Assembly: GCF_900116045.1 (NCBI RefSeq)
Contig: NZ_LT630450.1
Location: 2,628,501 to 2,692,500 of the forward strand
Reading direction: 5' to 3'
Length of the DNA stretch: 64,000 bases
Origin: Desulfovibrio piger
GTDB taxonomy: Bacteria > Desulfobacterota > Desulfovibrionia > Desulfovibrionales > Desulfovibrionaceae
This document shows, one piece after another, positions 1 to 64,000 of the stretch. The notes under the pieces are model-generated. The model was not told the origin of the DNA, made no database searches, and saw only the letters and a program-made list of their open reading frames with translations. A program made the position numbers and the translations under genes. How positions within the stretch are numbered: the first letter of the stretch is position 1; each line of letters starts with the position of its first letter.

Positions 1-57
1 TCCGCATTACGGGAGGCCAGATATCGGCAAAAGGTATCTTTGGAAAAGCCCATATGA
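1..57 (+). CDS. Possible C-terminal tail of an unidentified protein, cut by the window edge
   Basis: Frame 1 is open from the first base to a TGA at 55-57 and encodes 18 residues with a basic stretch (ALREARYRQKV). The ARYRQKV segment loosely resembles the FRQRV core of ArfA-type ribosome-rescue proteins, but 18 residues are too few to assign it. It is followed by the inverted repeats at 61-151, which would be a sensible place for transcription to end. The reading could also be chance. Confidence 0.2.
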   Translation, partial: SALREARYRQKVSLEKPI

Positions 58-60
58 GAC

Positions 61-151
61 AGGCGTTGTTAAAATTTTTTATTGGGAACTCCGTGGGCAT
101 AACGCCTGATTGATGGGGGGCACTTCCATCGAAACGGAGTTCCCTTTCCTT
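61..151. other. Two interleaved inverted repeats, possible terminator or pseudoknot
   Basis: AGGCGTT (61-67) is complementary to AACGCCT (101-107), and GGGAACTCCGT (84-94) is perfectly complementary to ACGGAGTTCCC (134-144). The pairs interleave, so an RNA could form a pseudoknot or choose between two folds. The second hairpin is followed by a T-rich stretch (145-153), as in a terminator read on the plus strand. Bases 154-295 hold no gene or clear signal that I can see. Confidence 0.4.
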
Positions 152-295
152 TTAGGAACTATTGCCAGATTCAATCGAAACTAGGGCCGTTGTAGCAGAA
201 GCACCTGTTTTCCATCATCAGTCAGGTAGCCAATCAGAGGTAAGGCCACGTTGCGTTTGTGATGCTGTCTTCATAAGAAGATAGGTATATTCATA

Positions 296-634
296 TCATA
301 TTTTCTTGTCTGAAGTATCGGGTACGATAAAAGCTGCCTTTTGGGGAGTTTGTTTTTTCGTAGAGATTGCTTCCTGTTTTTGAGTGACGGGAATATTTCC
401 GTTTTCCGTAAAAAATCGTTTTATAAGGTACGCGGGAATGATAATGCCTTCATTCTTGAGCATCTGGCTCAGTTCTCTGGAATTGTAGCCTTTTTCCTTC
501 GCCTTTTTGAAATCCCGCTCAAGCAGCTCAGCAGCTTCCGGGCGGGTCTTCCTGTTTTCCTTTTCCGGTAAATTCTGAAGCAGTTTTTTTGCCTGTTCTA
601 TCTGTTGAGGACGGATAGTCGCGTTCGAGGACAT
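296..634 (-). CDS. Small basic HTH-like accessory protein next to oriT
   Basis: This 112-residue, Lys/Glu-rich protein is not recognised as a named family. The middle (residues ~35-75) reads as a helix-turn-helix-like unit: EAAELLERDF, then KGYNSRELSQMLKNEGI, then a hydrophobic helix. The same layout (long helix, KxG, sorting helix, 'L..xGI', final helix) is seen in the protein at 42,022-42,405 beside the second relaxase, so both may be DNA-binding relaxosome or plasmid-maintenance accessories; this is inference. It is divergent from the mobilization genes and its start lies ~90 bases from the oriT palindrome. The start ATG is preceded by GGAG-like purines (CAAGGAGCAAT). Confidence 0.55.
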   Translation of the reverse strand: MSSNATIRPQQIEQAKKLLQNLPEKENRKTRPEAAELLERDFKKAKEKGYNSRELSQMLKNEGIIIPAYLIKRFFTENGNIPVTQKQEAISTKKQTPQKAAFIVPDTSDKKI

Positions 635-723
635 CGTATTGCTCCTTGAAAGAAGATTTTCGCCATCATACAGGAAATTTTTCTATATATACAATTCGGC
701 CACTGCACGAGGCGGGTTCTTCG

Positions 724-820
724 TGGCAGGATGGTAGTTGTAATACACAACTACCATCCTGCCAGAAGGCTGACGCCCTCTGGACTCCCGGAATGCTCGG
801 CGCTTCGCTTCTCGCATTCC
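724..820. other. oriT: Candidate origin of transfer (oriT) of element 1
   Basis: A perfect 18-bp inverted repeat, TGGCAGGATGGTAGTTGT (724-741) and its complement (747-764) with a 5-base loop, is followed by a second inverted repeat GGAATGC (790-796)/GCATTCC (814-820). The right arm contains CCATCCTGCC, which fits the IncP/IncI nick consensus YATCCTG/Y, with the cut expected between 761 and 762. Because the palindrome is perfect, the same motif exists on the other strand in the left arm. It lies directly upstream of the MobC/NikA-like gene and an RP4-TraI-type relaxase, the usual place for oriT. Confidence 0.7.
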
Positions 821-834
821 AAAGGTAAAGAGGC

Positions 835-1212
835 ATGAGAGGCAAAAAAGGAACGAATGGTGAAGGTAAGTATGCCGCCAATCTGTTGCTCACCTTTCGA
901 GTGACAGCAGAGGAAAAAGTGCGTCTTGAGCAGCAGGCGGATATGGCGGGGCTGTCCGTTTCCGCGTATCTGCGCCGGAGGTTTTTCGGAGGACGCCCGC
1001 TCATAGCCCACACCGACGCCATGATGATTCGGGAACTTCGCCGTATCGGGGGCCTGCTCAAGCACAACTTTGAAACGCTTCGGCAGTCGGGTGCCGGTGT
1101 GGATATGCTTGAGCGGCAGGAACGGGCGTTGGAGCTTCTGGTTTCCGCCATTGAGCATCTTGGAGTGCCCGGCCATGATAGTGAAGAAAGTCAGACGGGA
1201 AATCGTCGATAA
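835..1212 (+). CDS. MobC/NikA-like relaxosome accessory protein
   Basis: A 125-residue protein with an N-terminal ribbon-helix-helix-like segment (residues ~15-50: LLLTFRVTAEEKVRLEQQA then GLSVSAYLRRR), followed by a helical region with RELRRIGGLLKHN, typical of MobC/NikA proteins. Such proteins bind the oriT inverted repeat and recruit the relaxase to the nick site. The gene starts 71 bases downstream of the candidate oriT and overlaps the relaxase start by 38 bases, indicating translational coupling. Family membership is from motif layout and context; the exact subfamily is not certain. Confidence 0.8.
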   Translation: MRGKKGTNGEGKYAANLLLTFRVTAEEKVRLEQQADMAGLSVSAYLRRRFFGGRPLIAHTDAMMIRELRRIGGLLKHNFETLRQSGAGVDMLERQERALELLVSAIEHLGVPGHDSEESQTGNRR

Positions 1213-3427
1213 GCCGAAGACGTGGCAGATCGGGGATCTGGTGGATTACATCCGCTTTCCTCACAACAAGAATCCGCAGGAAAAGGTCGCCCATGCGGGC
1301 AGCAGGAATTTCCTGACTTCCACGCATAATGGCCAGAAGATGGAAATGATCGCTCTGGCCGAAGAGTCGGTTCACAGCAAGATGCCGGTGCAGCACTGGA
1401 TTTTTTCATGGCAGGAGGGGGAGCAGCCCACGAGGGAACAGGTGGATGAGGCTGTGGATATTTTTCTGGGTCACATGGGGCTGACCGGGCATCAGACCGT
1501 GTACGCTCTGCATTATGATACCGATAACTACCATCTTCACATTGCGGTGAACCGCATGAATGAGGAAACGGGAAAAGTCGTTCAGCCGCACAAAGGATTT
1601 GATATTGATGCGGCGCACAGGATTCTTGCGCTCATTGAACACGGACAGGGATGGAAACCGCAGGAAAAAGCCCGGTATGTCGTGCTGGAAAACGGTGAAC
1701 TGGCCCGGAGAAAGAGCGGCAGGGAAATAAAACCTCGACAGGCCGCCCTGGACGTTGAACACGCCACGGGAGAGAAGTCTGCCCAGCGTATCGTACAGGA
1801 GCGGGGGCATGACATCATACGGGATGCAGACTCATGGGAAGATATGCACCGGAAGCTGGCAGAAGTTGGTCTCCGTTTTGAGAAAAAAGGGTCCGGTGCG
1901 GTCATTTTTGTGGGAGATATTGCCGTGAAGGCTTCTTCCGTGGACCGGGCTTTCAGCATGAAAAAACTTTGCAGAAAATGGGGAGAGTTCACGGAAGGAA
2001 ACTATACGAAGGAGCAAGAAGCATTGCCGCCGGAGCCGGTGAGTTCGGTAAACCTGGAAGAATGGAAACTCTATCAGCAGGAATTTGAGGAAGAAGAAAA
2101 AGAGGCACGAAACGACGAGGCAATAACGCCGGTCGATTCCCTGCGAAAGCGGCAGAGAGAACAGCGTCGGAAGAGTCTTGCCCGGCTGGCGCAATACGGC
2201 GTGCCGGTACTGAATATTGCCCGTCATTGTCTGAAAATACAGCAGAGGGAAGAGCGACGTTTCCTGCGGGGCACGGGGAAAAAGGTCAGGCGGCATAAAC
2301 CCCGGTTTGAGGCATGGCTGCGGGCAAAAGGACTGCATCGTCAGGCAGGACTCTGGAGGTATCGTTCCGCCTGGGAAAAGACAAGACACACCCCGCCGCC
2401 GGTGCCGGACAGAGGAAGAGAATTCATGCGGGAAATGGAGAATTTCAGGCGTTATGCCGCAGCCGTCGGAGCAGACAGGTATCGAGTGACCTGCATCGCC
2501 ATGGAGACAAACGGGAATAAAAAGACCTTCATTCTCGACAAGGAAGGCGGCGTTACCAGGGGATTTACCCCTGAAGAACTGGTCTTGCGCATACCTGAGA
2601 TGCTCAGGCTCCAGCGGCGCGAAGAGAATATATATTACACGCCGTTATCCGAGGAAAAACATCATGTGCTTATCGACGACATGACGGCGGAAAGTCTGGT
2701 CCGGCTGCAAAGGGACGGATACCGGCCTGCGGTCATTCTGGAGAGTTCTCCGGGGAATTTTCAATGCCTTCTGACCATCGCAAAACTGGGGAGCCGTTTT
2801 GACCGGGATGTGGGCAACCGGCTTACGGAACGGCTGAACAAGGAGTATGGAGATAAAAAATTGTGCGGTTGCATCCACCCGCACAGAGCGCCGGGCTTTG
2901 AGAATCGAAAGCCGAAGCATCGTCGGGAAGACGGTTCCTTCCCGGAGGTGAAACTTCTGGTTGCCGAAAAACGTGAGTGCCACAAGGCGCTGGAGCTGGC
3001 CCGACAGATAGCCGGGGAATATGAGGCCGCCGCTGAGAGCAGAAAACGATGTCCGGTACTGCCTCCGGGAGGCGGACCTTCAGGCGATGCCGTTACCGCC
3101 TACCATGCTCACCTGGAGGATATTCGCCGTCACCTGACCATTGAAGACTACTCCCGTGTGGATGCCATGATCGCCCTGCGACTTCGCGCTACCGGCCATA
3201 GCCGGGATGCTGTGATGGAGGCTGTCCGGCAATGCGCTCCCGCTATCCGGGAGACGCCCGCACGCAGAGACTGGCAGCGATACGCCGAACGCACGGCGGA
3301 TTACGCTTTCGGCACAGCGGGAGATGTAGAGCTGGCGAAGTATGAAACATACCGGGAGCTGTGGCGACGAGTGGAGGAACGTGTCGGTATGCAGCAAAAG
3401 TCTGCACTCCATACACGCATGAGGTAA
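1175..3427 (+). CDS. MOBP relaxase fused to a RepB-like primase domain
   Basis: The 750-residue product has an N-terminal relaxase that resembles RP4 TraI: Tyr25 in LVDYIR corresponds to the nicking tyrosine, and HYDTDNYHLHIAVN (residues ~125-140) is the metal-binding HxDx..HxH motif III. The C-terminal half (residues ~450-650, YRVTCIAME through HPHRAPGFENRKPKHR) looks like the RepB-type DNA primase domain seen in MobA-RepB fusions of IncQ plasmids, so the protein could nick, pilot and prime the transferred strand. An upstream in-frame start at 1,070 exists, but ATG 1,175 begins at the conserved MIVKKV start and is preferred. The gene converges on the large methylase-helicase gene. Confidence 0.88.
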   Translation: MIVKKVRREIVDKPKTWQIGDLVDYIRFPHNKNPQEKVAHAGSRNFLTSTHNGQKMEMIALAEESVHSKMPVQHWIFSWQEGEQPTREQVDEAVDIFLGHMGLTGHQTVYALHYDTDNYHLHIAVNRMNEETGKVVQPHKGFDIDAAHRILALIEHGQGWKPQEKARYVVLENGELARRKSGREIKPRQAALDVEHATGEKSAQRIVQERGHDIIRDADSWEDMHRKLAEVGLRFEKKGSGAVIFVGDIAVKASSVDRAFSMKKLCRKWGEFTEGNYTKEQEALPPEPVSSVNLEEWKLYQQEFEEEEKEARNDEAITPVDSLRKRQREQRRKSLARLAQYGVPVLNIARHCLKIQQREERRFLRGTGKKVRRHKPRFEAWLRAKGLHRQAGLWRYRSAWEKTRHTPPPVPDRGREFMREMENFRRYAAAVGADRYRVTCIAMETNGNKKTFILDKEGGVTRGFTPEELVLRIPEMLRLQRREENIYYTPLSEEKHHVLIDDMTAESLVRLQRDGYRPAVILESSPGNFQCLLTIAKLGSRFDRDVGNRLTERLNKEYGDKKLCGCIHPHRAPGFENRKPKHRREDGSFPEVKLLVAEKRECHKALELARQIAGEYEAAAESRKRCPVLPPGGGPSGDAVTAYHAHLEDIRRHLTIEDYSRVDAMIALRLRATGHSRDAVMEAVRQCAPAIRETPARRDWQRYAERTADYAFGTAGDVELAKYETYRELWRRVEERVGMQQKSALHTRMR

Positions 3428-3491
3428 TATGCAGTCTTTGGGGAGTGCGGAAGTCGGACAGCCTGCGGCAGTTTGCGAATCATTCACAGTA

Positions 3492-3530
3492 AGAAGCGCC
3501 TTTTGAACTATCAATTCAAAAGGCGCTTCT
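3492..3530. terminator. Perfect 16-bp hairpin between convergent genes
   Basis: AGAAGCGCCTTTTGAA (3,492-3,507) and its exact complement (3,515-3,530) flank a 7-base loop, midway between the relaxase stop and the end of the minus-strand helicase. There is no long external T-run on either side, so it is called a bidirectional terminator mainly from position and stability. Confidence 0.6.
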
Positions 3531-3544
3531 GTCATGCTGATGCT

Positions 3545-6500
3545 TTATCTCATTCGCATGGAGAAAGTCTCCTGCACAGGAGGCGCAGTGATGTTTTGCG
3601 TTTCCGCCATGTTCTTATAGATGCTGGCATAGTCCAGAGTTTCCTTGAGCGTATCAAAAGAGGCATGGACGGTTCGCGCACCGTTGATGATGTGGTCTTT
3701 TTCATACTGAACACGCAGGCCGACTTTGCCCTCTTCCGTCTGGAATATTCTCAGCTCAAATATTCCGCCGTCACCCGTTTCAACCTTCAGCTCGTGTTCC
3801 TGTTTGCCGTAAAAATCCATGCCGGAAGGCCGGAATCCGGCTTTTTCCATGGCTTGGCGATAGAAGTCGCCCTCCGTTGCCGAAGCTGCGGAGAGATCCT
3901 TCTCAGGATGCGTCATGGCATCGGCAAAACCGAGCAGTGCGGCATCCTGGCGTGCGAAATTCAGGGCGTCTTCTCTGCTCTCAAACTGCTTGAAGCGGAC
4001 ACCGGGCGGGCCTTTCACAAGGGAGTGCCAGAGATTGTCGTCATACAGGCAATGGATGGGCCACCTCGTAGTTTCACGCACATGGGAACGGTTCAGAAGA
4101 TACCCGACCGGACTGTGCGTGACGGCGTACTCCGTCTGGTCCCCCTGCTCACCAAAGGTAAGCGTACAGACACGGTGGTCTTTCGGTGCCGCGTCTGCCA
4201 TGGAGAAGGGGGCGTCGGGAGTTTCCTGCCTGGTCTCTTCTGCCGGAGTCGTGTCGGCCCCGGCGTCGGAAGTCTTTGGTGTCCAGTGGGAAACATAGCT
4301 CGCGTCATCCTGCATACGCTGCAACTCCCGGATGATGGCGCTATGATTTTCCCGCGCCAGGGTCAGTTCCTCCTTCTGGGGAAACTCCCTGCCGAGCGCT
4401 TCTCTGGTTGTTTCCAGTTCCGCCTTTTCATGACGGCAGGTTTCCCGGAATTTTTCCATGGCTTCATCGAAACCTTTGGCCAGGAAGTTGTCCATGCGCT
4501 GGAACAGACCGGAAAGACTGAGTTTGTTGTCAAAGAGATAGACGAGATTGTCCGGCTTGAACTCCTGTCCATCCGTACCTGTCACAACGATTCTGAACCC
4601 CTCCTTGCCGCCGAAGGACTGGGCATAGCGTTCAAGGTGCATGGCGAAGCCCCGATAGGAGCCGAACAGTACCCTGGCTCCGGCATTGCGCGTGATCTCC
4701 TTCACGCAGCCGAGCAGAATATCCTTTATTTTTTCGCCGTCTCTGTCCGTCAGCATCTTGTCTCCCGCAAAGAGTTCTATACGGATTTTTTCCTTGTCTT
4801 TTTCCTTGATGATATGGGTGTGGCTGTCCCGGTGCCGGATGTTGGCGGCGTAGGCGCTTTCCGCCTTGGCAAGACGCTCATCGGTTCCGTTGAGCCACTT
4901 CAGCCTGTCGCGCAGACGATGCTGTCCCCGCTGATGCTGGGAATACAGGGCTTCCAGCTTGCGAAGGTCTGCGGCAAGCTGAACCTGCATGAGAATCAGC
5001 GGATTGCCTGAAGCTGCGGCCTTCATTTCGGCGGCGTTGGCGGCCTCGCTCTGCACGTCGTCGATAACGCGCTGGAGCAGATCGCCCTTGCGGAACTGCT
5101 CGATGGCAGCCGCCTTGTACTCTATGGTCTGCCACATCCGGGCGTCATACGTCTGTTTGGTGGCATAGTTGTAAATGCCCACGGAGAAGTGTTCCGGGTC
5201 GCGCTCATAGAACAGGTTGCCCTGGCGGATAATGCGCCCGTTGCGCTGTTCCAGGTCGGAAGGCCGCCAGGGGGCATCAAGATGATGTGCGGCCACCAGA
5301 CGTTTCTGGACATTCATGCCAGCGCCCATCTTGCTGGTGGAGCCGAGCAGGATACGAACATGGCCGGCATTCATGTCGGAAAAGAGTTTTGCCTTGCGGA
5401 TGTCGGTGTTGGCCTCATGGATGAAGGCGATTTCTTCCGGCGGAACCCCCCGCGCGACAAGTTTGCTTCGTATGTCGTCATAGACGGAAAACTTTGACGA
5501 CAGCGCAATGACGGCATCCATGTCGGAAGCGACGGAGGTGTCTTCACCGCTGTCGTCCTTTTCCGCCTGTGTTGTTCCGTGAGATTCCTCATCCTTCTGT
5601 TCAGGCAGAAGTGTGCCGTCCACGTCCAGCAGCGTTTCCAATTCCAGGTCGTTACGGTTGGCCGGTGCGGAAGTCGGAGTTCTGCCGCCCTTGGGGGTGG
5701 ACAGGTCGCAGAAGACAAGCTGCGTGCCTCTGTCCGCCGCCGTGTCGCTCCAAATGTGATAGATGCGTTCAACGGCGGCGTTGACCTTGGACCCTGCAAA
5801 ATCATCCGCGTGCGGTTCTATCAGGCGATAGTCCAGACCGGCCTTGCGGGCGTCGTTGGTGATTTTGAGCGGATTGTCCTGACGCGGATCGGGAGGAAGG
5901 TTTTCCATGCGGTGGATGATTTTTTCCATGTAGGCCGCCTGTTCCCCGGAGCGTTCGGCCACATCGTTATACGGCTTTCCATCAGTGACGGGAGGCGTCA
6001 GGGGGCGCAGCCCTGCCTGCTTTGCCTGTTCATCCAGATCGTTTTTGGTGACGACATCGGCAAAGGTCCGGTACATGGCAAGCAGTTCCGGGATGTTCTG
6101 GAATTTGGCGAAGCGGCTTTTGAGCTTGTAGTTCACCCCTGTGGCGTCAAGTTCCCAGCCGCTTGTGACCTGGCCGAAGGTGGAGGCCCAGGAGTCAAAA
6201 TGGTCGATGCCCTTGGCCTGCAATTCCCCATACTGCATGTAGCGCTGGAGCGTGTACACTTCGGCAATGGTATTCGATATGGGGGTGCCGGTCAGAAAGT
6301 ACACGCCCCGGCCTTCGTTTTTCCGTTGCAGGTAGCGGCACTTGATGAAGAGATCGAGCGCTTTGGCCGAACCTGTGATATTGCCCAGACCTGAGACGTT
6401 CATGGTGGTCTGATAGGCAAGGTTCTTGAACTCGTGGCTTTCGTCCACAAAGAGCGCATCCACGCCCAGGTCGGCGAAATCAACGGAGGTATCCTTTTTC

Positions 6501-9500
6501 CCCGTGCCCGCGAGCAGAAGTTCATAGCGGGCTTCCATGTTTTCCCGCTGCTTTTCAAGCTGCTTGACCGTGGCCCGGCCGCCTTCCGCCTCCTTCACGG
6601 CCTCAATGGCTTCCAGCACCGCATCAATCTGCTCCTTCAGAATCTCCCGCTGAATGTCGTGAGGCATGTCGATTTTACGGAAGGAGCTGTGCGCGACGAT
6701 AACGGCATCCCAGTCTCCGGTCGCAATACGGGAAAAAAGCCGTTCCCGGTTCTGTTTGGTGAAGTCGGTCTTGTCCGCCACCAGAATATGGGCATTGGGA
6801 TAGAGCTTGTAGAACTCATCCCGCCACTGGTGGAGAAGGTGGTTGGGGACGACCACCATCGGTTTGGAAACAAAGCCCATGCGCTTGGATTCCATGATGG
6901 TCGCTATGCAGGCCATGGTCTTTCCCGCGCCGACGACGTGATCGAACAGGGCCGTGCCTTCCTGAATGGCCCGCCAGACGGCATCCTTCTGGTGAGGCCG
7001 AAGTTTTACTTCTGAAGAAGCGCCGACCAGCTCAAGATGGGAGCCGTCATACCTGGGAGGCACGTTCGTGTTGAAGCGGTCGTTGTAGAGCCTGGACAGG
7101 CTGGCTCTTCTGTCGTCATCCGTCCATATCCAGTCCGTGAAGGCCTGTTTTATTTCGTCGGCCTTCTGCATGGCTGCGGCGGTCAGCTCCTGGTCCAGAA
7201 CCGTGATGGGTCTGCCCTGTTCGTCGCGCTGGCCGGTTTCCTTTTCCACCTTGATGGGCTTGTTCATCAGAAGGGCTTCAATGATTTTTTCCGCAGGGTA
7301 TTCCGGGATGCCCCAGACGTTGGTATTCAGCGCGGCATCGTACAGATAGACACGGACGCTCCATCGACCGAGCGTGGGCAGGTAATCCACCTGCTGAGAG
7401 CCTTTTCCGCCATGCAGATGTTCGATGAAGTCCGATATGACGGAAGGAGGAAGCCAGGCGGAGCCGAACTTGACGCCGATGTCCACGGCTTCTATGTCGG
7501 GCGGCAGAGCCTCCGTAAGCGCTTCCACATTGGGCAGAAAGCGAGGGTCGGAGCTTGCGGCGTCCCGTGCCTGACGCAGTTTTGCCCGGACATTGCCCGT
7601 GAGATACTTATCCCTGATTTCCCAGAGTTCCGTGGCGGGGTTGAGAAAAATAAGGCCCTGTTCCTGCAAGTCCCGCTGAATGACATCGGTGGAGCGTCCG
7701 AGAAGCTGTTCCATGCGGGCAAAGTCCACCTTGCCGCTTTCCCGAAGCGCTATGACAAGGGCATCCTTGGGGCTTTCCGCCTGTTGGGCGAGCGTCGCCG
7801 GTTTAAGCACACGCTGTCGGAATACGGCAGCTTTTCTGGCGGAAGCGGGTCTGGCCTGTCTGCCGGTCTTGCGGGCCACATCCGGCGAAATGCCCTTGTC
7901 GTAGTCCGCTTCCAGGGATTCCAGCAGAGCGTGTTCAGGGTCTTCCCGCATGAGGCTGCGGTTGGTTTGTGAGTTGAGGTGCCCGTATTTTTTGACAAAG
8001 GCGTCGTATTGCGTGTTGAGCCGCTGGCGCAGGTTCGCCATACGACTTTCACTTCCTTCGCCTTTTTCCTCATTGAGCAGCTCACGCAGGGTATCCCTGA
8101 GCTGAATCATGGAAGCCAGGCGCAGTCGGGCGGTTTCATTTTTTACGGTGACGGGTTCATAACCTCCGTCGCCGAACTCCCCGGAAGTCTTGAAGACGAT
8201 TTTTCTGCTTTGAGGTTCAACGCAGAGTGCGCCCATTTTCAGGGACTGGAAGTAGTCGGAAGCCAGGAAGTCATGATTGAGACCGGATTCGGCTTCACGG
8301 ACTTCGGCAGAGGGTAAGGGGCTGAACTGCACGGCAGGCAGCGCGTCCAGACGCCGGGCTATTTCTTCGCCGAGGTCTGTCTGAGACGCATCGGACACGC
8401 AGTTCAGGCTGTCCTCGAACATGCCCCCGGAATACGCCATTCTTCCGATGATCTGTTCCGGGCGGGAAGCGAAGTAGCTGTTGACCACGGCGGTGCGCCT
8501 GCCGCCGTGCTTGAGGTCGTCCACTTCCATGCTGGACGTGTGGAGCCACTCCAGACTCCGCTTGTTTTCGCCGTTGTGCTTTTGAAAGAAAACGATGTCG
8601 GTGGTGACATCCGTCAGGGCATTTTGCCGGAAAGCGGTTTCAGGCAGGCGCACCGCGCCCAGGAAGTCGGCATATCCCGCGATATGTTCGCGGGCGGAGG
8701 AATCGACGGCATCCATGAAGTAACGGCTGACCACAAAGGCGGCTATGCCGCCCTCGCGCAGCAGGCGCATGGACTTGGCGAGAAAATAGTTGTGGATGGA
8801 AAATTTTTTCAGTTCGGGAAATTCGGGGTCGTAGAGAGACTGATTCCCGAAAGGAGGATTGCCCACTGCAAGGTCGAAACTCGGCGTGTTGAGGGGGATG
8901 TTCTGAAAGCCGTTATTGATGTGGCGGGCTTTGGGGTACAGGTATGCGGCAATGGCCGCTGTTGTCGGTTCCAGTTCCACGGCCAGGAACCGGGCCTGGA
9001 AACTTTCCGGGCAAAGTCCGATAAAATTGCCGATACCCGCCGAAGGTTCGAGAATGTGGAGTTCCTTTCCCGTTTCAACGCCGAGTCTGGAAAGCCCCTG
9101 ATAGATGCCCCTGATGACGGTTTCCGAGGTATAGTGAGCGTCCTGTGTGGAGCGCCGGGCGGCCGCGTATTCATCGGGGGAGAGTACGCCTTGAAGTTCC
9201 CGGTATTCCGCCGCCCATTTGTCGTTTTTGGGGTCAAAGACCTGCGGAAGACCACCCCATCCGACAAAATGCACCAGCGTGCTTTTTTCTTCCGGGGTGG
9301 CCAGTTTCGCGCCGTTGGCCTGGAGCTGCTTCAGCAGACGTATGGCGGCGAGGTTATCCGCATATTTTTTCTTTGCGCCGCCGACGCCAAGCTGATCTTC
9401 CGGGCTTATCCGGTAATTTTCAGGTTCATCTCCACCCCGCAGCTTTCCAAAATCTCCCAGTCCGACATCCCCCGCAGGCTCGCCTGCCGGGCGGATTCGC

Positions 9501-10207
9501 TGCACAGCGTCCTCTTCTCTATGGCCTGCTGCTGATCCAGTCGTATCTGCAAGGCCAGATTCCCTTCCTCTTCCAGGCGCTTCAGTTCGTCGGGACTGTT
9601 CAGTGCCCAGCGGTCGAGAATCAAGTAGGCTGAATTGGTGAACCCTCTGACCTTGAGGTCGTGAATGGTTTCTGGCTTGAGAACGGTTCTGGCGATGTCC
9701 AGCGGGTTTGTCTGTCTGTCCAGCATGGGAAACCTCCTGAGTTGAGGAATGTTGTTGTCTGAAGGCCGCGACTTCCTGCACGGTCAGGTAGTCTTCGTTT
9801 CCTTTCCGGAACAGCTCTTCCGGCGTGTCCCTGTCGCCGTCGATGAAGCGCACGATGTCCAGGGAAGGACTGTACATGCGTCCCCCGTCCGACGTTTCAT
9901 AAACAGAGAAACCGCGTCCGTTCACGCCGAGCCTTTTCGGGGGGATGCTGTCATCGGGCGGAAGCAGCGGCTTCCGTTTGCCGGGATGTTCCGGTTCTTT
10001 CGGAAGTTCTTCGTGTGAGGCGGGGCTGACCGGAGGCGTAGCGGACGGGGGCTGTTCGTGCGTCGGCTCCCGGAGTATCCGTGTTCCGGCTTCTTCCCTT
10101 ATGTCATCCTGAATGTTTTCTTCCCTGATCTGTTCGATATGGCTGACCATGATGTCGAACAGCGACAACTGACGGGAATCACTGGTCTGCTTGCGCCGTC
10201 TGGCCAT
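3545..10207 (-). CDS. DarB-like giant N6-adenine methyltransferase/SNF2-type helicase
   Basis: This 2,220-residue protein begins with a hydrophilic, proline-rich head (~1-160). A Rossmann methyltransferase domain (~270-620) follows, with LEPSAGIGNF and the amino-methylase motif NPPFGNQ. The helicase (~1,030-1,700) has VVGAGKT (Walker A), VDESHEF (motif II), TGTPISN (motif III) and QRNGRIIRQG (motif VI). The tail contains large coiled or polyvalent segments. Phage P1 DarB and related ICE/plasmid proteins share the methylase-helicase order and protect incoming DNA from type I restriction; that role is inferred here. Residues ~161-267 are low-complexity, Arg/Gly/His-rich sequence exactly where another gene (9,406-9,726) reads in the +1 frame. 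It lies 63 bases downstream of an AbrB-type regulator on the same strand. Confidence 0.85.
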   Translation of the reverse strand: MARRRKQTSDSRQLSLFDIMVSHIEQIREENIQDDIREEAGTRILREPTHEQPPSATPPVSPASHEELPKEPEHPGKRKPLLPPDDSIPPKRLGVNGRGFSVYETSDGGRMYSPSLDIVRFIDGDRDTPEELFRKGNEDYLTVQEVAAFRQQHSSTQEVSHAGQTDKPAGHRQNRSQARNHSRPQGQRVHQFSLLDSRPLGTEQSRRTEAPGRGRESGLADTTGSAAGHREEDAVQRIRPAGEPAGDVGLGDFGKLRGGDEPENYRISPEDQLGVGGAKKKYADNLAAIRLLKQLQANGAKLATPEEKSTLVHFVGWGGLPQVFDPKNDKWAAEYRELQGVLSPDEYAAARRSTQDAHYTSETVIRGIYQGLSRLGVETGKELHILEPSAGIGNFIGLCPESFQARFLAVELEPTTAAIAAYLYPKARHINNGFQNIPLNTPSFDLAVGNPPFGNQSLYDPEFPELKKFSIHNYFLAKSMRLLREGGIAAFVVSRYFMDAVDSSAREHIAGYADFLGAVRLPETAFRQNALTDVTTDIVFFQKHNGENKRSLEWLHTSSMEVDDLKHGGRRTAVVNSYFASRPEQIIGRMAYSGGMFEDSLNCVSDASQTDLGEEIARRLDALPAVQFSPLPSAEVREAESGLNHDFLASDYFQSLKMGALCVEPQSRKIVFKTSGEFGDGGYEPVTVKNETARLRLASMIQLRDTLRELLNEEKGEGSESRMANLRQRLNTQYDAFVKKYGHLNSQTNRSLMREDPEHALLESLEADYDKGISPDVARKTGRQARPASARKAAVFRQRVLKPATLAQQAESPKDALVIALRESGKVDFARMEQLLGRSTDVIQRDLQEQGLIFLNPATELWEIRDKYLTGNVRAKLRQARDAASSDPRFLPNVEALTEALPPDIEAVDIGVKFGSAWLPPSVISDFIEHLHGGKGSQQVDYLPTLGRWSVRVYLYDAALNTNVWGIPEYPAEKIIEALLMNKPIKVEKETGQRDEQGRPITVLDQELTAAAMQKADEIKQAFTDWIWTDDDRRASLSRLYNDRFNTNVPPRYDGSHLELVGASSEVKLRPHQKDAVWRAIQEGTALFDHVVGAGKTMACIATIMESKRMGFVSKPMVVVPNHLLHQWRDEFYKLYPNAHILVADKTDFTKQNRERLFSRIATGDWDAVIVAHSSFRKIDMPHDIQREILKEQIDAVLEAIEAVKEAEGGRATVKQLEKQRENMEARYELLLAGTGKKDTSVDFADLGVDALFVDESHEFKNLAYQTTMNVSGLGNITGSAKALDLFIKCRYLQRKNEGRGVYFLTGTPISNTIAEVYTLQRYMQYGELQAKGIDHFDSWASTFGQVTSGWELDATGVNYKLKSRFAKFQNIPELLAMYRTFADVVTKNDLDEQAKQAGLRPLTPPVTDGKPYNDVAERSGEQAAYMEKIIHRMENLPPDPRQDNPLKITNDARKAGLDYRLIEPHADDFAGSKVNAAVERIYHIWSDTAADRGTQLVFCDLSTPKGGRTPTSAPANRNDLELETLLDVDGTLLPEQKDEESHGTTQAEKDDSGEDTSVASDMDAVIALSSKFSVYDDIRSKLVARGVPPEEIAFIHEANTDIRKAKLFSDMNAGHVRILLGSTSKMGAGMNVQKRLVAAHHLDAPWRPSDLEQRNGRIIRQGNLFYERDPEHFSVGIYNYATKQTYDARMWQTIEYKAAAIEQFRKGDLLQRVIDDVQSEAANAAEMKAAASGNPLILMQVQLAADLRKLEALYSQHQRGQHRLRDRLKWLNGTDERLAKAESAYAANIRHRDSHTHIIKEKDKEKIRIELFAGDKMLTDRDGEKIKDILLGCVKEITRNAGARVLFGSYRGFAMHLERYAQSFGGKEGFRIVVTGTDGQEFKPDNLVYLFDNKLSLSGLFQRMDNFLAKGFDEAMEKFRETCRHEKAELETTREALGREFPQKEELTLARENHSAIIRELQRMQDDASYVSHWTPKTSDAGADTTPAEETRQETPDAPFSMADAAPKDHRVCTLTFGEQGDQTEYAVTHSPVGYLLNRSHVRETTRWPIHCLYDDNLWHSLVKGPPGVRFKQFESREDALNFARQDAALLGFADAMTHPEKDLSAASATEGDFYRQAMEKAGFRPSGMDFYGKQEHELKVETGDGGIFELRIFQTEEGKVGLRVQYEKDHIINGARTVHASFDTLKETLDYASIYKNMAETQNITAPPVQETFSMRMR
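9406..9726 (-). CDS. Embedded 106-residue protein in another frame of the methylase-helicase gene
   Basis: Starting ATG at 9,726 has a textbook AGGAGG site six bases upstream. The product (starting MLDRQTNPLDIARTVLKPET) has normal amino-acid composition with hydrophobic helices (FTNSAYLILDRWALNSPDE), whereas the long frame over the same bases is Arg/His/Gln-rich and looks non-native. Its stop overlaps the point where the conserved methylase sequence (NYRISPEDQLGVGG) begins. The function is unknown. Two readings are possible: true dual coding, or an ancestral three-gene arrangement whose outer genes have become one open frame. Confidence 0.65.
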   Translation of the reverse strand: MLDRQTNPLDIARTVLKPETIHDLKVRGFTNSAYLILDRWALNSPDELKRLEEEGNLALQIRLDQQQAIEKRTLCSESARQASLRGMSDWEILESCGVEMNLKITG

Positions 10208-10270
10208 ACTGTCCTTTCCTTGCCGCTGGGCGGAGGAAAGGCGGCGCGTCGAAATGAAGACAGCCTGTTC

Positions 10271-10444
10271 CTACTCGCCGGGCTTTTTTTCCTGGGCGAT
10301 TGTCAGCTTTGCGGCGTTTTCAACGACAATGCGCCCGTTTTCTTCATAAAAAACAACCTTATCCCCTTCCTTCACGTCGAGCTTTCTGCGAATGGCGAGG
10401 GGCAGCGTGATCTGACCGCGCGAAGTGACCTTGGCAAGTTCCAT
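10271..10444 (-). CDS. AbrB/SpoVT-type (MazE-like) DNA-binding regulator
   Basis: A 57-residue protein beginning MELAKVTSRGQITLP, the swapped-hairpin AbrB/MazE signature (V.S.GQITLP...R), followed by KEGDKVVFYEENGRIVVEN. The ATG at 10,444 is preceded by AGGGAG. It lies immediately upstream of the giant methylase-helicase gene on the same strand and downstream of two TAAGAT palindromes, so it most likely autoregulates and controls that gene. No toxin gene follows it, which argues against a plain toxin-antitoxin pair, although it could cross-talk with the MazE-like protein at 11,384. Confidence 0.82.
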   Translation of the reverse strand: MELAKVTSRGQITLPLAIRRKLDVKEGDKVVFYEENGRIVVENAAKLTIAQEKKPGE

Positions 10445-10458
10445 GAGTTCTCCCTGAA

Positions 10459-10492
10459 ATCTTATTTACAAGATAAATCTTACTTATAAGAT
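10459..10492 (-). promoter_or_regulatory. Tandem palindromic operator upstream of the AbrB-type gene
   Basis: Two palindromes sit just upstream of the gene: ATCTT-N6-AAGAT (10,459-10,474) and ATCTTA-N4-TAAGAT (10,477-10,492), with centres 18 bp apart. Their AT-rich sequence and position fit an autoregulatory operator for an AbrB-fold dimer or tetramer. No experimental support can be given from sequence. Confidence 0.6.
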
Positions 10493-10539
10493 TAGTGAGA
10501 AGGGAAGCGTTCGTCAAGACGGGTCAGGGAAAGAGGGCG

Positions 10540-11295
10540 TCATAAAACGGACTCATTCAAAAGGCCGCGCGTAATCATCTGGACGATGCGTTCTTTGGCA
10601 TCGGCGTCGTCGGCGCGGGCCTTATGGGCGAGTTCGAGAGCCAGCGGCACTTGTGAGGCCGTGAAATCACAGGCGGGAAAACGAATGCCGTCCAGAATCC
10701 AGGTGGGAGTTGAGGTGATTCTGGATTGCGAGGCGATAATATCCGCGCCTACGACAGGAGCGACCTGTTGCAGAGAGTCGGCAAAGTCTTCCGGCACAAT
10801 GGCCGCATCCTGAAGCGCCGTTTGCAGCGCAGCCTCATAGGGTTTCGGAACGCCGAGAGGTGTCCGGGGCACCACGGCATTCCAGAAGCTGTGCGCGGCG
10901 TTCGGAGAAAAGCGCAGGAGTGCTTCAAAGCTCAGGGCTTTTTTCAACGACTCTCCGTAGTTGTCCGAAGGGCTGTGACGCACGACAATGCACATGCCGG
11001 GATTTTCCCGCTGTGCCCGGAGCGGTTCCTCAATGCCGCAGTAAGGACATTCCAGGTTGACCCAGTATTCCATGATGTCGCCCTGAAATTCTTTTGTCGG
11101 CCTGCCGTCCAGACAGGTTCTGCCGGAAAGGGCAGCATCGGGCGCGTAAGGCAGCGCCAGGTCTTTTGAAAGTTCCGCCTTTACGCCAGCTTCCACGGCT
11201 ATCCGGTCGGACACGGGCGTTCCGGCATGGGCAGAAGGAACCGATCCCGACAAAAGACAGATGAAAAGAGTAATAAGTTGTACGAGTCGCGTCAT
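10540..11295 (-). CDS. Exported DsbA/thioredoxin-like thiol oxidoreductase of the conjugation system
   Basis: The 251-residue product starts at ATG 11,295 with a signal peptide (MTRLVQLITLFICLLSGSVP...AHAG). It carries a CxxC active site in ECPYCGIEEPLR (residues ~80-90) and the later cis-Pro region TSTPTWILDG, the hallmarks of a DsbA/DsbC-type thioredoxin fold. IncI plasmids encode a periplasmic disulfide enzyme (TrbB) between trbA and trbC; this gene similarly follows dotM-dotL (the TrbA/TrbC counterparts), so it probably folds disulfide-bearing T4SS components. It is separated from dotL by the oppositely transcribed MazEF module. Confidence 0.75.
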   Translation of the reverse strand: MTRLVQLITLFICLLSGSVPSAHAGTPVSDRIAVEAGVKAELSKDLALPYAPDAALSGRTCLDGRPTKEFQGDIMEYWVNLECPYCGIEEPLRAQRENPGMCIVVRHSPSDNYGESLKKALSFEALLRFSPNAAHSFWNAVVPRTPLGVPKPYEAALQTALQDAAIVPEDFADSLQQVAPVVGADIIASQSRITSTPTWILDGIRFPACDFTASQVPLALELAHKARADDADAKERIVQMITRGLLNESVL

Positions 11296-11349
11296 AACTG
11301 TTCTCCGGTGCGGTATTGTCGAAGGGGACTTGCCATATTGGCGGTTACG

Positions 11350-11369
11350 AGTTATATAAAAATATAACT
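11350..11369 (+). promoter_or_regulatory. Palindromic operator of the mazEF-like module
   Basis: AGTTATAT (11,350-11,357) and ATATAACT (11,362-11,369) form an 8-bp perfect inverted repeat around AAAA, just upstream of the antitoxin's ribosome-binding site. MazE-type antitoxins usually repress their own promoter through such palindromes. Confidence 0.6.
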
Positions 11370-11383
11370 TATGGAGGATGACG

Positions 11384-11641
11384 ATGTACACAGCTAATTT
11401 GAGAAAAGTCGGCGGTTCAGTGATGCTGGCCGTTCCTCCCGCCATTTTGGAAATGCTGCAAATGGAATCGGGGTCATCGGTAAGCATGGCCGTGGAATCC
11501 GGGCGTCTGATTATTGAGCCGAACGTCAGGAAGAAGTACAGCCTGCAGGAGCTGCTAGCCCAATGTGACCCTTCCGCGCCGCTTTCCTCTGAAGATGGTG
11601 TGTGGACAGGGTCGGGAGCCACGGGCAGGGAGCTGATCTGA
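11384..11641 (+). CDS. mazE: MazE/PemI-like antitoxin
   Basis: The 85-residue protein has the AbrB/MazE fold signature LRKVGGSVMLAVPPAILEML and GRLIIEP, then an acidic flexible tail (QCDPSAPLSSEDGVW) that would wrap the toxin. GGAGG at 11,373-11,377 directly abuts an ATG at 11,378 but is six bases from ATG 11,384, so 11,384 is chosen. Its stop codon overlaps the toxin's start (TGATG). The module runs opposite to the surrounding transfer operon. Confidence 0.85.
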   Translation: MYTANLRKVGGSVMLAVPPAILEMLQMESGSSVSMAVESGRLIIEPNVRKKYSLQELLAQCDPSAPLSSEDGVWTGSGATGRELI

Positions 11642-11973
11642 TGCGGCGTGGTGATATTTATCTGGTGACGCTTGACCCTACAGAAGGGCATGAGCAGCAG
11701 GGAACGCGACCGGTGTTGGTGATTTCTCCCGACGAGTTCAACAGAGTGACGCAGGTTCCCGTAGTGTTGCCGATTACCAGCGGGGGGAATTTTGCCCGTA
11801 CCGCAGGATTCGCCGTGTCGCTCAGCGGATGCGGCACACGCACCACGGGAGTGATCCGTTGTGACCAGCCCAGGGCGCTGGACTTGCGGGCGAGATCCGG
11901 CAGACGGCTGGAACAAGTACCGCCCGTCATTATGGATGAAGTTCTTGCAAGGTTGGCGACCATTTTCAGCTAG
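11641..11973 (+). CDS. mazF: MazF/PemK-like mRNA interferase toxin
   Basis: The 110-residue protein has the PemK/MazF pattern: RRGDIYLVTLDPTEGHEQQGTRPVLVISPDEFN at the N-terminus, the central VVLPITSGG and TTGVIRCDQPRALDL. The family cleaves mRNA at short motifs and is neutralised by the upstream antitoxin. The start ATG at 11,641 overlaps the antitoxin stop, so the two are translationally coupled. It ends 17 bases from the converging dotL gene. The likely role is stabilising the element after integration or transfer. Confidence 0.88.
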   Translation: MRRGDIYLVTLDPTEGHEQQGTRPVLVISPDEFNRVTQVPVVLPITSGGNFARTAGFAVSLSGCGTRTTGVIRCDQPRALDLRARSGRRLEQVPPVIMDEVLARLATIFS

Positions 11974-11989
11974 CCGGGCTTTTTCTCTT

Positions 11990-13765
11990 TTATGCCGCAT
12001 GGTCATAGTGTTTCTCCTGGGAGAGCTGCACAAGCTGGGGAACGCGCAGCTGCGCTTTTTTCAGGGGAGGGTTGGCAAAGAACATGGTGCCCCGGACGAT
12101 TTGCCCGCTGAAGATGAAATGGGCTTCGCCTTCGATCTGTTCCTGCAAGTCGCGCAGGACGACGCGGTCTTCCTGTTCCACGGTGGTGTTCATGGCGTCG
12201 CGGTAACCTGCGCTTATTTTTTCGTTGACGTTGAAGCCGGTGGTGCGGAGGACGGTGCCTTGTCCGGCCTGTCCCCGTATGAGTTCCCAGGTTTTTTCCG
12301 CGTCCTGCATTTTCATGAAGATTTTTATGGAGGTGTTGGCCACCATCTGCTGCGCGCCTTTTTTGTCTGCTTCCAGAATACCGGCGTAATCCTGGGAGGC
12401 GACGATGGCGGCTATGCCGAGACCGCGCCCCTGGGTCAGCACGACCTCAAAGCCGGGGGTGACGATGGCCGCATATTCATCCACGATGCACAGATACGGG
12501 CCGATGCCCACAGTGTCCGTGGGCAGGGCTTCCAGCACGTCGGCGGCGTCGCCTTCAATATGTGCGCCGAGGCCAACGGCACAGGCGTTGCGTATGGCGG
12601 AGAGGCTGATTTTTCCGAGGCTGGCCAGTTCTGCGGGGGCTTTTTCCAGCGAAGGCAGAAGAACGACCAGCACGCGGCGCTGCATGATGGCGTCTGCAAA
12701 ATCGACTTCTCCGTCTTCAGCCCCGTAGATGTGGGAATAGGTGTCCGTCAGGCTGGAAAGGGCCTTTCCGAAGTAGCTCTGGGCATAGCCGAACTGCTCC
12801 GCAAAGGACTGGGGCTGGTCTTTCATTTCCCGTCCGGCAATCCAGCCGCAGGTGCCGAGAGCCGCATGGATGGAGGCGCGGGACTCTTCATCAAGCTCCG
12901 CCCGCAGCGCGAGGGCGACACATTTTTCAAGCGCCAGCGATTCACGGATGACGCTGGTGGAGAGCTTGAGCAGCCCTTTGTCGCGCAGGTCCACCAGGGC
13001 GTACATGACGCCGGAAATCAACGCCTGCGCCTTGTCGGCAAAGATGCTGTTCGCCCCGTCGGACGCGGGCATGAGGGAAACAAGAAGCTGCGTCAGGGCT
13101 TCCGCACTGCCGAAGGTGAAGGGATTGTTGGTGTTGGAAAGACGGCGCGGAGTTTTTCCTTTGACTTTGCCGGAAGTGCCGTAGTTCAGCACGCGGAAGT
13201 CGTCGTCCCGTCCCAGAAAGCGGGCCATCTGCCATATCTGTACGGCGAGTTTCGGACTTGCTTTCGGGTCGATGTAGAACAGCCCGCTTCCCGTAGCCAG
13301 AGCATTGTATGAAAGGGAAACGAGGGTTTCCGTCTTGCCGGAACCGGTGGTGCCGAAAAGCAGGCAGTGGGTAAGAATGTCCTTGGCCTTCAGCCAGAGT
13401 TCTTTCTGGTCCTGTACCCTGTTTCCCAGGAAGAAGATGCCCTCCGGTCTGGCGTAGCCGCGTCTGCCGGGCAGAGGATCGCCTTTATCCGTGCCGGAGA
13501 GACCGAGCGGCATTCGGAAAGGCAGCCTTTCGTCTTCGACATAGACGCAGCGGGCGGCAAACAGAGCAAGCCCGGCGATAAAGAACGGCATGGAGAGCGA
13601 GGGAAAAAGAAAAAGACACACCCCCGCCGCAAAGATGCCGCCGGTTTGCACATGGCCGAGCCTGAGCGTGTCTCCCAGGCGTTGCAGCGGGGAGCGCACA
13701 TCCCGGAAGAGCCGTTTCCGTTCCTGCGTTTCGTGGTCTTCAAGACCTCTGATTTTTCGTTCCAT
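11990..13765 (-). CDS. dotL: DotL/TrbC-type type IV coupling protein
   Basis: The 592-residue ATPase has two N-terminal membrane-spanning stretches (~45-85), Walker A FGTTGSGKTET (~150) and a Walker B/DEY motif (CIVDEYAAI). This is the VirD4/DotL (IcmO; IncI TrbC) family that brings the relaxase-DNA complex to the secretion channel. GAGG precedes ATG 13,765 by five bases and the upstream gene's stop lies eight bases away, so this start is preferred to the longer frame from 13,813. It forms a dotM-dotL pair, as in IncI plasmids and Legionella. Confidence 0.88.
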   Translation of the reverse strand: MERKIRGLEDHETQERKRLFRDVRSPLQRLGDTLRLGHVQTGGIFAAGVCLFLFPSLSMPFFIAGLALFAARCVYVEDERLPFRMPLGLSGTDKGDPLPGRRGYARPEGIFFLGNRVQDQKELWLKAKDILTHCLLFGTTGSGKTETLVSLSYNALATGSGLFYIDPKASPKLAVQIWQMARFLGRDDDFRVLNYGTSGKVKGKTPRRLSNTNNPFTFGSAEALTQLLVSLMPASDGANSIFADKAQALISGVMYALVDLRDKGLLKLSTSVIRESLALEKCVALALRAELDEESRASIHAALGTCGWIAGREMKDQPQSFAEQFGYAQSYFGKALSSLTDTYSHIYGAEDGEVDFADAIMQRRVLVVLLPSLEKAPAELASLGKISLSAIRNACAVGLGAHIEGDAADVLEALPTDTVGIGPYLCIVDEYAAIVTPGFEVVLTQGRGLGIAAIVASQDYAGILEADKKGAQQMVANTSIKIFMKMQDAEKTWELIRGQAGQGTVLRTTGFNVNEKISAGYRDAMNTTVEQEDRVVLRDLQEQIEGEAHFIFSGQIVRGTMFFANPPLKKAQLRVPQLVQLSQEKHYDHAA

Positions 13766-13772
13766 ACGCACC

Positions 13773-15092
13773 TCAATAGTGTTCTTCCGCCAGGGAAGGG
13801 TCGTCGTTGGCATCGTATTCCGGGTCGTTTTCTGCCGCAGCGTACACCATATCCGACACAGGTTCCGCCTGCTCCACGGCAGGCGTAAAGGACTGCTCGA
13901 ACATGGGCGGAATGAAAATGTCCGTCAGCCAGCCCTGGGCGGACAAGGAATCCTTGAGACTCGTGACGGCGAGAGCAACGTGAGGCTCGGTCAGGGCCTG
14001 CCCCGCCTGTTCTTCTGCCTTGTAGTGCGCCCAGGGAGCCAGGCTTTCCACCCACGCGGTTCTTCCCCCGCATTGGTTGAGCGCGTACCAGAGCGGCCTG
14101 TCCAACGGGCGAAGCCACAGGAACTGGGAACTGGCCAGAACGCCTTTTTTCCTTGCCCGGCACAGCAGCGCCATGAACCACGGAAGCTCGAATGCCGCGT
14201 GGATACGGAGGGATTTTTCGGAAAGAACGGACTGATGCCTTTCCCAGATGCGGTTCAGATTCAGATGGAAGTTTTTTTGTTCCAGAACGGGGCATGTCGC
14301 CCTGTCGCGTTTTTCCCGATAGGAGGATGAGACGGCATCCAGTACGGCAACGCAGCCTTTTTTGTCGCCGTCCGCATAGGCCAGGAATGCGGCGGCCAGC
14401 GCACGACGGCAGGCAGTCATGGCCGTATAGTTCTCGAATGGTTTGCCGAGCTGGGCCTGAAAGGCGGCGAGAGCTTTGTCTTCATCCAGCCTGGCATTGC
14501 CCCATGCGGGAAGCTCCGTATCCGCCAGCCCGTTATGCAGAGCCTGTTCCGGAGTGAAGGCTTCACCGTTTTCATTGAGCAGAAGTTCCTGTTCCAGCGC
14601 GAATTGAACGGGAGTTCGGGCAATGCGCCATAAGCCGGAATCGTAGGATTTGGGCGAAAGCAGGTACTTGCCGCGACCAACGACCGGTCTGAGACAGGGG
14701 AAGGATTCCGCGTTGTTTTTCAGCAGGCTTTTCATGCTGAAATGCCGGACGAGCCTTCCCACCCGACCTATGAAAATGGCGGTGCAGCCGCACAAAAGCA
14801 GAAGCAGCGCGAGCGGCCATCGCATCCATGACCCGGCATAGCGCAGCAATCCCCGCACCTGTTCCCAGGTCAGCGCGGCGGGTTCCACCTCGGTGAGACG
14901 CTCAAGGATGGTCCGTACTTCTTCTGAAAAAGGCGCAAAGACTCTGAGCTGGATACTTGCCAGCCAGACCAGAGGCGCGTTGACGCTTCCCTTATGCGCT
15001 GCGTACAGAGCCGGGATGACAACAAAAATCAGCACCAGAAGCGCAAACCACAGAAAAAGCATGTCGTCCCTGTCGTCGCGGAGCTGACTCAC
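13773..15092 (-). CDS. dotM: DotM/IcmP (TrbA)-family T4SS membrane protein
   Basis: The 439-residue protein has N-terminal transmembrane helices (LFLWFALLVLIFVVIPALYAA, and ALLLLLCGCTAIFIG near residue 100) and a large cytoplasmic domain. The region RIWERHQSVLSEKSLRIHAAFELPWFMALLCRARKKGVLASSQFLWLRPLDRPLW is characteristic of DotM/TrbA. In the Dot/Icm system this protein partners DotL in the coupling complex that receives substrates. It overlaps the transglycosylase gene by four bases and is followed directly by dotL. Confidence 0.85.
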   Translation of the reverse strand: MSQLRDDRDDMLFLWFALLVLIFVVIPALYAAHKGSVNAPLVWLASIQLRVFAPFSEEVRTILERLTEVEPAALTWEQVRGLLRYAGSWMRWPLALLLLLCGCTAIFIGRVGRLVRHFSMKSLLKNNAESFPCLRPVVGRGKYLLSPKSYDSGLWRIARTPVQFALEQELLLNENGEAFTPEQALHNGLADTELPAWGNARLDEDKALAAFQAQLGKPFENYTAMTACRRALAAAFLAYADGDKKGCVAVLDAVSSSYREKRDRATCPVLEQKNFHLNLNRIWERHQSVLSEKSLRIHAAFELPWFMALLCRARKKGVLASSQFLWLRPLDRPLWYALNQCGGRTAWVESLAPWAHYKAEEQAGQALTEPHVALAVTSLKDSLSAQGWLTDIFIPPMFEQSFTPAVEQAEPVSDMVYAAAENDPEYDANDDPSLAEEHY

Positions 15093-15601
15093 TGCTGCGC
15101 CTCCTGAAGGGAAGAGAGGCTGAAGATACCCCGGCGACGCAGTTCTTCCAGGTTCGTTCTGACCTTTCTGATATAGGCATCCCTGCGATGGGGCGTTCTG
15201 GAATGATACGTGCCTATGGCCAGCCAGAGATCGCCGGTCCGTTCATACTCCTTGCGAAGCAGCCATGCCGCGGCATAGGCGTTGACGCAGCCGTCCCGAA
15301 GCAGGGTTTCCGGGGCTATGCCCATGGCGGCCAGTTCATTGACGTGAACGGTATTGATTTGAAAACAGCCCAGGTCCCAGGTGCCGTTGGTGTTGCTCAG
15401 AGCTTCGCCCATGCTTCCCCCCTCCGTGGCGAGCAGACCGAAAAGCGCGGCCGGAGGCATCCCGCTTGCACGGGCGGCATCCAGAACACAGCCCGTGGTC
15501 AGAGGGCGTGTCATCGGAACGACGACTTTGGCTCGTTCGGCGGAGAAGGCCATGCCGGGAGACAGACAAAGGATGCTCAGAAACAGGCAGAGCGCTCTCA
15601 T
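15089..15601 (-). CDS. Secreted lytic transglycosylase (VirB1-like)
   Basis: A signal peptide (MRALCLFLSILCLSPGMAFSA) leads into a small SLT-type domain. LFGLLATEGGSMG holds the presumed catalytic glutamate, NGTWDLGCFQINTVH the QIN motif, and the C-terminus has the WLAIGTYHSRTP block of the family. It would open gaps in peptidoglycan for the transfer apparatus. The gene overlaps its neighbours on both sides by four bases in a tightly packed operon. Confidence 0.87.
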   Translation of the reverse strand: MRALCLFLSILCLSPGMAFSAERAKVVVPMTRPLTTGCVLDAARASGMPPAALFGLLATEGGSMGEALSNTNGTWDLGCFQINTVHVNELAAMGIAPETLLRDGCVNAYAAAWLLRKEYERTGDLWLAIGTYHSRTPHRRDAYIRKVRTNLEELRRRGIFSLSSLQEAQQ

Positions 15602-16014
15602 TTCAATTTCTCCTTGAGCTTCACCACATAGTCTCCGCCCGTGCCGTACACCTTGAACGGATTGTTGCCGCCGATGCCGTTTATGGAGTTGAGGACCTGA
15701 TTGTGAGCATCGTTGATTTTCTGCTGAATGAGGGAGTCAACCTGATGGCACATTCCCGCGACGATCTGGTCCATGCCCGGCAACGTCACGCCAAGGCTGA
15801 AAGCGTCTCCGAGGGCATTGATGGAGCCGAGACAGCCGGACAGCGCATCCCGTTCGGATTCAGGGTCGGGAATCATGGTGTTGTGCGTGTCGGATACCCG
15901 TCCGTTGCGCTGCTGCATGGCCGAGCCGACGGCATCCCGCATATCCTGACAGGAAGCCGCAAAACAGGGAAAAGCCTGTGCCAGACAAAGGATAAGGAGA
16001 AGCGCAGTCCTCAT
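15598..16014 (-). CDS. Small exported protein of unknown function in the transfer operon
   Basis: The 138-residue protein starts with a clear signal peptide (MRTALLLILCLAQAFPCFAASC) and has four further cysteine or amphipathic segments, with no recognised domain. Cysteines at CQDM, GCLGS and GMCHQV suggest disulfides formed in the periplasm, which fits the DsbA-like enzyme encoded by the same operon. It overlaps topB and the transglycosylase gene. I cannot assign it to a known Dot/Icm or IncI Tra protein. Confidence 0.7.
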   Translation of the reverse strand: MRTALLLILCLAQAFPCFAASCQDMRDAVGSAMQQRNGRVSDTHNTMIPDPESERDALSGCLGSINALGDAFSLGVTLPGMDQIVAGMCHQVDSLIQQKINDAHNQVLNSINGIGGNNPFKVYGTGGDYVVKLKEKLK

Positions 16015-18140
16015 TGTTCCTTCCTCCCTTTCCGGCCTTCAAAAACGGGGGCCCCGTTTTCTCCGACCGGATATATCTGCTTGCAGCGGGGATAATCGGA
16101 ACAGCCGTAGAACTTGCCTTTGGCGCTGCTGCGCAGGACGAGAGGCTTGCCGCAGGCTTTGCAGGCGTGTTCCGAAAGCGTAGGTTTCGGTCTGGGACTT
16201 CCCGGTTTGCCGTTGTCATCGGGAAGTATGGTCTTGCAGTCGGGATAGGCGGAGCAGCTCCAGAACCATGAGTCGTCCTTTTTTCTTTTACGGCGCTGAA
16301 GAGCGGCCCCGCAGTCGGGGCAGACATGGGCGGGGCTGGCTTTGCGTTCCAGAATCGGAGCCAGCAGCGTCGGCAGAAGACGTTTTTGTTCCGAGAGAAA
16401 GGCGTCCAGACTGCCCTTGCCCTGGGCGATGGCTTCAAGCTGGTCTTCCCATGCGGCGGTGGTGATGGGGTCTTTCAGAGCGGGCGGCGTCAGGTCGATG
16501 ATTTCCTGCCCCAGCGGCGTGGATACGATGGATTTTTTCTCGGCGACGAGATAGCCGCGTTCTTTCAGCGTCTCAATGATATTGGCGCGGGTGGCTTCGG
16601 TTCCGAGGCCCTTGCTTTCCTTGAGCGTGGCTTTCGCCTGACCGTCCTTGACCAGAAGATGGACGTGGGCCATGGCGTCAATCAGGCTCCCCTCGCTGAA
16701 TCGTGAGGGAGGAGAAGTCTTTTTCCGCACGCTTTCCGCGTTACGGCAGCGCACGGCGTCGCCCTGTTCCATGAGCGGCAGAAGTTCCTGCTCCTGTTCA
16801 TCGGAATCATCGTCATCCCTGGAAAGCGCCGTCCATCCGGCCTCCAGCAGTCGCCGCCCTGAGGCTTCCCATCGGGTATCTCCGAGAGCAACGGCGATTT
16901 TCTGGGCTTCATAGCGCATGGGCGGATGAAATTGCAGACAGTAGGCCGTGGCGATCAGCAGAAAAAGGGCGCGTTCTTCCCCGGCAAGGCTTTCCGCAGG
17001 TTCCCCGGTGGGAATGATGGCGTGGTGGGCGGTAATCTTTTTCGTGTTCCAGACCGTGCTTTTCAGGCGGGAATCCGCCTTGCCCGCAAGCTGCTCCAGG
17101 CCGGAGACTCCGGCAAGGCGGCTTAGAATGGATGCGGCTTCGCCATGCTGCTCTTCCGGCAGATAGCGGCAGTCTGTCCTGGGGTAGGTGGTGAGTTTCT
17201 TTTCATAAAGGCTCTGGGCGACATCCAGGACGCGCTTGGCCGACATGCCGAGTCTGGCGGAAGCGGATTTTTGCAGGGAAGAGAGGCAATGAGGCAAGGG
17301 GGCGGGTCTGGTTTTCTTTTCCCGCAGAGATTCCAGAACCGTTCCTTCCTTGCCGTTGACCGATTCCAGAACGGCGGCAACTTGAGCAAGGTCCACAAGA
17401 CGCCCGGAGCTGTCCAGTCCGTCCTGCGAGTCGGAAGGCACGAAGGTGACGGAACATTCTCCGTGGGGGTGGATAATGCTTGCCCGCAGCACAAAATAAT
17501 CCGAGGGCTTGAAATGGGCAATCTCCCTGTCGCGGGCCACAACCAGCGCCAGCGTGGGCGTCTGGACTCTGCCGAGGGAAAGCACTTCCGTGCGTCCGTT
17601 TTCTCTGCCTGTGATGGTCAGGGCGCGGGTGGCGTTTATGCCGACCAGCCAGTCGGCCATCATTCTGGCGCGGGCGGCGTCCCGCAAAGGCGCATTGGCG
17701 GCGTTGTCCGTGATGTTGCCGAGAGCGATGCTGACGGAGCGGTCATCCAGGGAAGGAAGCCAGATACGGAAGACAGGGCCGCGATAGCGGAAATGTTCCA
17801 GCACTTCATCAACAAGAAGCTGGCCTTCCCGGTCAGGGTCGCCCGCATGGACGACGGAGGCGGCGTCGCGCAGCAGTTTGCCGATGGTGTCGAGCTGTGC
17901 TTTCGACGTGCGCTTGACCACATATTTCCATGAGGAAGGAATGATGGGCAGATGTTCGCGCCGCCATTGGGCATATTCCGGGCAGTAGGCTTCAGGATAG
18001 GCGGGTTCAAGAAGGTGGCCGAAGCACCAGGTGACGATGTTGTCTCCGCACCGGATACAGCCCTGTTCCGTGCGTCCCCCGCCAAGTCCTCTGGCAATGG
18101 CTTTTCCAAGATTCGGTTTTTCAGCGATGAAAAGTCTCAT
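16011..18140 (-). CDS. topB: Type IA DNA topoisomerase III (TopB/TraE-like)
   Basis: The 709-residue product opens with the toprim motif MRLFIAEKPNLGKAIA and carries HAGDPDREGQLL (DxDxE metal site). The active-site tyrosine is in LTTYPRTDCRYLP (residue ~315). Two C-terminal zinc-finger repeats follow (CPDCGAAL...CSAYPDC and CKACGKPL...CSDYPRC). Plasmid-borne topoisomerase III enzymes (e.g. RP4 TraE) resolve DNA intermediates during transfer or replication. It starts three bases after the ArdC gene stop in the same operon. Confidence 0.93.
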   Translation of the reverse strand: MRLFIAEKPNLGKAIARGLGGGRTEQGCIRCGDNIVTWCFGHLLEPAYPEAYCPEYAQWRREHLPIIPSSWKYVVKRTSKAQLDTIGKLLRDAASVVHAGDPDREGQLLVDEVLEHFRYRGPVFRIWLPSLDDRSVSIALGNITDNAANAPLRDAARARMMADWLVGINATRALTITGRENGRTEVLSLGRVQTPTLALVVARDREIAHFKPSDYFVLRASIIHPHGECSVTFVPSDSQDGLDSSGRLVDLAQVAAVLESVNGKEGTVLESLREKKTRPAPLPHCLSSLQKSASARLGMSAKRVLDVAQSLYEKKLTTYPRTDCRYLPEEQHGEAASILSRLAGVSGLEQLAGKADSRLKSTVWNTKKITAHHAIIPTGEPAESLAGEERALFLLIATAYCLQFHPPMRYEAQKIAVALGDTRWEASGRRLLEAGWTALSRDDDDSDEQEQELLPLMEQGDAVRCRNAESVRKKTSPPSRFSEGSLIDAMAHVHLLVKDGQAKATLKESKGLGTEATRANIIETLKERGYLVAEKKSIVSTPLGQEIIDLTPPALKDPITTAAWEDQLEAIAQGKGSLDAFLSEQKRLLPTLLAPILERKASPAHVCPDCGAALQRRKRKKDDSWFWSCSAYPDCKTILPDDNGKPGSPRPKPTLSEHACKACGKPLVLRSSAKGKFYGCSDYPRCKQIYPVGENGAPVFEGRKGRKEQ

Positions 18141-18143
18141 GCG

Positions 18144-19568
18144 TTATATCCTCATGCGCTGCGCCGAGGCAGCCTGCTGTTCCAGTAAGGGTGCGTTATG
18201 TTCCAGAGCGCCCGGAGCTGGGCGGAGTTTGTCGTCCATTTCCATGTGGAGAACGTGGGCCATCTTGTCGAAAAGCGCGGCAAGCTCCATCACGGAGTCG
18301 GGGTCCTGCTTGAGGGCCAGATTGAGGAAGTCCGGGTTCTGGAGGATAAGGCGCGTTTTTGTGACCGGGTTGTCCGTATTCTTGAAGGCAACGGCTGCCT
18401 CGGTGAAAGACAGCGGTTCGGAGAAGGCGCTGTTTCGGGAAAGGCGCTCGAAGACCTGCGAGCCGGAAGACTCTTCGGCATGGAAGGAAACGCCGCAGGC
18501 CGCGTCGCGCTGCTTCTGAAGTTCCACCAGTTCCGGCCATGCTTCCCGTCTGGGAAACCACCTTGCCGCAGGCTGTTCATCGGATTCAAACTGATGCAGC
18601 ACCGTCAGTATCTTTGCCGCTTCCGAAGCTGCCTGAAACACGGCTTTGACATCGCCGCCGGAAAATTTCTGATTCCAGTTGGCGATATAGGCGGCGGAAT
18701 TCGTTTCCGGCATGGGCAGCGCAAGATGCGCGCCGGCCAGCATGGAAAACATTTCCGCGCGCATTTCTTCAAAGGCGTAGCTCTTTATGGTCTGCGCATT
18801 TTTCAGCTGACGGTTTTCCCGCGTTTCGTGCCCGGTGGCATGGAAGAACTCGTGCAGTTTGGCGGCGTAATATTCATCCGTACCGCTGAACCGTTCGGGA
18901 TACGGCAGGGCCACCTCGTTTTTTTCCATGTTGAAGCAGGGATCGCCGCCGTAGTGCCTGACGTGAACGCCGGAGCTGGCGATGAAGCGTTCCACCATCT
19001 CATGCCGTTCAATCTGCGTCATGGCATGGGCGGGACGTTCCTTGGCGGGGAATCCCTCAATCTGGGCAGCATTGAAGACCGTGAAAGGATAGAAAAGCGT
19101 TTTGCGCTGAACGTCGGGAACGTCCTGCCCCCGGTCCTTCATTTCCTCGATGCGCCGGAGTTCTTCCCTGGTCAGGAATTTCCAGGCTCCGTTTTCTTCC
19201 ACAATGTAGGCGACTTCCTCCGGCCGCAGCACCTTGACGCCCCGTTCGCCCTTGCGGATGTTCATTTGCAGTTCGGGGTGGGCGTTCTGAAAGCTCTGAA
19301 GCTGGTTGAAGGTCATCCACCGGTCATCGGCGTATCCCCTGACAATGGTTGTCAGCAGCAGCCGAACAAGGTTCGCCCCGCTGTACTCTCTGCCGGTCAC
19401 GGGACAGAACGGCATTCCCACAGGAGTGTCGGAGGTCCAGCCCCGTTGCCAGTCCCCGGCTTTTTCCGCCAGGGAAAGCATGGTTTCAGCGATGCCGTTG
19501 ACGAACTCTTCCTGGACTTCGCGGCTTATCTGAAAGCGGTTTTTTCTTTCGCGCGGCTGCTCACTCAT
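18144..19568 (-). CDS. ardC: ArdC-type antirestriction protein with metalloprotease domain
   Basis: The 474-residue protein has the N-terminal ssDNA-binding ArdC domain (VGMPFCPVTGREYSGANLVRLL and RWMTFNQLQSFQN, residues ~50-95). A zincin-like domain follows with HEFFHATGHETR (HExxH at 239-243) and a downstream FEEMRAEMFSML. ArdC of IncW plasmid pSa binds single-stranded DNA and protects entering DNA from nucleases and restriction; a similar role here is inferred. The C-terminal ~150 residues are unassigned. It lies between topB and a small protein in the transfer operon. Confidence 0.87.
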   Translation of the reverse strand: MSEQPRERKNRFQISREVQEEFVNGIAETMLSLAEKAGDWQRGWTSDTPVGMPFCPVTGREYSGANLVRLLLTTIVRGYADDRWMTFNQLQSFQNAHPELQMNIRKGERGVKVLRPEEVAYIVEENGAWKFLTREELRRIEEMKDRGQDVPDVQRKTLFYPFTVFNAAQIEGFPAKERPAHAMTQIERHEMVERFIASSGVHVRHYGGDPCFNMEKNEVALPYPERFSGTDEYYAAKLHEFFHATGHETRENRQLKNAQTIKSYAFEEMRAEMFSMLAGAHLALPMPETNSAAYIANWNQKFSGGDVKAVFQAASEAAKILTVLHQFESDEQPAARWFPRREAWPELVELQKQRDAACGVSFHAEESSGSQVFERLSRNSAFSEPLSFTEAAVAFKNTDNPVTKTRLILQNPDFLNLALKQDPDSVMELAALFDKMAHVLHMEMDDKLRPAPGALEHNAPLLEQQAASAQRMRI

Positions 19569-19780
19569 GCGTTTTCCTCCCTTAGTTCCACGATGACGGA
19601 ATCCTGCTCGTCGTGCGGATTGAGAAAGCCCGCCAGAACGGCGTCCTCCCTGCTCATCAGGAAGGCCCCGGCGTCGAGCTGACTCTCAATATGCCGGGGC
19701 GTAAGGGATACGCGCTCTTTTTCCCGGCAACGGACAGGGGAATCAAAGAGGCCGAAACTGTTGCGCGGAACGTCTTTCAT
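19565..19780 (-). CDS. Small acidic protein of unknown function
   Basis: The 71-residue protein beginning MKDVPRNSFGLFDSPVRC is chosen because AAGGAG lies six bases upstream of ATG 19,780; the frame stays open further upstream but overlaps icmT. It has no membrane segment or known motif. It overlaps the ardC start by four bases, so expression is coupled, and it may assist ArdC; that is inference only. Confidence 0.6.
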   Translation of the reverse strand: MKDVPRNSFGLFDSPVRCREKERVSLTPRHIESQLDAGAFLMSREDAVLAGFLNPHDEQDSVIVELREENA

Positions 19781-19805
19781 GTCGAACTCCTTTCGGGTTG
19801 TTGAA

Positions 19806-20078
19806 TTACCAGCGGCATCGTTTGCGCCAGAGGGTTTCGGTGTATCTGCTCTCCCGGCGTCTGCCCATGAACGCCGTGCGTATCGCCCTGAGACAGGCAA
19901 GAGGCGACATGCCGGAGCGTTGAACAAAGAACAGGGCCACAATGCCCAGGCAGGCAATGGCCGCCGTCCACCAGGACCAGTGGAACAGCCACAGCGCCAG
20001 GGGAAAGATGGCACGGGCGTCCAGAATGAAAATTTTCGGCGTGAGACCGGTATCCCGCCAGAGAACTTCACCGTTCAT
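19806..20078 (-). CDS. icmT: IcmT/TraK-family T4SS membrane protein
   Basis: The 90-residue protein shows the family pattern: WRDTGLTPKIFILDARAIFPL followed by a hydrophobic hairpin (LALWLFHWSWWTAAIACLGIVALFFV) and a basic tail. IcmT in Legionella and TraK in IncI plasmids occur next to DotB/TraJ, as here (four-base overlap with dotB), and are core inner-membrane components. Confidence comes from the conserved N-terminal block and the gene order. Confidence 0.85.
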   Translation of the reverse strand: MNGEVLWRDTGLTPKIFILDARAIFPLALWLFHWSWWTAAIACLGIVALFFVQRSGMSPLACLRAIRTAFMGRRRESRYTETLWRKRCRW

Positions 20079-21250
20079 GACGTTTCCTCCAGAGCGAGTG
20101 CGTGGGACGGACTGTTTTGCCTTGCCTTGCGCTCCGCCAGAATGGCCTGATAGATGTCCCTGCCTATGTGGCCTCCGGCATAGGCGCGTTCGGCGGCATC
20201 CTGTATGCGCTGGCCGGAGGAGGAAAGCAGTTCTTCGGCCTGCGGAATCAGACGTTCCAGGGGCGTGTTCAGCAGGGTTTCCCGGATTTCGGGAGTGAAG
20301 GCCAGATATTCGCGCAGCGCCGTGCGTCCGCTGTTGTCCGGCAACGGAACGAGACGCTGGGAAATGATGAGCCTGAGACTGGAAATGAGCGTCGCCGTGA
20401 TTTGCAGCCTTTCCGCAATGGGAAAGACGTTGATGATGCGGGAAAGGGTTTCCGGTACGGAGCGCGTATGCACCGTGGAATAGGCGGCAACGCCTATTTC
20501 CGCGCTTTCGATCATGCCCCGGAGCGTATCGGGATCACGGCTTTCCCCGATGAGCACCACGTCCGGCGCCGTGCGCGTTGAGTTGCGCGTGGCCGTAAGA
20601 AACGATTTCAGATGTTCGGGAATGGTGCTTTGCGATACCGGGCCTCCGGGGTTCGGTATGGCGTCAAAGTCGAATTCTATGGGGGATTCATAGGTGCTGA
20701 CGTTGCGCCCGCCCTTTTCAATGATGCGTCGAAGAATGGCGGCGAGCAGTGTGCTTTTTCCGCTTCCCATGACGCCTGTGACCAGAACCAGGCCGTTGGA
20801 CGGCATGGCATGGTCCAGAATTTCCTGTTCCACATGCAGGTCTTCCAGGGCCGGGGGCATGGAAGGAATGGCACGGAACACGATTTTGACGCCGGTGGAA
20901 TAGCCGTCGGCCACCGGGGTGGCATTGCCGCGATAGCGGCGGCGCACACCTCGGCTTTCCTCGATTTCATGGGCAAAGTCATAGTCCGACTGGCCGGACT
21001 TGATGAGCGCGGCCACGGAATTGTTCCGGGTCAGACGTTCCAGTGCGGACAGAAGTTCATCGGTCGTAATGGCCCGCTGCGTGACCATCCGCCATGTTCC
21101 GTTGAGGCGCATCCATGCCGGAAGCGCGGAACGCAGGCACAGGTCGGACATGCCGCAACGGGTTCCCCAGAGCAGCAGGTCGTTGATGCCCGCATAGTCC
21201 CAGCGGATACGCGGTTCACGAGGATACCAGCCGGGATTCGTCATGGTCAT
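20075..21250 (-). CDS. dotB: DotB/TraJ-type secretion ATPase
   Basis: The 391-residue PilT/VirB11-like hexameric ATPase has LVTGVMGSGKSTLLAAIL (Walker A, ~160), the Asp box IGESRDPDTLRGMIESAEIG and the His box STVHTRSV. It powers assembly or substrate movement in Dot/Icm systems. The start at 21,250 overlaps the dotC stop (ATGA). A second ATG six bases downstream is possible. Gene order dotD-dotC-dotB-icmT is identical to traH-I-J-K of IncI plasmids. Confidence 0.93.
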   Translation of the reverse strand: MTMTNPGWYPREPRIRWDYAGINDLLLWGTRCGMSDLCLRSALPAWMRLNGTWRMVTQRAITTDELLSALERLTRNNSVAALIKSGQSDYDFAHEIEESRGVRRRYRGNATPVADGYSTGVKIVFRAIPSMPPALEDLHVEQEILDHAMPSNGLVLVTGVMGSGKSTLLAAILRRIIEKGGRNVSTYESPIEFDFDAIPNPGGPVSQSTIPEHLKSFLTATRNSTRTAPDVVLIGESRDPDTLRGMIESAEIGVAAYSTVHTRSVPETLSRIINVFPIAERLQITATLISSLRLIISQRLVPLPDNSGRTALREYLAFTPEIRETLLNTPLERLIPQAEELLSSSGQRIQDAAERAYAGGHIGRDIYQAILAERKARQNSPSHALALEETS

Positions 21251-22293
21251 TTTCTCCCCTTTTTTACGGAAGGAGACGGGGCGACCGTGAAGGATGACGG
21301 CGCGGTAATCCGATAAACGCGCTGGCCGATGTTCAGCTTGTTTCCGTTGTCCGTGGTGTGCATTCCCAGGTCGGAAGAGGCGGTGCTGATGCGGCTCAGA
21401 AGATGCTGGGCCGTGAGCAGATGATACAGCATGGCTCCGCGATAGCTCCGCACCATCCGCGCCACGTTGTCCGCGTAAAGCTGATCCGCCTCTTTCAGCC
21501 CCTGTGTCCAGGCATCACGCACGGCGCGTCGCCAGATGGCCCGCTCTTCGCTGTTTTTGGGCAGAACGGCGGGGTTCGGTTTTTCCGGTTCGGGAAAATC
21601 GTCCATCATCAGAAAGGTTCGCCAGTGAGGAACAACCGCGATGTACTGTGCCGGTTCAAGCATTTCATAAGTCGCTTTTGCTGCTGTCGCGGTTCCCGGC
21701 TCTTCAATCCGCATGGAGGCTCCGGCCCGTGCCAGAAGCGGCGGCATGATGAGGGCTTCCCCCTGCGTCAGAACAAGCGGCGTGAAGTTGAAGGCGGCAT
21801 CCATGATGGTACTGAACTCTTCGGTTCTGGCGGCAAGCTGTCGGTAGCGCCAGGTTATGGCCGTCTGAAACGTAACAAGCCGGGCCGCCTCCTTGATGGC
21901 TCTGGGGCGCATGAGCTTGACGGCGGTATGCTCTTTTTCACTGCCGCCTTTCATTTCCAGAAGTTCCGCCAGCTCGTCGGGATCGCCTTTGCGCGGTCCC
22001 GAAGCGGGGTCGGCGGGAACATGCACGGCCAGGTATTGCCCGTTGCCGTCTTCAGCATAGGAGGCGTCGTAGGGGGTGAAGGCATGGTCGTCGTTTGTTT
22101 TGTCCGCTGCTTTCGGCGCATTGACCGTGCCGGGGGGAACGGGCACGGGAGTCGTGGGGGCATTTTGCGGGAGCATTCCCGCGCACCCGGTCAGAGAGAC
22201 GGCTGCGATGAAGGCCAGCAGAAGAGAAGCCGCCTTCCGGGGACCGAAAAGACGAAGCCGAAGCGCAGGGATGAGACGGGCGAACATCGTCAT
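21247..22293 (-). CDS. dotC: DotC/TraI outer-membrane-complex lipoprotein
   Basis: The 348-residue lipoprotein has a signal peptide and lipobox (VSLTGC, residue ~37). The DotC core includes TFQTAITWRYRQL, FNFTPLVLTQGEALIMPPLL, YIAVVPHWRTFLM and RRAVRDAWTQGLKEAD. With DotD it helps place DotH in the outer membrane. It overlaps dotD and dotB by four bases each. Confidence 0.92.
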   Translation of the reverse strand: MTMFARLIPALRLRLFGPRKAASLLLAFIAAVSLTGCAGMLPQNAPTTPVPVPPGTVNAPKAADKTNDDHAFTPYDASYAEDGNGQYLAVHVPADPASGPRKGDPDELAELLEMKGGSEKEHTAVKLMRPRAIKEAARLVTFQTAITWRYRQLAARTEEFSTIMDAAFNFTPLVLTQGEALIMPPLLARAGASMRIEEPGTATAAKATYEMLEPAQYIAVVPHWRTFLMMDDFPEPEKPNPAVLPKNSEERAIWRRAVRDAWTQGLKEADQLYADNVARMVRSYRGAMLYHLLTAQHLLSRISTASSDLGMHTTDNGNKLNIGQRVYRITAPSSFTVAPSPSVKKGRK

Positions 22294-22760
22294 GAATGAA
22301 GCTCCTTACCGGTGGTTCTTGCCAGCGTGAGAACGCGGTTGATGGGGTCGAAACGCACGGCGGCCTGGGGCTGTATCTGCCATGCGATGTCTTCCAGAAG
22401 TTCATGCGCGGGACGGTTCAGCCCATGCACCACCACGGTCATGACCTGTGCGGAGGGTGTTCCCGCTTCCCTGTAGCGAAAGCCGAGTTGCAGGCAGATT
22501 TCCTTGAGCGCTCCTTCCACGGGTCCCGTCCAGGTAATGGAGACAGGCAGATTCAGCGAAGGGTCGGAAGGCTGCAGCAGAGGCCGCAAGCCCTGTCCGC
22601 GCAGTCTGGCGATCATGGCGAGTTCCCCATGAGCCTGTTCTGCCGCGTGTCCCAGGGTGGTTGATACGAAATCGGCGGGCGGAGGAGCGGAAGACTGCTC
22701 CCTTCCCACGCAGGCGGCGAGAAAAAGACAGCATAAACACAGCACAAGGTTGCGGAACAT
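22290..22760 (-). CDS. dotD: DotD/TraH lipoprotein
   Basis: The 156-residue protein has a lipobox (FLAAC at residue ~17) followed by a linker and a secretin-N0-like domain (LPVSITWTGPVEGALKEICLQLGFRYREAG ... AVRFDPINRVLTL). This matches DotD/TraH, which joins DotC and DotH in the outer-membrane core. A good GGAGG lies upstream (on the plus strand ...gacctcctt...). Confidence 0.9.
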   Translation of the reverse strand: MFRNLVLCLCCLFLAACVGREQSSAPPPADFVSTTLGHAAEQAHGELAMIARLRGQGLRPLLQPSDPSLNLPVSITWTGPVEGALKEICLQLGFRYREAGTPSAQVMTVVVHGLNRPAHELLEDIAWQIQPQAAVRFDPINRVLTLARTTGKELHS

Positions 22761-22802
22761 GATGGACCTCCTTTATGGATGAAAAGACACACCCCGTCCG
22801 CC

Positions 22803-23246
22803 TTACGGGCGATGGGAAACGACGCCGACTCCTTGCAGCAGCCAGCGACCGAACGGCAGAAAACGGCGGTTACGCAAGAGGGAAATGCGCCAGAGCGTCG
22901 TGAGGATTCCAAGAAGACATGGCAGAGAGATGAGACAGAGGGCGATGACGGACAGCATGGTTCGCTGCCATATCGCCGCCAGAGCGCAGAGGATGACGGG
23001 AGCGATAAAAAGCGGAACGCGCAGACGCAGCACCCTGATGACGCCGGGAATATCCGCGTCGTCGGCGATGCCCCAGGCGGCAAGCAGCAGAGAAAAGTCC
23101 TGAGCAACCGCGTGTTGTTCCTGGGAAGAGCGATGACTGCGGAAAAAAGCGACACGGGCACAAAGTCTGTTCCGAAGAAGGGAACATTGCAGCCTAGACT
23201 CGCAAAGAGCGGTAACAAAAGCCGTGGTCGAGAGATACTTTTTCAT
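22803..23246 (-). CDS. Small inner-membrane protein between dotA and dotD
   Basis: The 147-residue basic protein has two adjoining transmembrane helices (VPLFIAPVILCALAAIW and LSVIALCLISLPCLLGILTTLW, residues ~75-120). It starts five bases after the dotA stop. In IncI plasmids traX and traY (DotA) are neighbours, so a TraX-like role is possible by position, but I see no sequence motif to prove it. Confidence 0.6.
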   Translation of the reverse strand: MKKYLSTTAFVTALCESRLQCSLLRNRLCARVAFFRSHRSSQEQHAVAQDFSLLLAAWGIADDADIPGVIRVLRLRVPLFIAPVILCALAAIWQRTMLSVIALCLISLPCLLGILTTLWRISLLRNRRFLPFGRWLLQGVGVVSHRP

Positions 23247-23251
23247 AGGCG

Positions 23252-25351
23252 TCAGCTTCTGAAGTTATCCTGTGATACTCGTGAAGTCTGGGAAACTCCT
23301 GACGGCGATTGCGTCGGCATCGCGTGCCCGGAGCCGGGGTTGTTCCATTGCCTCGAAATGTCGCCGCGAAGCTCTCTTGCGCCCTGCGCCCCGGAGCTGA
23401 CGGTATTGGTGGAGGCGATGAAGATGCTCTTGACTCCGGCCTGGTCTTCCTTTTCTCCCAGCCCGTGGATTTGCTGACCTATCCAGCTGGTCACATGCTC
23501 CGGCAGGTAATGGATGAGGGAGAAGAACTTGTTGGCCGCCATGATGACGACGATGCCGAGGATGACCAGCATGGAGAACGTGCCGGTAATGCCGAGAATT
23601 TTGGTTTGTGCGGTTCCGGCGACGAACATCTCAAAGCTGGCTCCGAGAAGTCTGCCGAGGACATTCATGAGAATGACGGCGGCAAAGAATCCCGCCACCA
23701 TCAGAGGAGGACGGATGATGATGGCAAGGAGAAGAAAATAGCCTCTTTTGCCGTGCTGACCGGCAGCGCCGTCTCCGTCGGGCAGCGCATGGGCGCACAG
23801 CCAGAGCGGGGCCGCGATCAGGGCTTCCACAATGAGGATGATCCAGCCCACCAGGGCCGAAATCCAGCGGATGAAGGGAATGGCGGGCAGGTAGTATGCC
23901 AGCGCCAGCCCGTACAGCAGAAGGGGAAGAAAAACGGCGAACAGGGCAAAGGAGATATACTTGTCCAGATTCGGAATGGCCTTGCCTACGAGGGGCAGCT
24001 CCTTGCCCATGGAGTGCGCCACATCCACGACGCCGAGAGCCGAGGCCAGCCCCCATGCCGTACCGATGAAGTAGTCCCCCACATTGGAAATCGCCATGAT
24101 GGGGTCCTGGCTGGAGAGCTTTTCAACGGCAATGGGCAGAATGTTTGCGGCGACCAGCTGATTCAACGTGGCCCGCAGCCAGTTGGTCAGCTCGTCAAAG
24201 GCCCGGCCTTCATCCGTCACGGACGGCGTGGCCGTGATGTCCGTGATTCCCCTTCGGCTGGAATAGGCGGTCTTGATATAGTTTGCCACACGTTCCTTCG
24301 CGGCTTCATAGTCCTGCAGGCCGTGCGTCCAGGCATACAGTTCGGAGACGGTATATTGGTGCGGGCTGTAGGTGATGCCGGAGTACATGGCCTCGCGGAC
24401 TTCCTGATTGATCCATGCTATGGACCAGTAGGAAGAACCGGCGATGAGCCAGCCGTACTGGGCGGAGTTTTCCTGGAAGTCGGCGAGTTTGCTTTGAAGC
24501 TGTCCCTGTCCGGCATAGCTTTGCAGTTCGGAAAGAATGGTCTCGTTGACCTGATTTGCGGCGCTGTGCAGCGCGCGGGGGTCAATGGAGGAAGACGGCG
24601 TTTCCGGGTCGGCAAGCTGCTGCGCTACAGAGGAAAGGGCGGAGATGGCCGTTCCTACGGCATTGACCTTGCCCCTGCACAGGGCATCGCTTTCATCCAC
24701 ACAGGACACCTGAATGGAACCCGCGTTGCCGTTGAAAAGGAACTGGTATTCTCCCCCGGAGCGGAACCAGTTGCTTTTATAGTTCCATTCTCCGCCCGGC
24801 GGGATGTTCATGCCGCGTCGTTCGTTCAGGTAATACTGGAGCGTCAAAGATTCCAGAGCGCCGTTGGTAATGGCCGCATAGTGCGTGACGTTCTGGTCCG
24901 GTGCCTGTACGGTGATCTGACCGGCGTGTTCCACAAAGTAGTCGGTCCCCAGTTCCCAGACAAAATTGCCGAGGTTGATGGAAAAGCCGATGCAGGCCAG
25001 AATGGCCACCTGGAAGAGACTCAGCCCCTTGAAGATAGGAGCCAGAGCGCCCATGGCCCCCACAAAACGCAGGGGCATCCACAGGGAGCTGAAACGCTTG
25101 CCGAAGGGGACGCCTTCATGCGCCGTTCCGGCCACGGCCAGAGCCATGACCCACAGGAACAGCGCGGAAATGACGGCCAGCGCCACCAGATTGAAGGCGC
25201 TGAAAATCTGGAGCATCAGCTCCGAAGCCTGCGAGCCTCCAAGACCGGCTCCCCAGGTATCCCACCCCTGTCCGAGGAAGGTGTCGAGAATCTGCTTGCT
25301 GGCATCCGTGGGCAGAAGAATTTCCGAGGTGGCAGGGAGTTCAGAGGCCAT
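23252..25351 (-). CDS. dotA: DotA/TraY polytopic inner-membrane protein
   Basis: The 699-residue protein has an N-terminal set of membrane helices (FNLVALAVISALFLWVMALAVAG and the following ~60 residues). A large periplasmic domain (~150-440) follows, and then a dense cluster of helices (ISFALFAVFLPLLLYGLALAYYLPAIPFIRW; GWIILIVEALIAAPLWL; MVAGFFAAVILMNVLG). This is the DotA/TraY architecture. AAGGGGGAG precedes ATG 25,351, so this start is favoured over the longer frame from 25,444. The C-terminal tail is Ser/Gln-rich. DotA may gate the inner-membrane channel. Confidence 0.88.
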   Translation of the reverse strand: MASELPATSEILLPTDASKQILDTFLGQGWDTWGAGLGGSQASELMLQIFSAFNLVALAVISALFLWVMALAVAGTAHEGVPFGKRFSSLWMPLRFVGAMGALAPIFKGLSLFQVAILACIGFSINLGNFVWELGTDYFVEHAGQITVQAPDQNVTHYAAITNGALESLTLQYYLNERRGMNIPPGGEWNYKSNWFRSGGEYQFLFNGNAGSIQVSCVDESDALCRGKVNAVGTAISALSSVAQQLADPETPSSSIDPRALHSAANQVNETILSELQSYAGQGQLQSKLADFQENSAQYGWLIAGSSYWSIAWINQEVREAMYSGITYSPHQYTVSELYAWTHGLQDYEAAKERVANYIKTAYSSRRGITDITATPSVTDEGRAFDELTNWLRATLNQLVAANILPIAVEKLSSQDPIMAISNVGDYFIGTAWGLASALGVVDVAHSMGKELPLVGKAIPNLDKYISFALFAVFLPLLLYGLALAYYLPAIPFIRWISALVGWIILIVEALIAAPLWLCAHALPDGDGAAGQHGKRGYFLLLAIIIRPPLMVAGFFAAVILMNVLGRLLGASFEMFVAGTAQTKILGITGTFSMLVILGIVVIMAANKFFSLIHYLPEHVTSWIGQQIHGLGEKEDQAGVKSIFIASTNTVSSGAQGARELRGDISRQWNNPGSGHAMPTQSPSGVSQTSRVSQDNFRS

Positions 25352-25383
25352 GGCGTCTCCCCCTTTCTTCATTGAGGGTGTTG

Positions 25384-25411
25384 TTGACTTTGTGTCCAAT
25401 TGAGCTACACT
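25384..25411 (+). promoter_or_regulatory. Sigma-70-type promoter of the dinJ-yafQ module
   Basis: TTGACT (25,384-25,389) and TACACT (25,406-25,411) are separated by 16 bp and sit 22 bases upstream of the antitoxin ATG, with AGGAGG (25,422-25,427) in between. The promoter overlaps the upstream region of dotA on the other strand, so the two promoters or transcripts could interfere. Confidence 0.6.
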
Positions 25412-25433
25412 TTCTAAAAACAGGAGGACAATC

Positions 25434-25694
25434 ATGCCTGCCAACGATTATGTTCGCGCCCGCATTGACCCCGCCATCAAGAATGAGGCCGCCGCCGTAC
25501 TGGCAACCATGGGGCTGACGGTATCCGATCTCTGCCGCATGGCGCTGGCCAGAGTGGCTCATGAAAAGCGCTTGCCTTTCAGCGACGATATTCCCAATGC
25601 ACTGACCCGTGAAACTATAGAGAAGGCGGAACGGGGAGAGGAAATATTTCACGCCAAGGATGCGGAAGATCTTTTCAGACAGTTGGGGATATAA
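25434..25694 (+). CDS. dinJ: RelB/DinJ-family antitoxin
   Basis: The 86-residue protein begins with a ribbon-helix-helix fold typical of DinJ (VRARIDPAIKNEAAAVLATMGLTVSDLCRMALARVAHEKRLPF), followed by the PNALTRETIEKAERGEE linker and a toxin-binding tail (FHAKDAEDLFRQLGI). It is preceded by AGGAGG and ends immediately before the toxin's GTG start. The pair runs head-on to the transfer operon between the traW-like gene and dotA. Confidence 0.9.
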   Translation: MPANDYVRARIDPAIKNEAAAVLATMGLTVSDLCRMALARVAHEKRLPFSDDIPNALTRETIEKAERGEEIFHAKDAEDLFRQLGI

Positions 25695-25967
25695 GTGCGT
25701 AACTCCACTTTTACCGCTCAGTTTCGCCGTGATCTGAGAAAGGTGGAACATCGCGGCTACGATATGCAAAAGCTGAAAACGATAATCATGCTTTTGCTTA
25801 ATGAGGAACCACTGCCTAAGCATTGTCGTGACCATGCCCTCAAAGGAGAGTGGAAACCATACCGGGAGTTGCATATAGAGCCGGATTGGCTTCTTGTGTA
25901 TAAAGTAAGCGAGAATGAGTGCGTTTTTTATCGTACCGGCACCCATGCCGATCTTTTTTCGCTGTAG
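25695..25967 (+). CDS. yafQ: YafQ-family ribosome-dependent mRNA endonuclease toxin
   Basis: The 90-residue protein has the YafQ pattern FRRDLRKVEHRGYDMQKLKTIIMLL...PLPKHCRDHALKGEWKPYRELHIEPDWLLVYKV and a C-terminal RTGTHADLF; the H-x-x-x-x-D and final His/Phe are family active-site positions. Translation starts at GTG 25,695 with no gap after the antitoxin stop, which favours coupled, limited toxin synthesis. It ends 18 bases from the converging traW-like gene. Confidence 0.9.
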   Translation: MRNSTFTAQFRRDLRKVEHRGYDMQKLKTIIMLLLNEEPLPKHCRDHALKGEWKPYRELHIEPDWLLVYKVSENECVFYRTGTHADLFSL

Positions 25968-25985
25968 CAGGCGCATGGCGGTCTC

Positions 25986-27086
25986 CTACTGCTGTGCGCC
26001 GACCATGCGGGCATAAAGGTCGTCCATGTCCCTGCCGGTGGTTCCTTCCATGCGGGAAAGGAAGCTAAGCGCCGCAATGACGGTCAGGCGGTCCATAAGC
26101 TCCATGTTTTTCCGGGCAAGCTCCATCTGAAAAGCCTGCATGACCGCCATTTCCCGCAACAGTCCGGCATCCGTGGCCGTGGCTATCTGGGCAAACCAGT
26201 TGGGGTTGCCTACGCGCATCTGTGAGAGCAGTTTGTAAAGCCCGGCTTCCGAAAGTTTTCCGTCCACAATGCCGGGAGGAGTGCCGCTTCCTCCCGCTTC
26301 CGACCACTGATTCTGCGCCCATTCGGTCACGTCTTCCGGCAATGTGGGAGCGTGCAGCACGACGTGGTGGTTGAGCGCTTCGGTAACGGCGGCCAGACGT
26401 TCTTCATGAACCTTCCTTGCCGCCGCGTAGGTCTGCCCCGCCGGAGTTTCCTTCTGTGCGTCCGTGACCATGGGAAGCGGACGGGGATTGGCCAGTGTCT
26501 TGATGGATTCATGCGCCTGCGCCACCTGGTCTTCCGTAAGCGTGCTTTGGAGCGGAAAGAGGGCATCCAGACTTTCCGGTTCGGAAGGCTGGTCGTCGGC
26601 CAGAATACGGTGCAGAAATTCCACCGGCTTTGTGCCGGGCGTGTTGGCATAGGCGAACTGTTTTTCCCTCATGGTCGCATGAATTTCCTGCCCTGCCTGT
26701 GCGCCGAGCTGTATTCCCGCGCCCAGCGAGGTTGCGCCGCAAAGCCCTGAAGGCTGGGCCGCCGTGCCGTACAGGTCTTCGGTTTTCATGGCTTCGCCCG
26801 CAACGGCCTGCCCCTTGATGGCGGCGACATTGCTTTCCTTGAGCGCGACCAGCGCCCGGACGACGGTCGCCGTTTCGCTTTTGATGGTGCCGATGATATT
26901 CTGTGCGGCCAGCAGAATTTCCGAACGGATGGCCTGGGCTTCCGCAGCGGTATAGGCGTTGACGGCCTGAATCGTTTCAGATTTGGCCGCAGAAATCATG
27001 GCGTTGATGGAACCGCAGCCGCAGCCTCCGGCCCAGACCGGGACCGGAAAAAGAACAATCGCCAGGGCAAAAAAGAGCTTTTTCAT
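25986..27086 (-). CDS. TraW-like exported conjugation protein
   Basis: The 366-residue protein has a signal peptide (MKKLFFALAIVLFPVPVWAGGCGCGSI) and a mainly helical mature region with long amphipathic stretches. It lies between dotO (four-base overlap) and dotA. In IncI plasmids the gene after traU (DotO) is traW, and the helical exported nature fits, so a TraW-like assignment rests mostly on position. The Cys-rich start (GGCGCG) could be lipidated or disulfide-bonded. Confidence 0.6.
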   Translation of the reverse strand: MKKLFFALAIVLFPVPVWAGGCGCGSINAMISAAKSETIQAVNAYTAAEAQAIRSEILLAAQNIIGTIKSETATVVRALVALKESNVAAIKGQAVAGEAMKTEDLYGTAAQPSGLCGATSLGAGIQLGAQAGQEIHATMREKQFAYANTPGTKPVEFLHRILADDQPSEPESLDALFPLQSTLTEDQVAQAHESIKTLANPRPLPMVTDAQKETPAGQTYAAARKVHEERLAAVTEALNHHVVLHAPTLPEDVTEWAQNQWSEAGGSGTPPGIVDGKLSEAGLYKLLSQMRVGNPNWFAQIATATDAGLLREMAVMQAFQMELARKNMELMDRLTVIAALSFLSRMEGTTGRDMDDLYARMVGAQQ

Positions 27087-30061
27087 TGTTCCTCCGCCAG
27101 TTCATTGGCAATTTCCAAAATGACGTTGACGACTTCATCGTCGGAATCGCTCCTGTCCTCCACCTGCCGTCTGCGTCGTTCCACTTCGGCCTTGGCCGAA
27201 CCTCCGGGAAAGCGTCGGGCCAGTCTGCGCAAGGCCTCGGACGGTCCCAGCCTTTGGTAAAGATGGTTGCGGATGGTCACGTCTTCCGTGGTGGTGCTGA
27301 AGGCCCAGAGGGACTGCCCGCCTATGGTCAGACTGAGGACAAGCTGCGACATGCCCGAACCTGTGCGGAACAGGGCCACGAGATTGGAGCCTGCCTTGCC
27401 GGGCTTTCCCAGACGGGAAAGGGCATGACGGCAGGCCCCGTTCAGACCGAAGCGGAGACTCAGATTCTCAATGCTCTTTTCCGTGCCGGACCCCAGAATG
27501 ACGACCGTGGTGGCCAGTTCGTCCGTGATGATTTTGGGAATATCGTCGATGGATTGCGTATAGAGACCGATGGAAAGGTTCCATTTGCGGCTTTCACGGG
27601 CCATGGTGGTCATATCCGCCTGCAACTGGCCGGAAACCGAGGTGTTTTTGGTGACGCGATGCGCTTCGTCGTAGCAAAGCCTTTTGGGGTCCTCCCGAAT
27701 CGCCTCGATTCGCCCGGCATGATAGTCCCGGTAGGCTTCGGGCATGAGTTGCACATCCGCAGGCATCAGGAAGAAGCGTGAACCGAGGACGTGCCGGGCC
27801 AGCATATACATGACGGCGGACTGGCGATCCGCCGTGGAACCGCCGCGCGGAGCCACTTCATCAAGGTCGAGGCTGACGATCTGAGCGTCGCCGAGGTCGA
27901 ATTGCGTGGGTTCCTTCAGGATGACATAGGCGTCGATGGCATCCAGAAGGGAGCGCCAGACATTGAGGATGAGATTTTCGTCATAGGTGTTCTGGATACC
28001 TTTGTTCTGCCTGATTTGCGAGCCGACATCCGCCAGCAGAGGCACGGCGTAGCGCTGGGCCTGCAAGGCTTCATGGACATAGCCCCGTTCAAACAGTCCA
28101 TCGACCACTTCCCACCAGGATGTGGAAGCGTCCCGGCGTATGCCTTCTTCCGTGATGAGGGCGTGCAGCTTCGGAAGCACGTTCGGCTGGTAAAGCCGGG
28201 GGTGATGGTTGTCGGAGAGTTCCTCATAGGCGAGATCAACCGCTCTGCCTATGAGTCCGGGAACGCCGTCTGCCGGGGCCGTGACATCCAGAGGCGTGGC
28301 CAGCAAAGACAGCAGATTGACCAGAAAGGCCTTGTGAGACGGCAGAGGTTTTCTGTTGCCGAGCGGCGTATCAAAGGGATTGATGGCATAATCCGGCGTC
28401 ATCCTGAGCCTGTGATAGGCCGCGAGATGTTTGCAGCCTTCAGGCAGATTTTCCTTCAGCAGCGTTATCAGCCCGGAGCTGGACGGACCGACATCCACGA
28501 TGGACAGCCACGGCAGACGTGACAGTCCGCTCTGAGTGACGAACGCGAAGTTGAAGGCATTGAGAAAAACGGACTTGCCGCCGCCCATGGGGGCAACGCC
28601 GAGGTCTATCCAGGCGGCCTGTTCCGAAGAGTTGGCCGCATACGGCATGATTTTACCGTCCTGGGTTCGGAACAGCAGGCTTCCTTCCCGCCACGGCGAC
28701 GCCGGACGCAGCGGCAACATGCCAAGAGCGTCCTGCAAGGGCGCGGCGGTGACGGGAGCCGGACTTGCGGGCATCATGGCGGGAAGCGTCGCGGTAAAAC
28801 CGAGAAGCGGGTCGCCTGTGGCTTCGGAAACATCCGCCGTTCCCCATCCCTGAACGGTTTTGGAAAGTTCCGCGACGCGCCGCCGAAGCAGCAGATGGGC
28901 TTCCTGCTCGGAATCCGTCACGCTGGCCCAGGTGCAGAAGCAGATGCGGAACCGGATGCAGCATACGCCTTCAAGGTCCAGCTCTTTCAGGGCATCGACG
29001 GCCTTATTGAACTTTTTGTTGTCCGAAGAGCTGAAGGCCAGAATGGCCGCAAGCAGGGGCCGGAGGCCCATGTTCAGGCCGCCGTCTTCCAGCAGGAAGG
29101 AAATGCGGTACGGCAGTCGTTCATCACGCCTGGCAAGTACCCTGAAAAGTTCTTGAAACGGTTTCGGCGTCTGGGGCATGAGCGTCATGATGAGAGGCCC
29201 GAATATTCTGTCGCCGATGCGTATGGCGTTGCGGGAAATCAGTTCTCCCTCACGGGGCCAGAGCTGTGTCTTGAAATCCGGGTACAGCATGTTATGCAGC
29301 CTGTCCGCCCTGCTTGTGTCGGGGTCGGGCAGACGCAGCGGCAAGGGATCGCCGGGTATGAGAGGCCGCCAGTCCCGACCGGTCATCTCCGGGGAAATGC
29401 ACAAGCGGATGTCCCGCAGAGCCTCATGGGCCGAAAGGGGATGCACCAGCAGGTCAACCTGACGGAAAGCGTCCATCACGCCGGTCAGAAAACCGTTATG
29501 GGCGTCATGCAGCGCGGCTACGGCACGGGATACCTGCTGACATCCCGGAATCGTCGGCACCTTGGACATGGCGGCATTGCGTTCCTTCAGGGCTGTTTTC
29601 CGCAGGGAATCCGGCAGAACGGCGGGCCTTGTCCAAAGAACGAGCCAGCAGGTTTCCAGAGCGCAGTAGCGTTGCAGCGTGGCTCCCCAGTCATCCAGCA
29701 GCGGGCCGATATGAAGGCCCAGATTCTGTGCCGTCAGCCGGGAAGGACGCAGAAGTTCGGTAATTCGGGAAGCGCTGCTTTCCGGGTCGTACTCAAAGAC
29801 GACCTGAAGCAGGTGCCCCGGCTTGGAAAAGGAAGACTGGAATTTTTCCGTCAGACCGGAAACAATGCTCCCGTATTCTTCTACGCCCACATGCTTCAGG
29901 GAACCCTCAAGACGCAGAAGGCTCACGAGACTTCCGTCGTCCGCTACCAGAACGTCGTCATCAACCGTTTCCAGTCGGCAGTAACCGTACACCGGTCCGG
30001 CGAAGACTTCAGAGATGGCGCGTATGCCGCAGTCTATGCCATTGACAAGTTTATCCAGCAT
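27083..30061 (-). CDS. dotO: DotO/TraU-type (VirB4-like) T4SS ATPase
   Basis: The 992-residue protein begins MLDKLVNGIDCGIRAISEVF; its ATG overlaps the dotI stop (TGATG), which fixes the start even though the frame is open further upstream. Walker A is in LGVAPMGGGKSVFLNAF (~residue 480), and YDEAHRVTKNTSVSGQLQADMTTMARESRKWN (~790-820) is the VirB4/DotO Walker B and sensor region. It energises assembly of the secretion channel together with DotB and DotL. Confidence 0.9.
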   Translation of the reverse strand: MLDKLVNGIDCGIRAISEVFAGPVYGYCRLETVDDDVLVADDGSLVSLLRLEGSLKHVGVEEYGSIVSGLTEKFQSSFSKPGHLLQVVFEYDPESSASRITELLRPSRLTAQNLGLHIGPLLDDWGATLQRYCALETCWLVLWTRPAVLPDSLRKTALKERNAAMSKVPTIPGCQQVSRAVAALHDAHNGFLTGVMDAFRQVDLLVHPLSAHEALRDIRLCISPEMTGRDWRPLIPGDPLPLRLPDPDTSRADRLHNMLYPDFKTQLWPREGELISRNAIRIGDRIFGPLIMTLMPQTPKPFQELFRVLARRDERLPYRISFLLEDGGLNMGLRPLLAAILAFSSSDNKKFNKAVDALKELDLEGVCCIRFRICFCTWASVTDSEQEAHLLLRRRVAELSKTVQGWGTADVSEATGDPLLGFTATLPAMMPASPAPVTAAPLQDALGMLPLRPASPWREGSLLFRTQDGKIMPYAANSSEQAAWIDLGVAPMGGGKSVFLNAFNFAFVTQSGLSRLPWLSIVDVGPSSSGLITLLKENLPEGCKHLAAYHRLRMTPDYAINPFDTPLGNRKPLPSHKAFLVNLLSLLATPLDVTAPADGVPGLIGRAVDLAYEELSDNHHPRLYQPNVLPKLHALITEEGIRRDASTSWWEVVDGLFERGYVHEALQAQRYAVPLLADVGSQIRQNKGIQNTYDENLILNVWRSLLDAIDAYVILKEPTQFDLGDAQIVSLDLDEVAPRGGSTADRQSAVMYMLARHVLGSRFFLMPADVQLMPEAYRDYHAGRIEAIREDPKRLCYDEAHRVTKNTSVSGQLQADMTTMARESRKWNLSIGLYTQSIDDIPKIITDELATTVVILGSGTEKSIENLSLRFGLNGACRHALSRLGKPGKAGSNLVALFRTGSGMSQLVLSLTIGGQSLWAFSTTTEDVTIRNHLYQRLGPSEALRRLARRFPGGSAKAEVERRRRQVEDRSDSDDEVVNVILEIANELAEEQ

Positions 30062-30771
30062 CAGGATTCCCTCTTCAGAACGACCTGTTGAATCACCACC
30101 CCGCGCGGGGTGGTGGCCGTGGAGGCACGGCAGACAAGAACAGTGGCGATAAGACGCTGGGTGCTTTCCACCCCCTGGCTTGATTCGTAGGAAACGATCA
30201 GGGGAAACTCGATGCGCCATGTGGCCTTCCCGCTGACCAGCCCGGAGGCGATGATGACCGGGGCACCGGTGGCAACGGACGAGGCGGAAAGCCGTTTTTC
30301 CTGAATCATGTTCAGAATCCCGGAGCTTTCCAGAGAGGAAAGGAAGGATTTGAACGTGTCGTCGTCGAAATTCGGTCTGACGGCTTCCAGTTTTTCGCGC
30401 CACTCCAGAAAGTTGAGCGACATGGCCCCGGTAATGGTGTCCGACACCCACGTCAGCAGCCCGCTCTGGGTAAGCAGCGGCTGGTCGAGAGGAACCAGAG
30501 GCGCGAGGCGCAAATCAGGCGTGGCGGCGAAATATCGGGGTTTCGGCTGATTCAGCAGAAGCAGCGCAATGACGGCCAGGCTGACCATCAGCGCCAGGCT
30601 CAGTCCCAGAGCCAGTTTCATGGCGCGATGAAACTGAGTTCTGTACCAGCCGAGACCTCCGATAACGGCAGACGCGTCCGGGGCCGGAGACGAGGCATGA
30701 GGTTCCATGCTCAGAGCCTGCCCCGGAGCTTCCGGCAGGGAAGATTTTTCCTTTTTTTTGAACATGCTCAT
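30061..30771 (-). CDS. dotI: DotI/IcmL (TraM) inner-membrane protein
   Basis: The 236-residue protein has a proline-rich cytoplasmic head, one transmembrane helix (MKLALGLSLALMVSLAVIALLLL, ~50-72) and a VirB8-like periplasmic domain (RYFAATPDLRLAPLVPLDQPLLTQSGLLTWVSDTITGAMSLNFLEW). This is the DotI/TraM signature. It sits upstream of dotO and overlaps its start by one base. Confidence 0.9.
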   Translation of the reverse strand: MSMFKKKEKSSLPEAPGQALSMEPHASSPAPDASAVIGGLGWYRTQFHRAMKLALGLSLALMVSLAVIALLLLNQPKPRYFAATPDLRLAPLVPLDQPLLTQSGLLTWVSDTITGAMSLNFLEWREKLEAVRPNFDDDTFKSFLSSLESSGILNMIQEKRLSASSVATGAPVIIASGLVSGKATWRIEFPLIVSYESSQGVESTQRLIATVLVCRASTATTPRGVVIQQVVLKRES

Positions 30772-30789
30772 GCCTCGTCTCCTTTGAGG

Positions 30790-31179
30790 TTACAGGCCGA
30801 GATCACTCATGCCGGAGGTCTGATCGGCTCCGAAAAGCGTGGCCGAGCCGGAACCGAGGGTTTCTCCCAGGCCGAGCAGCACGGCTCCGACCAGAATCTT
30901 GATGAGGCCGCCGGGATAGGTCGATTCGCCCTGGCGTTTGGTGGCCTTGTACATGTCCACGCAACCCCAGACGCCCATGCCTGCACCGGAGGCGTATCCG
31001 GCAAGGGTGACGCCCTTGGCGACGCCTTTGGCGTTTTCCGCCACATTTTCGCCGATTTCTCCGAAGGTGACGGCAGCCTGGACAATCTCAGGCATGAGGA
31101 GCCATACGGCGGCGACACCGATAACGGCGGCAGTCCAGCGCAGCGGGGAAATGGAGAGCTGATGATTGATGAAGTTCAT
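30790..31179 (-). CDS. icmD: IcmD/TraR-like small membrane protein
   Basis: The 129-residue protein has an N-terminal hydrophobic segment (WTAAVIGVAAVWLLMPEIVQAA), a Gly/Ala-rich second helix (GVTLAGYASGAGMGVWGCVDMYKA) and a C-terminal helix (LIKILVGAVLLGLGETLG). This is the layout of IcmD/TraR, VirB2-like small channel proteins of Dot/Icm systems. Position between the IcmC/TraQ-like gene and dotI supports the assignment. Confidence 0.75.
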   Translation of the reverse strand: MNFINHQLSISPLRWTAAVIGVAAVWLLMPEIVQAAVTFGEIGENVAENAKGVAKGVTLAGYASGAGMGVWGCVDMYKATKRQGESTYPGGLIKILVGAVLLGLGETLGSGSATLFGADQTSGMSDLGL

Positions 31180-31193
31180 AGAGTCCTCCGTAC

Positions 31194-31700
31194 TCAGCCA
31201 ATGATGTTGGCGATGTATGTTTGCACGTCACCGCCTACCGTGGCCCCCAGGCCGCGCAGGAAAGTGACAAGGTTGACCGCGAGAATGCCTCCGAACAGAT
31301 GGACAAGGCCCCGGCTGAGATTCATGCTCTGGTTCGGCGTGTCGCGTATGAGACACAGCCCCCGCGCAATGCCGATGACGCCGATGGAGGCAATGGCGTA
31401 CACGGCGAACTGGATATAGATGGAACCGGGGGACGAAGGCGGGCTGTAGCTCAGGGCCTGTTCCGAGCTTTGGTTGAAAACCGTCATGGACAGAGAATCC
31501 ATGAGCGCGGGGAGATTCAGCAGCAGAACGGCACAGATGAAGCTCCAGATCGCCGTGGAGCGGTTGAAGCGTTGTTTCCGGCTGACGGCCTGAACAAGGG
31601 AGACAACGGCAAAAACAATGCCGATGAGATAGGCAAGCCGGATGATGACGGGCCACCATTGCTGCAAATGCGGAATGACGTTGGCAACGTAATTTTCCAT
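31194..31700 (-). CDS. IcmC/DotE (TraQ)-like membrane protein
   Basis: The 168-residue protein has four transmembrane helices (IIRLAYLIGIVFAVVSLVQAV; AIWSFICAVLLLNLPALM; IYIQFAVYAIASIGVIGIARGL; LVHLFGGILAVNLVTFLRGL). Size, topology and order (dotG, this gene, icmD-like, dotI) match TraQ/IcmC. It starts four bases after the dotG stop. The exact function of the family is not known. Confidence 0.75.
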   Translation of the reverse strand: MENYVANVIPHLQQWWPVIIRLAYLIGIVFAVVSLVQAVSRKQRFNRSTAIWSFICAVLLLNLPALMDSLSMTVFNQSSEQALSYSPPSSPGSIYIQFAVYAIASIGVIGIARGLCLIRDTPNQSMNLSRGLVHLFGGILAVNLVTFLRGLGATVGGDVQTYIANIIG

Positions 31701-31704
31701 GGCG

Positions 31705-32811
31705 TCACCTGTCCTTGACGTTCATGACCAGAACGCCCACGGGAGTGCCGCTTTCGAGCCTGACGGTGGGCGGTCGGTCGAAGTTTCTTTCAAAGATTTT
31801 TCCGGCCTTTTCGCCGACCTTTCCGGCGGCAATCCATGCCTGATCGCTGACGCTGTAGGTGTTCCAGACCATCTGGTCGGTTACGTCGTTGCCGTAGCCG
31901 TAGATGGTACTCTGGGCACCGCTGTAGCGTTTGGCCGTACCCAGTCCTTCCAGAAACGCCGAGGCGACCAGACCGCCCCACCGGCTGAAGAAATGAGTGT
32001 CCACGGAACTGGCTACCGAGGCTTCCGAGGTGGTGGGATCAACGGCATAGGATTCCACCTGGATGGTTTCGCCGGAGGGCAGAATGATCCGATTGAAGGC
32101 CAGAACAAGGCGTTCGTCATGGCGCTGGAAAGAGCCTGTGAGGCGGGCATTTCTGTATGTGCCTGAGGTGACGGTCGCCAGCACGGCGGACGGAACATCG
32201 GAGTTCACTCCCACATCTATGATGGCGTACAACAGGTCACCCGGTTTCACCGCAGGTCTGGAGGATGCCGCGACCGACAGCGTTCCAGCGACAGGCTTCT
32301 TTTCGGAGTCCTGCTGGCCGGTCTCATCCTGGAACTCCCGGACATAGGCGATTTGTCCCTGCCCCACGGAAGCGCTGGCCAGCCTGGTGTCCAGTTCGGC
32401 CAGGTCATCCATCATCCTTTTGAGCATGGCGTTGTCCGTGCGCGGCGTCTGAACAGGCACGGTGCGTACCTGAGCAACCGGCGGAGGCGACGGAGGGGTA
32501 TCCTGCTTCTTGACGACAACGGACTTCTTTTCTCCTATCGGCGTGGGAATGAAACTCGCACCGCTTTGAAGCGCCGCGTTGGCCTGTTGCGCGTCGTGTT
32601 CCTTCAACTTCTGGTTGTATTCCTCAGAGCCGACGCCGCCCGCCTGCCCGCTTACGGCTTCCGTTCTTGCAGATGCCATTTTTGAGGTGCCGGACGGCTT
32701 TTCCGGCGTGAACAGCAGAAACGAGGCAAGAACAATGACAACGGCGGCAGCCAGCCCCAGAAGGCTGAAGAGTATGAATCGCCGCTTTTTTTCCGTGCTG
32801 GTGATAGCCAT
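31705..32811 (-). CDS. dotG: DotG/IcmE (TraO), VirB10-like core channel protein
   Basis: The 368-residue protein has a single N-terminal transmembrane helix (FILFSLLGLAAAVVIVLASFLLF), a proline-rich periplasmic linker (~100-130) and a C-terminal VirB10/TrbI-like domain (KPGDLLYAIIDVGVNSDVPSAVLATVTSGTYRNARLTGSF ... PSGETIQVESYAVDP). DotG spans both membranes and forms the channel with DotH, DotC and DotD. It is shorter than Legionella DotG, as IncI versions are, because it lacks the pentapeptide-like repeats. Confidence 0.92.
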   Translation of the reverse strand: MAITSTEKKRRFILFSLLGLAAAVVIVLASFLLFTPEKPSGTSKMASARTEAVSGQAGGVGSEEYNQKLKEHDAQQANAALQSGASFIPTPIGEKKSVVVKKQDTPPSPPPVAQVRTVPVQTPRTDNAMLKRMMDDLAELDTRLASASVGQGQIAYVREFQDETGQQDSEKKPVAGTLSVAASSRPAVKPGDLLYAIIDVGVNSDVPSAVLATVTSGTYRNARLTGSFQRHDERLVLAFNRIILPSGETIQVESYAVDPTTSEASVASSVDTHFFSRWGGLVASAFLEGLGTAKRYSGAQSTIYGYGNDVTDQMVWNTYSVSDQAWIAAGKVGEKAGKIFERNFDRPPTVRLESGTPVGVLVMNVKDR

Positions 32812-32820
32812 GTGTCCGCC

Positions 32821-33816
32821 TTATTTGAGAGTATTTTTCAGAAGGATGGTCTGCACGCTTCCTTCACGGGAAAGCATGATTCTTGTCGTGACGGGCAGCT
32901 CGTAACATTTGGTGGAGCCTGCCCCGTTGACGACGGCAGTCCATGCCGGCCACATCAGGCTGTGCGTGGTTCTGACGTAGTGTTTTCCGTTGTATTTCCA
33001 GGCCATCACGGCATCCGAATCCGGTTCGGAACGAAGACGCACGGCATCATCCGGGGGGACGCGGTCAAGAAAGGACAGCATGGCGGAGCTGGCGGTTTCC
33101 TTGATGGTGCTGGTCAGGGGAATCGCAGCCTTCGGACCATGGTGGGCGAGCTGAATCAGCACCAGCGCGTCGGCTTTGCGTTCAGGAGCGCGGACGGAAT
33201 CCGACTCAAGCCTGATGACCAGCGGTATGTCCCGATTTTCCAGAGTGACCACGAGGGTTGACGTGGCATAGCCCTGTATGGGCATGACATTGAGCAGATT
33301 GCCTTCCGGCAGTTCCGGGCGGAGAACCTGAAACGAGGAAGGCCCTCCGTTGGTCACGGAAGTAATGGGCCACGGCTGACCTGTGGAGTCATGAAAAACC
33401 AGCGATGTGGCGATGTTGGCCGTGGTAAATACCTTGACCGGCGCACGACCGGGTTCCAGCGTGACGCGCACCGTTCGGGTCCGCAGGTCGGGGGAAACGG
33501 GCAAAAGCGCTCGTTCACGCTGATCCGACCGTTTCCGGTATTCCTGTATGTGTTCCTTATCCAGCGGCATCATCTGCCGCAGGCTTTCCTCAAAAAGCGC
33601 CTGCGCCTCCTGGGCCTTTTTCAGGTCCGAACCTGAGGGGGCGGGCGTTTTCTGTGCCGATTCTTCGGGCAAGGAGGCCGAGTCGGCGGATTGCCCGTGA
33701 ACGGTCGCCATCGTTGCGGGGGAAAGATGCGTCCGAGGTGCGGCGGAAGTCTCTGCCTGGGCGTCCCACGGCAGCGAAAGCAGAACCAGTATTCCTAAAG
33801 AAATCAGTTGCTTCAC
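32821..33816 (-). CDS. dotH: DotH/IcmK (TraN) outer-membrane core protein
   Basis: The 331-residue protein has a signal peptide (MKQLISLGILVLLSLPWDAQA). The DotH core includes RTRTVRVTLEPGRAPVKVFTTANIATSLVFHDSTGQPWPI and GYATSTLVVTLENRDIPLVIRLE, VirB9-like beta domains. With DotC and DotD it forms the outer-membrane ring. It is the first T4SS structural gene of the operon, nine bases after the replication-type gene. Confidence 0.92.
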   Translation of the reverse strand: MKQLISLGILVLLSLPWDAQAETSAAPRTHLSPATMATVHGQSADSASLPEESAQKTPAPSGSDLKKAQEAQALFEESLRQMMPLDKEHIQEYRKRSDQRERALLPVSPDLRTRTVRVTLEPGRAPVKVFTTANIATSLVFHDSTGQPWPITSVTNGGPSSFQVLRPELPEGNLLNVMPIQGYATSTLVVTLENRDIPLVIRLESDSVRAPERKADALVLIQLAHHGPKAAIPLTSTIKETASSAMLSFLDRVPPDDAVRLRSEPDSDAVMAWKYNGKHYVRTTHSLMWPAWTAVVNGAGSTKCYELPVTTRIMLSREGSVQTILLKNTLK

Positions 33817-33825
33817 GGTAGCTCC

Positions 33826-34944
33826 TTATGCGTATGTCGGTATGGCTGGGGATTCAGAATTTCTGCCGAACAGCAGTTCCGGGCGGTGAAAATAGGAAAT
33901 CGGCGTCTGCACGTTGGCAGCGTTGGGCGTATAGCGTCGTTCCTGTGCTTTCCGACGGTACTCAAGAAGAAAGGCCACAATGCTCCTGGTGTTGTCCGCA
34001 GGAACATCTTCGGCAGCGGGAGCGCTGTGAATGGAGTGCAAATGCAGCCAGATGCCGAAAGCCATGGCCTCGTTGAAGGGAGCATCAAATTTTTCCGCAA
34101 ATGCCCGGAAGAGAGGACGCAGTCTTTCTTTTTCTGCTTTCTGCCGTTCCTGGATGCGTTTTTCTTGTTCCTCTCTTTCCTGCATGGCCTTTTGCACGCC
34201 GGGATCAGGCCGCCGTCTCGAAGGAGAGCCGGAAGAAAGGGCATCAAGCCATCGCTGCCCGCGAAGCCAGTTTCCAAGCTGGGGGATGAATCGTCCCTGT
34301 TCCCGGTGCCAGCTTTCCTGAGCCATGCAATGCTGAAGAGCGGCGTGAAGTTCAGATACGGGAGGAAGCTGACCGCAACGGGCCAGACGGAACCAGGCAA
34401 GCCGGGCGAAGCCTTTTGCCTCTTTTTTGGGATAGAGATTCCATACGTTTTCAAAATCCTGTTCAGAAGAAATCCCACACCCCACCGAAGGCGCAGAGAG
34501 AGCCGTAGGCTGCGGAGTCTCTTCTGTCGTTTTGGGGGGAAGGGGGGTGTTTTTTTCTTGTTTTTGTTTGTTAAAATTATTTATGTAGCCAGAACTTGAC
34601 TTGTTGCAGGTAAAAACTCGTTCACTTCTTTCAGAATTTGACTCGTCAGCGTTATTATTATGTTCAGGTCTTATAAGATAATACACAGAAGAGCGGTAAT
34701 GCTCCTTTCGTATGGCAATGAGATTTTCACGCACAAGTTCAGCAAGATAATTTTTTACACTGCTGATGCTGCAAGACAGACGAGAAGCAAGAGTGGCATG
34801 GGAAGGCCAACAATGATCTTTTTCAGAAGCATAGTTGCACAGTAAGGCATACATGACTTTTGCTCCAAGTGTGATGCGCTTTTCCAAAATAAATTGTGGA
34901 AGAATAGGACCAAAAATGTTTCCTTTAGGCGCAAATGTCTCCAT
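33826..34944 (-). CDS. Winged-helix replication-initiator-like protein heading the transfer operon
   Basis: In this 372-residue protein residues ~20-90 form a winged helix-turn-helix (LGAKVMYALLCNYASEKDHCWPSHATLASRLSCSISSVKNYLAELVRENLIAIRK) as in plasmid replication or DnaD-type proteins. A low-complexity linker follows, then ENVWNLYPKKEAKGFARLAW (DnaT/phage-replication-like block), a Glu/Lys coiled coil (~255-290) and a helical tail. ATG 34,944 follows GGAGA. It could act as replication protein of the excised element or as operon regulator. Its upstream region overlaps a divergent promoter (34,993-35,021). Confidence 0.65.
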   Translation of the reverse strand: METFAPKGNIFGPILPQFILEKRITLGAKVMYALLCNYASEKDHCWPSHATLASRLSCSISSVKNYLAELVRENLIAIRKEHYRSSVYYLIRPEHNNNADESNSERSERVFTCNKSSSGYINNFNKQKQEKNTPLPPKTTEETPQPTALSAPSVGCGISSEQDFENVWNLYPKKEAKGFARLAWFRLARCGQLPPVSELHAALQHCMAQESWHREQGRFIPQLGNWLRGQRWLDALSSGSPSRRRPDPGVQKAMQEREEQEKRIQERQKAEKERLRPLFRAFAEKFDAPFNEAMAFGIWLHLHSIHSAPAAEDVPADNTRSIVAFLLEYRRKAQERRYTPNAANVQTPISYFHRPELLFGRNSESPAIPTYA

Positions 34945-34992
34945 ATGTCTTTCTCCAAGCCAAGGAAAAAGATACTTTTGCAGAGCTGAATA

Positions 34993-35099
34993 TTGACAAC
35001 AACCGGTAATTCAGCTATTGTTCTTTCAGATTCTTTTGAGAAAGAACAAATGTTCTGCAAGAAGCCGTTGGGGTGCCACCTGACGGCTTTTTGTTTTTT
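34993..35099 (+). ncRNA. Candidate small transcript: promoter, palindromes and terminator
   Basis: TTGACA (34,993-34,998), 17 bp, TATTGT (35,016-35,021) is a credible sigma-70 promoter. About 70 bases later a terminator hairpin AAGCCGT (35,062-35,068)/ACGGCTT (35,083-35,089) runs into a T-rich tract to 35,099. Between them lie TTGTTCTTTC (35,018-35,027)/GAAAGAACAA (35,040-35,049) and the palindrome AGAACA-aa-TGTTCT (35,043-35,056), whose core fits GAAC-N4-GTTC, a LexA-type box in Gram-positive bacteria. No start codon or protein is evident, so the product would be a ~70-nt RNA divergent from the replication-type gene. Confidence 0.4.
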
Positions 35100-35610
35100 C
35101 CGAAGCTTTTTTCATCCTCAAAACCTTGAGGCAGGTTGCGCTGAACTGCGCCTGTCGCATGACCTGCAAAGGATTGCTGGTGGCGCCCTGACAAAGCGGC
35201 GCTTGAGGAATCGCCGATCGGTCTGAAGGGATCTGAGGAACCTGAGCAGGCAGAGTGCTGTTTGCCGGGGGGATGGCAGAGGCTTCAACAGAAGACCTCT
35301 TCGCACATGAGACGCGGCAGAATCCTGGGCCGCTTCAGATGCGGAAGAAGCCTCCAGCGGTGCTTTTTCAGCACGGGAACAGGGCAGATTTTTTGAGGGA
35401 GCAGAGGGAGAAGAAGACGACTCCAGGAAGAGAAAACGGAGCCGTGAGAGAAGACAGGAAGAGAAAGGACGGTGTGAGAAGGGATACTTTCAGCGGGCAA
35501 AAACAGGACGGCGCGCCGAGAGCATGGGTTACAAAAGCGGGTTACAAGCACAGAGAGTTTTGGTGACATTTTATGCCCCTCAATGTGCTATAACTCATTG
35601 AAATATAATG
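35100..35610. other. Intergenic stretch without a convincing gene
   Basis: About 500 bases between the small-transcript terminator and the tRNA remnant. They contain a short inverted repeat CCTCAA (35,116-35,121)/TTGAGG (35,126-35,131) and a purine-rich region (35,400-35,520), with no frame having both a ribosome-binding site and credible protein composition. A promoter-like pair (GTGACA ~35,562 and TGCTATAAC ~35,588) precedes the tRNA-like remnant and might be a relic of a tRNA promoter. Confidence 0.4.
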
Positions 35611-35628
35611 GCGGTAGGCGCATGTAAA

Positions 35629-35676
35629 ACGGCTTTCACGCCGTCGACAGGGGTTCAAATCCCCTTGGGGACGCCA
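35629..35676 (+). pseudogene. 3' remnant of a tRNA-Glu-like gene at the element junction
   Basis: From the anticodon arm onward the sequence parallels bacterial tRNA-Glu(UUC): anticodon stem ACGGC/GCCGT around TTTCAC, T-arm AGGGG-TTCAAAT-CCCCT, acceptor strand TGGGGAC, discriminator G and encoded CCA (35,674-35,676). The anticodon loop is one base short and no matching GTCCCC 5' acceptor strand lies upstream, so it cannot be an intact tRNA. It is read as the tRNA 3' end left by integration. Confidence 0.65.
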
Positions 35677-35677
35677 A
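35659..35677 (+). repeat. attL: Left attachment-site repeat of element 2
   Basis: ATCCCCTTGGGGACGCCAA here is repeated exactly at 49,177-49,195. It covers the T-arm and acceptor 3' end of the tRNA-Glu-like sequence and lies ~240 bases upstream of a P4-type integrase. The 13.5 kb between the copies is the predicted excisable element. Confidence 0.88.
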
Positions 35678-35691
35678 ATTTAGGTACAAAG

Positions 35692-35734
35692 AAGAATGCC
35701 AAAGTCCAAAAGACCTTGGCATTCTTTGTTTTTT
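35692..35734 (+). terminator. Rho-independent terminator after the tRNA remnant
   Basis: AAGAATGCCAA (35,692-35,702) pairs with TTGGCATTCTT (35,716-35,726), with an inner GTC/GAC pair, and is followed by TGTTTTTT. Confidence 0.75.
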
Positions 35735-35796
35735 CATTCCAATACGGTTTCCCGAAATCCAGCCTCGTCCGCTTGCATCCATGAAATTTGTGGGTA

Positions 35797-35845
35797 TATC
35801 CGTAGGTAGGAATGTGGTACGACATTTCCGATACCTACACGGATA
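35797..35845. promoter_or_regulatory. Imperfect inverted repeat upstream of the integrase
   Basis: The left arm (35,797-35,815, starting TATCCGTAGGTA) mirrors the right arm (35,822-35,845, ending ACACGGATA) with small gaps. It lies between attL and int, where arm-type integrase or AlpA/excisionase sites are expected. Confidence 0.4.
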
Positions 35846-35915
35846 ACCGGCCGGAATCAAACATATTTTTGTCCATGTGGGTATCTCTCCGTCCAACGAC
35901 AACCAGGGAGTGCCC

Positions 35916-37127
35916 ATGCCTCTTACCGATACCCACATCCGCAGTCTGAAACCCGATTCAAAGCCCCGCAAATATTTCGACGGCGGCGGCCTGTTCCTCT
36001 ATGTGCCCACCAGCGGCAGCAAGCTCTGGCGGATGGCTTACCGCTTTGACGGCAAGAGCAAACTGCTCAGTTTCGGGGAATACCCCAGCGTCTCGCTCAG
36101 GGACGCCAGAGAACGACGCGAGGATGCCCGGCGTCTGCTGGCCAAAGGCGTTGATCCTTCCGAGCAGAAACGGGAAGAAAAGAAGGCCAGAATCTCAGCC
36201 GAACGCGAGAGCTTCCAGAATATCGCCAGAGAATGGCATGAAACCCGCATGGCGGAGTTTTCTGAAAAGCATCAGGGAACCGTCATGTACCGGCTGAAAA
36301 CCTACATCTTTCCACGTATTGGCAAAATGCACATCGCCAAACTGGAAACACGGGATATCATGGAGGTGGTCAAGCCTCTGGAGCAGCGGGGAAACTATGA
36401 GACTTCCCGGAGAGTGCTGCAGATCATCAATCAGGTATTCCGCTATGCGGTCATCACGGGCCGGGCAAAGCACAATATCGCAGCCGATCTTCGGGGAGCC
36501 TTGAGGCCGAGAAAAACGGTCCATCGCGCGGCGGTGCTGGAACCGGAAAAAGTCGGCCAGCTTTTGCGGGATATCGACGCCTACGAAGGCTATTTTCCTC
36601 TGGTCTGTGCCTTGAAGCTGGCTCCGTTGGTTTTCACCCGTCCCACGGAACTGCGGGCTGCCCAATGGAAGGAATTCGACCTTGAGTCCGGGGAATGGCG
36701 CATCCCTGCGGAACGCATGAAAATGCGCCGTCAGCATCTTGTGCCCCTGTCCCGGCAGGCAATGTTCATTCTTCGGGAACTTCAAAAATACTCCGGGGAG
36801 GGAAAATTCCTTTTTCCCTCCATCCGCACGGAGGTACGGCCCATTTCCGATGCGACCATGCTTAATGCGCTTCGGCGCATGGGCTACCAGAAGCACGAAA
36901 TGAGCGTGCATGGTTTTCGCTCCATCGCATCCACACTGCTCAACGAACTCGGCTATAACCGGGACTGGATTGAGAGGCAGCTTGCCCACGGGGAGCAGGA
37001 CGAAGTGCGTGCGGCATACAATTATGCGGAATATCTGCCTGAGCGCCGAAAGATGATGCAGGATTGGGCGGACTATCTGGACGGATTACGCAACACACAG
37101 CAGAAAAGAAATAAGGAGGGAGTATGA
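35916..37127 (+). CDS. int: P4-type tyrosine recombinase (integrase) of element 2
   Basis: The 403-residue protein has an N-terminal DUF4102-like arm-binding domain (LTDTHIRSLKPDSKPRKYFDGGGLFLYV and WRMAYRFDGKSKLLSFGEYPSVSLRDAR), a core-binding helix domain and a catalytic domain. The catalytic domain has Arg in FTRPTELRAAQW, HGFR near residue ~330, His in RQLAHGEQDEVRAAYN and the nucleophile Tyr in YNYAEYL. GGGAG precedes ATG 35,916, preferred to an upstream GTG. It lies directly inside attL and reads into the element, as usual for tRNA-specific islands. Confidence 0.93.
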   Translation: MPLTDTHIRSLKPDSKPRKYFDGGGLFLYVPTSGSKLWRMAYRFDGKSKLLSFGEYPSVSLRDARERREDARRLLAKGVDPSEQKREEKKARISAERESFQNIAREWHETRMAEFSEKHQGTVMYRLKTYIFPRIGKMHIAKLETRDIMEVVKPLEQRGNYETSRRVLQIINQVFRYAVITGRAKHNIAADLRGALRPRKTVHRAAVLEPEKVGQLLRDIDAYEGYFPLVCALKLAPLVFTRPTELRAAQWKEFDLESGEWRIPAERMKMRRQHLVPLSRQAMFILRELQKYSGEGKFLFPSIRTEVRPISDATMLNALRRMGYQKHEMSVHGFRSIASTLLNELGYNRDWIERQLAHGEQDEVRAAYNYAEYLPERRKMMQDWADYLDGLRNTQQKRNKEGV

Positions 37128-37291
37128 AAAAGGACACCATGACAGACCGTGATGTTTGTATCTCCATCGGGAAAATAGAAGACGAGACGCAGGTGACGAG
37201 CAATGACACCGGCTGGAGTGAAGAAGAAAAGGAGCGTATGAGACAATACGGCTATGACGACATGGACATGATCCGGGCGTGGTATAGCTGA
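37124..37291 (+). CDS. Small acidic protein coupled to the integrase
   Basis: A 55-residue product (MKKDTMTDRDVCISIGKIED...) starts with an ATGA overlap of the int stop and has GGAGGGAG just upstream, so it is very likely translated. It is Asp/Glu/Met-rich without a recognised motif; its small size and position make a recombination-directionality accessory conceivable but unproven. Confidence 0.6.
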   Translation: MKKDTMTDRDVCISIGKIEDETQVTSNDTGWSEEEKERMRQYGYDDMDMIRAWYS

Positions 37292-37390
37292 AACAGGTTT
37301 TACAGGAAAACAGCGGCACGGAAGGTACATGACTATCCCTGCCGCTGTTTTTTATTGTCCATTTTTGGGCGACAGGGTATCCTTTCCTCC

Positions 37391-38368
37391 ATGACAGACC
37401 GACAGAACATAACCATAGGCAGAGTGCGGCAGGCGTATGGCCTGACAGTCAGAGAAGGTGAAATGCTTGCCCAGGCACTCTGGCCTGACGCCGTTCAGCC
37501 TCTGGGGCTATGGCACACGACCTATGAAAATTGCTGGCAGGCATTTGTTGCGGGCAATCATGTCGCATATGGAACGCAGATGCCGGAATTTCCTTCAGTG
37601 CCGGAACTGGGGGCGGGCATTCAGACATATCTGCTTGGCTTTGATGTGATGGAATTTTTCAGAAAGATATCAACGCTTGTTCCTGTTACCTCCCTACAAT
37701 ATGGGTTGAATGTCATTCTTGAAGAATCCTTTGAAGATACGGCGTCTGTCTTTCCCGAGGAACGAGAATTTCTGTTCAGCAGTTTGAAAATACTGAGCAC
37801 AGAAGACATCTTCGCGCAGTATTCACCGGACTCGCCTCTCTTTGAGAAACCGATATTCTCCATTCCCGCCTCAAGTTATCACTTCATTGCGCATATCTTT
37901 GCCGATACCATAATGGTGGATAGGAACGTTGCTATAAGATATCTCCGTTATTACCCCTTACGCCGAGAAGTGAAAGGCATCACCCGTGCCCTTGTGGAGG
38001 CCGTTTTACGGACAGCTTCGCCAGAATCTTCCGTTGCCGACAAAGCGGTGGCAGTTCCCCTGTGTGAAAGGGCACCGCATGATGGCAAATTCGTTTTTCG
38101 TATTCCCAGAGCCTTTTGGGAAGGGAGACCGGACGCCGCCGTCCGTGACGCCATGAAAGAAAAGTATCCTCTTTCAGTCATCGCTTATGTTCTCCTGTAT
38201 TGGTGTGGTCCTCAAAAATCCGAGACCAGTCACAAAACTCCGCAGGGCAGAAAGACGCATGTGGGGCGCTTGCTTGCGGGCAAAGAGTACAGGGACGACA
38301 AATCCTATCGCAATTTGATGGATATGCTCCTCAAGGAAGCAGATGCATACTCCATAGTCAAGGAATGA
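37391..38368 (+). CDS. Hypothetical protein of element 2
   Basis: The 325-residue protein begins MTDRQNITIGRVRQAYGLTVREGEMLAQALW, a possible DNA-binding N-terminus, and its centre is aromatic-rich and probably globular (SLQYGLNVILEESFEDTASVFPEEREFLF). The C-terminus ends with a basic helix (TPQGRKTHVGRLLAGKEYRDDKSYRNLMDMLLKEA). No family is recognised. The ATG at 37,391 has no clear ribosome-binding site and an upstream TTG is possible. It lies between the integrase and the AlpA-like regulator, the usual slot for accessory or cargo genes. Confidence 0.65.
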   Translation: MTDRQNITIGRVRQAYGLTVREGEMLAQALWPDAVQPLGLWHTTYENCWQAFVAGNHVAYGTQMPEFPSVPELGAGIQTYLLGFDVMEFFRKISTLVPVTSLQYGLNVILEESFEDTASVFPEEREFLFSSLKILSTEDIFAQYSPDSPLFEKPIFSIPASSYHFIAHIFADTIMVDRNVAIRYLRYYPLRREVKGITRALVEAVLRTASPESSVADKAVAVPLCERAPHDGKFVFRIPRAFWEGRPDAAVRDAMKEKYPLSVIAYVLLYWCGPQKSETSHKTPQGRKTHVGRLLAGKEYRDDKSYRNLMDMLLKEADAYSIVKE

Positions 38369-38492
38369 CCAGCTTGCCATTTTCCCGTATTTTTTAGATT
38401 TTCCCGTCATTTTCCCGTCCGATTCCCTCACGGGAATCTTCGGACGTGTGCCAGAGTCTCCTGAAATCCAACCAGATTCAGGAGATTTTTTT

Positions 38493-38711
38493 ATGAAACA
38501 GCATCAACCGTCCATCCCCGCTCACGGCCTTTTGCGTCTTCCTCAGGTTCTCAACATGATTCCCATAAGCAAGAGCGCATGGTGGGAAGGGTGTCGCACC
38601 GGACGTTATCCCAAACCCGTGAAGCTCGGTCCCAGAACAACAGTCTGGCGGGCGGAGGACATTGCCGTATTTATCGAAAGCCTTGGCCGTCAGGGAGAGA
38701 ATCATGAATAA
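38493..38711 (+). CDS. alpA: AlpA-family regulator/excisionase
   Basis: The 72-residue MerR-like winged helix protein reads GLLRLPQVLNMIPISKSAWWEGCRTGRYPKPVKLGPRTTVWRAEDIAVFIE, the AlpA signature (LRxxxV...SKSxxxxxxxxGxFPxPVKLGxRxxxWxxxEI). In P4-type islands AlpA activates int or excision. AGGAG lies eight bases upstream of ATG 38,493. Its end overlaps the start of the primase gene. Confidence 0.88.
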   Translation: MKQHQPSIPAHGLLRLPQVLNMIPISKSAWWEGCRTGRYPKPVKLGPRTTVWRAEDIAVFIESLGRQGENHE

Positions 38712-40485
38712 TCCCCTGCAAACCTTTCGGGACATCCTGACCGACAAGGGATTGATTCCGGCCGAAATCATGGCGGACGGGAACTTGCATCGTTGTCCTA
38801 CCCAGACCAAACCGCACAAACAAAACGGTGCATATATCGCGCATGTCGATACCCCTGCGACGCTTTGGTGGTGCAACTGGGAAAACGGAGAACAGGGCAC
38901 GTTTTGCGCCGAAGCAAAACAGACACTTTCAAGTGCGGAAATATCCGCATGGCGGGAGCGTCAACACTCCATACAGCGGCAACGCGAAGCGGAATATACC
39001 GAACGCCATGCTGAAGCGGCTCAACTGGCCAGACAGGAATGGAACTCTGCGCGTAGGTGCGATGCCAACCATCCTTATCTGTGCAGCAAGGGCATTACAG
39101 CTTTGGAAGGCATACGGCAGGCACGAGACGGTTCCCTGCTTGTTCCTGTTATGGATGCCGCACACAATCTGCAAAGTCTGCAACGCATCTATCCCGATGG
39201 AACAAAACGTTTTCTTGTGGGCGGCAAGGTATCTGGAGGACAATTCATCATTCAGGGGCAGCCGGAAAAGCCTGTTGCCGTTTGTGAGGGGTTTGCTACG
39301 GGCACAAGTATCCATCTTGCCACAGGCTGGACGGTTTATGTGGCCTTTTCCGCAAACAATCTCGCGAGAGTGGCCAAGACGGTGAAAGAACGATTGCCGG
39401 ACAAGACAATCATCATTTGCGGCGACAATGACGAAGCAGGACTCAGGAAGGGGGAAGAGGCAGCCGGACTTGCAAACGCTCAACTTCTGTTTCCCCACTT
39501 CACCGACGCCAACGGTACGGATTTTAATGACCTTCACCAGATAGAAGGCATTGAGGCCGTCCGTTCGCAACTGGAAACGGCGCTGATCAAACAGCAAGGT
39601 CTTATCGCTCTGGACATGGGCGAATTTCTTTCCATGTCCATACCTGAACGGGGGTATCTTTTATCGCCCGTTCTTCCGGTACAGGGCATAGGCATCCTGT
39701 ACGCTCCGCGCGGTATAGGCAAGACATTCGCCGCGTTGAGCATCGCCGTTGCGGTGGCTTCCGGCGGAGCCGTGTTCAACTGGCGTGCGCCGATGCCCAA
39801 GCGAACGCTGTATGTGGATGGGGAAATGCCCGCCACGTCTATGCAGAACCGTCTTTCCGCTCTTGTCAACGGCATGTCTGTTCCTCCGCATACGTTGAAA
39901 AACATGGCGCTCATCACACCGGATCTACAGCCCTGCCCCATGCCGGATTTGTCCACAGCCAGCGGACAGACCATGATTGAGCCGTTTCTGAAAGACGTAA
40001 ACATGGTTGTGCTGGACAACATTGCAACCTTGTGCCGCACCGGCAAGGAAAACGAGTCTCAGTCCTGGCAGACCATGCAGGCGTGGTTGCTGGAATTACG
40101 CCGCAGAGGGATGACCGTCCTGCTTATCCATCATGCCGGAAAATCCGGCGACCAGCGCGGCACCAGCGCCAGAGAAGACATTATGGACACGGTGATCAGT
40201 CTGCGCAGGCCCAGGGAATACAGCATGGCCGAAGGCGCACGTTTTGAAGTTCACCTGACCAAGGCGCGGGGCATATTGGGCGATGACGCCAAACCCTTTG
40301 AGGCCAACCTGATTACCGAAGGCAATGCCCTGCATTGGCGGGTTCGGGACATTGAAGATGTGGAACTGGAGGAATTGAAAAGGCTGCTCGGCGAGGGATA
40401 CAGCATTCGTGACTGCGCCGAGGAAATGGGAAAATCAAAATCGTCTGTCCACAGATTGAAAAGAAAACTGGAAGGTCTCGCTTGA
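38704..40485 (+). CDS. Toprim primase-helicase (RepA/P4-alpha-like replication protein)
   Basis: The 593-residue protein has a toprim region (~150-270) with VCEGFATGTSIHLA and IIICGDNDEAG. A RecA-like helicase domain follows with LYAPRGIGKTFAALSIA (Walker A, ~340) and MVVLDNIATLC (Walker B, ~440), and a C-terminal helix-turn-helix (YSIRDCAEEMGKSKSSVHRLKRKL). The ATG at 38,704 follows GGGAGA and overlaps alpA. It probably replicates the excised element from the iteron region immediately downstream (40,494-40,661), as P4 alpha does on P4 ori. Confidence 0.87.
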   Translation: MNNPLQTFRDILTDKGLIPAEIMADGNLHRCPTQTKPHKQNGAYIAHVDTPATLWWCNWENGEQGTFCAEAKQTLSSAEISAWRERQHSIQRQREAEYTERHAEAAQLARQEWNSARRCDANHPYLCSKGITALEGIRQARDGSLLVPVMDAAHNLQSLQRIYPDGTKRFLVGGKVSGGQFIIQGQPEKPVAVCEGFATGTSIHLATGWTVYVAFSANNLARVAKTVKERLPDKTIIICGDNDEAGLRKGEEAAGLANAQLLFPHFTDANGTDFNDLHQIEGIEAVRSQLETALIKQQGLIALDMGEFLSMSIPERGYLLSPVLPVQGIGILYAPRGIGKTFAALSIAVAVASGGAVFNWRAPMPKRTLYVDGEMPATSMQNRLSALVNGMSVPPHTLKNMALITPDLQPCPMPDLSTASGQTMIEPFLKDVNMVVLDNIATLCRTGKENESQSWQTMQAWLLELRRRGMTVLLIHHAGKSGDQRGTSAREDIMDTVISLRRPREYSMAEGARFEVHLTKARGILGDDAKPFEANLITEGNALHWRVRDIEDVELEELKRLLGEGYSIRDCAEEMGKSKSSVHRLKRKLEGLA

Positions 40486-40493
40486 CCATTTTC

Positions 40494-40661
40494 CAGGTGT
40501 CCCGCTGTACCGCTGCCTAAGCACCGGTACAGCGGGACACCTGCAATATTCATCGTATCTGTCATCCCATGAAGTCCAGCCAAATCCGAACAGATTTTCA
40601 ATTCTTGTCCCGCGTAAACTGAAAAAGTGTTCCGCATTCCTGTCACAGAAAGAACGGGACA
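40494..40661. other. Iteron-bearing structured region: putative origin of replication or transfer
   Basis: A perfect 19-bp inverted repeat, CAGGTGTCCCGCTGTACCG (40,494-40,512) with its complement at 40,525-40,543, begins nine bases after the primase stop. The embedded motif TGTCCCG recurs in alternating orientation at 40,498, 40,533 (as CGGGACA), 40,606 and 40,655 (as CGGGACA). There is no T-run, so it is not an ordinary terminator. The position between a primase-helicase and a MobV relaxase fits ori or oriT. Confidence 0.6.
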
Positions 40662-40686
40662 TCCATTGATACAAGGAAGTATTGCC

Positions 40687-41874
40687 ATGTCCTATCTCGT
40701 ACTCCACATGGACAAATTCAAGAAGGAGGCCATACGCGGCATCCAGAGCCACAACCGGCGGGAGCGGGAGAGCCACAGCAACCCCGATATTGACTACGAC
40801 AGAAGCGCGGCGAACTACGAGCTGCACGAAGCCGCAGCATCGAACTATGCCGAAGGCATTCAGAATCGTATTGACGACCTCCTGCTGGTCAAATCCGTAA
40901 GAAAGGATGCCGTACGCATGTGCGGGCTTATCGTCACTTCGGACAAGGCGTTTTTTGACAGGCTCACGCCGGAGGATACAAGGCGTTTCTTTGAGGAGAG
41001 CAAAGCCTTTCTCACGGAGTTTGTGGGCGCGGAGAATGTCATTTCCGCAATGGTCCACATGGATGAAAAGACGCCGCACATGCACTTTCTTCATGTACCG
41101 GTGACGCCGGACGGGAGGCTCAACGCCAATAAAATTTATACCCGCCAGAGTCTGCGGAAACTGCAATCCGAGCTTCCCGCCTATCTGCAAAGCCGGGGCT
41201 TCGTCATTGAGCGCGGCGTGGAACAGACACCTGGTTCCGTGAAAAAGCATCTGGATACCCGCGAATTCAAGCAGCAACAGGAAGCATTGAAGAAACTGAT
41301 TCAGGAATCCGAAGAGGCCACACGAAACTCACGACAGTTTATCAGCTCATTGGAACAGCGTGAAGAAGAGTTGAGAAAGAGCATAGAGGAGTATGAACGG
41401 CAGGCTGAGGAGACGGAAAAGTTTCTTCAGGAAGATTCCTCTCTACCGAAAGCCTCTCTTTTTAATTATCCGTCCGTGCTTGAGAAAGCCTCATCCATTA
41501 TTGGAGAGCTGAAAAAGGCGCTTGCCGTCAAACATCTTGTTCAGAAGCAGAAAGAAAGTCTGCAACAGGAAGTGGAAACGTTACGTCAGAAACAGATTCG
41601 GCTTGAAGCGGAATACACGGCTCACAGGAAACATAACCATGAGGAAAAAGAGGTGCTGGAAACTCAGTTGAAGAAAATGAAGAGAATCATGGCAGGCTAT
41701 CGGGAATTTTTGCTTCTGCCGGAAATCCGTCCGCTGCATATCGAGTTCGTGGAGCGCAAGCGTGCCGAACAGCTCCAACGGCAGCAGGAAGAGGAACGGC
41801 AGCGGCAGACGCAGGAGGCGCGGGACAGGGAGCGTCGGCAGGCGCACTTCGCCCGTGGCATGAGAATGAGGTAA
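40687..41874 (+). CDS. MobV (Pre/Mob)-family relaxase of element 2
   Basis: The 395-residue protein's N-terminal relaxase domain begins SYLVLHMDKFKKEAIRGIQSHNRRERESHSNPDIDYDRSAANYELH and has the metal-binding motif HMDEKTPHMHFLHVPV (~residue 123-138), typical of MobV proteins such as pMV158 MobM. The C-terminal ~180 residues are a long Gln/Glu/Arg coiled coil ending in GMRMR. AGGAAG precedes ATG 40,687. As the element has no secretion genes, the protein would need a helper T4SS, and element 1 encodes one next door. Confidence 0.9.
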   Translation: MSYLVLHMDKFKKEAIRGIQSHNRRERESHSNPDIDYDRSAANYELHEAAASNYAEGIQNRIDDLLLVKSVRKDAVRMCGLIVTSDKAFFDRLTPEDTRRFFEESKAFLTEFVGAENVISAMVHMDEKTPHMHFLHVPVTPDGRLNANKIYTRQSLRKLQSELPAYLQSRGFVIERGVEQTPGSVKKHLDTREFKQQQEALKKLIQESEEATRNSRQFISSLEQREEELRKSIEEYERQAEETEKFLQEDSSLPKASLFNYPSVLEKASSIIGELKKALAVKHLVQKQKESLQQEVETLRQKQIRLEAEYTAHRKHNHEEKEVLETQLKKMKRIMAGYREFLLLPEIRPLHIEFVERKRAEQLQRQQEEERQRQTQEARDRERRQAHFARGMRMR

Positions 41875-41912
41875 GGCGTCGGGAGGGAATCTTCGCACAG
41901 GCCGAAGATATA

Positions 41913-41960
41913 GCCCACTATGCTTCACTGACGTGAAGCCAGTGGGCAAGCGTCCCGCTT
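41913..41960. other. Two adjacent hairpins downstream of the MobV gene
   Basis: GCCCACT-at-GCTTCAC (41,913-41,928) pairs with GTGAAGC-c-AGTGGGC (41,933-41,947), followed directly by AAGCG-tcc-CGCTT (41,948-41,960). No T-run follows. It lies between the relaxase and the HTH-protein gene, so it may be an operator, an attenuator or the alternative oriT. Confidence 0.45.
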
Positions 41961-42021
41961 GACCGGAAAAGACAAAATACCCATCCGGGGCATAGCTCCA
42001 ACGAGTCAGAGGAGAACCATC

Positions 42022-42405
42022 ATGACCATCACCACAACACAATTGAAGGAAATCAGACAGGAATTTGCTGCTCTTAAACCCGCTTCCGTCACACTGGACG
42101 GGAATCGAACCATGTCCGTAAAGGAAGCAGTCTTTGCTCTGGCACCGACACTGGAGCGTATGAAGAAGCGCGGTTTCGGCACACAGGAGATTGTCGAGCG
42201 CCTGCACGAAAAAGGCATTGAAGTGAAGGCTCCGACCCTCGCCAAATACCTGAGCGAGTTCAGACGCCGGAAAGAAAAGAAGAGAGACACACCCCGCCCC
42301 GCCTTGAAGAAAACGGCGGCTTCCACGCCCTCTGCCTGCATCCGCGAATCGGACAGATGCGGAGGTGGATTTGTTCAGCCGGACATCCCTGACGAAGAGT
42401 TATAA
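42022..42405 (+). CDS. HTH-like accessory protein following the MobV relaxase
   Basis: In this 127-residue protein residues ~45-85 (FALAPTLERMKKRGFGTQEIVERLHEKGIEVKAPTLAKYLSEFRRRKEKK) form a plausible helix-turn-helix of the kind that chooses binding sites, and the rest is basic or disordered. GAGGAG precedes ATG 42,022; an in-frame start at 41,959 lacks a site. It resembles in layout the protein at 296-634 beside the other relaxase. A terminator follows at 42,442. Confidence 0.6.
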   Translation: MTITTTQLKEIRQEFAALKPASVTLDGNRTMSVKEAVFALAPTLERMKKRGFGTQEIVERLHEKGIEVKAPTLAKYLSEFRRRKEKKRDTPRPALKKTAASTPSACIRESDRCGGGFVQPDIPDEEL

Positions 42406-42441
42406 TGTTATCAACAGGAAGTATTCCCAAGACAGCGACAT

Positions 42442-42474
42442 GGGAGGCGATTTGCGGATTGCCTCCCTGTTTTT
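42442..42474 (+). terminator. Rho-independent terminator before the hsd operon
   Basis: GGGAGGC (42,442-42,448) pairs with GCCTCCC (42,461-42,467) and is followed by TGTTTTT, separating the mobilization genes from hsdM. Confidence 0.75.
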
Positions 42475-42492
42475 CACCAGACTGTAAAGCGA

Positions 42493-42521
42493 TTGAAAAT
42501 TGACCTATCTCTTGATATTTT
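42493..42521 (+). promoter_or_regulatory. Sigma-70-type promoter of the hsdM-fic-hsdS-hsdR operon
   Basis: TTGAAA (42,493-42,498), 17 bp, TATTTT (42,516-42,521), about 40 bases upstream of the hsdM ATG and downstream of the terminator at 42,442. Confidence 0.6.
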
Positions 42522-42561
42522 CGGAGAAATCGCATTCCCCGCTATCAGGAGATATTTGTAG

Positions 42562-44127
42562 ATGGCCGACAACAGAAAAGAGCAGGAACGCGCGGAACTT
42601 CACCGCGCCATATGGAACATCGCCAATGACCTTCGTGGAAGCGTCGATGGCTGGGACTTCAAGCAGTATGTCCTGGGGATGCTGTTCTACCGGTATATTT
42701 CCGAAAATCTGACGGTCTATCTCAACAAGAGGATGGCGGATGCTGGGTTCGACGGTTTTGACTACGCAAATATGCCCGATGAGAAAGCGGAAACAGCCCG
42801 TCGGGAAATGGTCTCCACCAAGGGCTTTTTCATTCTGCCGAGTGAACTTTTTGCCAATGTCTGCCGGAATGCCGCACAGGACGACAATCTGAATGAAACG
42901 CTGGAAAAGACATTCAAGCATATAGAGGAATCCGCCTCCGGTTCGGAAAGCGAAGACAATTTTAAAGGTCTGTTTGACGATATGGACGTCAACAGCAAAA
43001 AACTGGGCGATACCGTAGCCAAACGCAATGAAAAGCTGGTCAAACTGCTGCAAGGCGTTCAGGGCATGAATCTCGGCAGCAATTATCAGGACAATACCAT
43101 TGATGCTTTCGGCGATGCCTATGAATTCCTCATGGGCATGTATGCTTCCAATGCGGGTAAAAGCGGCGGGGAATATTATACGCCGCAGGAGGTTTCGGAG
43201 CTTCTTGCCAGAATAACCACCGTCGGCAAAACAACGGTCAACAAGGTTTATGACCCGGCCTGCGGCTCCGGTTCCCTGTTGCTGAAATTCGCCAAGATAC
43301 TTGGCACGGAAAACGTGCGTGACGGATTTTTTGGTCAGGAGATCAATATTACGACGTACAACCTTTGCCGAATCAATATGTTCCTGCATGATGTGGGATA
43401 TGACAAGTTCGACATCGCCCTTGGTGACACGCTGACCGATCCGCAACACTGGGATGATGAACCGTTTCAGGCTATTGTTTCCAATCCTCCGTATTCCATC
43501 AAATGGGCTGGGGAAGATAATCCGGTTCTCATCAATGACCCTCGTTTTGCTCCCGCCGGAGTGCTTGCGCCGAAATCCAAGGCCGACCTCGCCTTTATTC
43601 TCCATGCCCTGTCGTGGTTGTCCGCTGACGGTACGGCGGCCATTGTCTGTTTTCCCGGCGTCATGTACCGGGGCGGCAAGGAAGGAAAGATCCGCAAGTA
43701 CCTCGTAGACAATAACTATGTGGATTGCGTCATTCAGTTGCCGGACAACCTCTTTTTCGGGACGACCATCGCTACCTGTATCATGGTGCTGAAAAAGGGC
43801 AAGAAGGATAATACCGTCCTGTTCATTAACGCTTCTGCCGAGTGCGTGAAGGCAACCAATTCCAACAAGCTGACGGACGCCAATACCGGGAAGATTCTTG
43901 ATGCCTTTATCAGCAGAAAGGACGAAAAACACTTTGCCAGAGTCGTCCCCAGCGCCGAAATCGAGGCTCAGGGCTATAATCTTTCTGTTAGCACCTATGT
44001 GGAGCAGGAAGACAGGCGCGAAGTCATAGATATTCGCCAGCTCAACAGGCAGATTGAAGAGATCGTGGCGCGTGAAGCCGTGCTTCGCGCTGAAATTGAC
44101 AAAATCATCGCCGAAATAGAGAGCTGA
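42562..44127 (+). CDS. hsdM: Type I restriction-modification methyltransferase subunit HsdM
   Basis: The 521-residue protein has an N-terminal helical HsdM domain ([33 protein letters not shown]), the SAM-binding motif [13 protein letters not shown] (~231) and the N6-adenine catalytic motif NPPYSIKW (~308), with a GSG-type TGEYYTP-like block [16 protein letters not shown]. Together these match type IC HsdM. GGAGA precedes the ATG. It forms the methylase with HsdS and the nuclease with HsdR, and fic follows after four bases. Confidence 0.95.
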
Positions 44128-44131
44128 CGCC

Positions 44132-44667
44132 ATGAATATTGATGAACGCAGCCTTGCCAACGCGCAGCGTCTGTTCGAAAGCGGCGACATTGACCGTATG
44201 GAAGTGGGCACGACAAAAGGCCTGCAACAAATACATGCCTGGCTTTTTGACGGTCTGTACGACTTTGCCGGGCAGATACGCACCGTCAATATCGCCAAGG
44301 GCAACTTTCGCTTTGCCAACTGTCTGTACCTGAAAGAAATTCTGGCTGTTATCGAAAAAATGCCGGAAACGGCCTTTGAAGAAATCATCGCCAAATATGT
44401 GGAGATGAACATTGCCCATCCCTTCCGGGAAGGAAACGGCCGCGCTACACGCATTTGGCTGGATATGATGCTGAAGAAGAACTTGGGCAGGGTGGTGGAC
44501 TGGCAGCGGATAGACAGGGATGCCTATCTTCAGGCCATGGAGCGCAGCCCAGTGAATGATTTGGAGTTGCGTGCGCTTATCCAGCCCCATCTGACGGATA
44601 AAGTCAACGACCGTGAAGTTATCTTCAAGGGAATCGAGCAGTCCTATTATTATGAAGGGTACAGAAA

Positions 44668-44671
<4 letters not shown>
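44132..44671 (+). CDS. fic: Class III Fic AMP-transferase embedded in the hsd operon
   Basis: The 179-residue protein carries the full catalytic Fic motif HPFREGNGR (96-104), a flap segment ([17 protein letters not shown], ~48-63) and, at the extreme C-terminus, SYYYEG (171-176). That matches the inhibitory S/TxxxE(G/N) helix that defines class III single-chain autoinhibited Fic proteins such as Neisseria NmFic. The family transfers AMP from ATP to target proteins. It starts four bases after hsdM and overlaps the hsdS start by four bases (ATGA), so it is made with the restriction system. Its target is unknown. Confidence 0.92.
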
Positions 44672-45936
<1,265 letters not shown>

Positions 45937-45940
<4 letters not shown>

Positions 45941-48900
45941 CGACCCGTTTCAACATGGTGGCGCAATGCCCGGAAAGCACGGTTGTAGCCGAATATACTC
46001 CCTCCAGAATTCGTTCCGACGCCTATCAGAGCGAAGCGGATCTGGAGAAAGAATTCATCCGCCAACTGTGTTCGCAGGGCTATGAATATTTGTCTGTACA
46101 CAATGAAGCCGCACTTGTGGACAACCTGCGCCGCCAGTTGGAATTGCTCAACAACTATACTTTTTCTGACCAGGAGTGGCGACGCTTCTTTACGCAGCAC
46201 CTTGCCAATGCCAATGAAGGCATTGAGGAAAAGACACGTCGCATTCAGGAAGATTGTGTCATCAACCTGACCAGAGATGACCGTACAACAAAAAATATCA
46301 CGCTGCTGGACAAGAAAAACATTCACAACAACCGTCTTCAGGTCATCAATCAGTATGAAGAGAGTGCGGGAACCTATCAGACACGGTATGACGTGACTAT
46401 TCTGGTCAATGGCCTGCCTTTGGCGCATGTGGAGTTGAAGCGCCGAGGGGTGCCCATCCGGGAAGCTTTTAACCAGATAAAGCGCTATCAGCGTGACAGC
46501 TTCTGGGCCGGGTCCGGGCTGTATGAATATGTACAGATATTCGTCATTTCCAATGGTACGCATACCAAATATTATTCCAATACCACCCGGGAGGCTCACG
46601 TCAGGGAACAGAATAACAGCGGTAGGCGCAAGAGCAAAAAGACCAGCAACTCTTTCGAGTTCACTTCCTATTGGGCGGACGGCAACAATACCGTCATTGC
46701 TGATCTTGTGGACTTTACCAAGACATTCTTTGCCCGCCATACCCTGCTGAATATCCTTACCCGGTTCTGTGTGTTAACTACCGAAAAAATGCTGCTGGTA
46801 ATGCGTCCTTATCAAATAACGGCCACCGAGCGTATTTTGCAACGACTGGAAATAGCCCACAACTATAAAAAAGCGGGAAGCGTGGAAGGCGGAGGCTATA
46901 TCTGGCACACCACGGGTTCCGGTAAAACGCTGACTTCCTTCAAGACGGCCCAGCTTGCCACACGCCTTCCCTATGTGGACAAGGTGCTTTTTGTGGTTGA
47001 CCGCAAAGATTTGGATTACCAGACCATCAAGGAGTACGACCGCTTTGAAAAAGGCGCGGCCAACGGCAACAATTCCGTTTCCGTACTGACACGGCAACTG
47101 GAAGATTCCGGCTGCCATATCATCATCACGACTATTCAAAAGCTGGGCATTTTCATTAGGCGCAACCCCAAACATCCCGTTTTCCAGCAGCGTATCGTAC
47201 TTATTTTTGACGAATGCCACCGTTCCCAGTTTGGCGATTTGCACACGGCCATTGTCAAAGCATTCAGGCAGTACCACCTGTTCGGTTTTACCGGTACGCC
47301 CATTTTTGCGGTCAATGCCGGAACGGGCGGTAATCCCTTGTTAAAGACCACAGAACAGGCTTTCGGCGATAAACTGCACACCTACACCATCGTCAACGCC
47401 ATTAATGACGGCAACGTGTTGCCGTTCCGCATTGATTACATCAATACTGTGAAGATGGCGGAAAACGTCAGGGATTACAAAGTTCAGGCCATTGATATTG
47501 AAAAGGCCCTTGCTGCACCGGAGCGTATCTCGGGTGTGGTCAGATACATTATCGAGCATTTTGACCAGAAGACCAAGCGCAACAGCTTTTACTCTCTGAA
47601 AGGTCAGCGCGTGTCGGGATTTAACTCCATCCTGGCCGTCAGCTCCATTCCCATGGCTATCGCCTATTACAAGGAATTGAAAAAGCAACTGGCGGAACTG
47701 CGTCGGGAAATGACCATAGCTACTATCTTCAGTTTCAATCCCAACGAAGCCGATCCCGAAGATGCTATTGCCGATGAAAGTTTTGATACCGCCGGTCTTG
47801 ATGCCACATCGCGCGATTTTCTGGAATCCGCCATTACCGATTACAACACAACATTCAACACAAACTACGATACATCGGCCGACAAGTTCCAGAACTACTA
47901 TAAAGACCTGTCGCAGCGCATGAAAAACCGTGAGATTGACCTCCTTGTGGTGGTCAACATGTTTCTCACTGGGTTTGACGCGACAACCCTTAATACTCTG
48001 TGGGTGGACAAAAATCTCAAATACCACAGCCTGATACAGGCATATTCCCGCACCAATCGCATTCTCAATTCGGTCAAGACCTTCGGCAATATCGTCTGTT
48101 TTCGTGATTTGCAGAAGGAAACGGATGACGCCATTGCGCTGTTCGGCAATAAGGATGCGGGCGGTGTCGTACTGCTGAAGACGTATGAAGACTACTATAA
48201 TGGTTTTGATGAGGAAAAATCAGATGGTGATACAAAACATACAAGTGGCTATAAAGAACTGATAGAAAACCTGCTGACGCGCTTTCCTCTTGAGCAGTCT
48301 ATCATCGGCGAGCAGGACGAGAAAGATTTTATCGCGCTCTTTGGTTCAATTCTGAGGATGCGGAATATTCTGACAGCGTTTGACGATTTCAAGGGCAATG
48401 AAATTCTGTCCGAGCGACAGTTGCAGGACTATCAGAGTATGTATCTTGATCTCTATCAGAAACATCGGCCCGGCAAGGTGGAAAAGGAAGACATTACATC
48501 TGATGTGGTCTTTGAAATGGAACTGGTACGGCAGGTGGAAATCAATATCGACTATATCCTGATGCTGGTCGAAAAATACCGCGCTTCCCACGGCAAAGAC
48601 AAGACCATCCTCGCGTCCATCGGCACAGCTATCAATTCAAGTATTGAACTGCGCAGCAAAAAAGAACTCATTGAGGGTTTTATTGCCGATATCAATGTCT
48701 CCGCTTCTGTGAGCGAGGACTGGAGGCGCTATGTTGATGAACGCCGTGAGGCTGATATAAAGGCCCTCATCGCACGGGAAAAACTGCAACCGGAAGAAAC
48801 CAGAAAATTTCTGGATAACGCCTTCCGTAGTGGCGAACTGAAAACGATAGGCGAGGATATTCAGAAAATCATGCCGCCGAGTAATCCGTTTGACATAAAA

Positions 48901-48972
48901 AGCAGCGAAAAGAAAAAAGGGATTATAGATAGACTAAAGGAGTTTTTTGAAAAATACATTGGCATTGTGTAA
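45937..48972 (+). CDS. hsdR: Type I restriction endonuclease/translocase subunit HsdR
   Basis: The 1,011-residue protein has an N-terminal nuclease domain with the PD-(D/E)xK core (TRYDVTILVNGLPLAHVELKRRG, ~150-170). SF2 translocase motifs follow: HTTGSGKTLTS (Walker A, ~325), FDECHRSQFG (~428), FGFTGTPIF and AYSRTNRILN, then the C-terminal HsdM/HsdS-binding helices. It looks intact. The start overlaps the hsdS second half by four bases, so in the present hsdS OFF frame translation of hsdR may depend on its own initiation. Confidence 0.95.
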
Positions 48973-49176
48973 TGTTTCATTCGCACAACCATTATTCAAC
49001 TTTATCATATGGAAATTTTTGATTATCCGTGTGTCTCCATCGGTGAGAGGGGTAGTGTCCAAAGAGGCCCAAGAAAAAATTTTACAAATTTTTAATTTTG
49101 AGGGTATTTTTGGAGGTACTCCTAAAAAATATTTTTATAATAATATGTAAAATCAAATAGATAAATTAATATTTTT
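48973..49176. other. AT-rich tail of element 2 with possible HsdS fragments
   Basis: No intact gene. A 28-codon frame from ATG 49,009 (FDYPCVSIGERGSVQRG) and another-frame peptide ending FGGTPKKYFYNN (~49,100-49,145) loosely recall the starts of HsdS recognition domains (LGE..x..QRG; GGTP). This could be decayed specificity-gene DNA, but the similarity is short. Confidence 0.3.
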
Positions 49177-49195
49177 ATCCCCTTGGGGACGCCAA
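49177..49195 (+). repeat. attR: Right attachment-site repeat of element 2
   Basis: An exact copy of the 19-bp sequence at 35,659-35,677 (tRNA T-arm to CCA). Upstream DNA is AT-rich element sequence; downstream DNA changes to GC-rich backbone and begins with the terminator at 49,205. Confidence 0.9.
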
Positions 49196-49204
49196 CAAGA
49201 GATC

Positions 49205-49237
49205 AAGGCACCTGCAGTGATGCAGGTGCCTTTTTTT
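49205..49237 (+). terminator. Native terminator of the tRNA gene used as integration site
   Basis: AAGGCACCTGCA (49,205-49,216), loop GTGA, TGCAGGTGCCTT (49,221-49,232), then a run of seven T. It is ten bases past the encoded CCA of attR, where the chromosomal tRNA's terminator should be. Confidence 0.88.
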
Positions 49238-49423
49238 CGGTTGGGACATGCTTTGCGGGAGTGTCCACGGGGAATTGGCCTTGCCTCGGGCAAGGTCGCG
49301 TGGCCTGCAGGGACCATCCCGTCTTTTCGATCAGAACAGCCGCCGCATGCGGGCATCCCGGACGGACGACGGCTGCCCCTCCCCCGCTCCTCCTCTGAAA
49401 AAAGGTAGCATGTTTTTTAAAGT

Positions 49424-49447
49424 CGTGTTACAGTTTAGGGGAACACG
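49424..49447. promoter_or_regulatory. Inverted repeat upstream of nikA
   Basis: CGTGTT (49,424-49,429) and AACACG (49,442-49,447) are separated by 12 bp, ~40 bases before nikA. A metal regulator such as NikR could bind here, but the spacing is shorter than known NikR palindromes. The rest of 49,238-49,486 shows no gene. Confidence 0.35.
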
Positions 49448-49486
49448 CCTTGTGAAAAGGTCTCATCCTGCTTTGGGGAGGTCCCT

Positions 49487-51082
49487 GTGGAAAAAATGAG
49501 GACGGGCACACTGCTGTTGTGCTGGCTGCTGCTCTGCGGTCTGATTCTCCTGGCCGGCTGCCGGGACCAGGACGGGGAGAGGGCCGCTGCGCCGCGCACC
49601 GAACTGGTCTACGCCAGCACCAAGGATATCCGGGACATCAATCCGCACCTGTACGGCGGCGAGATGGCGGCCCAGGGCATGGTCTTCGAGCCTCTGGTCA
49701 TCAATACGGCGGAAGGTGTCCGGCCCTGGCTGGCCGAAAGCTGGGAGATCTCGCCCGACGGCCGCGTCTATACCTTCCATCTGCGCCGTGGTGTGACCTT
49801 CAGCGACGGGGCGCCCTTCGACGCCGAAGCCGTCCGCCTGAACATGGATGCCATCATCGCCAACCGCCTGCGCCACGCCTGGCTGGACCTCATCAACGAG
49901 ATCGAGCGTCACGAAGTCGTGGACAGCCACACCTGGCGTCTGGTACTCAGGCACCCCTACTATCCCACCCTCATCGAGCTGGGGCTGCTGCGTCCCTTCC
50001 GCTTCATCTCGCCGTCCTGCTTCATCGGCGGCCAGACGCGTGACGGCGTGCGCGGCCTTGCGGGCACGGGCCCGTGGATCCTGAAGGAACACAAGGAGAA
50101 CCAGTACGCCCTGTTCACGGCCAATGCCTCCTACTGGGGCGAGAAGCCCCGTCTGCAGGCCGTGCGCTGGAAGGTGATGCCCGACCATCAGGCCATCCTG
50201 CTGGCCCTGCACAAGGGGGACGTGGATCTGGTGTTCGGGGCCGATGGCGACATGCTCAACCTGGACAATTTCGACGCCATCCGCCGGGAAGGGCGCTATG
50301 CGGCGGCCATCAGCCAGCCCATCGCCTCGCGGGCCATACTGCTCAACGCGCACCAGCCCTTCACCCGGGAGCGGGACGTGCGCCTGGCCCTGCAGTACGC
50401 GGTGGACAGGGAAGGCATCGCCGCCACCATCCTCAACGGTTCCGAGACCGTGGCCCCCAGTCTGCTGGCCCCCACGGTGCCCTATTGCGACCTGCCGCTG
50501 GAGGCGCGCGGCCATGACCCCGAAAAGGCGGCCCGCCTGCTGGACGGGGCCGGATGGCGCATGGCGGCCGACGGCTGGCGCTACAAGGACGGGCAAAGGG
50601 CCGGCGTGCGCCTGTACTACAATGCGCAGAACGCGCAGGAGCGCAGCATCGGCGAGCACATGCAGGCGGACCTGAAAAAGATCGGGGTGGAGATGAAGAT
50701 CGTGGGCGAGGAGAAGCAGGCCTTTCTGGATCGCCAGAAGAGCGGCGACTTTGAATTGCAGTACTCCCTGTCCTGGGGCACGCCCTACGATCCGCAGTCC
50801 TATCTTTCCTCGTGGCGCATCCCGGCGCACGGGGACTATCAGGCCCAGCTGGGCCTGGAGCGCAAGGAATGGCTGGACGCGGCCATCACCCGCCTGATGA
50901 CCGAGACGGACGAGGAGCGCCGCAGGGCCCTGTATGCGGAGGTCCTCGGCTATGTGCATGACGAGGGCGTCTACATCCCGCTGACCTATTCCCGGACCAA
51001 GGCCGTCCATGTGCGGGAGCTCAAGGGCGTCTCGTTCGGCGTGTCGCAGTACGAGATCCCCTTCGGGAAGATGTATTTTTGA
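49487..51082 (+). CDS. nikA: Nickel ABC transporter periplasmic-binding lipoprotein
   Basis: The 531-residue protein has a lipoprotein signal (LLLCGLILLAGC) and a solute-binding protein type 5 fold. Blocks are nearly collinear with E. coli NikA: NPHLYGGEMAAQGMVFEPLV, RQRHAW-like NRLRHAWLDLINEIE, RPFRFISPS, GTGPWILKEHKENQY, WGTPYDPQSYLSSWRIP and HADFQAQ-like HGDYQAQLGL. It captures Ni2+ or a Ni-chelate for hydrogenases, which sulfate reducers use heavily. GTG 49,487 has GGAGG at five bases; the ATG at 49,496 is too far away. First gene of nikABCDE. Confidence 0.9.
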   Translation: MEKMRTGTLLLCWLLLCGLILLAGCRDQDGERAAAPRTELVYASTKDIRDINPHLYGGEMAAQGMVFEPLVINTAEGVRPWLAESWEISPDGRVYTFHLRRGVTFSDGAPFDAEAVRLNMDAIIANRLRHAWLDLINEIERHEVVDSHTWRLVLRHPYYPTLIELGLLRPFRFISPSCFIGGQTRDGVRGLAGTGPWILKEHKENQYALFTANASYWGEKPRLQAVRWKVMPDHQAILLALHKGDVDLVFGADGDMLNLDNFDAIRREGRYAAAISQPIASRAILLNAHQPFTRERDVRLALQYAVDREGIAATILNGSETVAPSLLAPTVPYCDLPLEARGHDPEKAARLLDGAGWRMAADGWRYKDGQRAGVRLYYNAQNAQERSIGEHMQADLKKIGVEMKIVGEEKQAFLDRQKSGDFELQYSLSWGTPYDPQSYLSSWRIPAHGDYQAQLGLERKEWLDAAITRLMTETDEERRRALYAEVLGYVHDEGVYIPLTYSRTKAVHVRELKGVSFGVSQYEIPFGKMYF

Positions 51083-51141
51083 TGCGTCCCGTTCCCGGTT
51101 TCCGGCGGGCATGGCCTGGAGGACACCGGCGGGGATGAAGG

Positions 51142-52083
51142 ATGGACATGAAGCATTGCCTGTTGCGTCGCCTGACGGGGCTCGTGCCGCTCTTGCTGGG
51201 GATATCGTTCCTGTCGTTCGTCCTCGTCCAGCTCAGCCCCGGGGATCCGGCGGAGGTGGCCATCCGGGTCAACGACATGACCCCCACGCCGGAGCTGCTG
51301 GCCGAGGTGCGCGCGCAGCTGGGGCTGGACAGGCCCTTCCCGGAACGCTACCTGCGCTGGCTCGCGGGTGTGCTCCGGGGCGATTGGGGCACGAGCTATG
51401 TGACCGGGCGGCCCGTGGTCGGGGAGCTGGCCCGGGCCCTGCCGCCCACCCTGATGCTGGCTGGGACGGCCGCGATCATCATGCTGGCATGCAGCCTGGC
51501 CGTGGCCCTGGTCTGTGTCCGGCATGAGGGCAGGGCGGTGGACCGCCTGCTGCGGGGCCTGCTTTTTCTGGGCACCTCCGTACCGGCCTTCTGGGCGGGG
51601 CTGCTGCTGATCTGGCTGTTCTCCGTCCATCTGGACTGGCTGCCCACCGGCGGCCTTGAGGGGCCGTCCTCGCTGGTGCTCCCGGCCGTGACGCTGGCCC
51701 TGCCGTATCTGGCCGCCTATGCCCGGCTGCTGCGCAACAGCATGGTGCGGACAGCGCAGGAGGACTTCGTCCTCTATGCCCGGGCCTGCGGCCGCAGCCG
51801 GGGGGCCGTCCTGCGCATGGTGCTCCGCAATTCCCTGCAGGCCAGCCTCACGGCCCTGGGTATGAGCCTGCCCAAGCTGGTGGCGGGCAGTTTCGTGGTG
51901 GAGTGCATCTTTGCCTGGCCCGGGCTGGGGCGCCTGTGCGTCACGGCCATCTTCAACCGGGATCTTCCCGTCATCCAGGCCTACGTGCTGCTCATGGCCG
52001 TGCTGTTCGTGGCCGGCAACCTGTGCATGGACATCTGCGCCTCCCTGCTGGATCCGCGCCTGCGCGAACGGGGGCTGCGATGA
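51142..52083 (+). CDS. nikB: Nickel ABC transporter permease NikB
   Basis: The 313-residue DppB-type permease has six predicted transmembrane helices (starting LTGLVPLLLGISFLSFVLVQLSPGDPAE) and the EAA-loop region (AYARLLRNSMVRTAQEDFVLYARACGRSRGAVLRMVLRN). It starts 59 bases after nikA and overlaps nikC by four bases. Confidence 0.88.
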   Translation: MDMKHCLLRRLTGLVPLLLGISFLSFVLVQLSPGDPAEVAIRVNDMTPTPELLAEVRAQLGLDRPFPERYLRWLAGVLRGDWGTSYVTGRPVVGELARALPPTLMLAGTAAIIMLACSLAVALVCVRHEGRAVDRLLRGLLFLGTSVPAFWAGLLLIWLFSVHLDWLPTGGLEGPSSLVLPAVTLALPYLAAYARLLRNSMVRTAQEDFVLYARACGRSRGAVLRMVLRNSLQASLTALGMSLPKLVAGSFVVECIFAWPGLGRLCVTAIFNRDLPVIQAYVLLMAVLFVAGNLCMDICASLLDPRLRERGLR

Positions 52084-52925
52084 GGTGCGTGCGGGCATTG
52101 CTGCATGACAGGGCGGGCCTGGCCTGCCTGCTGTTCCTGGGCGCCGTGCTGCTGGCGGCCCTGCTGGCCCCGTGGCTGGCGCCCTGGGATCCGCTGGCCG
52201 TGGACGGCAGCCGCAAGCTGGCCCCCTGCGGGCCCGAACACTGGCTGGGCACGGACAGGCTGGGGCGCGACATCTTTTCCCGCCTGCTCTACGGGGCCCG
52301 GGCCACGCTGGGCGTCTCGCTGCTGGCCATGATGGCCACGGTCTCGCTGGGGGCCCTGCTGGGCATGCTGGCGGGCCTCGTGCGCGGGCGGGTGGAGGCC
52401 TGCGTCATGCGCCTGTGCGACGTGATGCTCTCCTTCCCCGGCGAGGTCATGGTGCTGGCCATCGTGGGCATGCTGGGGCCGGGGCTGGAGAACGTGGTGC
52501 TGGCCTGCGTGGTGGCCAAGTGGCCCTGGTACGCGCGCATGATGCGGACCGTCACCCTCCGTTACGCGGACAGGGACTTCGTGCGTTTCGCGCGCGTGGC
52601 GGGCTACGGCACGGGCCACATCATCCGGCGCCATCTGCTGCCCTGCGCTGCCGGGGAGATCAGCGTCCTGGCCACGCTGGATACCGGCGCGGTGATCCTG
52701 ATGGTCTCGGCCCTGTCCTTCCTGGGGCTCGGCGTGCAGCCGCCCACCCCGGAATGGGGCATGATGCTGGGCGAGGCGCGCGAGGTGATGGTCCTGTATC
52801 CGTGGCAGATGCTGCCGCCCGGCCTGGCCATCCTGCTGGTGGTGGCGGCCTGCAATTATCTGGGCGACAGCCTGCGTGATGCCCTGGACCCCAGGCACGC
52901 CCTGCACAAGGAGCCTGTGCTGTGA
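52080..52925 (+). CDS. nikC: Nickel ABC transporter permease NikC
   Basis: The 281-residue DppC-type permease reads HWLGTDRLGRDIFSRLLYGARATLGVSLLAM at the N-terminus. The EAA loop is RYADRDFVRFARVAGYGTGHIIRRHLLP, and it ends LSFLGLGVQPPTPEWGMML...NYLGDSLRDALDP, all diagnostic. ATG 52,080 overlaps the nikB stop (ATGA), which sets the start. Confidence 0.88.
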   Translation: MRCVRALLHDRAGLACLLFLGAVLLAALLAPWLAPWDPLAVDGSRKLAPCGPEHWLGTDRLGRDIFSRLLYGARATLGVSLLAMMATVSLGALLGMLAGLVRGRVEACVMRLCDVMLSFPGEVMVLAIVGMLGPGLENVVLACVVAKWPWYARMMRTVTLRYADRDFVRFARVAGYGTGHIIRRHLLPCAAGEISVLATLDTGAVILMVSALSFLGLGVQPPTPEWGMMLGEAREVMVLYPWQMLPPGLAILLVVAACNYLGDSLRDALDPRHALHKEPVL

Positions 52926-53734
52926 ATCATGGACATCCCGTGCCGCTGCTGGAACTGCGGCATGTTTCCGTCACGGAGGGCCTGTCCGGCAGGCCGCTGG
53001 TACGGGACGTGAGTTTTTCGCTGCAACGCGGGCACTGTCTGGGCATCGTGGGCGAGAGCGGCAGCGGCAAGAGCCTGCTCTGCCGGGCCCTGCTGGGCCT
53101 GCTGCCGTCCGGGCTGGTCAGGAGCGGGCAGCTGCATTTCGACGGCCGCGACCTGGGCCGTCTCGATCCCGCGGGCTGGCGGGAGCTGCGCGGCACGGGC
53201 ATGGCCGTCATCCTGCAACAGGCCATGACGGCCTTCGATCCTCTCCGGCCTTTGGGAAAGCAGCTGGCGGGGACCTTGCGGGACACGGCGGGGCTGTCCG
53301 CGTCCCGGGCCCGTGAGGCCGTCCGTGAGGCCCTGCAACGGGTGGGGCTGCCGGAGACCGTCCTGCACGGCTATCCGCATCAGCTGTCCGGCGGCATGCT
53401 GCAACGCTGCATGATCGCCCTGACCCTGGCCCTGCGCCCCGCGCTGGTGGTGGCCGACGAGCCCACCTCGGCGCTGGATGCCTGCCATCAGCAGCAGGTG
53501 CTGCGCTGTCTGGCCGACGTGGCCCGTGATGCCTCCCTGATCTTCGTCTCGCACGATCTTGGCGCGGTGCAGCAGCTGGCCGACGACGTGCTGGTCATGC
53601 AGGCGGGGCGCTGCGTCGAATACGGGCGGGCGGCACAGCTTTTCGATGCGCCGCGCCATGCCTGCACCCGGCATCTGGTACGTACCCGGCTGGCCCTGTG
53701 GCGGGGCTTCCGGCAGGCCCTGGGGGGCAGATGA
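52922..53734 (+). CDS. nikD: Nickel ABC transporter ATPase NikD
   Basis: The 270-residue ATPase has GIVGESGSGKSLLCRALLG (Walker A), LSGGMLQRCMIALTLALRPALVVADEPTSALD (signature and Walker B) and FVSHDLGAV (H-loop). It starts with GTG 52,922 overlapping the nikC stop (GTGA). It works as a pair with NikE. Confidence 0.88.
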   Translation: MNHGHPVPLLELRHVSVTEGLSGRPLVRDVSFSLQRGHCLGIVGESGSGKSLLCRALLGLLPSGLVRSGQLHFDGRDLGRLDPAGWRELRGTGMAVILQQAMTAFDPLRPLGKQLAGTLRDTAGLSASRAREAVREALQRVGLPETVLHGYPHQLSGGMLQRCMIALTLALRPALVVADEPTSALDACHQQQVLRCLADVARDASLIFVSHDLGAVQQLADDVLVMQAGRCVEYGRAAQLFDAPRHACTRHLVRTRLALWRGFRQALGGR

Positions 53735-54591
53735 TGACCGGCAGCGACATCTTCCTTTCTGTGCAGGATATCTGGAGATCCTACACTGTCCCGCATGGAG
53801 GGCCCTCCATGCCCGTGCTGCGGGGGCTGGACTTCTGTCTGGAGCGGGGCGGGATGACCGGCCTTGTGGGCGAGAGCGGCAGCGGCAAGAGCACGCTGGC
53901 GCGCCTGCTGCTGGGGCTGGAGCGGCCCGACCGCGGCACCGTGCTGCTGGACGGCCTGCCCCTGCGGCAGTGGCGGGCCCGGGGCGGCAGGCTCTCCGTG
54001 GTCTTTCAGGACTATATGACCTCGGTCGATCCGGGCTTCACGCTGGCGGAGGTCGTGGACGAAGGGCTGGGGCCGGGCTGCCGCCTTTCCCGCCGGGAGC
54101 GGCGGCGCCAAGTGGACAGGCTGCTGGAGCGCGTGGGGCTTTCCCCTTCGCTGGCCGGCCGTCTGCCGCATGAACTCAGCGGAGGGCAGGTGCAGCGGGC
54201 CTGCATCGCCCGGGCACTGGCCGCACGGCCGTCCTTCCTGGTGCTGGACGAGGCCGTGAGCTCGCTGGATGTCCCGGTACAGGTACAGGTGCTGGAACTG
54301 CTGCGGGACATACGCAACGACATGACCTGCCTGTTCATCACCCATGACCTGCAGGCCGCGACGCTGGTCTGTGACAGTCTGCTGGTCCTGGATCAGGGCC
54401 GCTGTGCGGAGCATCTGCCGGTATCGCGGCTGGGGAGCGCCCGCAGCCCGCGCTTGCGGCGGATGCTGGAAACGGTCGTCCCCTTCCGCTCCGCCTGGGA
54501 CGGGAGCCGTGACGAGGGCGACGGGGCGGAGGATGCCGACGGTACAATGCCGCGCGGAACGGGGGACAGAACGCAGGGCTCTCCGCCATAA
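53731..54591 (+). CDS. nikE: Nickel ABC transporter ATPase NikE
   Basis: The 286-residue ATPase has LVGESGSGKSTLARLLLG, the Q-loop VVFQDYMTSVDP, LSGGQVQRACIARALAARPSFLVLDEAVSSLD and ITHDLQAA. It starts at ATGATG overlapping the nikD stop. The last ~45 residues (SAWDGSRDEGDGAEDADGTMPRG...) are an acidic extension beyond the usual end. Confidence 0.87.
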   Translation: MMTGSDIFLSVQDIWRSYTVPHGGPSMPVLRGLDFCLERGGMTGLVGESGSGKSTLARLLLGLERPDRGTVLLDGLPLRQWRARGGRLSVVFQDYMTSVDPGFTLAEVVDEGLGPGCRLSRRERRRQVDRLLERVGLSPSLAGRLPHELSGGQVQRACIARALAARPSFLVLDEAVSSLDVPVQVQVLELLRDIRNDMTCLFITHDLQAATLVCDSLLVLDQGRCAEHLPVSRLGSARSPRLRRMLETVVPFRSAWDGSRDEGDGAEDADGTMPRGTGDRTQGSPP

Positions 54592-54772
54592 CGCATCCTG
54601 CGGGCAGGACGGCATGGAGAGACCACAGATTGACGACGCGGTACCGGTGGAAGATGACCGGCCGCATCCCGCCATGAGGCGGGTAAGACTGCATGATCGT
54701 GCCGTGGGGAAAAGGGGCGGATTCCAGGACCGGGACAGCCGATCCCCGCGCGGCACGGCAAAGGAGCACATG

Positions 54773-55549
54773 ATGGAGCAGACAGCCGGCGCCCCCCGGG
54801 GCGCTGTGACGGCCCGGCCCGGGCTCGACGGGCGCATCCGGCGTTACTGGACCCGGCGTTCCGGCGCCTTCGGGCAGGTCCGCCGCGAGGAATTGCACAG
54901 TGACAAGTCTTCCCTGTGGCGGGCGGAGATCCTGCCCTGGCTGCCGCGCCGGGAAGATGGTGCCCCCCTGCGCATACTGGATCTGGGCACGGGCGCGGGA
55001 TTTTTTGCCATCCTGCTGGCGCAGGCTGGCTGTGAGGTCACGGGCATCGATCTGAGCGAGGGGATGCTCGCCCAGGCCGCCGCCCTGGCCGATGAGGCAG
55101 GCTGCACGGTGGACTGGCGCTGTATGAGCGCCACGGAGCTGGACTTCGGGGAGGCCGCCTTCGACGGCGTGCTGGCCCGCAACCTGACCTGGACGCTGAC
55201 GGATCCCGAGGCGGCCTATGCGGAGTGGCTGCGGGTGCTGCGGCCCGGCGGCGTGCTGCTCAACTTCGATGCCGATTACGGGGCCGTGGATTTCACCCGG
55301 CTTGCCGACGAGCAGGGGCAGCATGCCCATGCCGACATGGACAGGGCCCTTTTGCAGGAAGGCGAGGCCATCCGCCGGGCCCTGCCCCTGAGCCGCCGGG
55401 AGCGGCCGCAGTGGGACATGGAGGCCCTGGCTCGGGCGGGCTTTGTCCGTTGCAGCTGCGATACCGGGCTCAGCGGACGGATCTTCGCCCGGCGGGACGC
55501 CACGTACAATCCTGTCCCCATGTTCACCCTGCGCGCGTACCGGCCCTGA
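54773..55549 (+). CDS. Class I SAM-dependent methyltransferase following nikABCDE
   Basis: The 258-residue UbiE/Methyltransf_11-type fold has motif I LRILDLGTGAGFFAILLA, the acidic loop VTGIDLSEGMLAQA, FDGVLARNLTWTL (motif II region) and LRVLRPGGVLLNFDADYG. AAGGAG is three bases from ATG 54,770 and six from ATG 54,773; the latter is chosen. It lies 181 bases after nikE on the same strand and before a terminator, so it may be cotranscribed and modify a metallophore or other small molecule; its substrate is unknown. The gap has only a short hairpin (54,668-54,683). Confidence 0.8.
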   Translation: MEQTAGAPRGAVTARPGLDGRIRRYWTRRSGAFGQVRREELHSDKSSLWRAEILPWLPRREDGAPLRILDLGTGAGFFAILLAQAGCEVTGIDLSEGMLAQAAALADEAGCTVDWRCMSATELDFGEAAFDGVLARNLTWTLTDPEAAYAEWLRVLRPGGVLLNFDADYGAVDFTRLADEQGQHAHADMDRALLQEGEAIRRALPLSRRERPQWDMEALARAGFVRCSCDTGLSGRIFARRDATYNPVPMFTLRAYRP

Positions 55550-55618
55550 TCTCCCGCCCCGTGGCGGGGATGCGGCGGAGGGGCCTGTTCCCGGCGGGTG
55601 CCGGTGTGGCAGAGCATG

Positions 55619-55653
55619 CAGGAAGGGGATGCCCGTGGAGCATCCCCTTCCTG
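55619..55653. terminator. Bidirectional hairpin between the methyltransferase gene and mucR
   Basis: A 14-bp perfect stem (CAGGAAGGGGATGC at 55,619-55,632 with its complement at 55,640-55,653) around a 7-base loop lies between convergent genes. It lacks a T-run, so the terminator role is inferred from position. Confidence 0.6.
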
Positions 55654-55721
55654 ATATAAAGCCGCGGTGCCGGGGCCCGCGCCCCGCGCCGTGCAGGGCC
55701 GCAGGGCCATCCTGGTCCCGG

Positions 55722-56231
55722 CTAGGCGTTTTCGGCCTGGCGCTTTTCCTTGCGGGCCTGCTGGGCCCTTTGGACATTGCGCCGCATCTTGGCTTCGAAA
55801 TTCCGGGACATGAGCTTCTGCTCGGACGGATAGCCGCAGAGATACTTGTACTCTTCCACATTGATGCCGTGATTGGCCAGATGGCGGGAGGTCAGGGAGC
55901 AGGCCGCCTTGCCGCACAGGCAGCAGGTGATGGTGCTGTCGGTGATGGCCTCCGCAGGATCGCAGACCAGGTCGGCCTTGCTGAATATTTTTTTGGGGGC
56001 CGGGGCGGGCTTTTTCTCCTCTTCGCCGGGGAGGGGCACGGCCGCGGGGGGCAGGGCGGCAGGCGCGGGTTCTTCGGCTTTCACGGGCTGCTCCGTCTGC
56101 GCATTGATGCGGCGCTCGATAGCCATATTGAGAACTTTTGCCTTTTCGTACTGCTCCATGATGAATTCGATGGGCTGATCGCTGTACTTGTTGAAAATAG
56201 CGTTGAAAATATCCTTGTCTTCCAGAGCCAT
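55722..56231 (-). CDS. mucR: MucR/Ros-family zinc-finger transcriptional regulator
   Basis: In this 169-residue protein the C-terminal part holds the Ros/MucR finger CCLCGKAACSLTSRHLANHGINVEEYKYLCGYP, with two Cys and two His ligands, and a basic tail (MRRNVQRAQQARKEKRQ). The N-terminal half is helical with a Pro/Ala linker. Such proteins silence genes by binding AT-rich DNA. Its possible relation to the AT-rich island nearby is only positional. GGAGGG precedes ATG 56,231. Confidence 0.85.
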   Translation of the reverse strand: MALEDKDIFNAIFNKYSDQPIEFIMEQYEKAKVLNMAIERRINAQTEQPVKAEEPAPAALPPAAVPLPGEEEKKPAPAPKKIFSKADLVCDPAEAITDSTITCCLCGKAACSLTSRHLANHGINVEEYKYLCGYPSEQKLMSRNFEAKMRRNVQRAQQARKEKRQAENA

Positions 56232-56576
56232 GAAGATCCCTCCTTAGTATGGACAGAAAAGAAAGTATATGACTGTCGTTCCTATTTCAAGAGATAAATG
56301 TCAGGGAGAGTGTTAGTCACCATATCCGAAAACAGGTTTCTATTCGAGTAAACAAAAGCTATTCTTGATAGGCTAAAAAATAGTACCAAAGAGGTTCAGG
56401 CAGCGCGGCACAGGATGGCAGAAGACGATGCGCCTGAAAAGGACGGGCGTTGGCGGAAGGGCAGGAAGGCGCCCAACAAAAAAAGCGCTCCTGCCCTCCT
56501 GGAAGGCGGGACCGCCTGCCCGGGAAAACACAAGCGCTTCATTGCGTGCGTCTGGTGGTGCCAAACATGGCATGAA

Positions 56577-56671
56577 TGGCGGAGAGGGTGGGATTCGAAC
56601 CCACGTACCGGCTATTAACCGATAACTCGATTTCGAGTCGAGCGCGTTACGGCCAACTTCGCTACCTCTCC
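56577..56671 (-). tRNA. tRNA-Ser (anticodon CGA)
   Basis: On the minus strand the acceptor GGAGAGG/CCTCTCC, D-arm, anticodon stem CTCGA/TCGAG with loop CTCGAAA (anticodon CGA), a long variable arm and T-arm GTGGG-TTCGAAT-CCCAC all fit. Discriminator G and an encoded CCA (plus-strand TGG at 56,577-56,579) complete it. Confidence 0.93.
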
Positions 56672-56767
56672 GCTCTTGGGAGCTGTGCATGCACAGCAGG
56701 GCCGAAGGCAATATTTAGTCTGTTTCAGGGAAAAAAGCAATATGTTTTCTTCTGTCGCCGGGCGGCG

Positions 56768-57481
56768 TCAGGCCTCGTCCGGCCTGGGCTCGGGCAGCCA
56801 GTGCGCCAGCACGGTCTCCCTGTGGGCGTCCAGCAGGTCCAGCACGGGCCTGGGCACCAGAAAATCCACGTTCAGTCCGTGCAGCCAGCGGTGGCGGATG
56901 CGCGAGGCGCTGACGGAGATCCACGGCAGGGGCACGAAATGGACCAGTCCGCCACCGGGCAGGCGCATGCGGCGGCTCCCGGGCAGGACGGGCTCGCACG
57001 GCTGCGCCCCGGGCCACATGCTTTGCGTGGCGGCAAGAAAGTTCTTTTCCGAGCCTTCCCCGCGCGGCACCACCACCAGCTGGCAAAGACAGGGCAGCTC
57101 CAGGCCCCGGTGCCAGTGGGGCAGCAGGGCATAATCCGGGCTGCCGAGGATGAAGAACAGGGGCCGTTCCGGCGTCTCTTCGCGGCAGGCCCGCAGGGTG
57201 TCCCAGGTATAGGAAAGGCCGGGGCGCCCGGCCTCCATGCGATTGCAGGAAAGGCCCGGCAGGCCGTCCAGGCAGGCTTCCACCATGGCGGCCCGCAGAT
57301 CGAAGGGCAGCAGGCCGCCCGCCACCTTGTGCGGCGGTGTGGCGCAGGGCGTCAGCTCCACGCCGGCGGCCAGGGGCCGCAAGGTCTCCGCCATCTCGAT
57401 GGCCAGACGCAGATGTCCCACATGCGGCGGATTGAAACTGCCGCCGAACAGGGCCCGGCCCGCTGCCTTTATCCCGTCCAT
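56768..57481 (-). CDS. nadD: Nicotinate-nucleotide adenylyltransferase
   Basis: The 237-residue protein has the nucleotidyltransferase motif LFGGSFNPPHVGHLRLA (~12-28), LGSPDYALLPHWHRG and the C-terminal SVSASRIRHRW (ISSTxxR-like). It makes deamido-NAD in the NAD pathway. The gene starts two bases after proA and is probably cotranscribed with it. Confidence 0.93.
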   Translation of the reverse strand: MDGIKAAGRALFGGSFNPPHVGHLRLAIEMAETLRPLAAGVELTPCATPPHKVAGGLLPFDLRAAMVEACLDGLPGLSCNRMEAGRPGLSYTWDTLRACREETPERPLFFILGSPDYALLPHWHRGLELPCLCQLVVVPRGEGSEKNFLAATQSMWPGAQPCEPVLPGSRRMRLPGGGLVHFVPLPWISVSASRIRHRWLHGLNVDFLVPRPVLDLLDAHRETVLAHWLPEPRPDEA

Positions 57482-57483
57482 GT

Positions 57484-58743
57484 CTATTGCCGCACCTGCC
57501 CCTGGCCGAAGACCACGAACTTGGTGGTGGTCAGTTCCTGCACGCCCATGGGGCCATAGGCATGGAGCTTGGACGTGGAGATGCCGATCTCCGCGCCAAG
57601 GCCCAGCTGGCCGCCGTCATTGAAGCGGGTGGAGGCATTGACCGCCACCATGGAGGCGTCGGCCTCGCGCAGGAAGCGCATGGCGTGCCCGTGATCGTTG
57701 GTGCAGATGATCTCCGTGTGGTTGGAGCCGTAGCGGGCGATGTGCGCCAGGGCCTGGTCCATGTCGTCCACCACGCGGACGGCCAGGATCAGGGCGTGGA
57801 ACTCCTGCCCCAGGTCGTCAGGGGTCTGGGGCCTGGCCGTGGGGCCCAGCAGCGGCAGGGAAGCGGGGCAGGCGCGGAACTCCACACCGGCCTCGCCCAG
57901 ACGCCGGCCCACACGGGGCAGGAAGGCCGCGGCGCAGTCCTTGTGCACCAGCAGGCACTCCAGGGCATTGCAGACGCCGGGACGCTGCACCTTGCCGTTG
58001 AAAACGATGTCCAGGGCCTTGTCCAGGTCCGCGTCAGCGTCCACGAAGGCATGGCAGACGCCCTTGTAATGCTTGAGCACCGGCATGGTGGCGGCTTCGG
58101 TCACGGCACGCACCAGACCTTCGCCACCGCGCGGGATCATGACGTCGATGTACTGGTCGAGCTTGCACAGCTCGGTGACCGCGGCGTGATCCGTGGTCGT
58201 CACCAGCTGGGCCGCATCAGCGGGCAGGCCGGCCTCTTCCAGGGCCTGGCGCAGCAGGGCGGCCAGAGCGGTGTTGGAGTGCAGGGCCTCGCTGCCGCCG
58301 CGCAGGATCACGGCATTGCCCGCTTTCAGGCAGAGGATGGCCGCATCGATGGTCACGTTGGGACGGGCCTCGTAGATCATGGCGATGACGCCCAGCGGCA
58401 CGCGCATGCGCCCCACCAGCAGGCCGTTGGGGCGCTGCCACTGGCTGTCCAGGGCGCCCACGGGGTCGGGCAGGCCGGCCACATGCAGGCAGGCGGCACG
58501 CATGTCGGCCAGTACCGCGGGATGCAGGGTCAGGCGGTCCATGCGGGGGGCGTCCAGGCCACGGGCGCGGGCCGCGTCCAGATCCTGCGCGTTGGCGGCG
58601 CGCAGCCCGGCTTCCCGCTCCTCGAGCAGGGCGGCCAGACGGGTGAGGGCGGCGTTCTTGGCCGCGGGGCTGGCCTTGGCCAGCAGGCGGGCGGCTTCCT
58701 TGGCCTTTTGGCCGAGCAGGGTCATTTCGTGTGCCAAAGTCAT
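57484..58743 (-). CDS. proA: Gamma-glutamyl phosphate reductase
   Basis: The 419-residue protein fits the family length and has RVPLGVIAMIYEARPNVTIDAA, LKAGNAVILRGGSEALHSN, the catalytic-cysteine block KVQRPGVCNALECLLVH and VNASTRFNDGGQLGLGAEIGISTSKLHAYGPMG. It is the second enzyme of proline synthesis, forming glutamate semialdehyde. It forms a proA-nadD operon. Confidence 0.96.
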   Translation of the reverse strand: MTLAHEMTLLGQKAKEAARLLAKASPAAKNAALTRLAALLEEREAGLRAANAQDLDAARARGLDAPRMDRLTLHPAVLADMRAACLHVAGLPDPVGALDSQWQRPNGLLVGRMRVPLGVIAMIYEARPNVTIDAAILCLKAGNAVILRGGSEALHSNTALAALLRQALEEAGLPADAAQLVTTTDHAAVTELCKLDQYIDVMIPRGGEGLVRAVTEAATMPVLKHYKGVCHAFVDADADLDKALDIVFNGKVQRPGVCNALECLLVHKDCAAAFLPRVGRRLGEAGVEFRACPASLPLLGPTARPQTPDDLGQEFHALILAVRVVDDMDQALAHIARYGSNHTEIICTNDHGHAMRFLREADASMVAVNASTRFNDGGQLGLGAEIGISTSKLHAYGPMGVQELTTTKFVVFGQGQVRQ

Positions 58744-59010
58744 GAGGGGCTCCTTGGGTTGGCTCGTCTCTCTATACGCTGCCGCAGGAACGAGGGCAAG
58801 GGGACGCGCACCGGGCGCAGGCTGCCGCCGCCCCGCGGCCCTTGCGGGAAAGATGCCCCGTCCGTCCGTGCCTGACCGCTGCTGCGGGGCGCTCCCCGTG
58901 CGCTGTGGGGCGGGGCATCCCGGCCTGGACAGGGGGGATGCGCGGCCTGCAGGCCCTGCCGCAGGGAAAAGACAGGACGGGTATTCCCTACCGCGGGCAG
59001 GGGTTTTTCT

Positions 59011-59040
59011 TTGACAGAAGGCCGTCCCCTATCCTACATA
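59011..59040 (+). promoter_or_regulatory. Sigma-70-type promoter of the TPR-iorAB genes
   Basis: TTGACA (59,011-59,016) and TACATA (59,035-59,040) with an 18-bp spacer, ~65 bases upstream of the TPR-protein ATG. The remainder of the 58,744-59,105 gap is GC-rich with no gene that I can support. Confidence 0.65.
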
Positions 59041-59105
59041 AATAGACCGCACCGTGACAGCTCCGGCGACCGCGGGCGAAGCTTTTGCAAGGAGCACTGA
59101 AAGAA

Positions 59106-59813
59106 ATGAATCCTGTCAGACCTCAGAATACCCCTGAATCTCCTACCCTGCTCAATGACCTCAAGGCCGAGGTGAGCGCGGAAAGCGCGCCGCTGCTGCA
59201 GTTCATCGTGCGCCACAGCGGGCTGATCGTGGGCGTGGTGGTCATCCTTCTGGTGGCCCTGGTGGGCACGGCCGTATGGCGCTGGCATCAGGGCGGCCTG
59301 CAGGCCGAGGCCCAGACCGAGCTGGCGCGTATCGGCATCACCATGAAGGGCGGGGATCGCCTCAAGGCGCTGGACGACCTGGCAGCCAAAGCTCCCGAGA
59401 ACATGCGCTACAGCATCTATCTGATGCAGGCCGAGTTCGCCATGCAGGATCAGGACTACAGCCGGGCCGAGCAGGCCTATGCCACGGCGGCCAGGCTGGA
59501 CGCCGATGGTGCCATGGGCCTGATGGCCGCCCTGGGCCAGGCCGGCGCGCTGATCAAGCTGGATTGTCCCGCCGATGCCGTGACCCTGCTGCAGGGCCTG
59601 GAGAGCCGCGCCACCGAAGACGGCCGTGCCACTCTGCGCATGCTGCTGGGCGAGGCCGCCGAAGCGGCGGGCAAGACCGATGTGGCCATTGCCGCCTATG
59701 AAGCGCTGGCCGCCTCGCAGCCCGGTCTGGACGGTGAGTTTTACCGCTCGCGCGCGGATGCGCTGGGCGGTGGCAAGACCGCACCCGTGAAGGACGGGGC
59801 GGAGAACAAGTAA
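59106..59813 (+). CDS. Membrane-anchored TPR protein (YfgM/TPR_21-like)
   Basis: The 235-residue protein has one transmembrane helix near residue ~45-65 (LIVGVVVILLVALVGTAVW) after a short cytoplasmic head. Four to five helical TPR-like units follow (e.g. AEFAMQDQDYSRAEQAYATAARLD). This resembles YfgM-type proteins that work with periplasmic folding or BAM-linked partners. AAGGAG lies upstream of ATG 59,106. It shares an operon direction with iorA, 46 bases downstream. Confidence 0.72.
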   Translation: MNPVRPQNTPESPTLLNDLKAEVSAESAPLLQFIVRHSGLIVGVVVILLVALVGTAVWRWHQGGLQAEAQTELARIGITMKGGDRLKALDDLAAKAPENMRYSIYLMQAEFAMQDQDYSRAEQAYATAARLDADGAMGLMAALGQAGALIKLDCPADAVTLLQGLESRATEDGRATLRMLLGEAAEAAGKTDVAIAAYEALAASQPGLDGEFYRSRADALGGGKTAPVKDGAENK

Positions 59814-59859
59814 GAACGTTGGCGGCCCCTCTGCCGACGCGCACGGGCCGGGAGGACAC

Positions 59860-61713
59860 ATGAGCAAACATCCTCTGCTGCACGGGGCGCGTGGCGAGCG
59901 CCACGTTTTGCTGGGCAATGAAGCCATCGTACGCGGCGCACTGGAAGCCGGCGTGCATATGGTCACCTGCTATCCGGGCACGCCTTCTTCCGAGGTGCCG
60001 GATACCTTTTACAAACTGGGAGGCGAGGGCCGCTACAGGATCGAGTACGCGGTCAACGAGAAGGTCGCGTTCGAAGTGGCCGCCGGTGCGGCCCTGGGCG
60101 GTGCCCAGGCCCTGGTGACCATGAAGCACGTGGGCCTCAACGTGGCGGCCGACCCGCTGTTCACCTCGGTCTATACCGGCCTGCCCGGTGGTCTGGTGGT
60201 GCTCTCCGCCGATGACCCCGGCTGCCACTCCAGCCAGAACGAGCAGGACAACCGTTACTACGCGCGTTTCGCCTCCCTGCCCTGTTTCGAGCCCGTGTCC
60301 GCCCAGGAAGCCAAGGACATGACCCGCGAGGCCTTCCGCCTGGCCCGTGAGCTCCAGCAGCCCGTGCTGCTGCGCACCACCACCCGCGTCAGCCACATGC
60401 GCGGCAACGTGGAGTTCGACGACCTGCCGGCGGAGCCCGCGCCCATCGTGGACTTCCAGCGCAACCCCGGCCGCTTCGTGCCCGTGCCCGCCGTGGCCCG
60501 CGGCCGTCACCGCTCCCTGCTGGAGATCATGGAAAAGGCCCGCGCCTTTGCCGAATCCAGCCGCTTCAGCCGCGAATACGGTCCCGAGGGCTGCCGCCTG
60601 GGCATCATCGCCAGCGGTGTGGCCCGCAACTATCTGGCCGACGCCCTGGCTTCCGGCGGCTGGGAAGAGCGCGTGCGCGTGCTCGAGCTGGGCATGACCT
60701 GGCCCCTGCCCGAAGCCCGCATCGAAGCCTTCCTGCACTCCTGTGACCGCGTGCTGGTGCTGGAGGAAGGCGAGCCCCTGCTGGAAGGCAGCGTGCGCGC
60801 CCTGGCCCAGAAGTGCGGCTGCAAGGCCCGCATCGAAGGCAAGGACGAGACCCTCACCGTGCTGGACGAATACTCCACCACCCTGGTGCTGCGCCGCGTG
60901 GCCGATTATCTGGACTGCCCCTGCCCGGTCAAGGCCTCCTCGCCCGTGGTCCGCGAGCTGCCCGTGCGTCCGCCGAACCTTTGTGCCGGCTGCTCGCACC
61001 GCGCCGTCTATTACGCCGTCCGCCACACCTTCGGTGACGACGCCTGCTATTCCAGCGACATCGGCTGCTATACCCTGGGCATGCTGCCGCCCCTGCGCAT
61101 GGCCGACTTCCTGGTCTGCATGGGCTCCTCCGTGTCCGCCGGCAGCGGCTTTGCCCGGGCCTCCGGCAAGCCGGTGGTGGCCTTCATCGGCGACTCCACC
61201 TTCTTCCATTCCGGCATGACCGGCCTGGCCAACGCCGTGTTCAACAAGCACGACATCCTGGTGGTCATCCTCGACAACGGCACCACCGCCATGACCGGCC
61301 ATCAGCCCAACCCCGGCATGCTGCAGGACATCCTCGGGGAAGAGGCCATGCATCTGGATATCGAATCCGTGGTGCGCGGTCTGGGCGTCACCGAATGCGT
61401 GAAGGTCCGTTCCTACAACCTCAAGGCCCTGCATTCGGCCCTGGAAGACATGCGCGGCAAGAAGGGCGTGCGCGTCATCATCGCGGAAGAACCCTGCGTG
61501 CTCTATGCCCGTCGCCGACTCAAGAAGACCGCGGCCCAGGTGGCCTATGTGGCCGAGCAGGGCGCCGATGCCCAGCGCTGCCTGGAAGAACTGGCCTGCC
61601 CCGCCTTCTACCGCAACGGCGAGGATGTGGCCGTGGACGAGAATCTCTGCACCGGCTGCATGGTCTGTCTGCAGGTGGCCCCCAAGGCCTTCAAGGCCAG
61701 AAAGCGCGCCTAG
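59860..61713 (+). CDS. iorA: Indolepyruvate:ferredoxin oxidoreductase alpha subunit
   Basis: The 617-residue protein has an N-terminal pyrimidine-binding-like domain (LLGNEAIVRGALEAGVHMVTCYPGTPSSEVPDTF) and a TPP-binding C-terminal domain (CAGCSHRAVYYAV; GDSTFFHSGMTGLANAVFNKHDILVVILDNGTTAMTGHQPNPG). It oxidatively decarboxylates arylpyruvates to aryl-acetyl-CoA in amino-acid use by anaerobes. The C-terminal ferredoxin part is short: CTGCMVCLQVAPKAF has only CxxCxxC, with Ala where the fourth cysteine is usual. Confidence 0.95.
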   Translation: MSKHPLLHGARGERHVLLGNEAIVRGALEAGVHMVTCYPGTPSSEVPDTFYKLGGEGRYRIEYAVNEKVAFEVAAGAALGGAQALVTMKHVGLNVAADPLFTSVYTGLPGGLVVLSADDPGCHSSQNEQDNRYYARFASLPCFEPVSAQEAKDMTREAFRLARELQQPVLLRTTTRVSHMRGNVEFDDLPAEPAPIVDFQRNPGRFVPVPAVARGRHRSLLEIMEKARAFAESSRFSREYGPEGCRLGIIASGVARNYLADALASGGWEERVRVLELGMTWPLPEARIEAFLHSCDRVLVLEEGEPLLEGSVRALAQKCGCKARIEGKDETLTVLDEYSTTLVLRRVADYLDCPCPVKASSPVVRELPVRPPNLCAGCSHRAVYYAVRHTFGDDACYSSDIGCYTLGMLPPLRMADFLVCMGSSVSAGSGFARASGKPVVAFIGDSTFFHSGMTGLANAVFNKHDILVVILDNGTTAMTGHQPNPGMLQDILGEEAMHLDIESVVRGLGVTECVKVRSYNLKALHSALEDMRGKKGVRVIIAEEPCVLYARRRLKKTAAQVAYVAEQGADAQRCLEELACPAFYRNGEDVAVDENLCTGCMVCLQVAPKAFKARKRA

Positions 61714-61725
61714 GCGAGGTGTATT

Positions 61726-62334
61726 ATGCAACATAGCGACAAACAAAAGCGTCTTCGTATCTTCTTCACCGGCGTGGGCGGACAGGGCACCCTGACCGCC
61801 ACCACCCTGCTGGCCCGCACTGCCCTGGATGCCGGGCAGGACGTGGTGGCCGGCGAAGTCCACGGCATGGCCCAGCGCGGTGGCGTGGTGGAATCCGTAC
61901 TGCTGCTGGGCGGCTGGCGTTCGCCCAAGCTGGACCTTGGCGAAGCCGACATCCTGCTGGGCTTCGAGCCCCTGGAGACCCTGCGCGGCCTGCCCTATCT
62001 GCGTCCCGGCGGCGTCATCTTCTCCAGCCGTGATCCCATGCCGCCCCTGAGCGTGTCGCTGGGCATGGCCGAATATCCTTCCATGGAAGAGATCGAACAG
62101 AAGTCCCGTACCGTGGCCAGCCAGTGCCATTTCCTGGCCTGCCGCGAGCTGGGCATCCAGGCCGGTGCCGCCCAGGCGGGCAATACCGTGCTGCTGGCCG
62201 CTGTCTGTGCCTCGGGCCTGCTGCCCTTCGGCATCGACGCCCTCAAGACCGCCATCGAAAAATACCTGCCCGCCAAGTTGCAGGCCTCCAACCTCAAGGC
62301 CCTGGAGCTCGGTCAGGCCGCCCTGCACATGTAA
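61726..62334 (+). CDS. iorB: Indolepyruvate:ferredoxin oxidoreductase beta subunit
   Basis: The 202-residue POR-gamma-type domain reads FFTGVGGQGTLTATTLLARTALDAGQDVVAGEVHGMAQRGGVVESVLLLGG, then LGFEPLETLRGLPYLRPGGVI. It pairs with IorA and follows it after 12 bases. A strong terminator lies 90 bases downstream. Confidence 0.95.
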   Translation: MQHSDKQKRLRIFFTGVGGQGTLTATTLLARTALDAGQDVVAGEVHGMAQRGGVVESVLLLGGWRSPKLDLGEADILLGFEPLETLRGLPYLRPGGVIFSSRDPMPPLSVSLGMAEYPSMEEIEQKSRTVASQCHFLACRELGIQAGAAQAGNTVLLAAVCASGLLPFGIDALKTAIEKYLPAKLQASNLKALELGQAALHM

Positions 62335-62360
62335 CAGCAGCATGGCTGTGCTGTTTTGTT

Positions 62361-62440
62361 GAGGAGCGGGGGAACCCCTCGCCTGGCGCGAGAGGTGTTC
62401 CCCCGCCCCTCAAACTCCCCACCCCCTCCCCAGCGCGCTT
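62361..62440 (+). repeat. Intergenic palindromic repeat, copy 1
   Basis: An ~80-bp GC-rich unit (gaggagcgggggaacccctc ... ccccagcgcgctt) containing an internal stem and a pyrimidine-rich tail, just after iorB. A closely similar unit lies in the opposite orientation at 62,915-62,992; shared blocks include CGCCTGGCGCGA/CGCCTGACGCGA and CCCCTCAAACTCCCC. Confidence 0.65.
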
Positions 62441-62462
62441 CAGCGGGGAGGGGGATTTTTTT
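62422..62462 (+). terminator. Rho-independent terminator of iorAB
   Basis: CCCCCTCCCC (62,422-62,431) pairs with GGGGAGGGGG (62,445-62,454), followed by a seven-T run (62,456-62,462). Its left arm is part of repeat copy 1. Confidence 0.85.
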
Positions 62463-62766
62463 ATGGAGATAAGTATGGACGATACGTTGCAACGCTTTTT
62501 GTCCAGTGCCGGAATAACGTGTTTTATCCGGGATTTTGAATGGTTTCTTGAGGCAGAACGATAGTAATGTGGCTGCGGCTCATTCCTTGCATAAGACCTA
62601 TGGGTATACTGTGACAGCTTCCCAAACACGGGTTTCCAAAGCACGAAAGATCATTGCCAGCAAAATGGACCTGTACAGTTGTTTGGAATACATTTCTTGC
62701 AAGGCAGGAAGAATTCCGTCAAATATTCGTGAAAAAGCACGGAGATCGTGGGAAGAGCGCCGGTAG
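62463..62766 (+). pseudogene. Possible decayed small gene between iorB and the permease gene
   Basis: Two overlapping short frames, 62,463-62,564 (33 residues, MEISMDDTLQRFL...) and 62,536-62,766 (76 residues from a TTG, ending CLEYISCKAGRIPSNIREKARRSWEERR), lie in a lower-GC pocket. Both have plausible protein composition but neither has a good ribosome-binding site, and a frameshift could have split one gene. No family recognised. Confidence 0.3.
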
Positions 62767-62829
62767 GAACGGACGATAAGAGAGCCTTTCGGCCACGGCC
62801 GAAAACAGAGTCTGCTCCTCCAAACGAAG

Positions 62830-62863
62830 AAAGGCGCTGTCCGCATACACGGGCAGCGCCTTT
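62830..62863 (+). terminator. Terminator-like hairpin
   Basis: AAAGGCGCTG (62,830-62,839) pairs with CAGCGCCTTT (62,854-62,863), followed by a T-rich stretch. It would end transcription from the small frames upstream. Confidence 0.6.
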
Positions 62864-62914
62864 GTCGTCTTTTGGGCAGCCTCCCTGCCTGTGCGTCACT
62901 ACGATCTATCAATA

Positions 62915-62992
62915 AAACGCGCTGGGGGAAGGGAGGGGAGTTTGAGGGGAGGGGACCCCCTTTCGCGTCAGGCGGGGGGCCCCTCCCCTCAA
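62915..62992 (-). repeat. Intergenic palindromic repeat, copy 2 (inverted)
   Basis: An inverted relative of the unit at 62,361-62,440. TTGAGGGGAGGGG and its complement CCCCTCCCCTCAA form a stem (62,942-62,992) that also ends, by position, the minus-strand permease operon, whose stop is at 63,004. Confidence 0.65.
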
Positions 62993-63003
62993 GAAAAAGG
63001 AAA

Positions 63004-63675
63004 CTAGCGGTTGCCGAAGCCGGGGATGCTGTAGCGCTTTTCCAGCCAGCGCAGGCACCAGGTGGCCAGGGAGACCAGGATGAGGTAGTAGAGGCCCACG
63101 GCCAGGAAAACTTCGGTATTGCGGAAGGTGTCCGAGGCCAGCACCTTGGCTTCGCTCATGAGCTCGTTACAGGTCACGAGCATGGCGAGGGAGCTGTACT
63201 TGATGAGGTAGATGATCTCGTTGCCGCAGCCGGGCAGGGCACGGCGGGCGGCCTGGGGGATGACGATCCAGAACACCGTCTGGAAGGTGGTCATGCCCAG
63301 GGCCTGGGCGGCCTTGATCTGTCCCTGGCGGATGGAGAGCAGGGCGCCGCGGATGTATTCCGAATGGTAGGCGGCGCTGCACAGGATGAAGCTCAGCAGG
63401 GCGGCGCCGTAGGGCTCGAAATAGATGCCCATCTTGGGCAGGGCGTAATAGATCATCATCAGCTGCACGGCCAGCGGCACGCCGCGGATGATGGCGGTAT
63501 ACCAGTTGCCCAGCCGGCTGCACCAGGGACCGCCGAAAGCCCGCAGGCAGCCCAGCGCCACACCGCCCACGAAGCCCAGGATGCTGGCCGGGATGATGAG
63601 GGCGATGGACACCTTCAGGCCCTGGTTGAGGGCCGGGATGACCTCCTGGGTGAAGAAGGGGATGTCGATGACCAC
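63004..63675 (-). CDS. Polar amino-acid ABC transporter permease (HisM/GlnP type)
   Basis: The 223-residue permease has five transmembrane segments and the family signature IIRGVPLAVQLMMIYYALP, then the EAA loop GALLSIRQGQIKAAQALGMTTFQTVFWIVIPQAARRALPGCGNEII. It starts at GTG 63,675, two bases after the stop of the ATPase gene. The substrate within polar amino acids cannot be told from sequence alone. Confidence 0.9.
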   Translation of the reverse strand: MVIDIPFFTQEVIPALNQGLKVSIALIIPASILGFVGGVALGCLRAFGGPWCSRLGNWYTAIIRGVPLAVQLMMIYYALPKMGIYFEPYGAALLSFILCSAAYHSEYIRGALLSIRQGQIKAAQALGMTTFQTVFWIVIPQAARRALPGCGNEIIYLIKYSSLAMLVTCNELMSEAKVLASDTFRNTEVFLAVGLYYLILVSLATWCLRWLEKRYSIPGFGNR

Positions 63676-63677
63676 GC

Positions 63678-64000
63678 CTAGGCCCCCATGTCCAGCAGGT
63701 GCGCGCAGAAGTCGCGGGTGCGGGTATTGCTGCCTTCGGCCAGCAGGGTCTCGGGCGCGCCCTGCTCGATGATGACGCCGCGTTCCATGAACAGGATCTC
63801 ATGGGCCAGGGCACGGGCGAAGTCCATCTGGTGGGTGGCCATGATCATGGTCATGCCGCCTCTGGAAAGGTCGCGGATGACGGAGAGCACTTCGCCCACC
63901 AGTTCCGGGTCCAGGGCGGAGGTAGGCTCGTCCAGCAGGATGACCTTGGGATCCATGGCCAGGGCACGGGCTATGGCCACGCGCTGTTTCTGGCCGCCGG
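63678..64000 (-). CDS. Polar amino-acid ABC transporter ATPase, truncated by the window edge
   Basis: Only the C-terminal ~107 residues are present: the end of the signature (GGQKQRVAIARALAMDP), Walker B VILLDEPTSALDPE, MTMIMATHQMDFARALAHEILFMERG (H-loop) and the GlnQ-like tail. The N-terminal half including Walker A lies beyond 64,000. It is the partner of the permease at 63,004-63,675. Confidence 0.93.
   Translation of the reverse strand, partial: GGQKQRVAIARALAMDPKVILLDEPTSALDPELVGEVLSVIRDLSRGGMTMIMATHQMDFARALAHEILFMERGVIIEQGAPETLLAEGSNTRTRDFCAHLLDMGA

Follow-up and report, generated by a model that had tools for sequence, protein, structure and literature searches.

We identified, in the oriT of an apparent integrative conjugative element of Desulfovibrio piger, two inverted copies of the nick motif CATCCTG, the second of which is probably a pairing partner of the first within an oriT of the MOBP type. 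Both lie in a perfect 18-bp inverted repeat at positions 724-764 of the 64,000-nt stretch of DNA analysed here (the window). The arms of the repeat (724-741 and 747-764) are 100% complementary around a 5-nt loop (742-746), and, as the preliminary description of this DNA had reported, each carries the motif; it lies at 727-733 on the minus strand and at 755-761 on the plus strand. The explanation we favour is that the palindrome forms the oriT core of an integrative conjugative element whose relaxase is of the MOBP type.

The palindrome and its genetic surroundings

In 64 kb of the window's composition, chance would produce about 2.5e-5 perfect repeats as large as this one, and we therefore rejected a chance origin; the 41-nt strand of the palindrome folds with a z of -11.1. 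A 73-nt query from the site matched its own position only, on both strands, in the 2.8-Mb genome, and no DNA relatives of 690-860 were found in the plasmid collection. The heptamer CATCCTG is over-represented in the window (29 copies versus 11.5 expected, with a maximum of 22 in 100 shuffles); therefore, our case is built not on the motif count but on the pairing of two inverted copies and on how far relatives conserve them. Most of the copies in the window lie on the plus strand, for which codon usage is perhaps the reason. We also considered a known RNA family at the palindrome and rejected it, as a search of 400-1400 against Rfam returned no family at the gathering score and only four matches, all sub-threshold.

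The left CATCCTG is adjoined by the predicted hairpin HP1 (734-754, formed by 734-741 with 747-754), the inner stem of the palindrome, which is likely the target of the NikA-like protein described below. HP1 is followed by the right CATCCTG, which reads CAGGATG on the minus, presumably transferred, strand and is there an anti-nic complementary to the nick site. Directly after it begins the hairpin HP3 (762-783, one mismatch), followed by ACTCCC (784-789) and then by the hairpin HP2 with the conserved TCGGCGCTTCGCTTCTC (790-820), which in the D. piger element lies outside the interval between nic and its mirror. HP2 with TCGGCGCTTCGCTTCTC is strongly conserved across the 39 oriTs aligned below and recurs in pTC-F14 and pRSB105. 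HP3 with its ACTCCC tail (762-789) resembles hairpins preceding ACCC or GACCCC in R64, pCTX-M3, pTC-F14 and other loci; hairpins of this type persist in loci without a mirror, and HP3 with its tail is a candidate protein or primase site.

The palindrome sits between divergent open frames. On its right, a NikA/TraJ-type accessory gene is present upstream of the relaxase gene; it encodes a NikA-like ribbon-helix-helix protein (835-1212, plus strand; PF21983, 66.6 bits, cut-off 27). The relaxase, which is fused to a RepB-type primase (1175-3427, plus strand), matches PF03432 (84.6 bits versus a cut-off of 24.6), PF22863, PF16793 and PF22448 above their cut-offs, and TraI_MobP_relax with 237.9 bits, under its cut-off of 250. 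These are MOBP-type models, and the protein did not qualify as a MOBV relaxase. Its residues Y25, H113, H120 and H122, which we take to be the catalytic tyrosine and histidine motif positions, are invariant in 10 aligned sequences. This invariance, together with the conservation of the palindrome in related elements, bears out the earlier IncP-type reading in the form of an oriT of the RP4/R64/IncQ2 (MOBP) type. A search with the relaxase domain found no solved structures at E 0.01. Its closest relatives among named records come from Desulfovibrio, Bilophila and Mailhella assemblies.

On the left of the palindrome, a small protein (296-634, minus strand) is by its position a candidate for the place of TraK/MobC; it showed a weak BLASTP match to the histone-like mobilization protein of pTC-F14 (E 4e-4, a single pair), and profile searches found no family above cut-off for it. 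Downstream lies a transfer system of the I-type (Dot/Icm-like), with a TrbC/TraG-like coupling protein (11990-13813, minus strand; PF12696 above cut-off, TrbC_conju 314 bits, below the cut-off of 800) and a DotM-like gene that exceeds the Pfam cut-off; the NCBIfam matches of its DotB/TraJ-like and TrbC-like genes stay under the cut-offs. Beside the relaxase gene, 3545-10207 encodes a protein of 2220 aa in which Eco57I-type methylase domains occur together with SNF2/helicase domains. The window also holds a tyrosine integrase with an Arm-DNA-bind_3 domain (35877-37127) and a type I restriction R subunit (45937-48972). A search for the ends of the element brought up the integrase and tRNAs but established no attachment sites.

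Position of the nick site

We compared the oriT regions of R64, pCTX-M3, R751, pTC-F14 and pRSB105, with the relaxase gene oriented rightwards. In all five plasmids the nic motif lies opposite the relaxase-gene strand, beside HP1 (which is imperfect in pTC-F14), and the D. piger element likewise has a YATCCTG nick motif, with an inverted repeat alongside, on the strand opposite to its relaxase gene. Therefore, synteny, given the nick strands assumed for R64 and IncP, assigns the nick site to the left copy (727-733, minus strand). The likeness of the right flank to the post-nick sequence of RP4 had made the right copy a candidate for the nick; we rejected it, as all five plasmids place the nick on the left. 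The pCTX-M3 nic, printed as ACATCTTG|T (PMC8125031), is found at the syntenic left position. The functional nick is thus most likely the left copy, with a predicted cut of the minus strand between 727 and 726. The suggestion that a matching nick sequence is present on both strands is correct as far as sequence goes, but a reading as two equal sites is not the one best supported.

The plasmids share most of this layout with the D. piger element and differ from it in the sequence or the place of the right copy. R64 and pCTX-M3 (IncI1 and IncM, respectively; MOBP) have nic opposite the nikA strand, an adjoining HP1, a nic-like heptamer, HP3 and I-type transfer genes; however, their right copies (CATCTGG in R64, CGTCTTG in pCTX-M3) are imperfect, and the helix is broken or shorter. 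The IncQ2-type plasmids pTC-F14 and pRSB105, whose relaxases are 50-56% identical to that of D. piger over the matched parts, have an exact mirror CATCCTG followed by HP3, but HP2 lies between HP1 and the mirror (nic-HP1-HP2-mirror-HP3, versus nic-HP1-mirror-HP3-HP2 in D. piger), and pTC-F14 is predicted to form a three-way junction instead of one hairpin. IncP-beta R751 also shows nic, HP1, an exact mirror CATCCTG and a predicted 7-bp nic/anti-nic helix, but its mirror begins 82 nt from the start of nic, with other sequence in between.

The spacing of the two copies differs as well. The left copy is 1 nt from a stem in 20 of 25 wider loci (gaps of 0-3 searched). The distance of the right copy from HP1 varies: 7 of the 39 close relatives have extra bases in front of it, and its start is 82-98 nt away from that of nic in R751 and the IncQ2-like loci. 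HP3 and a GACYCC-like tail stay next to it, though their order relative to HP2 differs between families. With a flank of its own and a varying spacing, the right copy is thus not merely a duplicated nick context.

Conservation and pairing of the two copies

Within the Desulfovibrionaceae, the two copies are conserved nearly equally. In 35 of 39 aligned oriTs both arms carry an identical 7-mer (34 without skipping an insertion, as L079 counts as a match only if a 2-nt insertion in its left copy is skipped): CATCCTG/CATCCTG in 24, CATCTTG/CATCTTG in six and CAACCTG/CAACCTG in five. The rows were picked by a pattern (CCTG or CTTG before HP3, CA(A/G)-G on the left), so that agreement at those bases owes something to the selection itself, while positions 1-3 and the choice of C or T at position 5 were free. 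The four non-matching rows are L009, L021, L041 and L045; in the Desulfovibrio oriT L041 (1037-1160), AT-rich DNA replaces the left arm and the presumed nick, and the right copy is intact. Nine loci have no row in the alignment (L016, L022, L043, L044, L047, L051, L085, L099 and L102), owing to too little upstream DNA, no anchor or no row found. Among these, L044 has the right copy only, and L051 would have entered as a 6/7 row; in L047 no similar palindrome was found in about 1500 nt (1503) upstream, which counts against strict conservation.

In these close relatives the right copy co-changes with the left one. In the helix, 88.8% of the cells are paired versus 77.3% after shuffling, and the covariation score is 0.324 versus 0.121 (slid controls 0.037-0.107), neither value being reached in any of 500 shuffles, which ignore the relatedness of the rows. 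There was no excess of pairs with a change on both sides (265 of 500 shuffles at least as high) or of further pair types (370 of 500). When the rows were mapped on a tree of the relaxases (44 rows), we counted eight changes of nic, seven of the mirror and eight of the pair, so that changes of nic and mirror mostly coincide; a sign test on independent pairs gave p 0.5, with two pairs at position 3 and three at position 5 (the mirror being the same in one), the 2-3 informative pairs being too few for this tree-aware test. The seven motif pairs are kept in 36-38 of 38 distinct rows, whereas the next two pairs outside the motif are kept in 25 and 18 of 38, and the third in 35 again.

Outside this alignment we used two sets, of 25 and 35 loci, with a recognisable nic beside HP1; they include related loci, and some loci were first noticed through their mirror, so neither set was picked blind. 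Loci fetched twice were collapsed, L023/L109 were placed in the wider set, L105 is in the 25-locus set and outside the 35-locus set, and L094, L104 and L144 were omitted as near copies of L093. A screen of 54 loci contained 34 without a recognisable nic (of which L115, L123 and L163 were used through other comparisons), one duplicate and four that appeared spurious; pattern search found no nic in L089, L091, L092, L098, L102, L103, L106, L107, L108 and L110. Among 369 genomes from the class to which G198 belongs, a search at E 1e-15 gave one match, the centre itself.

In the 25-locus set, a plus-strand heptamer within 120 nt equals the locus's own nic in 10 loci (0.34 expected from shuffles) and matches it in at least six of seven bases in 18 (5.26 expected). 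Among the 35 loci, the heptamer before HP3 agrees with nic in all seven bases in 10, in six in nine, in five in seven, in four in three and in at most two in six, HP3 itself being unclear in at least three of the 35 (L093, L096 and L097). In pCTX-M3, which stands outside the 35, nic is CATCTTG and the mirror CGTCTTG, so that the C-to-T change at position 5 is present in both copies in a separate lineage. Five of the six loci where the right copy is nearly absent are similar and were collected in a single family search centred on a Cupriavidus genome; these five and L163, all without a mirror, led us to reject a mirror universal in MOBP. As judged from these sequences, the right copy is recurrent across MOBP yet not essential. 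In sum, the two copies agree in 35 of 39 aligned Desulfovibrionaceae oriTs, but beyond them the right copy is altered in 19 of 35 loci and nearly absent in six. Related oriTs in which one arm is not conserved, which the preliminary description had named as refuting its proposal, thus do occur among the 35 loci outside the Desulfovibrionaceae.

When the T-strand cut at the left nic is folded, all seven nic bases are predicted to be paired in 33 of the 39 close relatives, six in four and none in two, and HP3 abuts the nic/anti-nic helix without a gap in 37. We folded 16 of the 25 wider loci (leaving out L100, L105, L118, L120, L123, L158, L135 (R64), L163 and pRSB105): all seven bases are predicted to pair in 10, including pTC-F14 and R751, six in two, five in one and none in three (L096, L097 and L141), with a nonzero gap before HP3 in L093, L134 and L143. 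The pCTX-M3 fold pairs five of the seven. In IncQ2-like loci, for example L086, L087, L088 and L142, HP1 and HP2 are predicted to lie within a junction that the helix closes off, and the same helix is predicted around a junction in R751 and several IncQ2-type loci. In D. piger, the bases just outside the helix have two possible pairings, one across the palindrome and one inside HP3, and the helix is predicted to form on the plus strand too.

Possible roles of the second copy

We are inclined to believe, with somewhat better than even confidence, that the functional nick is on the left and that the right CATCCTG serves mainly as its pairing partner. The T-strand would leave leftwards, so that the relaxase genes enter last. 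As long as oriT is double-stranded, the HP1 arm and nic would be the targets of the relaxosome in the usual way. On the single-stranded T-strand, the anti-nic CAGGATG would pair with all seven bases of the nick site, extending HP1, and the resulting helix would set the cleavage point at its junction with HP3. The partner would most likely mask or position the nick site, chiefly for the rejoining step at termination. It speaks against the model that a relaxase acts on unpaired nic, so that the helix would first have to open.

Precedents make such a role plausible. In R64 and R1162, the inner arm is needed for initiation and the entire inverted repeat for termination, according to PMC5863519, which cites Furuya and Komano 2000. 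The same paper describes two alternative hairpins in the pMV158 oriT (IR1/IR3; MOBV): the nick site lies just at the end of the longer one, whereas formation of the shorter one exposes nic as a single strand. The relaxase of pMV158, however, belongs to another family, and in D. piger the extra stem would consist of the co-changing nick motif itself. TrwC also makes use of intramolecular contacts within nic (PMC4176350).

This pairing model accounts for the co-change, the drop of pairing outside the motif and the free spacing, but a perfect dyad also fits two nick sites or a duplex-binding dimer, which covariation does not separate. If both copies were functional nick sites, either strand could be cut, and transfer could start either way or two relaxases act together. 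The nic motif in both copies in 35 of 39 close relatives, some mismatches at position 3, where nic varies, as independently read sites allow, and the hairpin after the right copy all agree with this; we nevertheless regard it as unlikely, because loci outside the Desulfovibrionaceae that have the left motif show a drifting or missing right copy, the distance to HP1 is steady on the left and variable on the right, and the right copy has its own flank of HP3 and tail. The equal conservation and equal spacing that a bidirectional oriT needs were not found in the wider relatives.

The dyad might instead be an operator, bound as duplex by a dimer of the NikA-like protein (or by the relaxase) to repress the divergent promoters, which would account for its symmetry. 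NikA-type proteins bind repeat arms, and the dyad is indeed located between divergent open frames. MobM of pMV158 represses its own gene by binding oriT (PMC5863519). However, an operator gives no reason for arms that take in the nick motif to its very end, the pairs next to the motif are less well kept as described above, and the pRSB105 copy lies about 40 nt beyond HP1, so that we give this explanation rather little credence. Alternatively, HP1, HP3 and HP2, all on the sense strand upstream of nikA, could belong to a transcript leader whose folding regulates expression, pairing at the DNA level being incidental. This seems very improbable, as covariation ties the helix to the presumed cleavage motif, next to which it stops, and Rfam offered no family at the gathering score in 400-1400.

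A more specific form of the pairing model is that, in conjugation of the RP4/R64/IncQ2 type, nic is read partly by base pairing, the anti-nic pairing with nic next to HP3 and so guiding the relaxase at the DNA level, as in IS200/IS605. We put this forward tentatively and consider it less likely than not. In IS608, the guide sequence is located beside a hairpin. Recognition of a short DNA site through base pairing is described for this IS200/IS605 element (PMC5934647); however, IS608 uses a transposase instead of a relaxase, and pairing in the D. piger oriT may either aid or hide cleavage. A limited check of the open-access literature found, among the matches listed, no description of a nic-complementary partner in the MOBP family. 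If the guide reading were true, the specificity of the relaxase would be encoded jointly by the protein and the anti-nic, and the Desulfovibrionaceae palindrome would be the most compact form of the fold.

Recognition of the nick site is less clear at the end of transfer, on single-stranded oriT, than at its start, and the co-change of nick site and complementary partner lends itself to a simple test by paired changes. A partner acting as a guide or a lock would affect the prediction of oriT sites from sequence and cross-recognition between them, including those of R751 and pCTX-M3. The paired nick-site pattern is present, less strictly, in some well-known plasmids as well.
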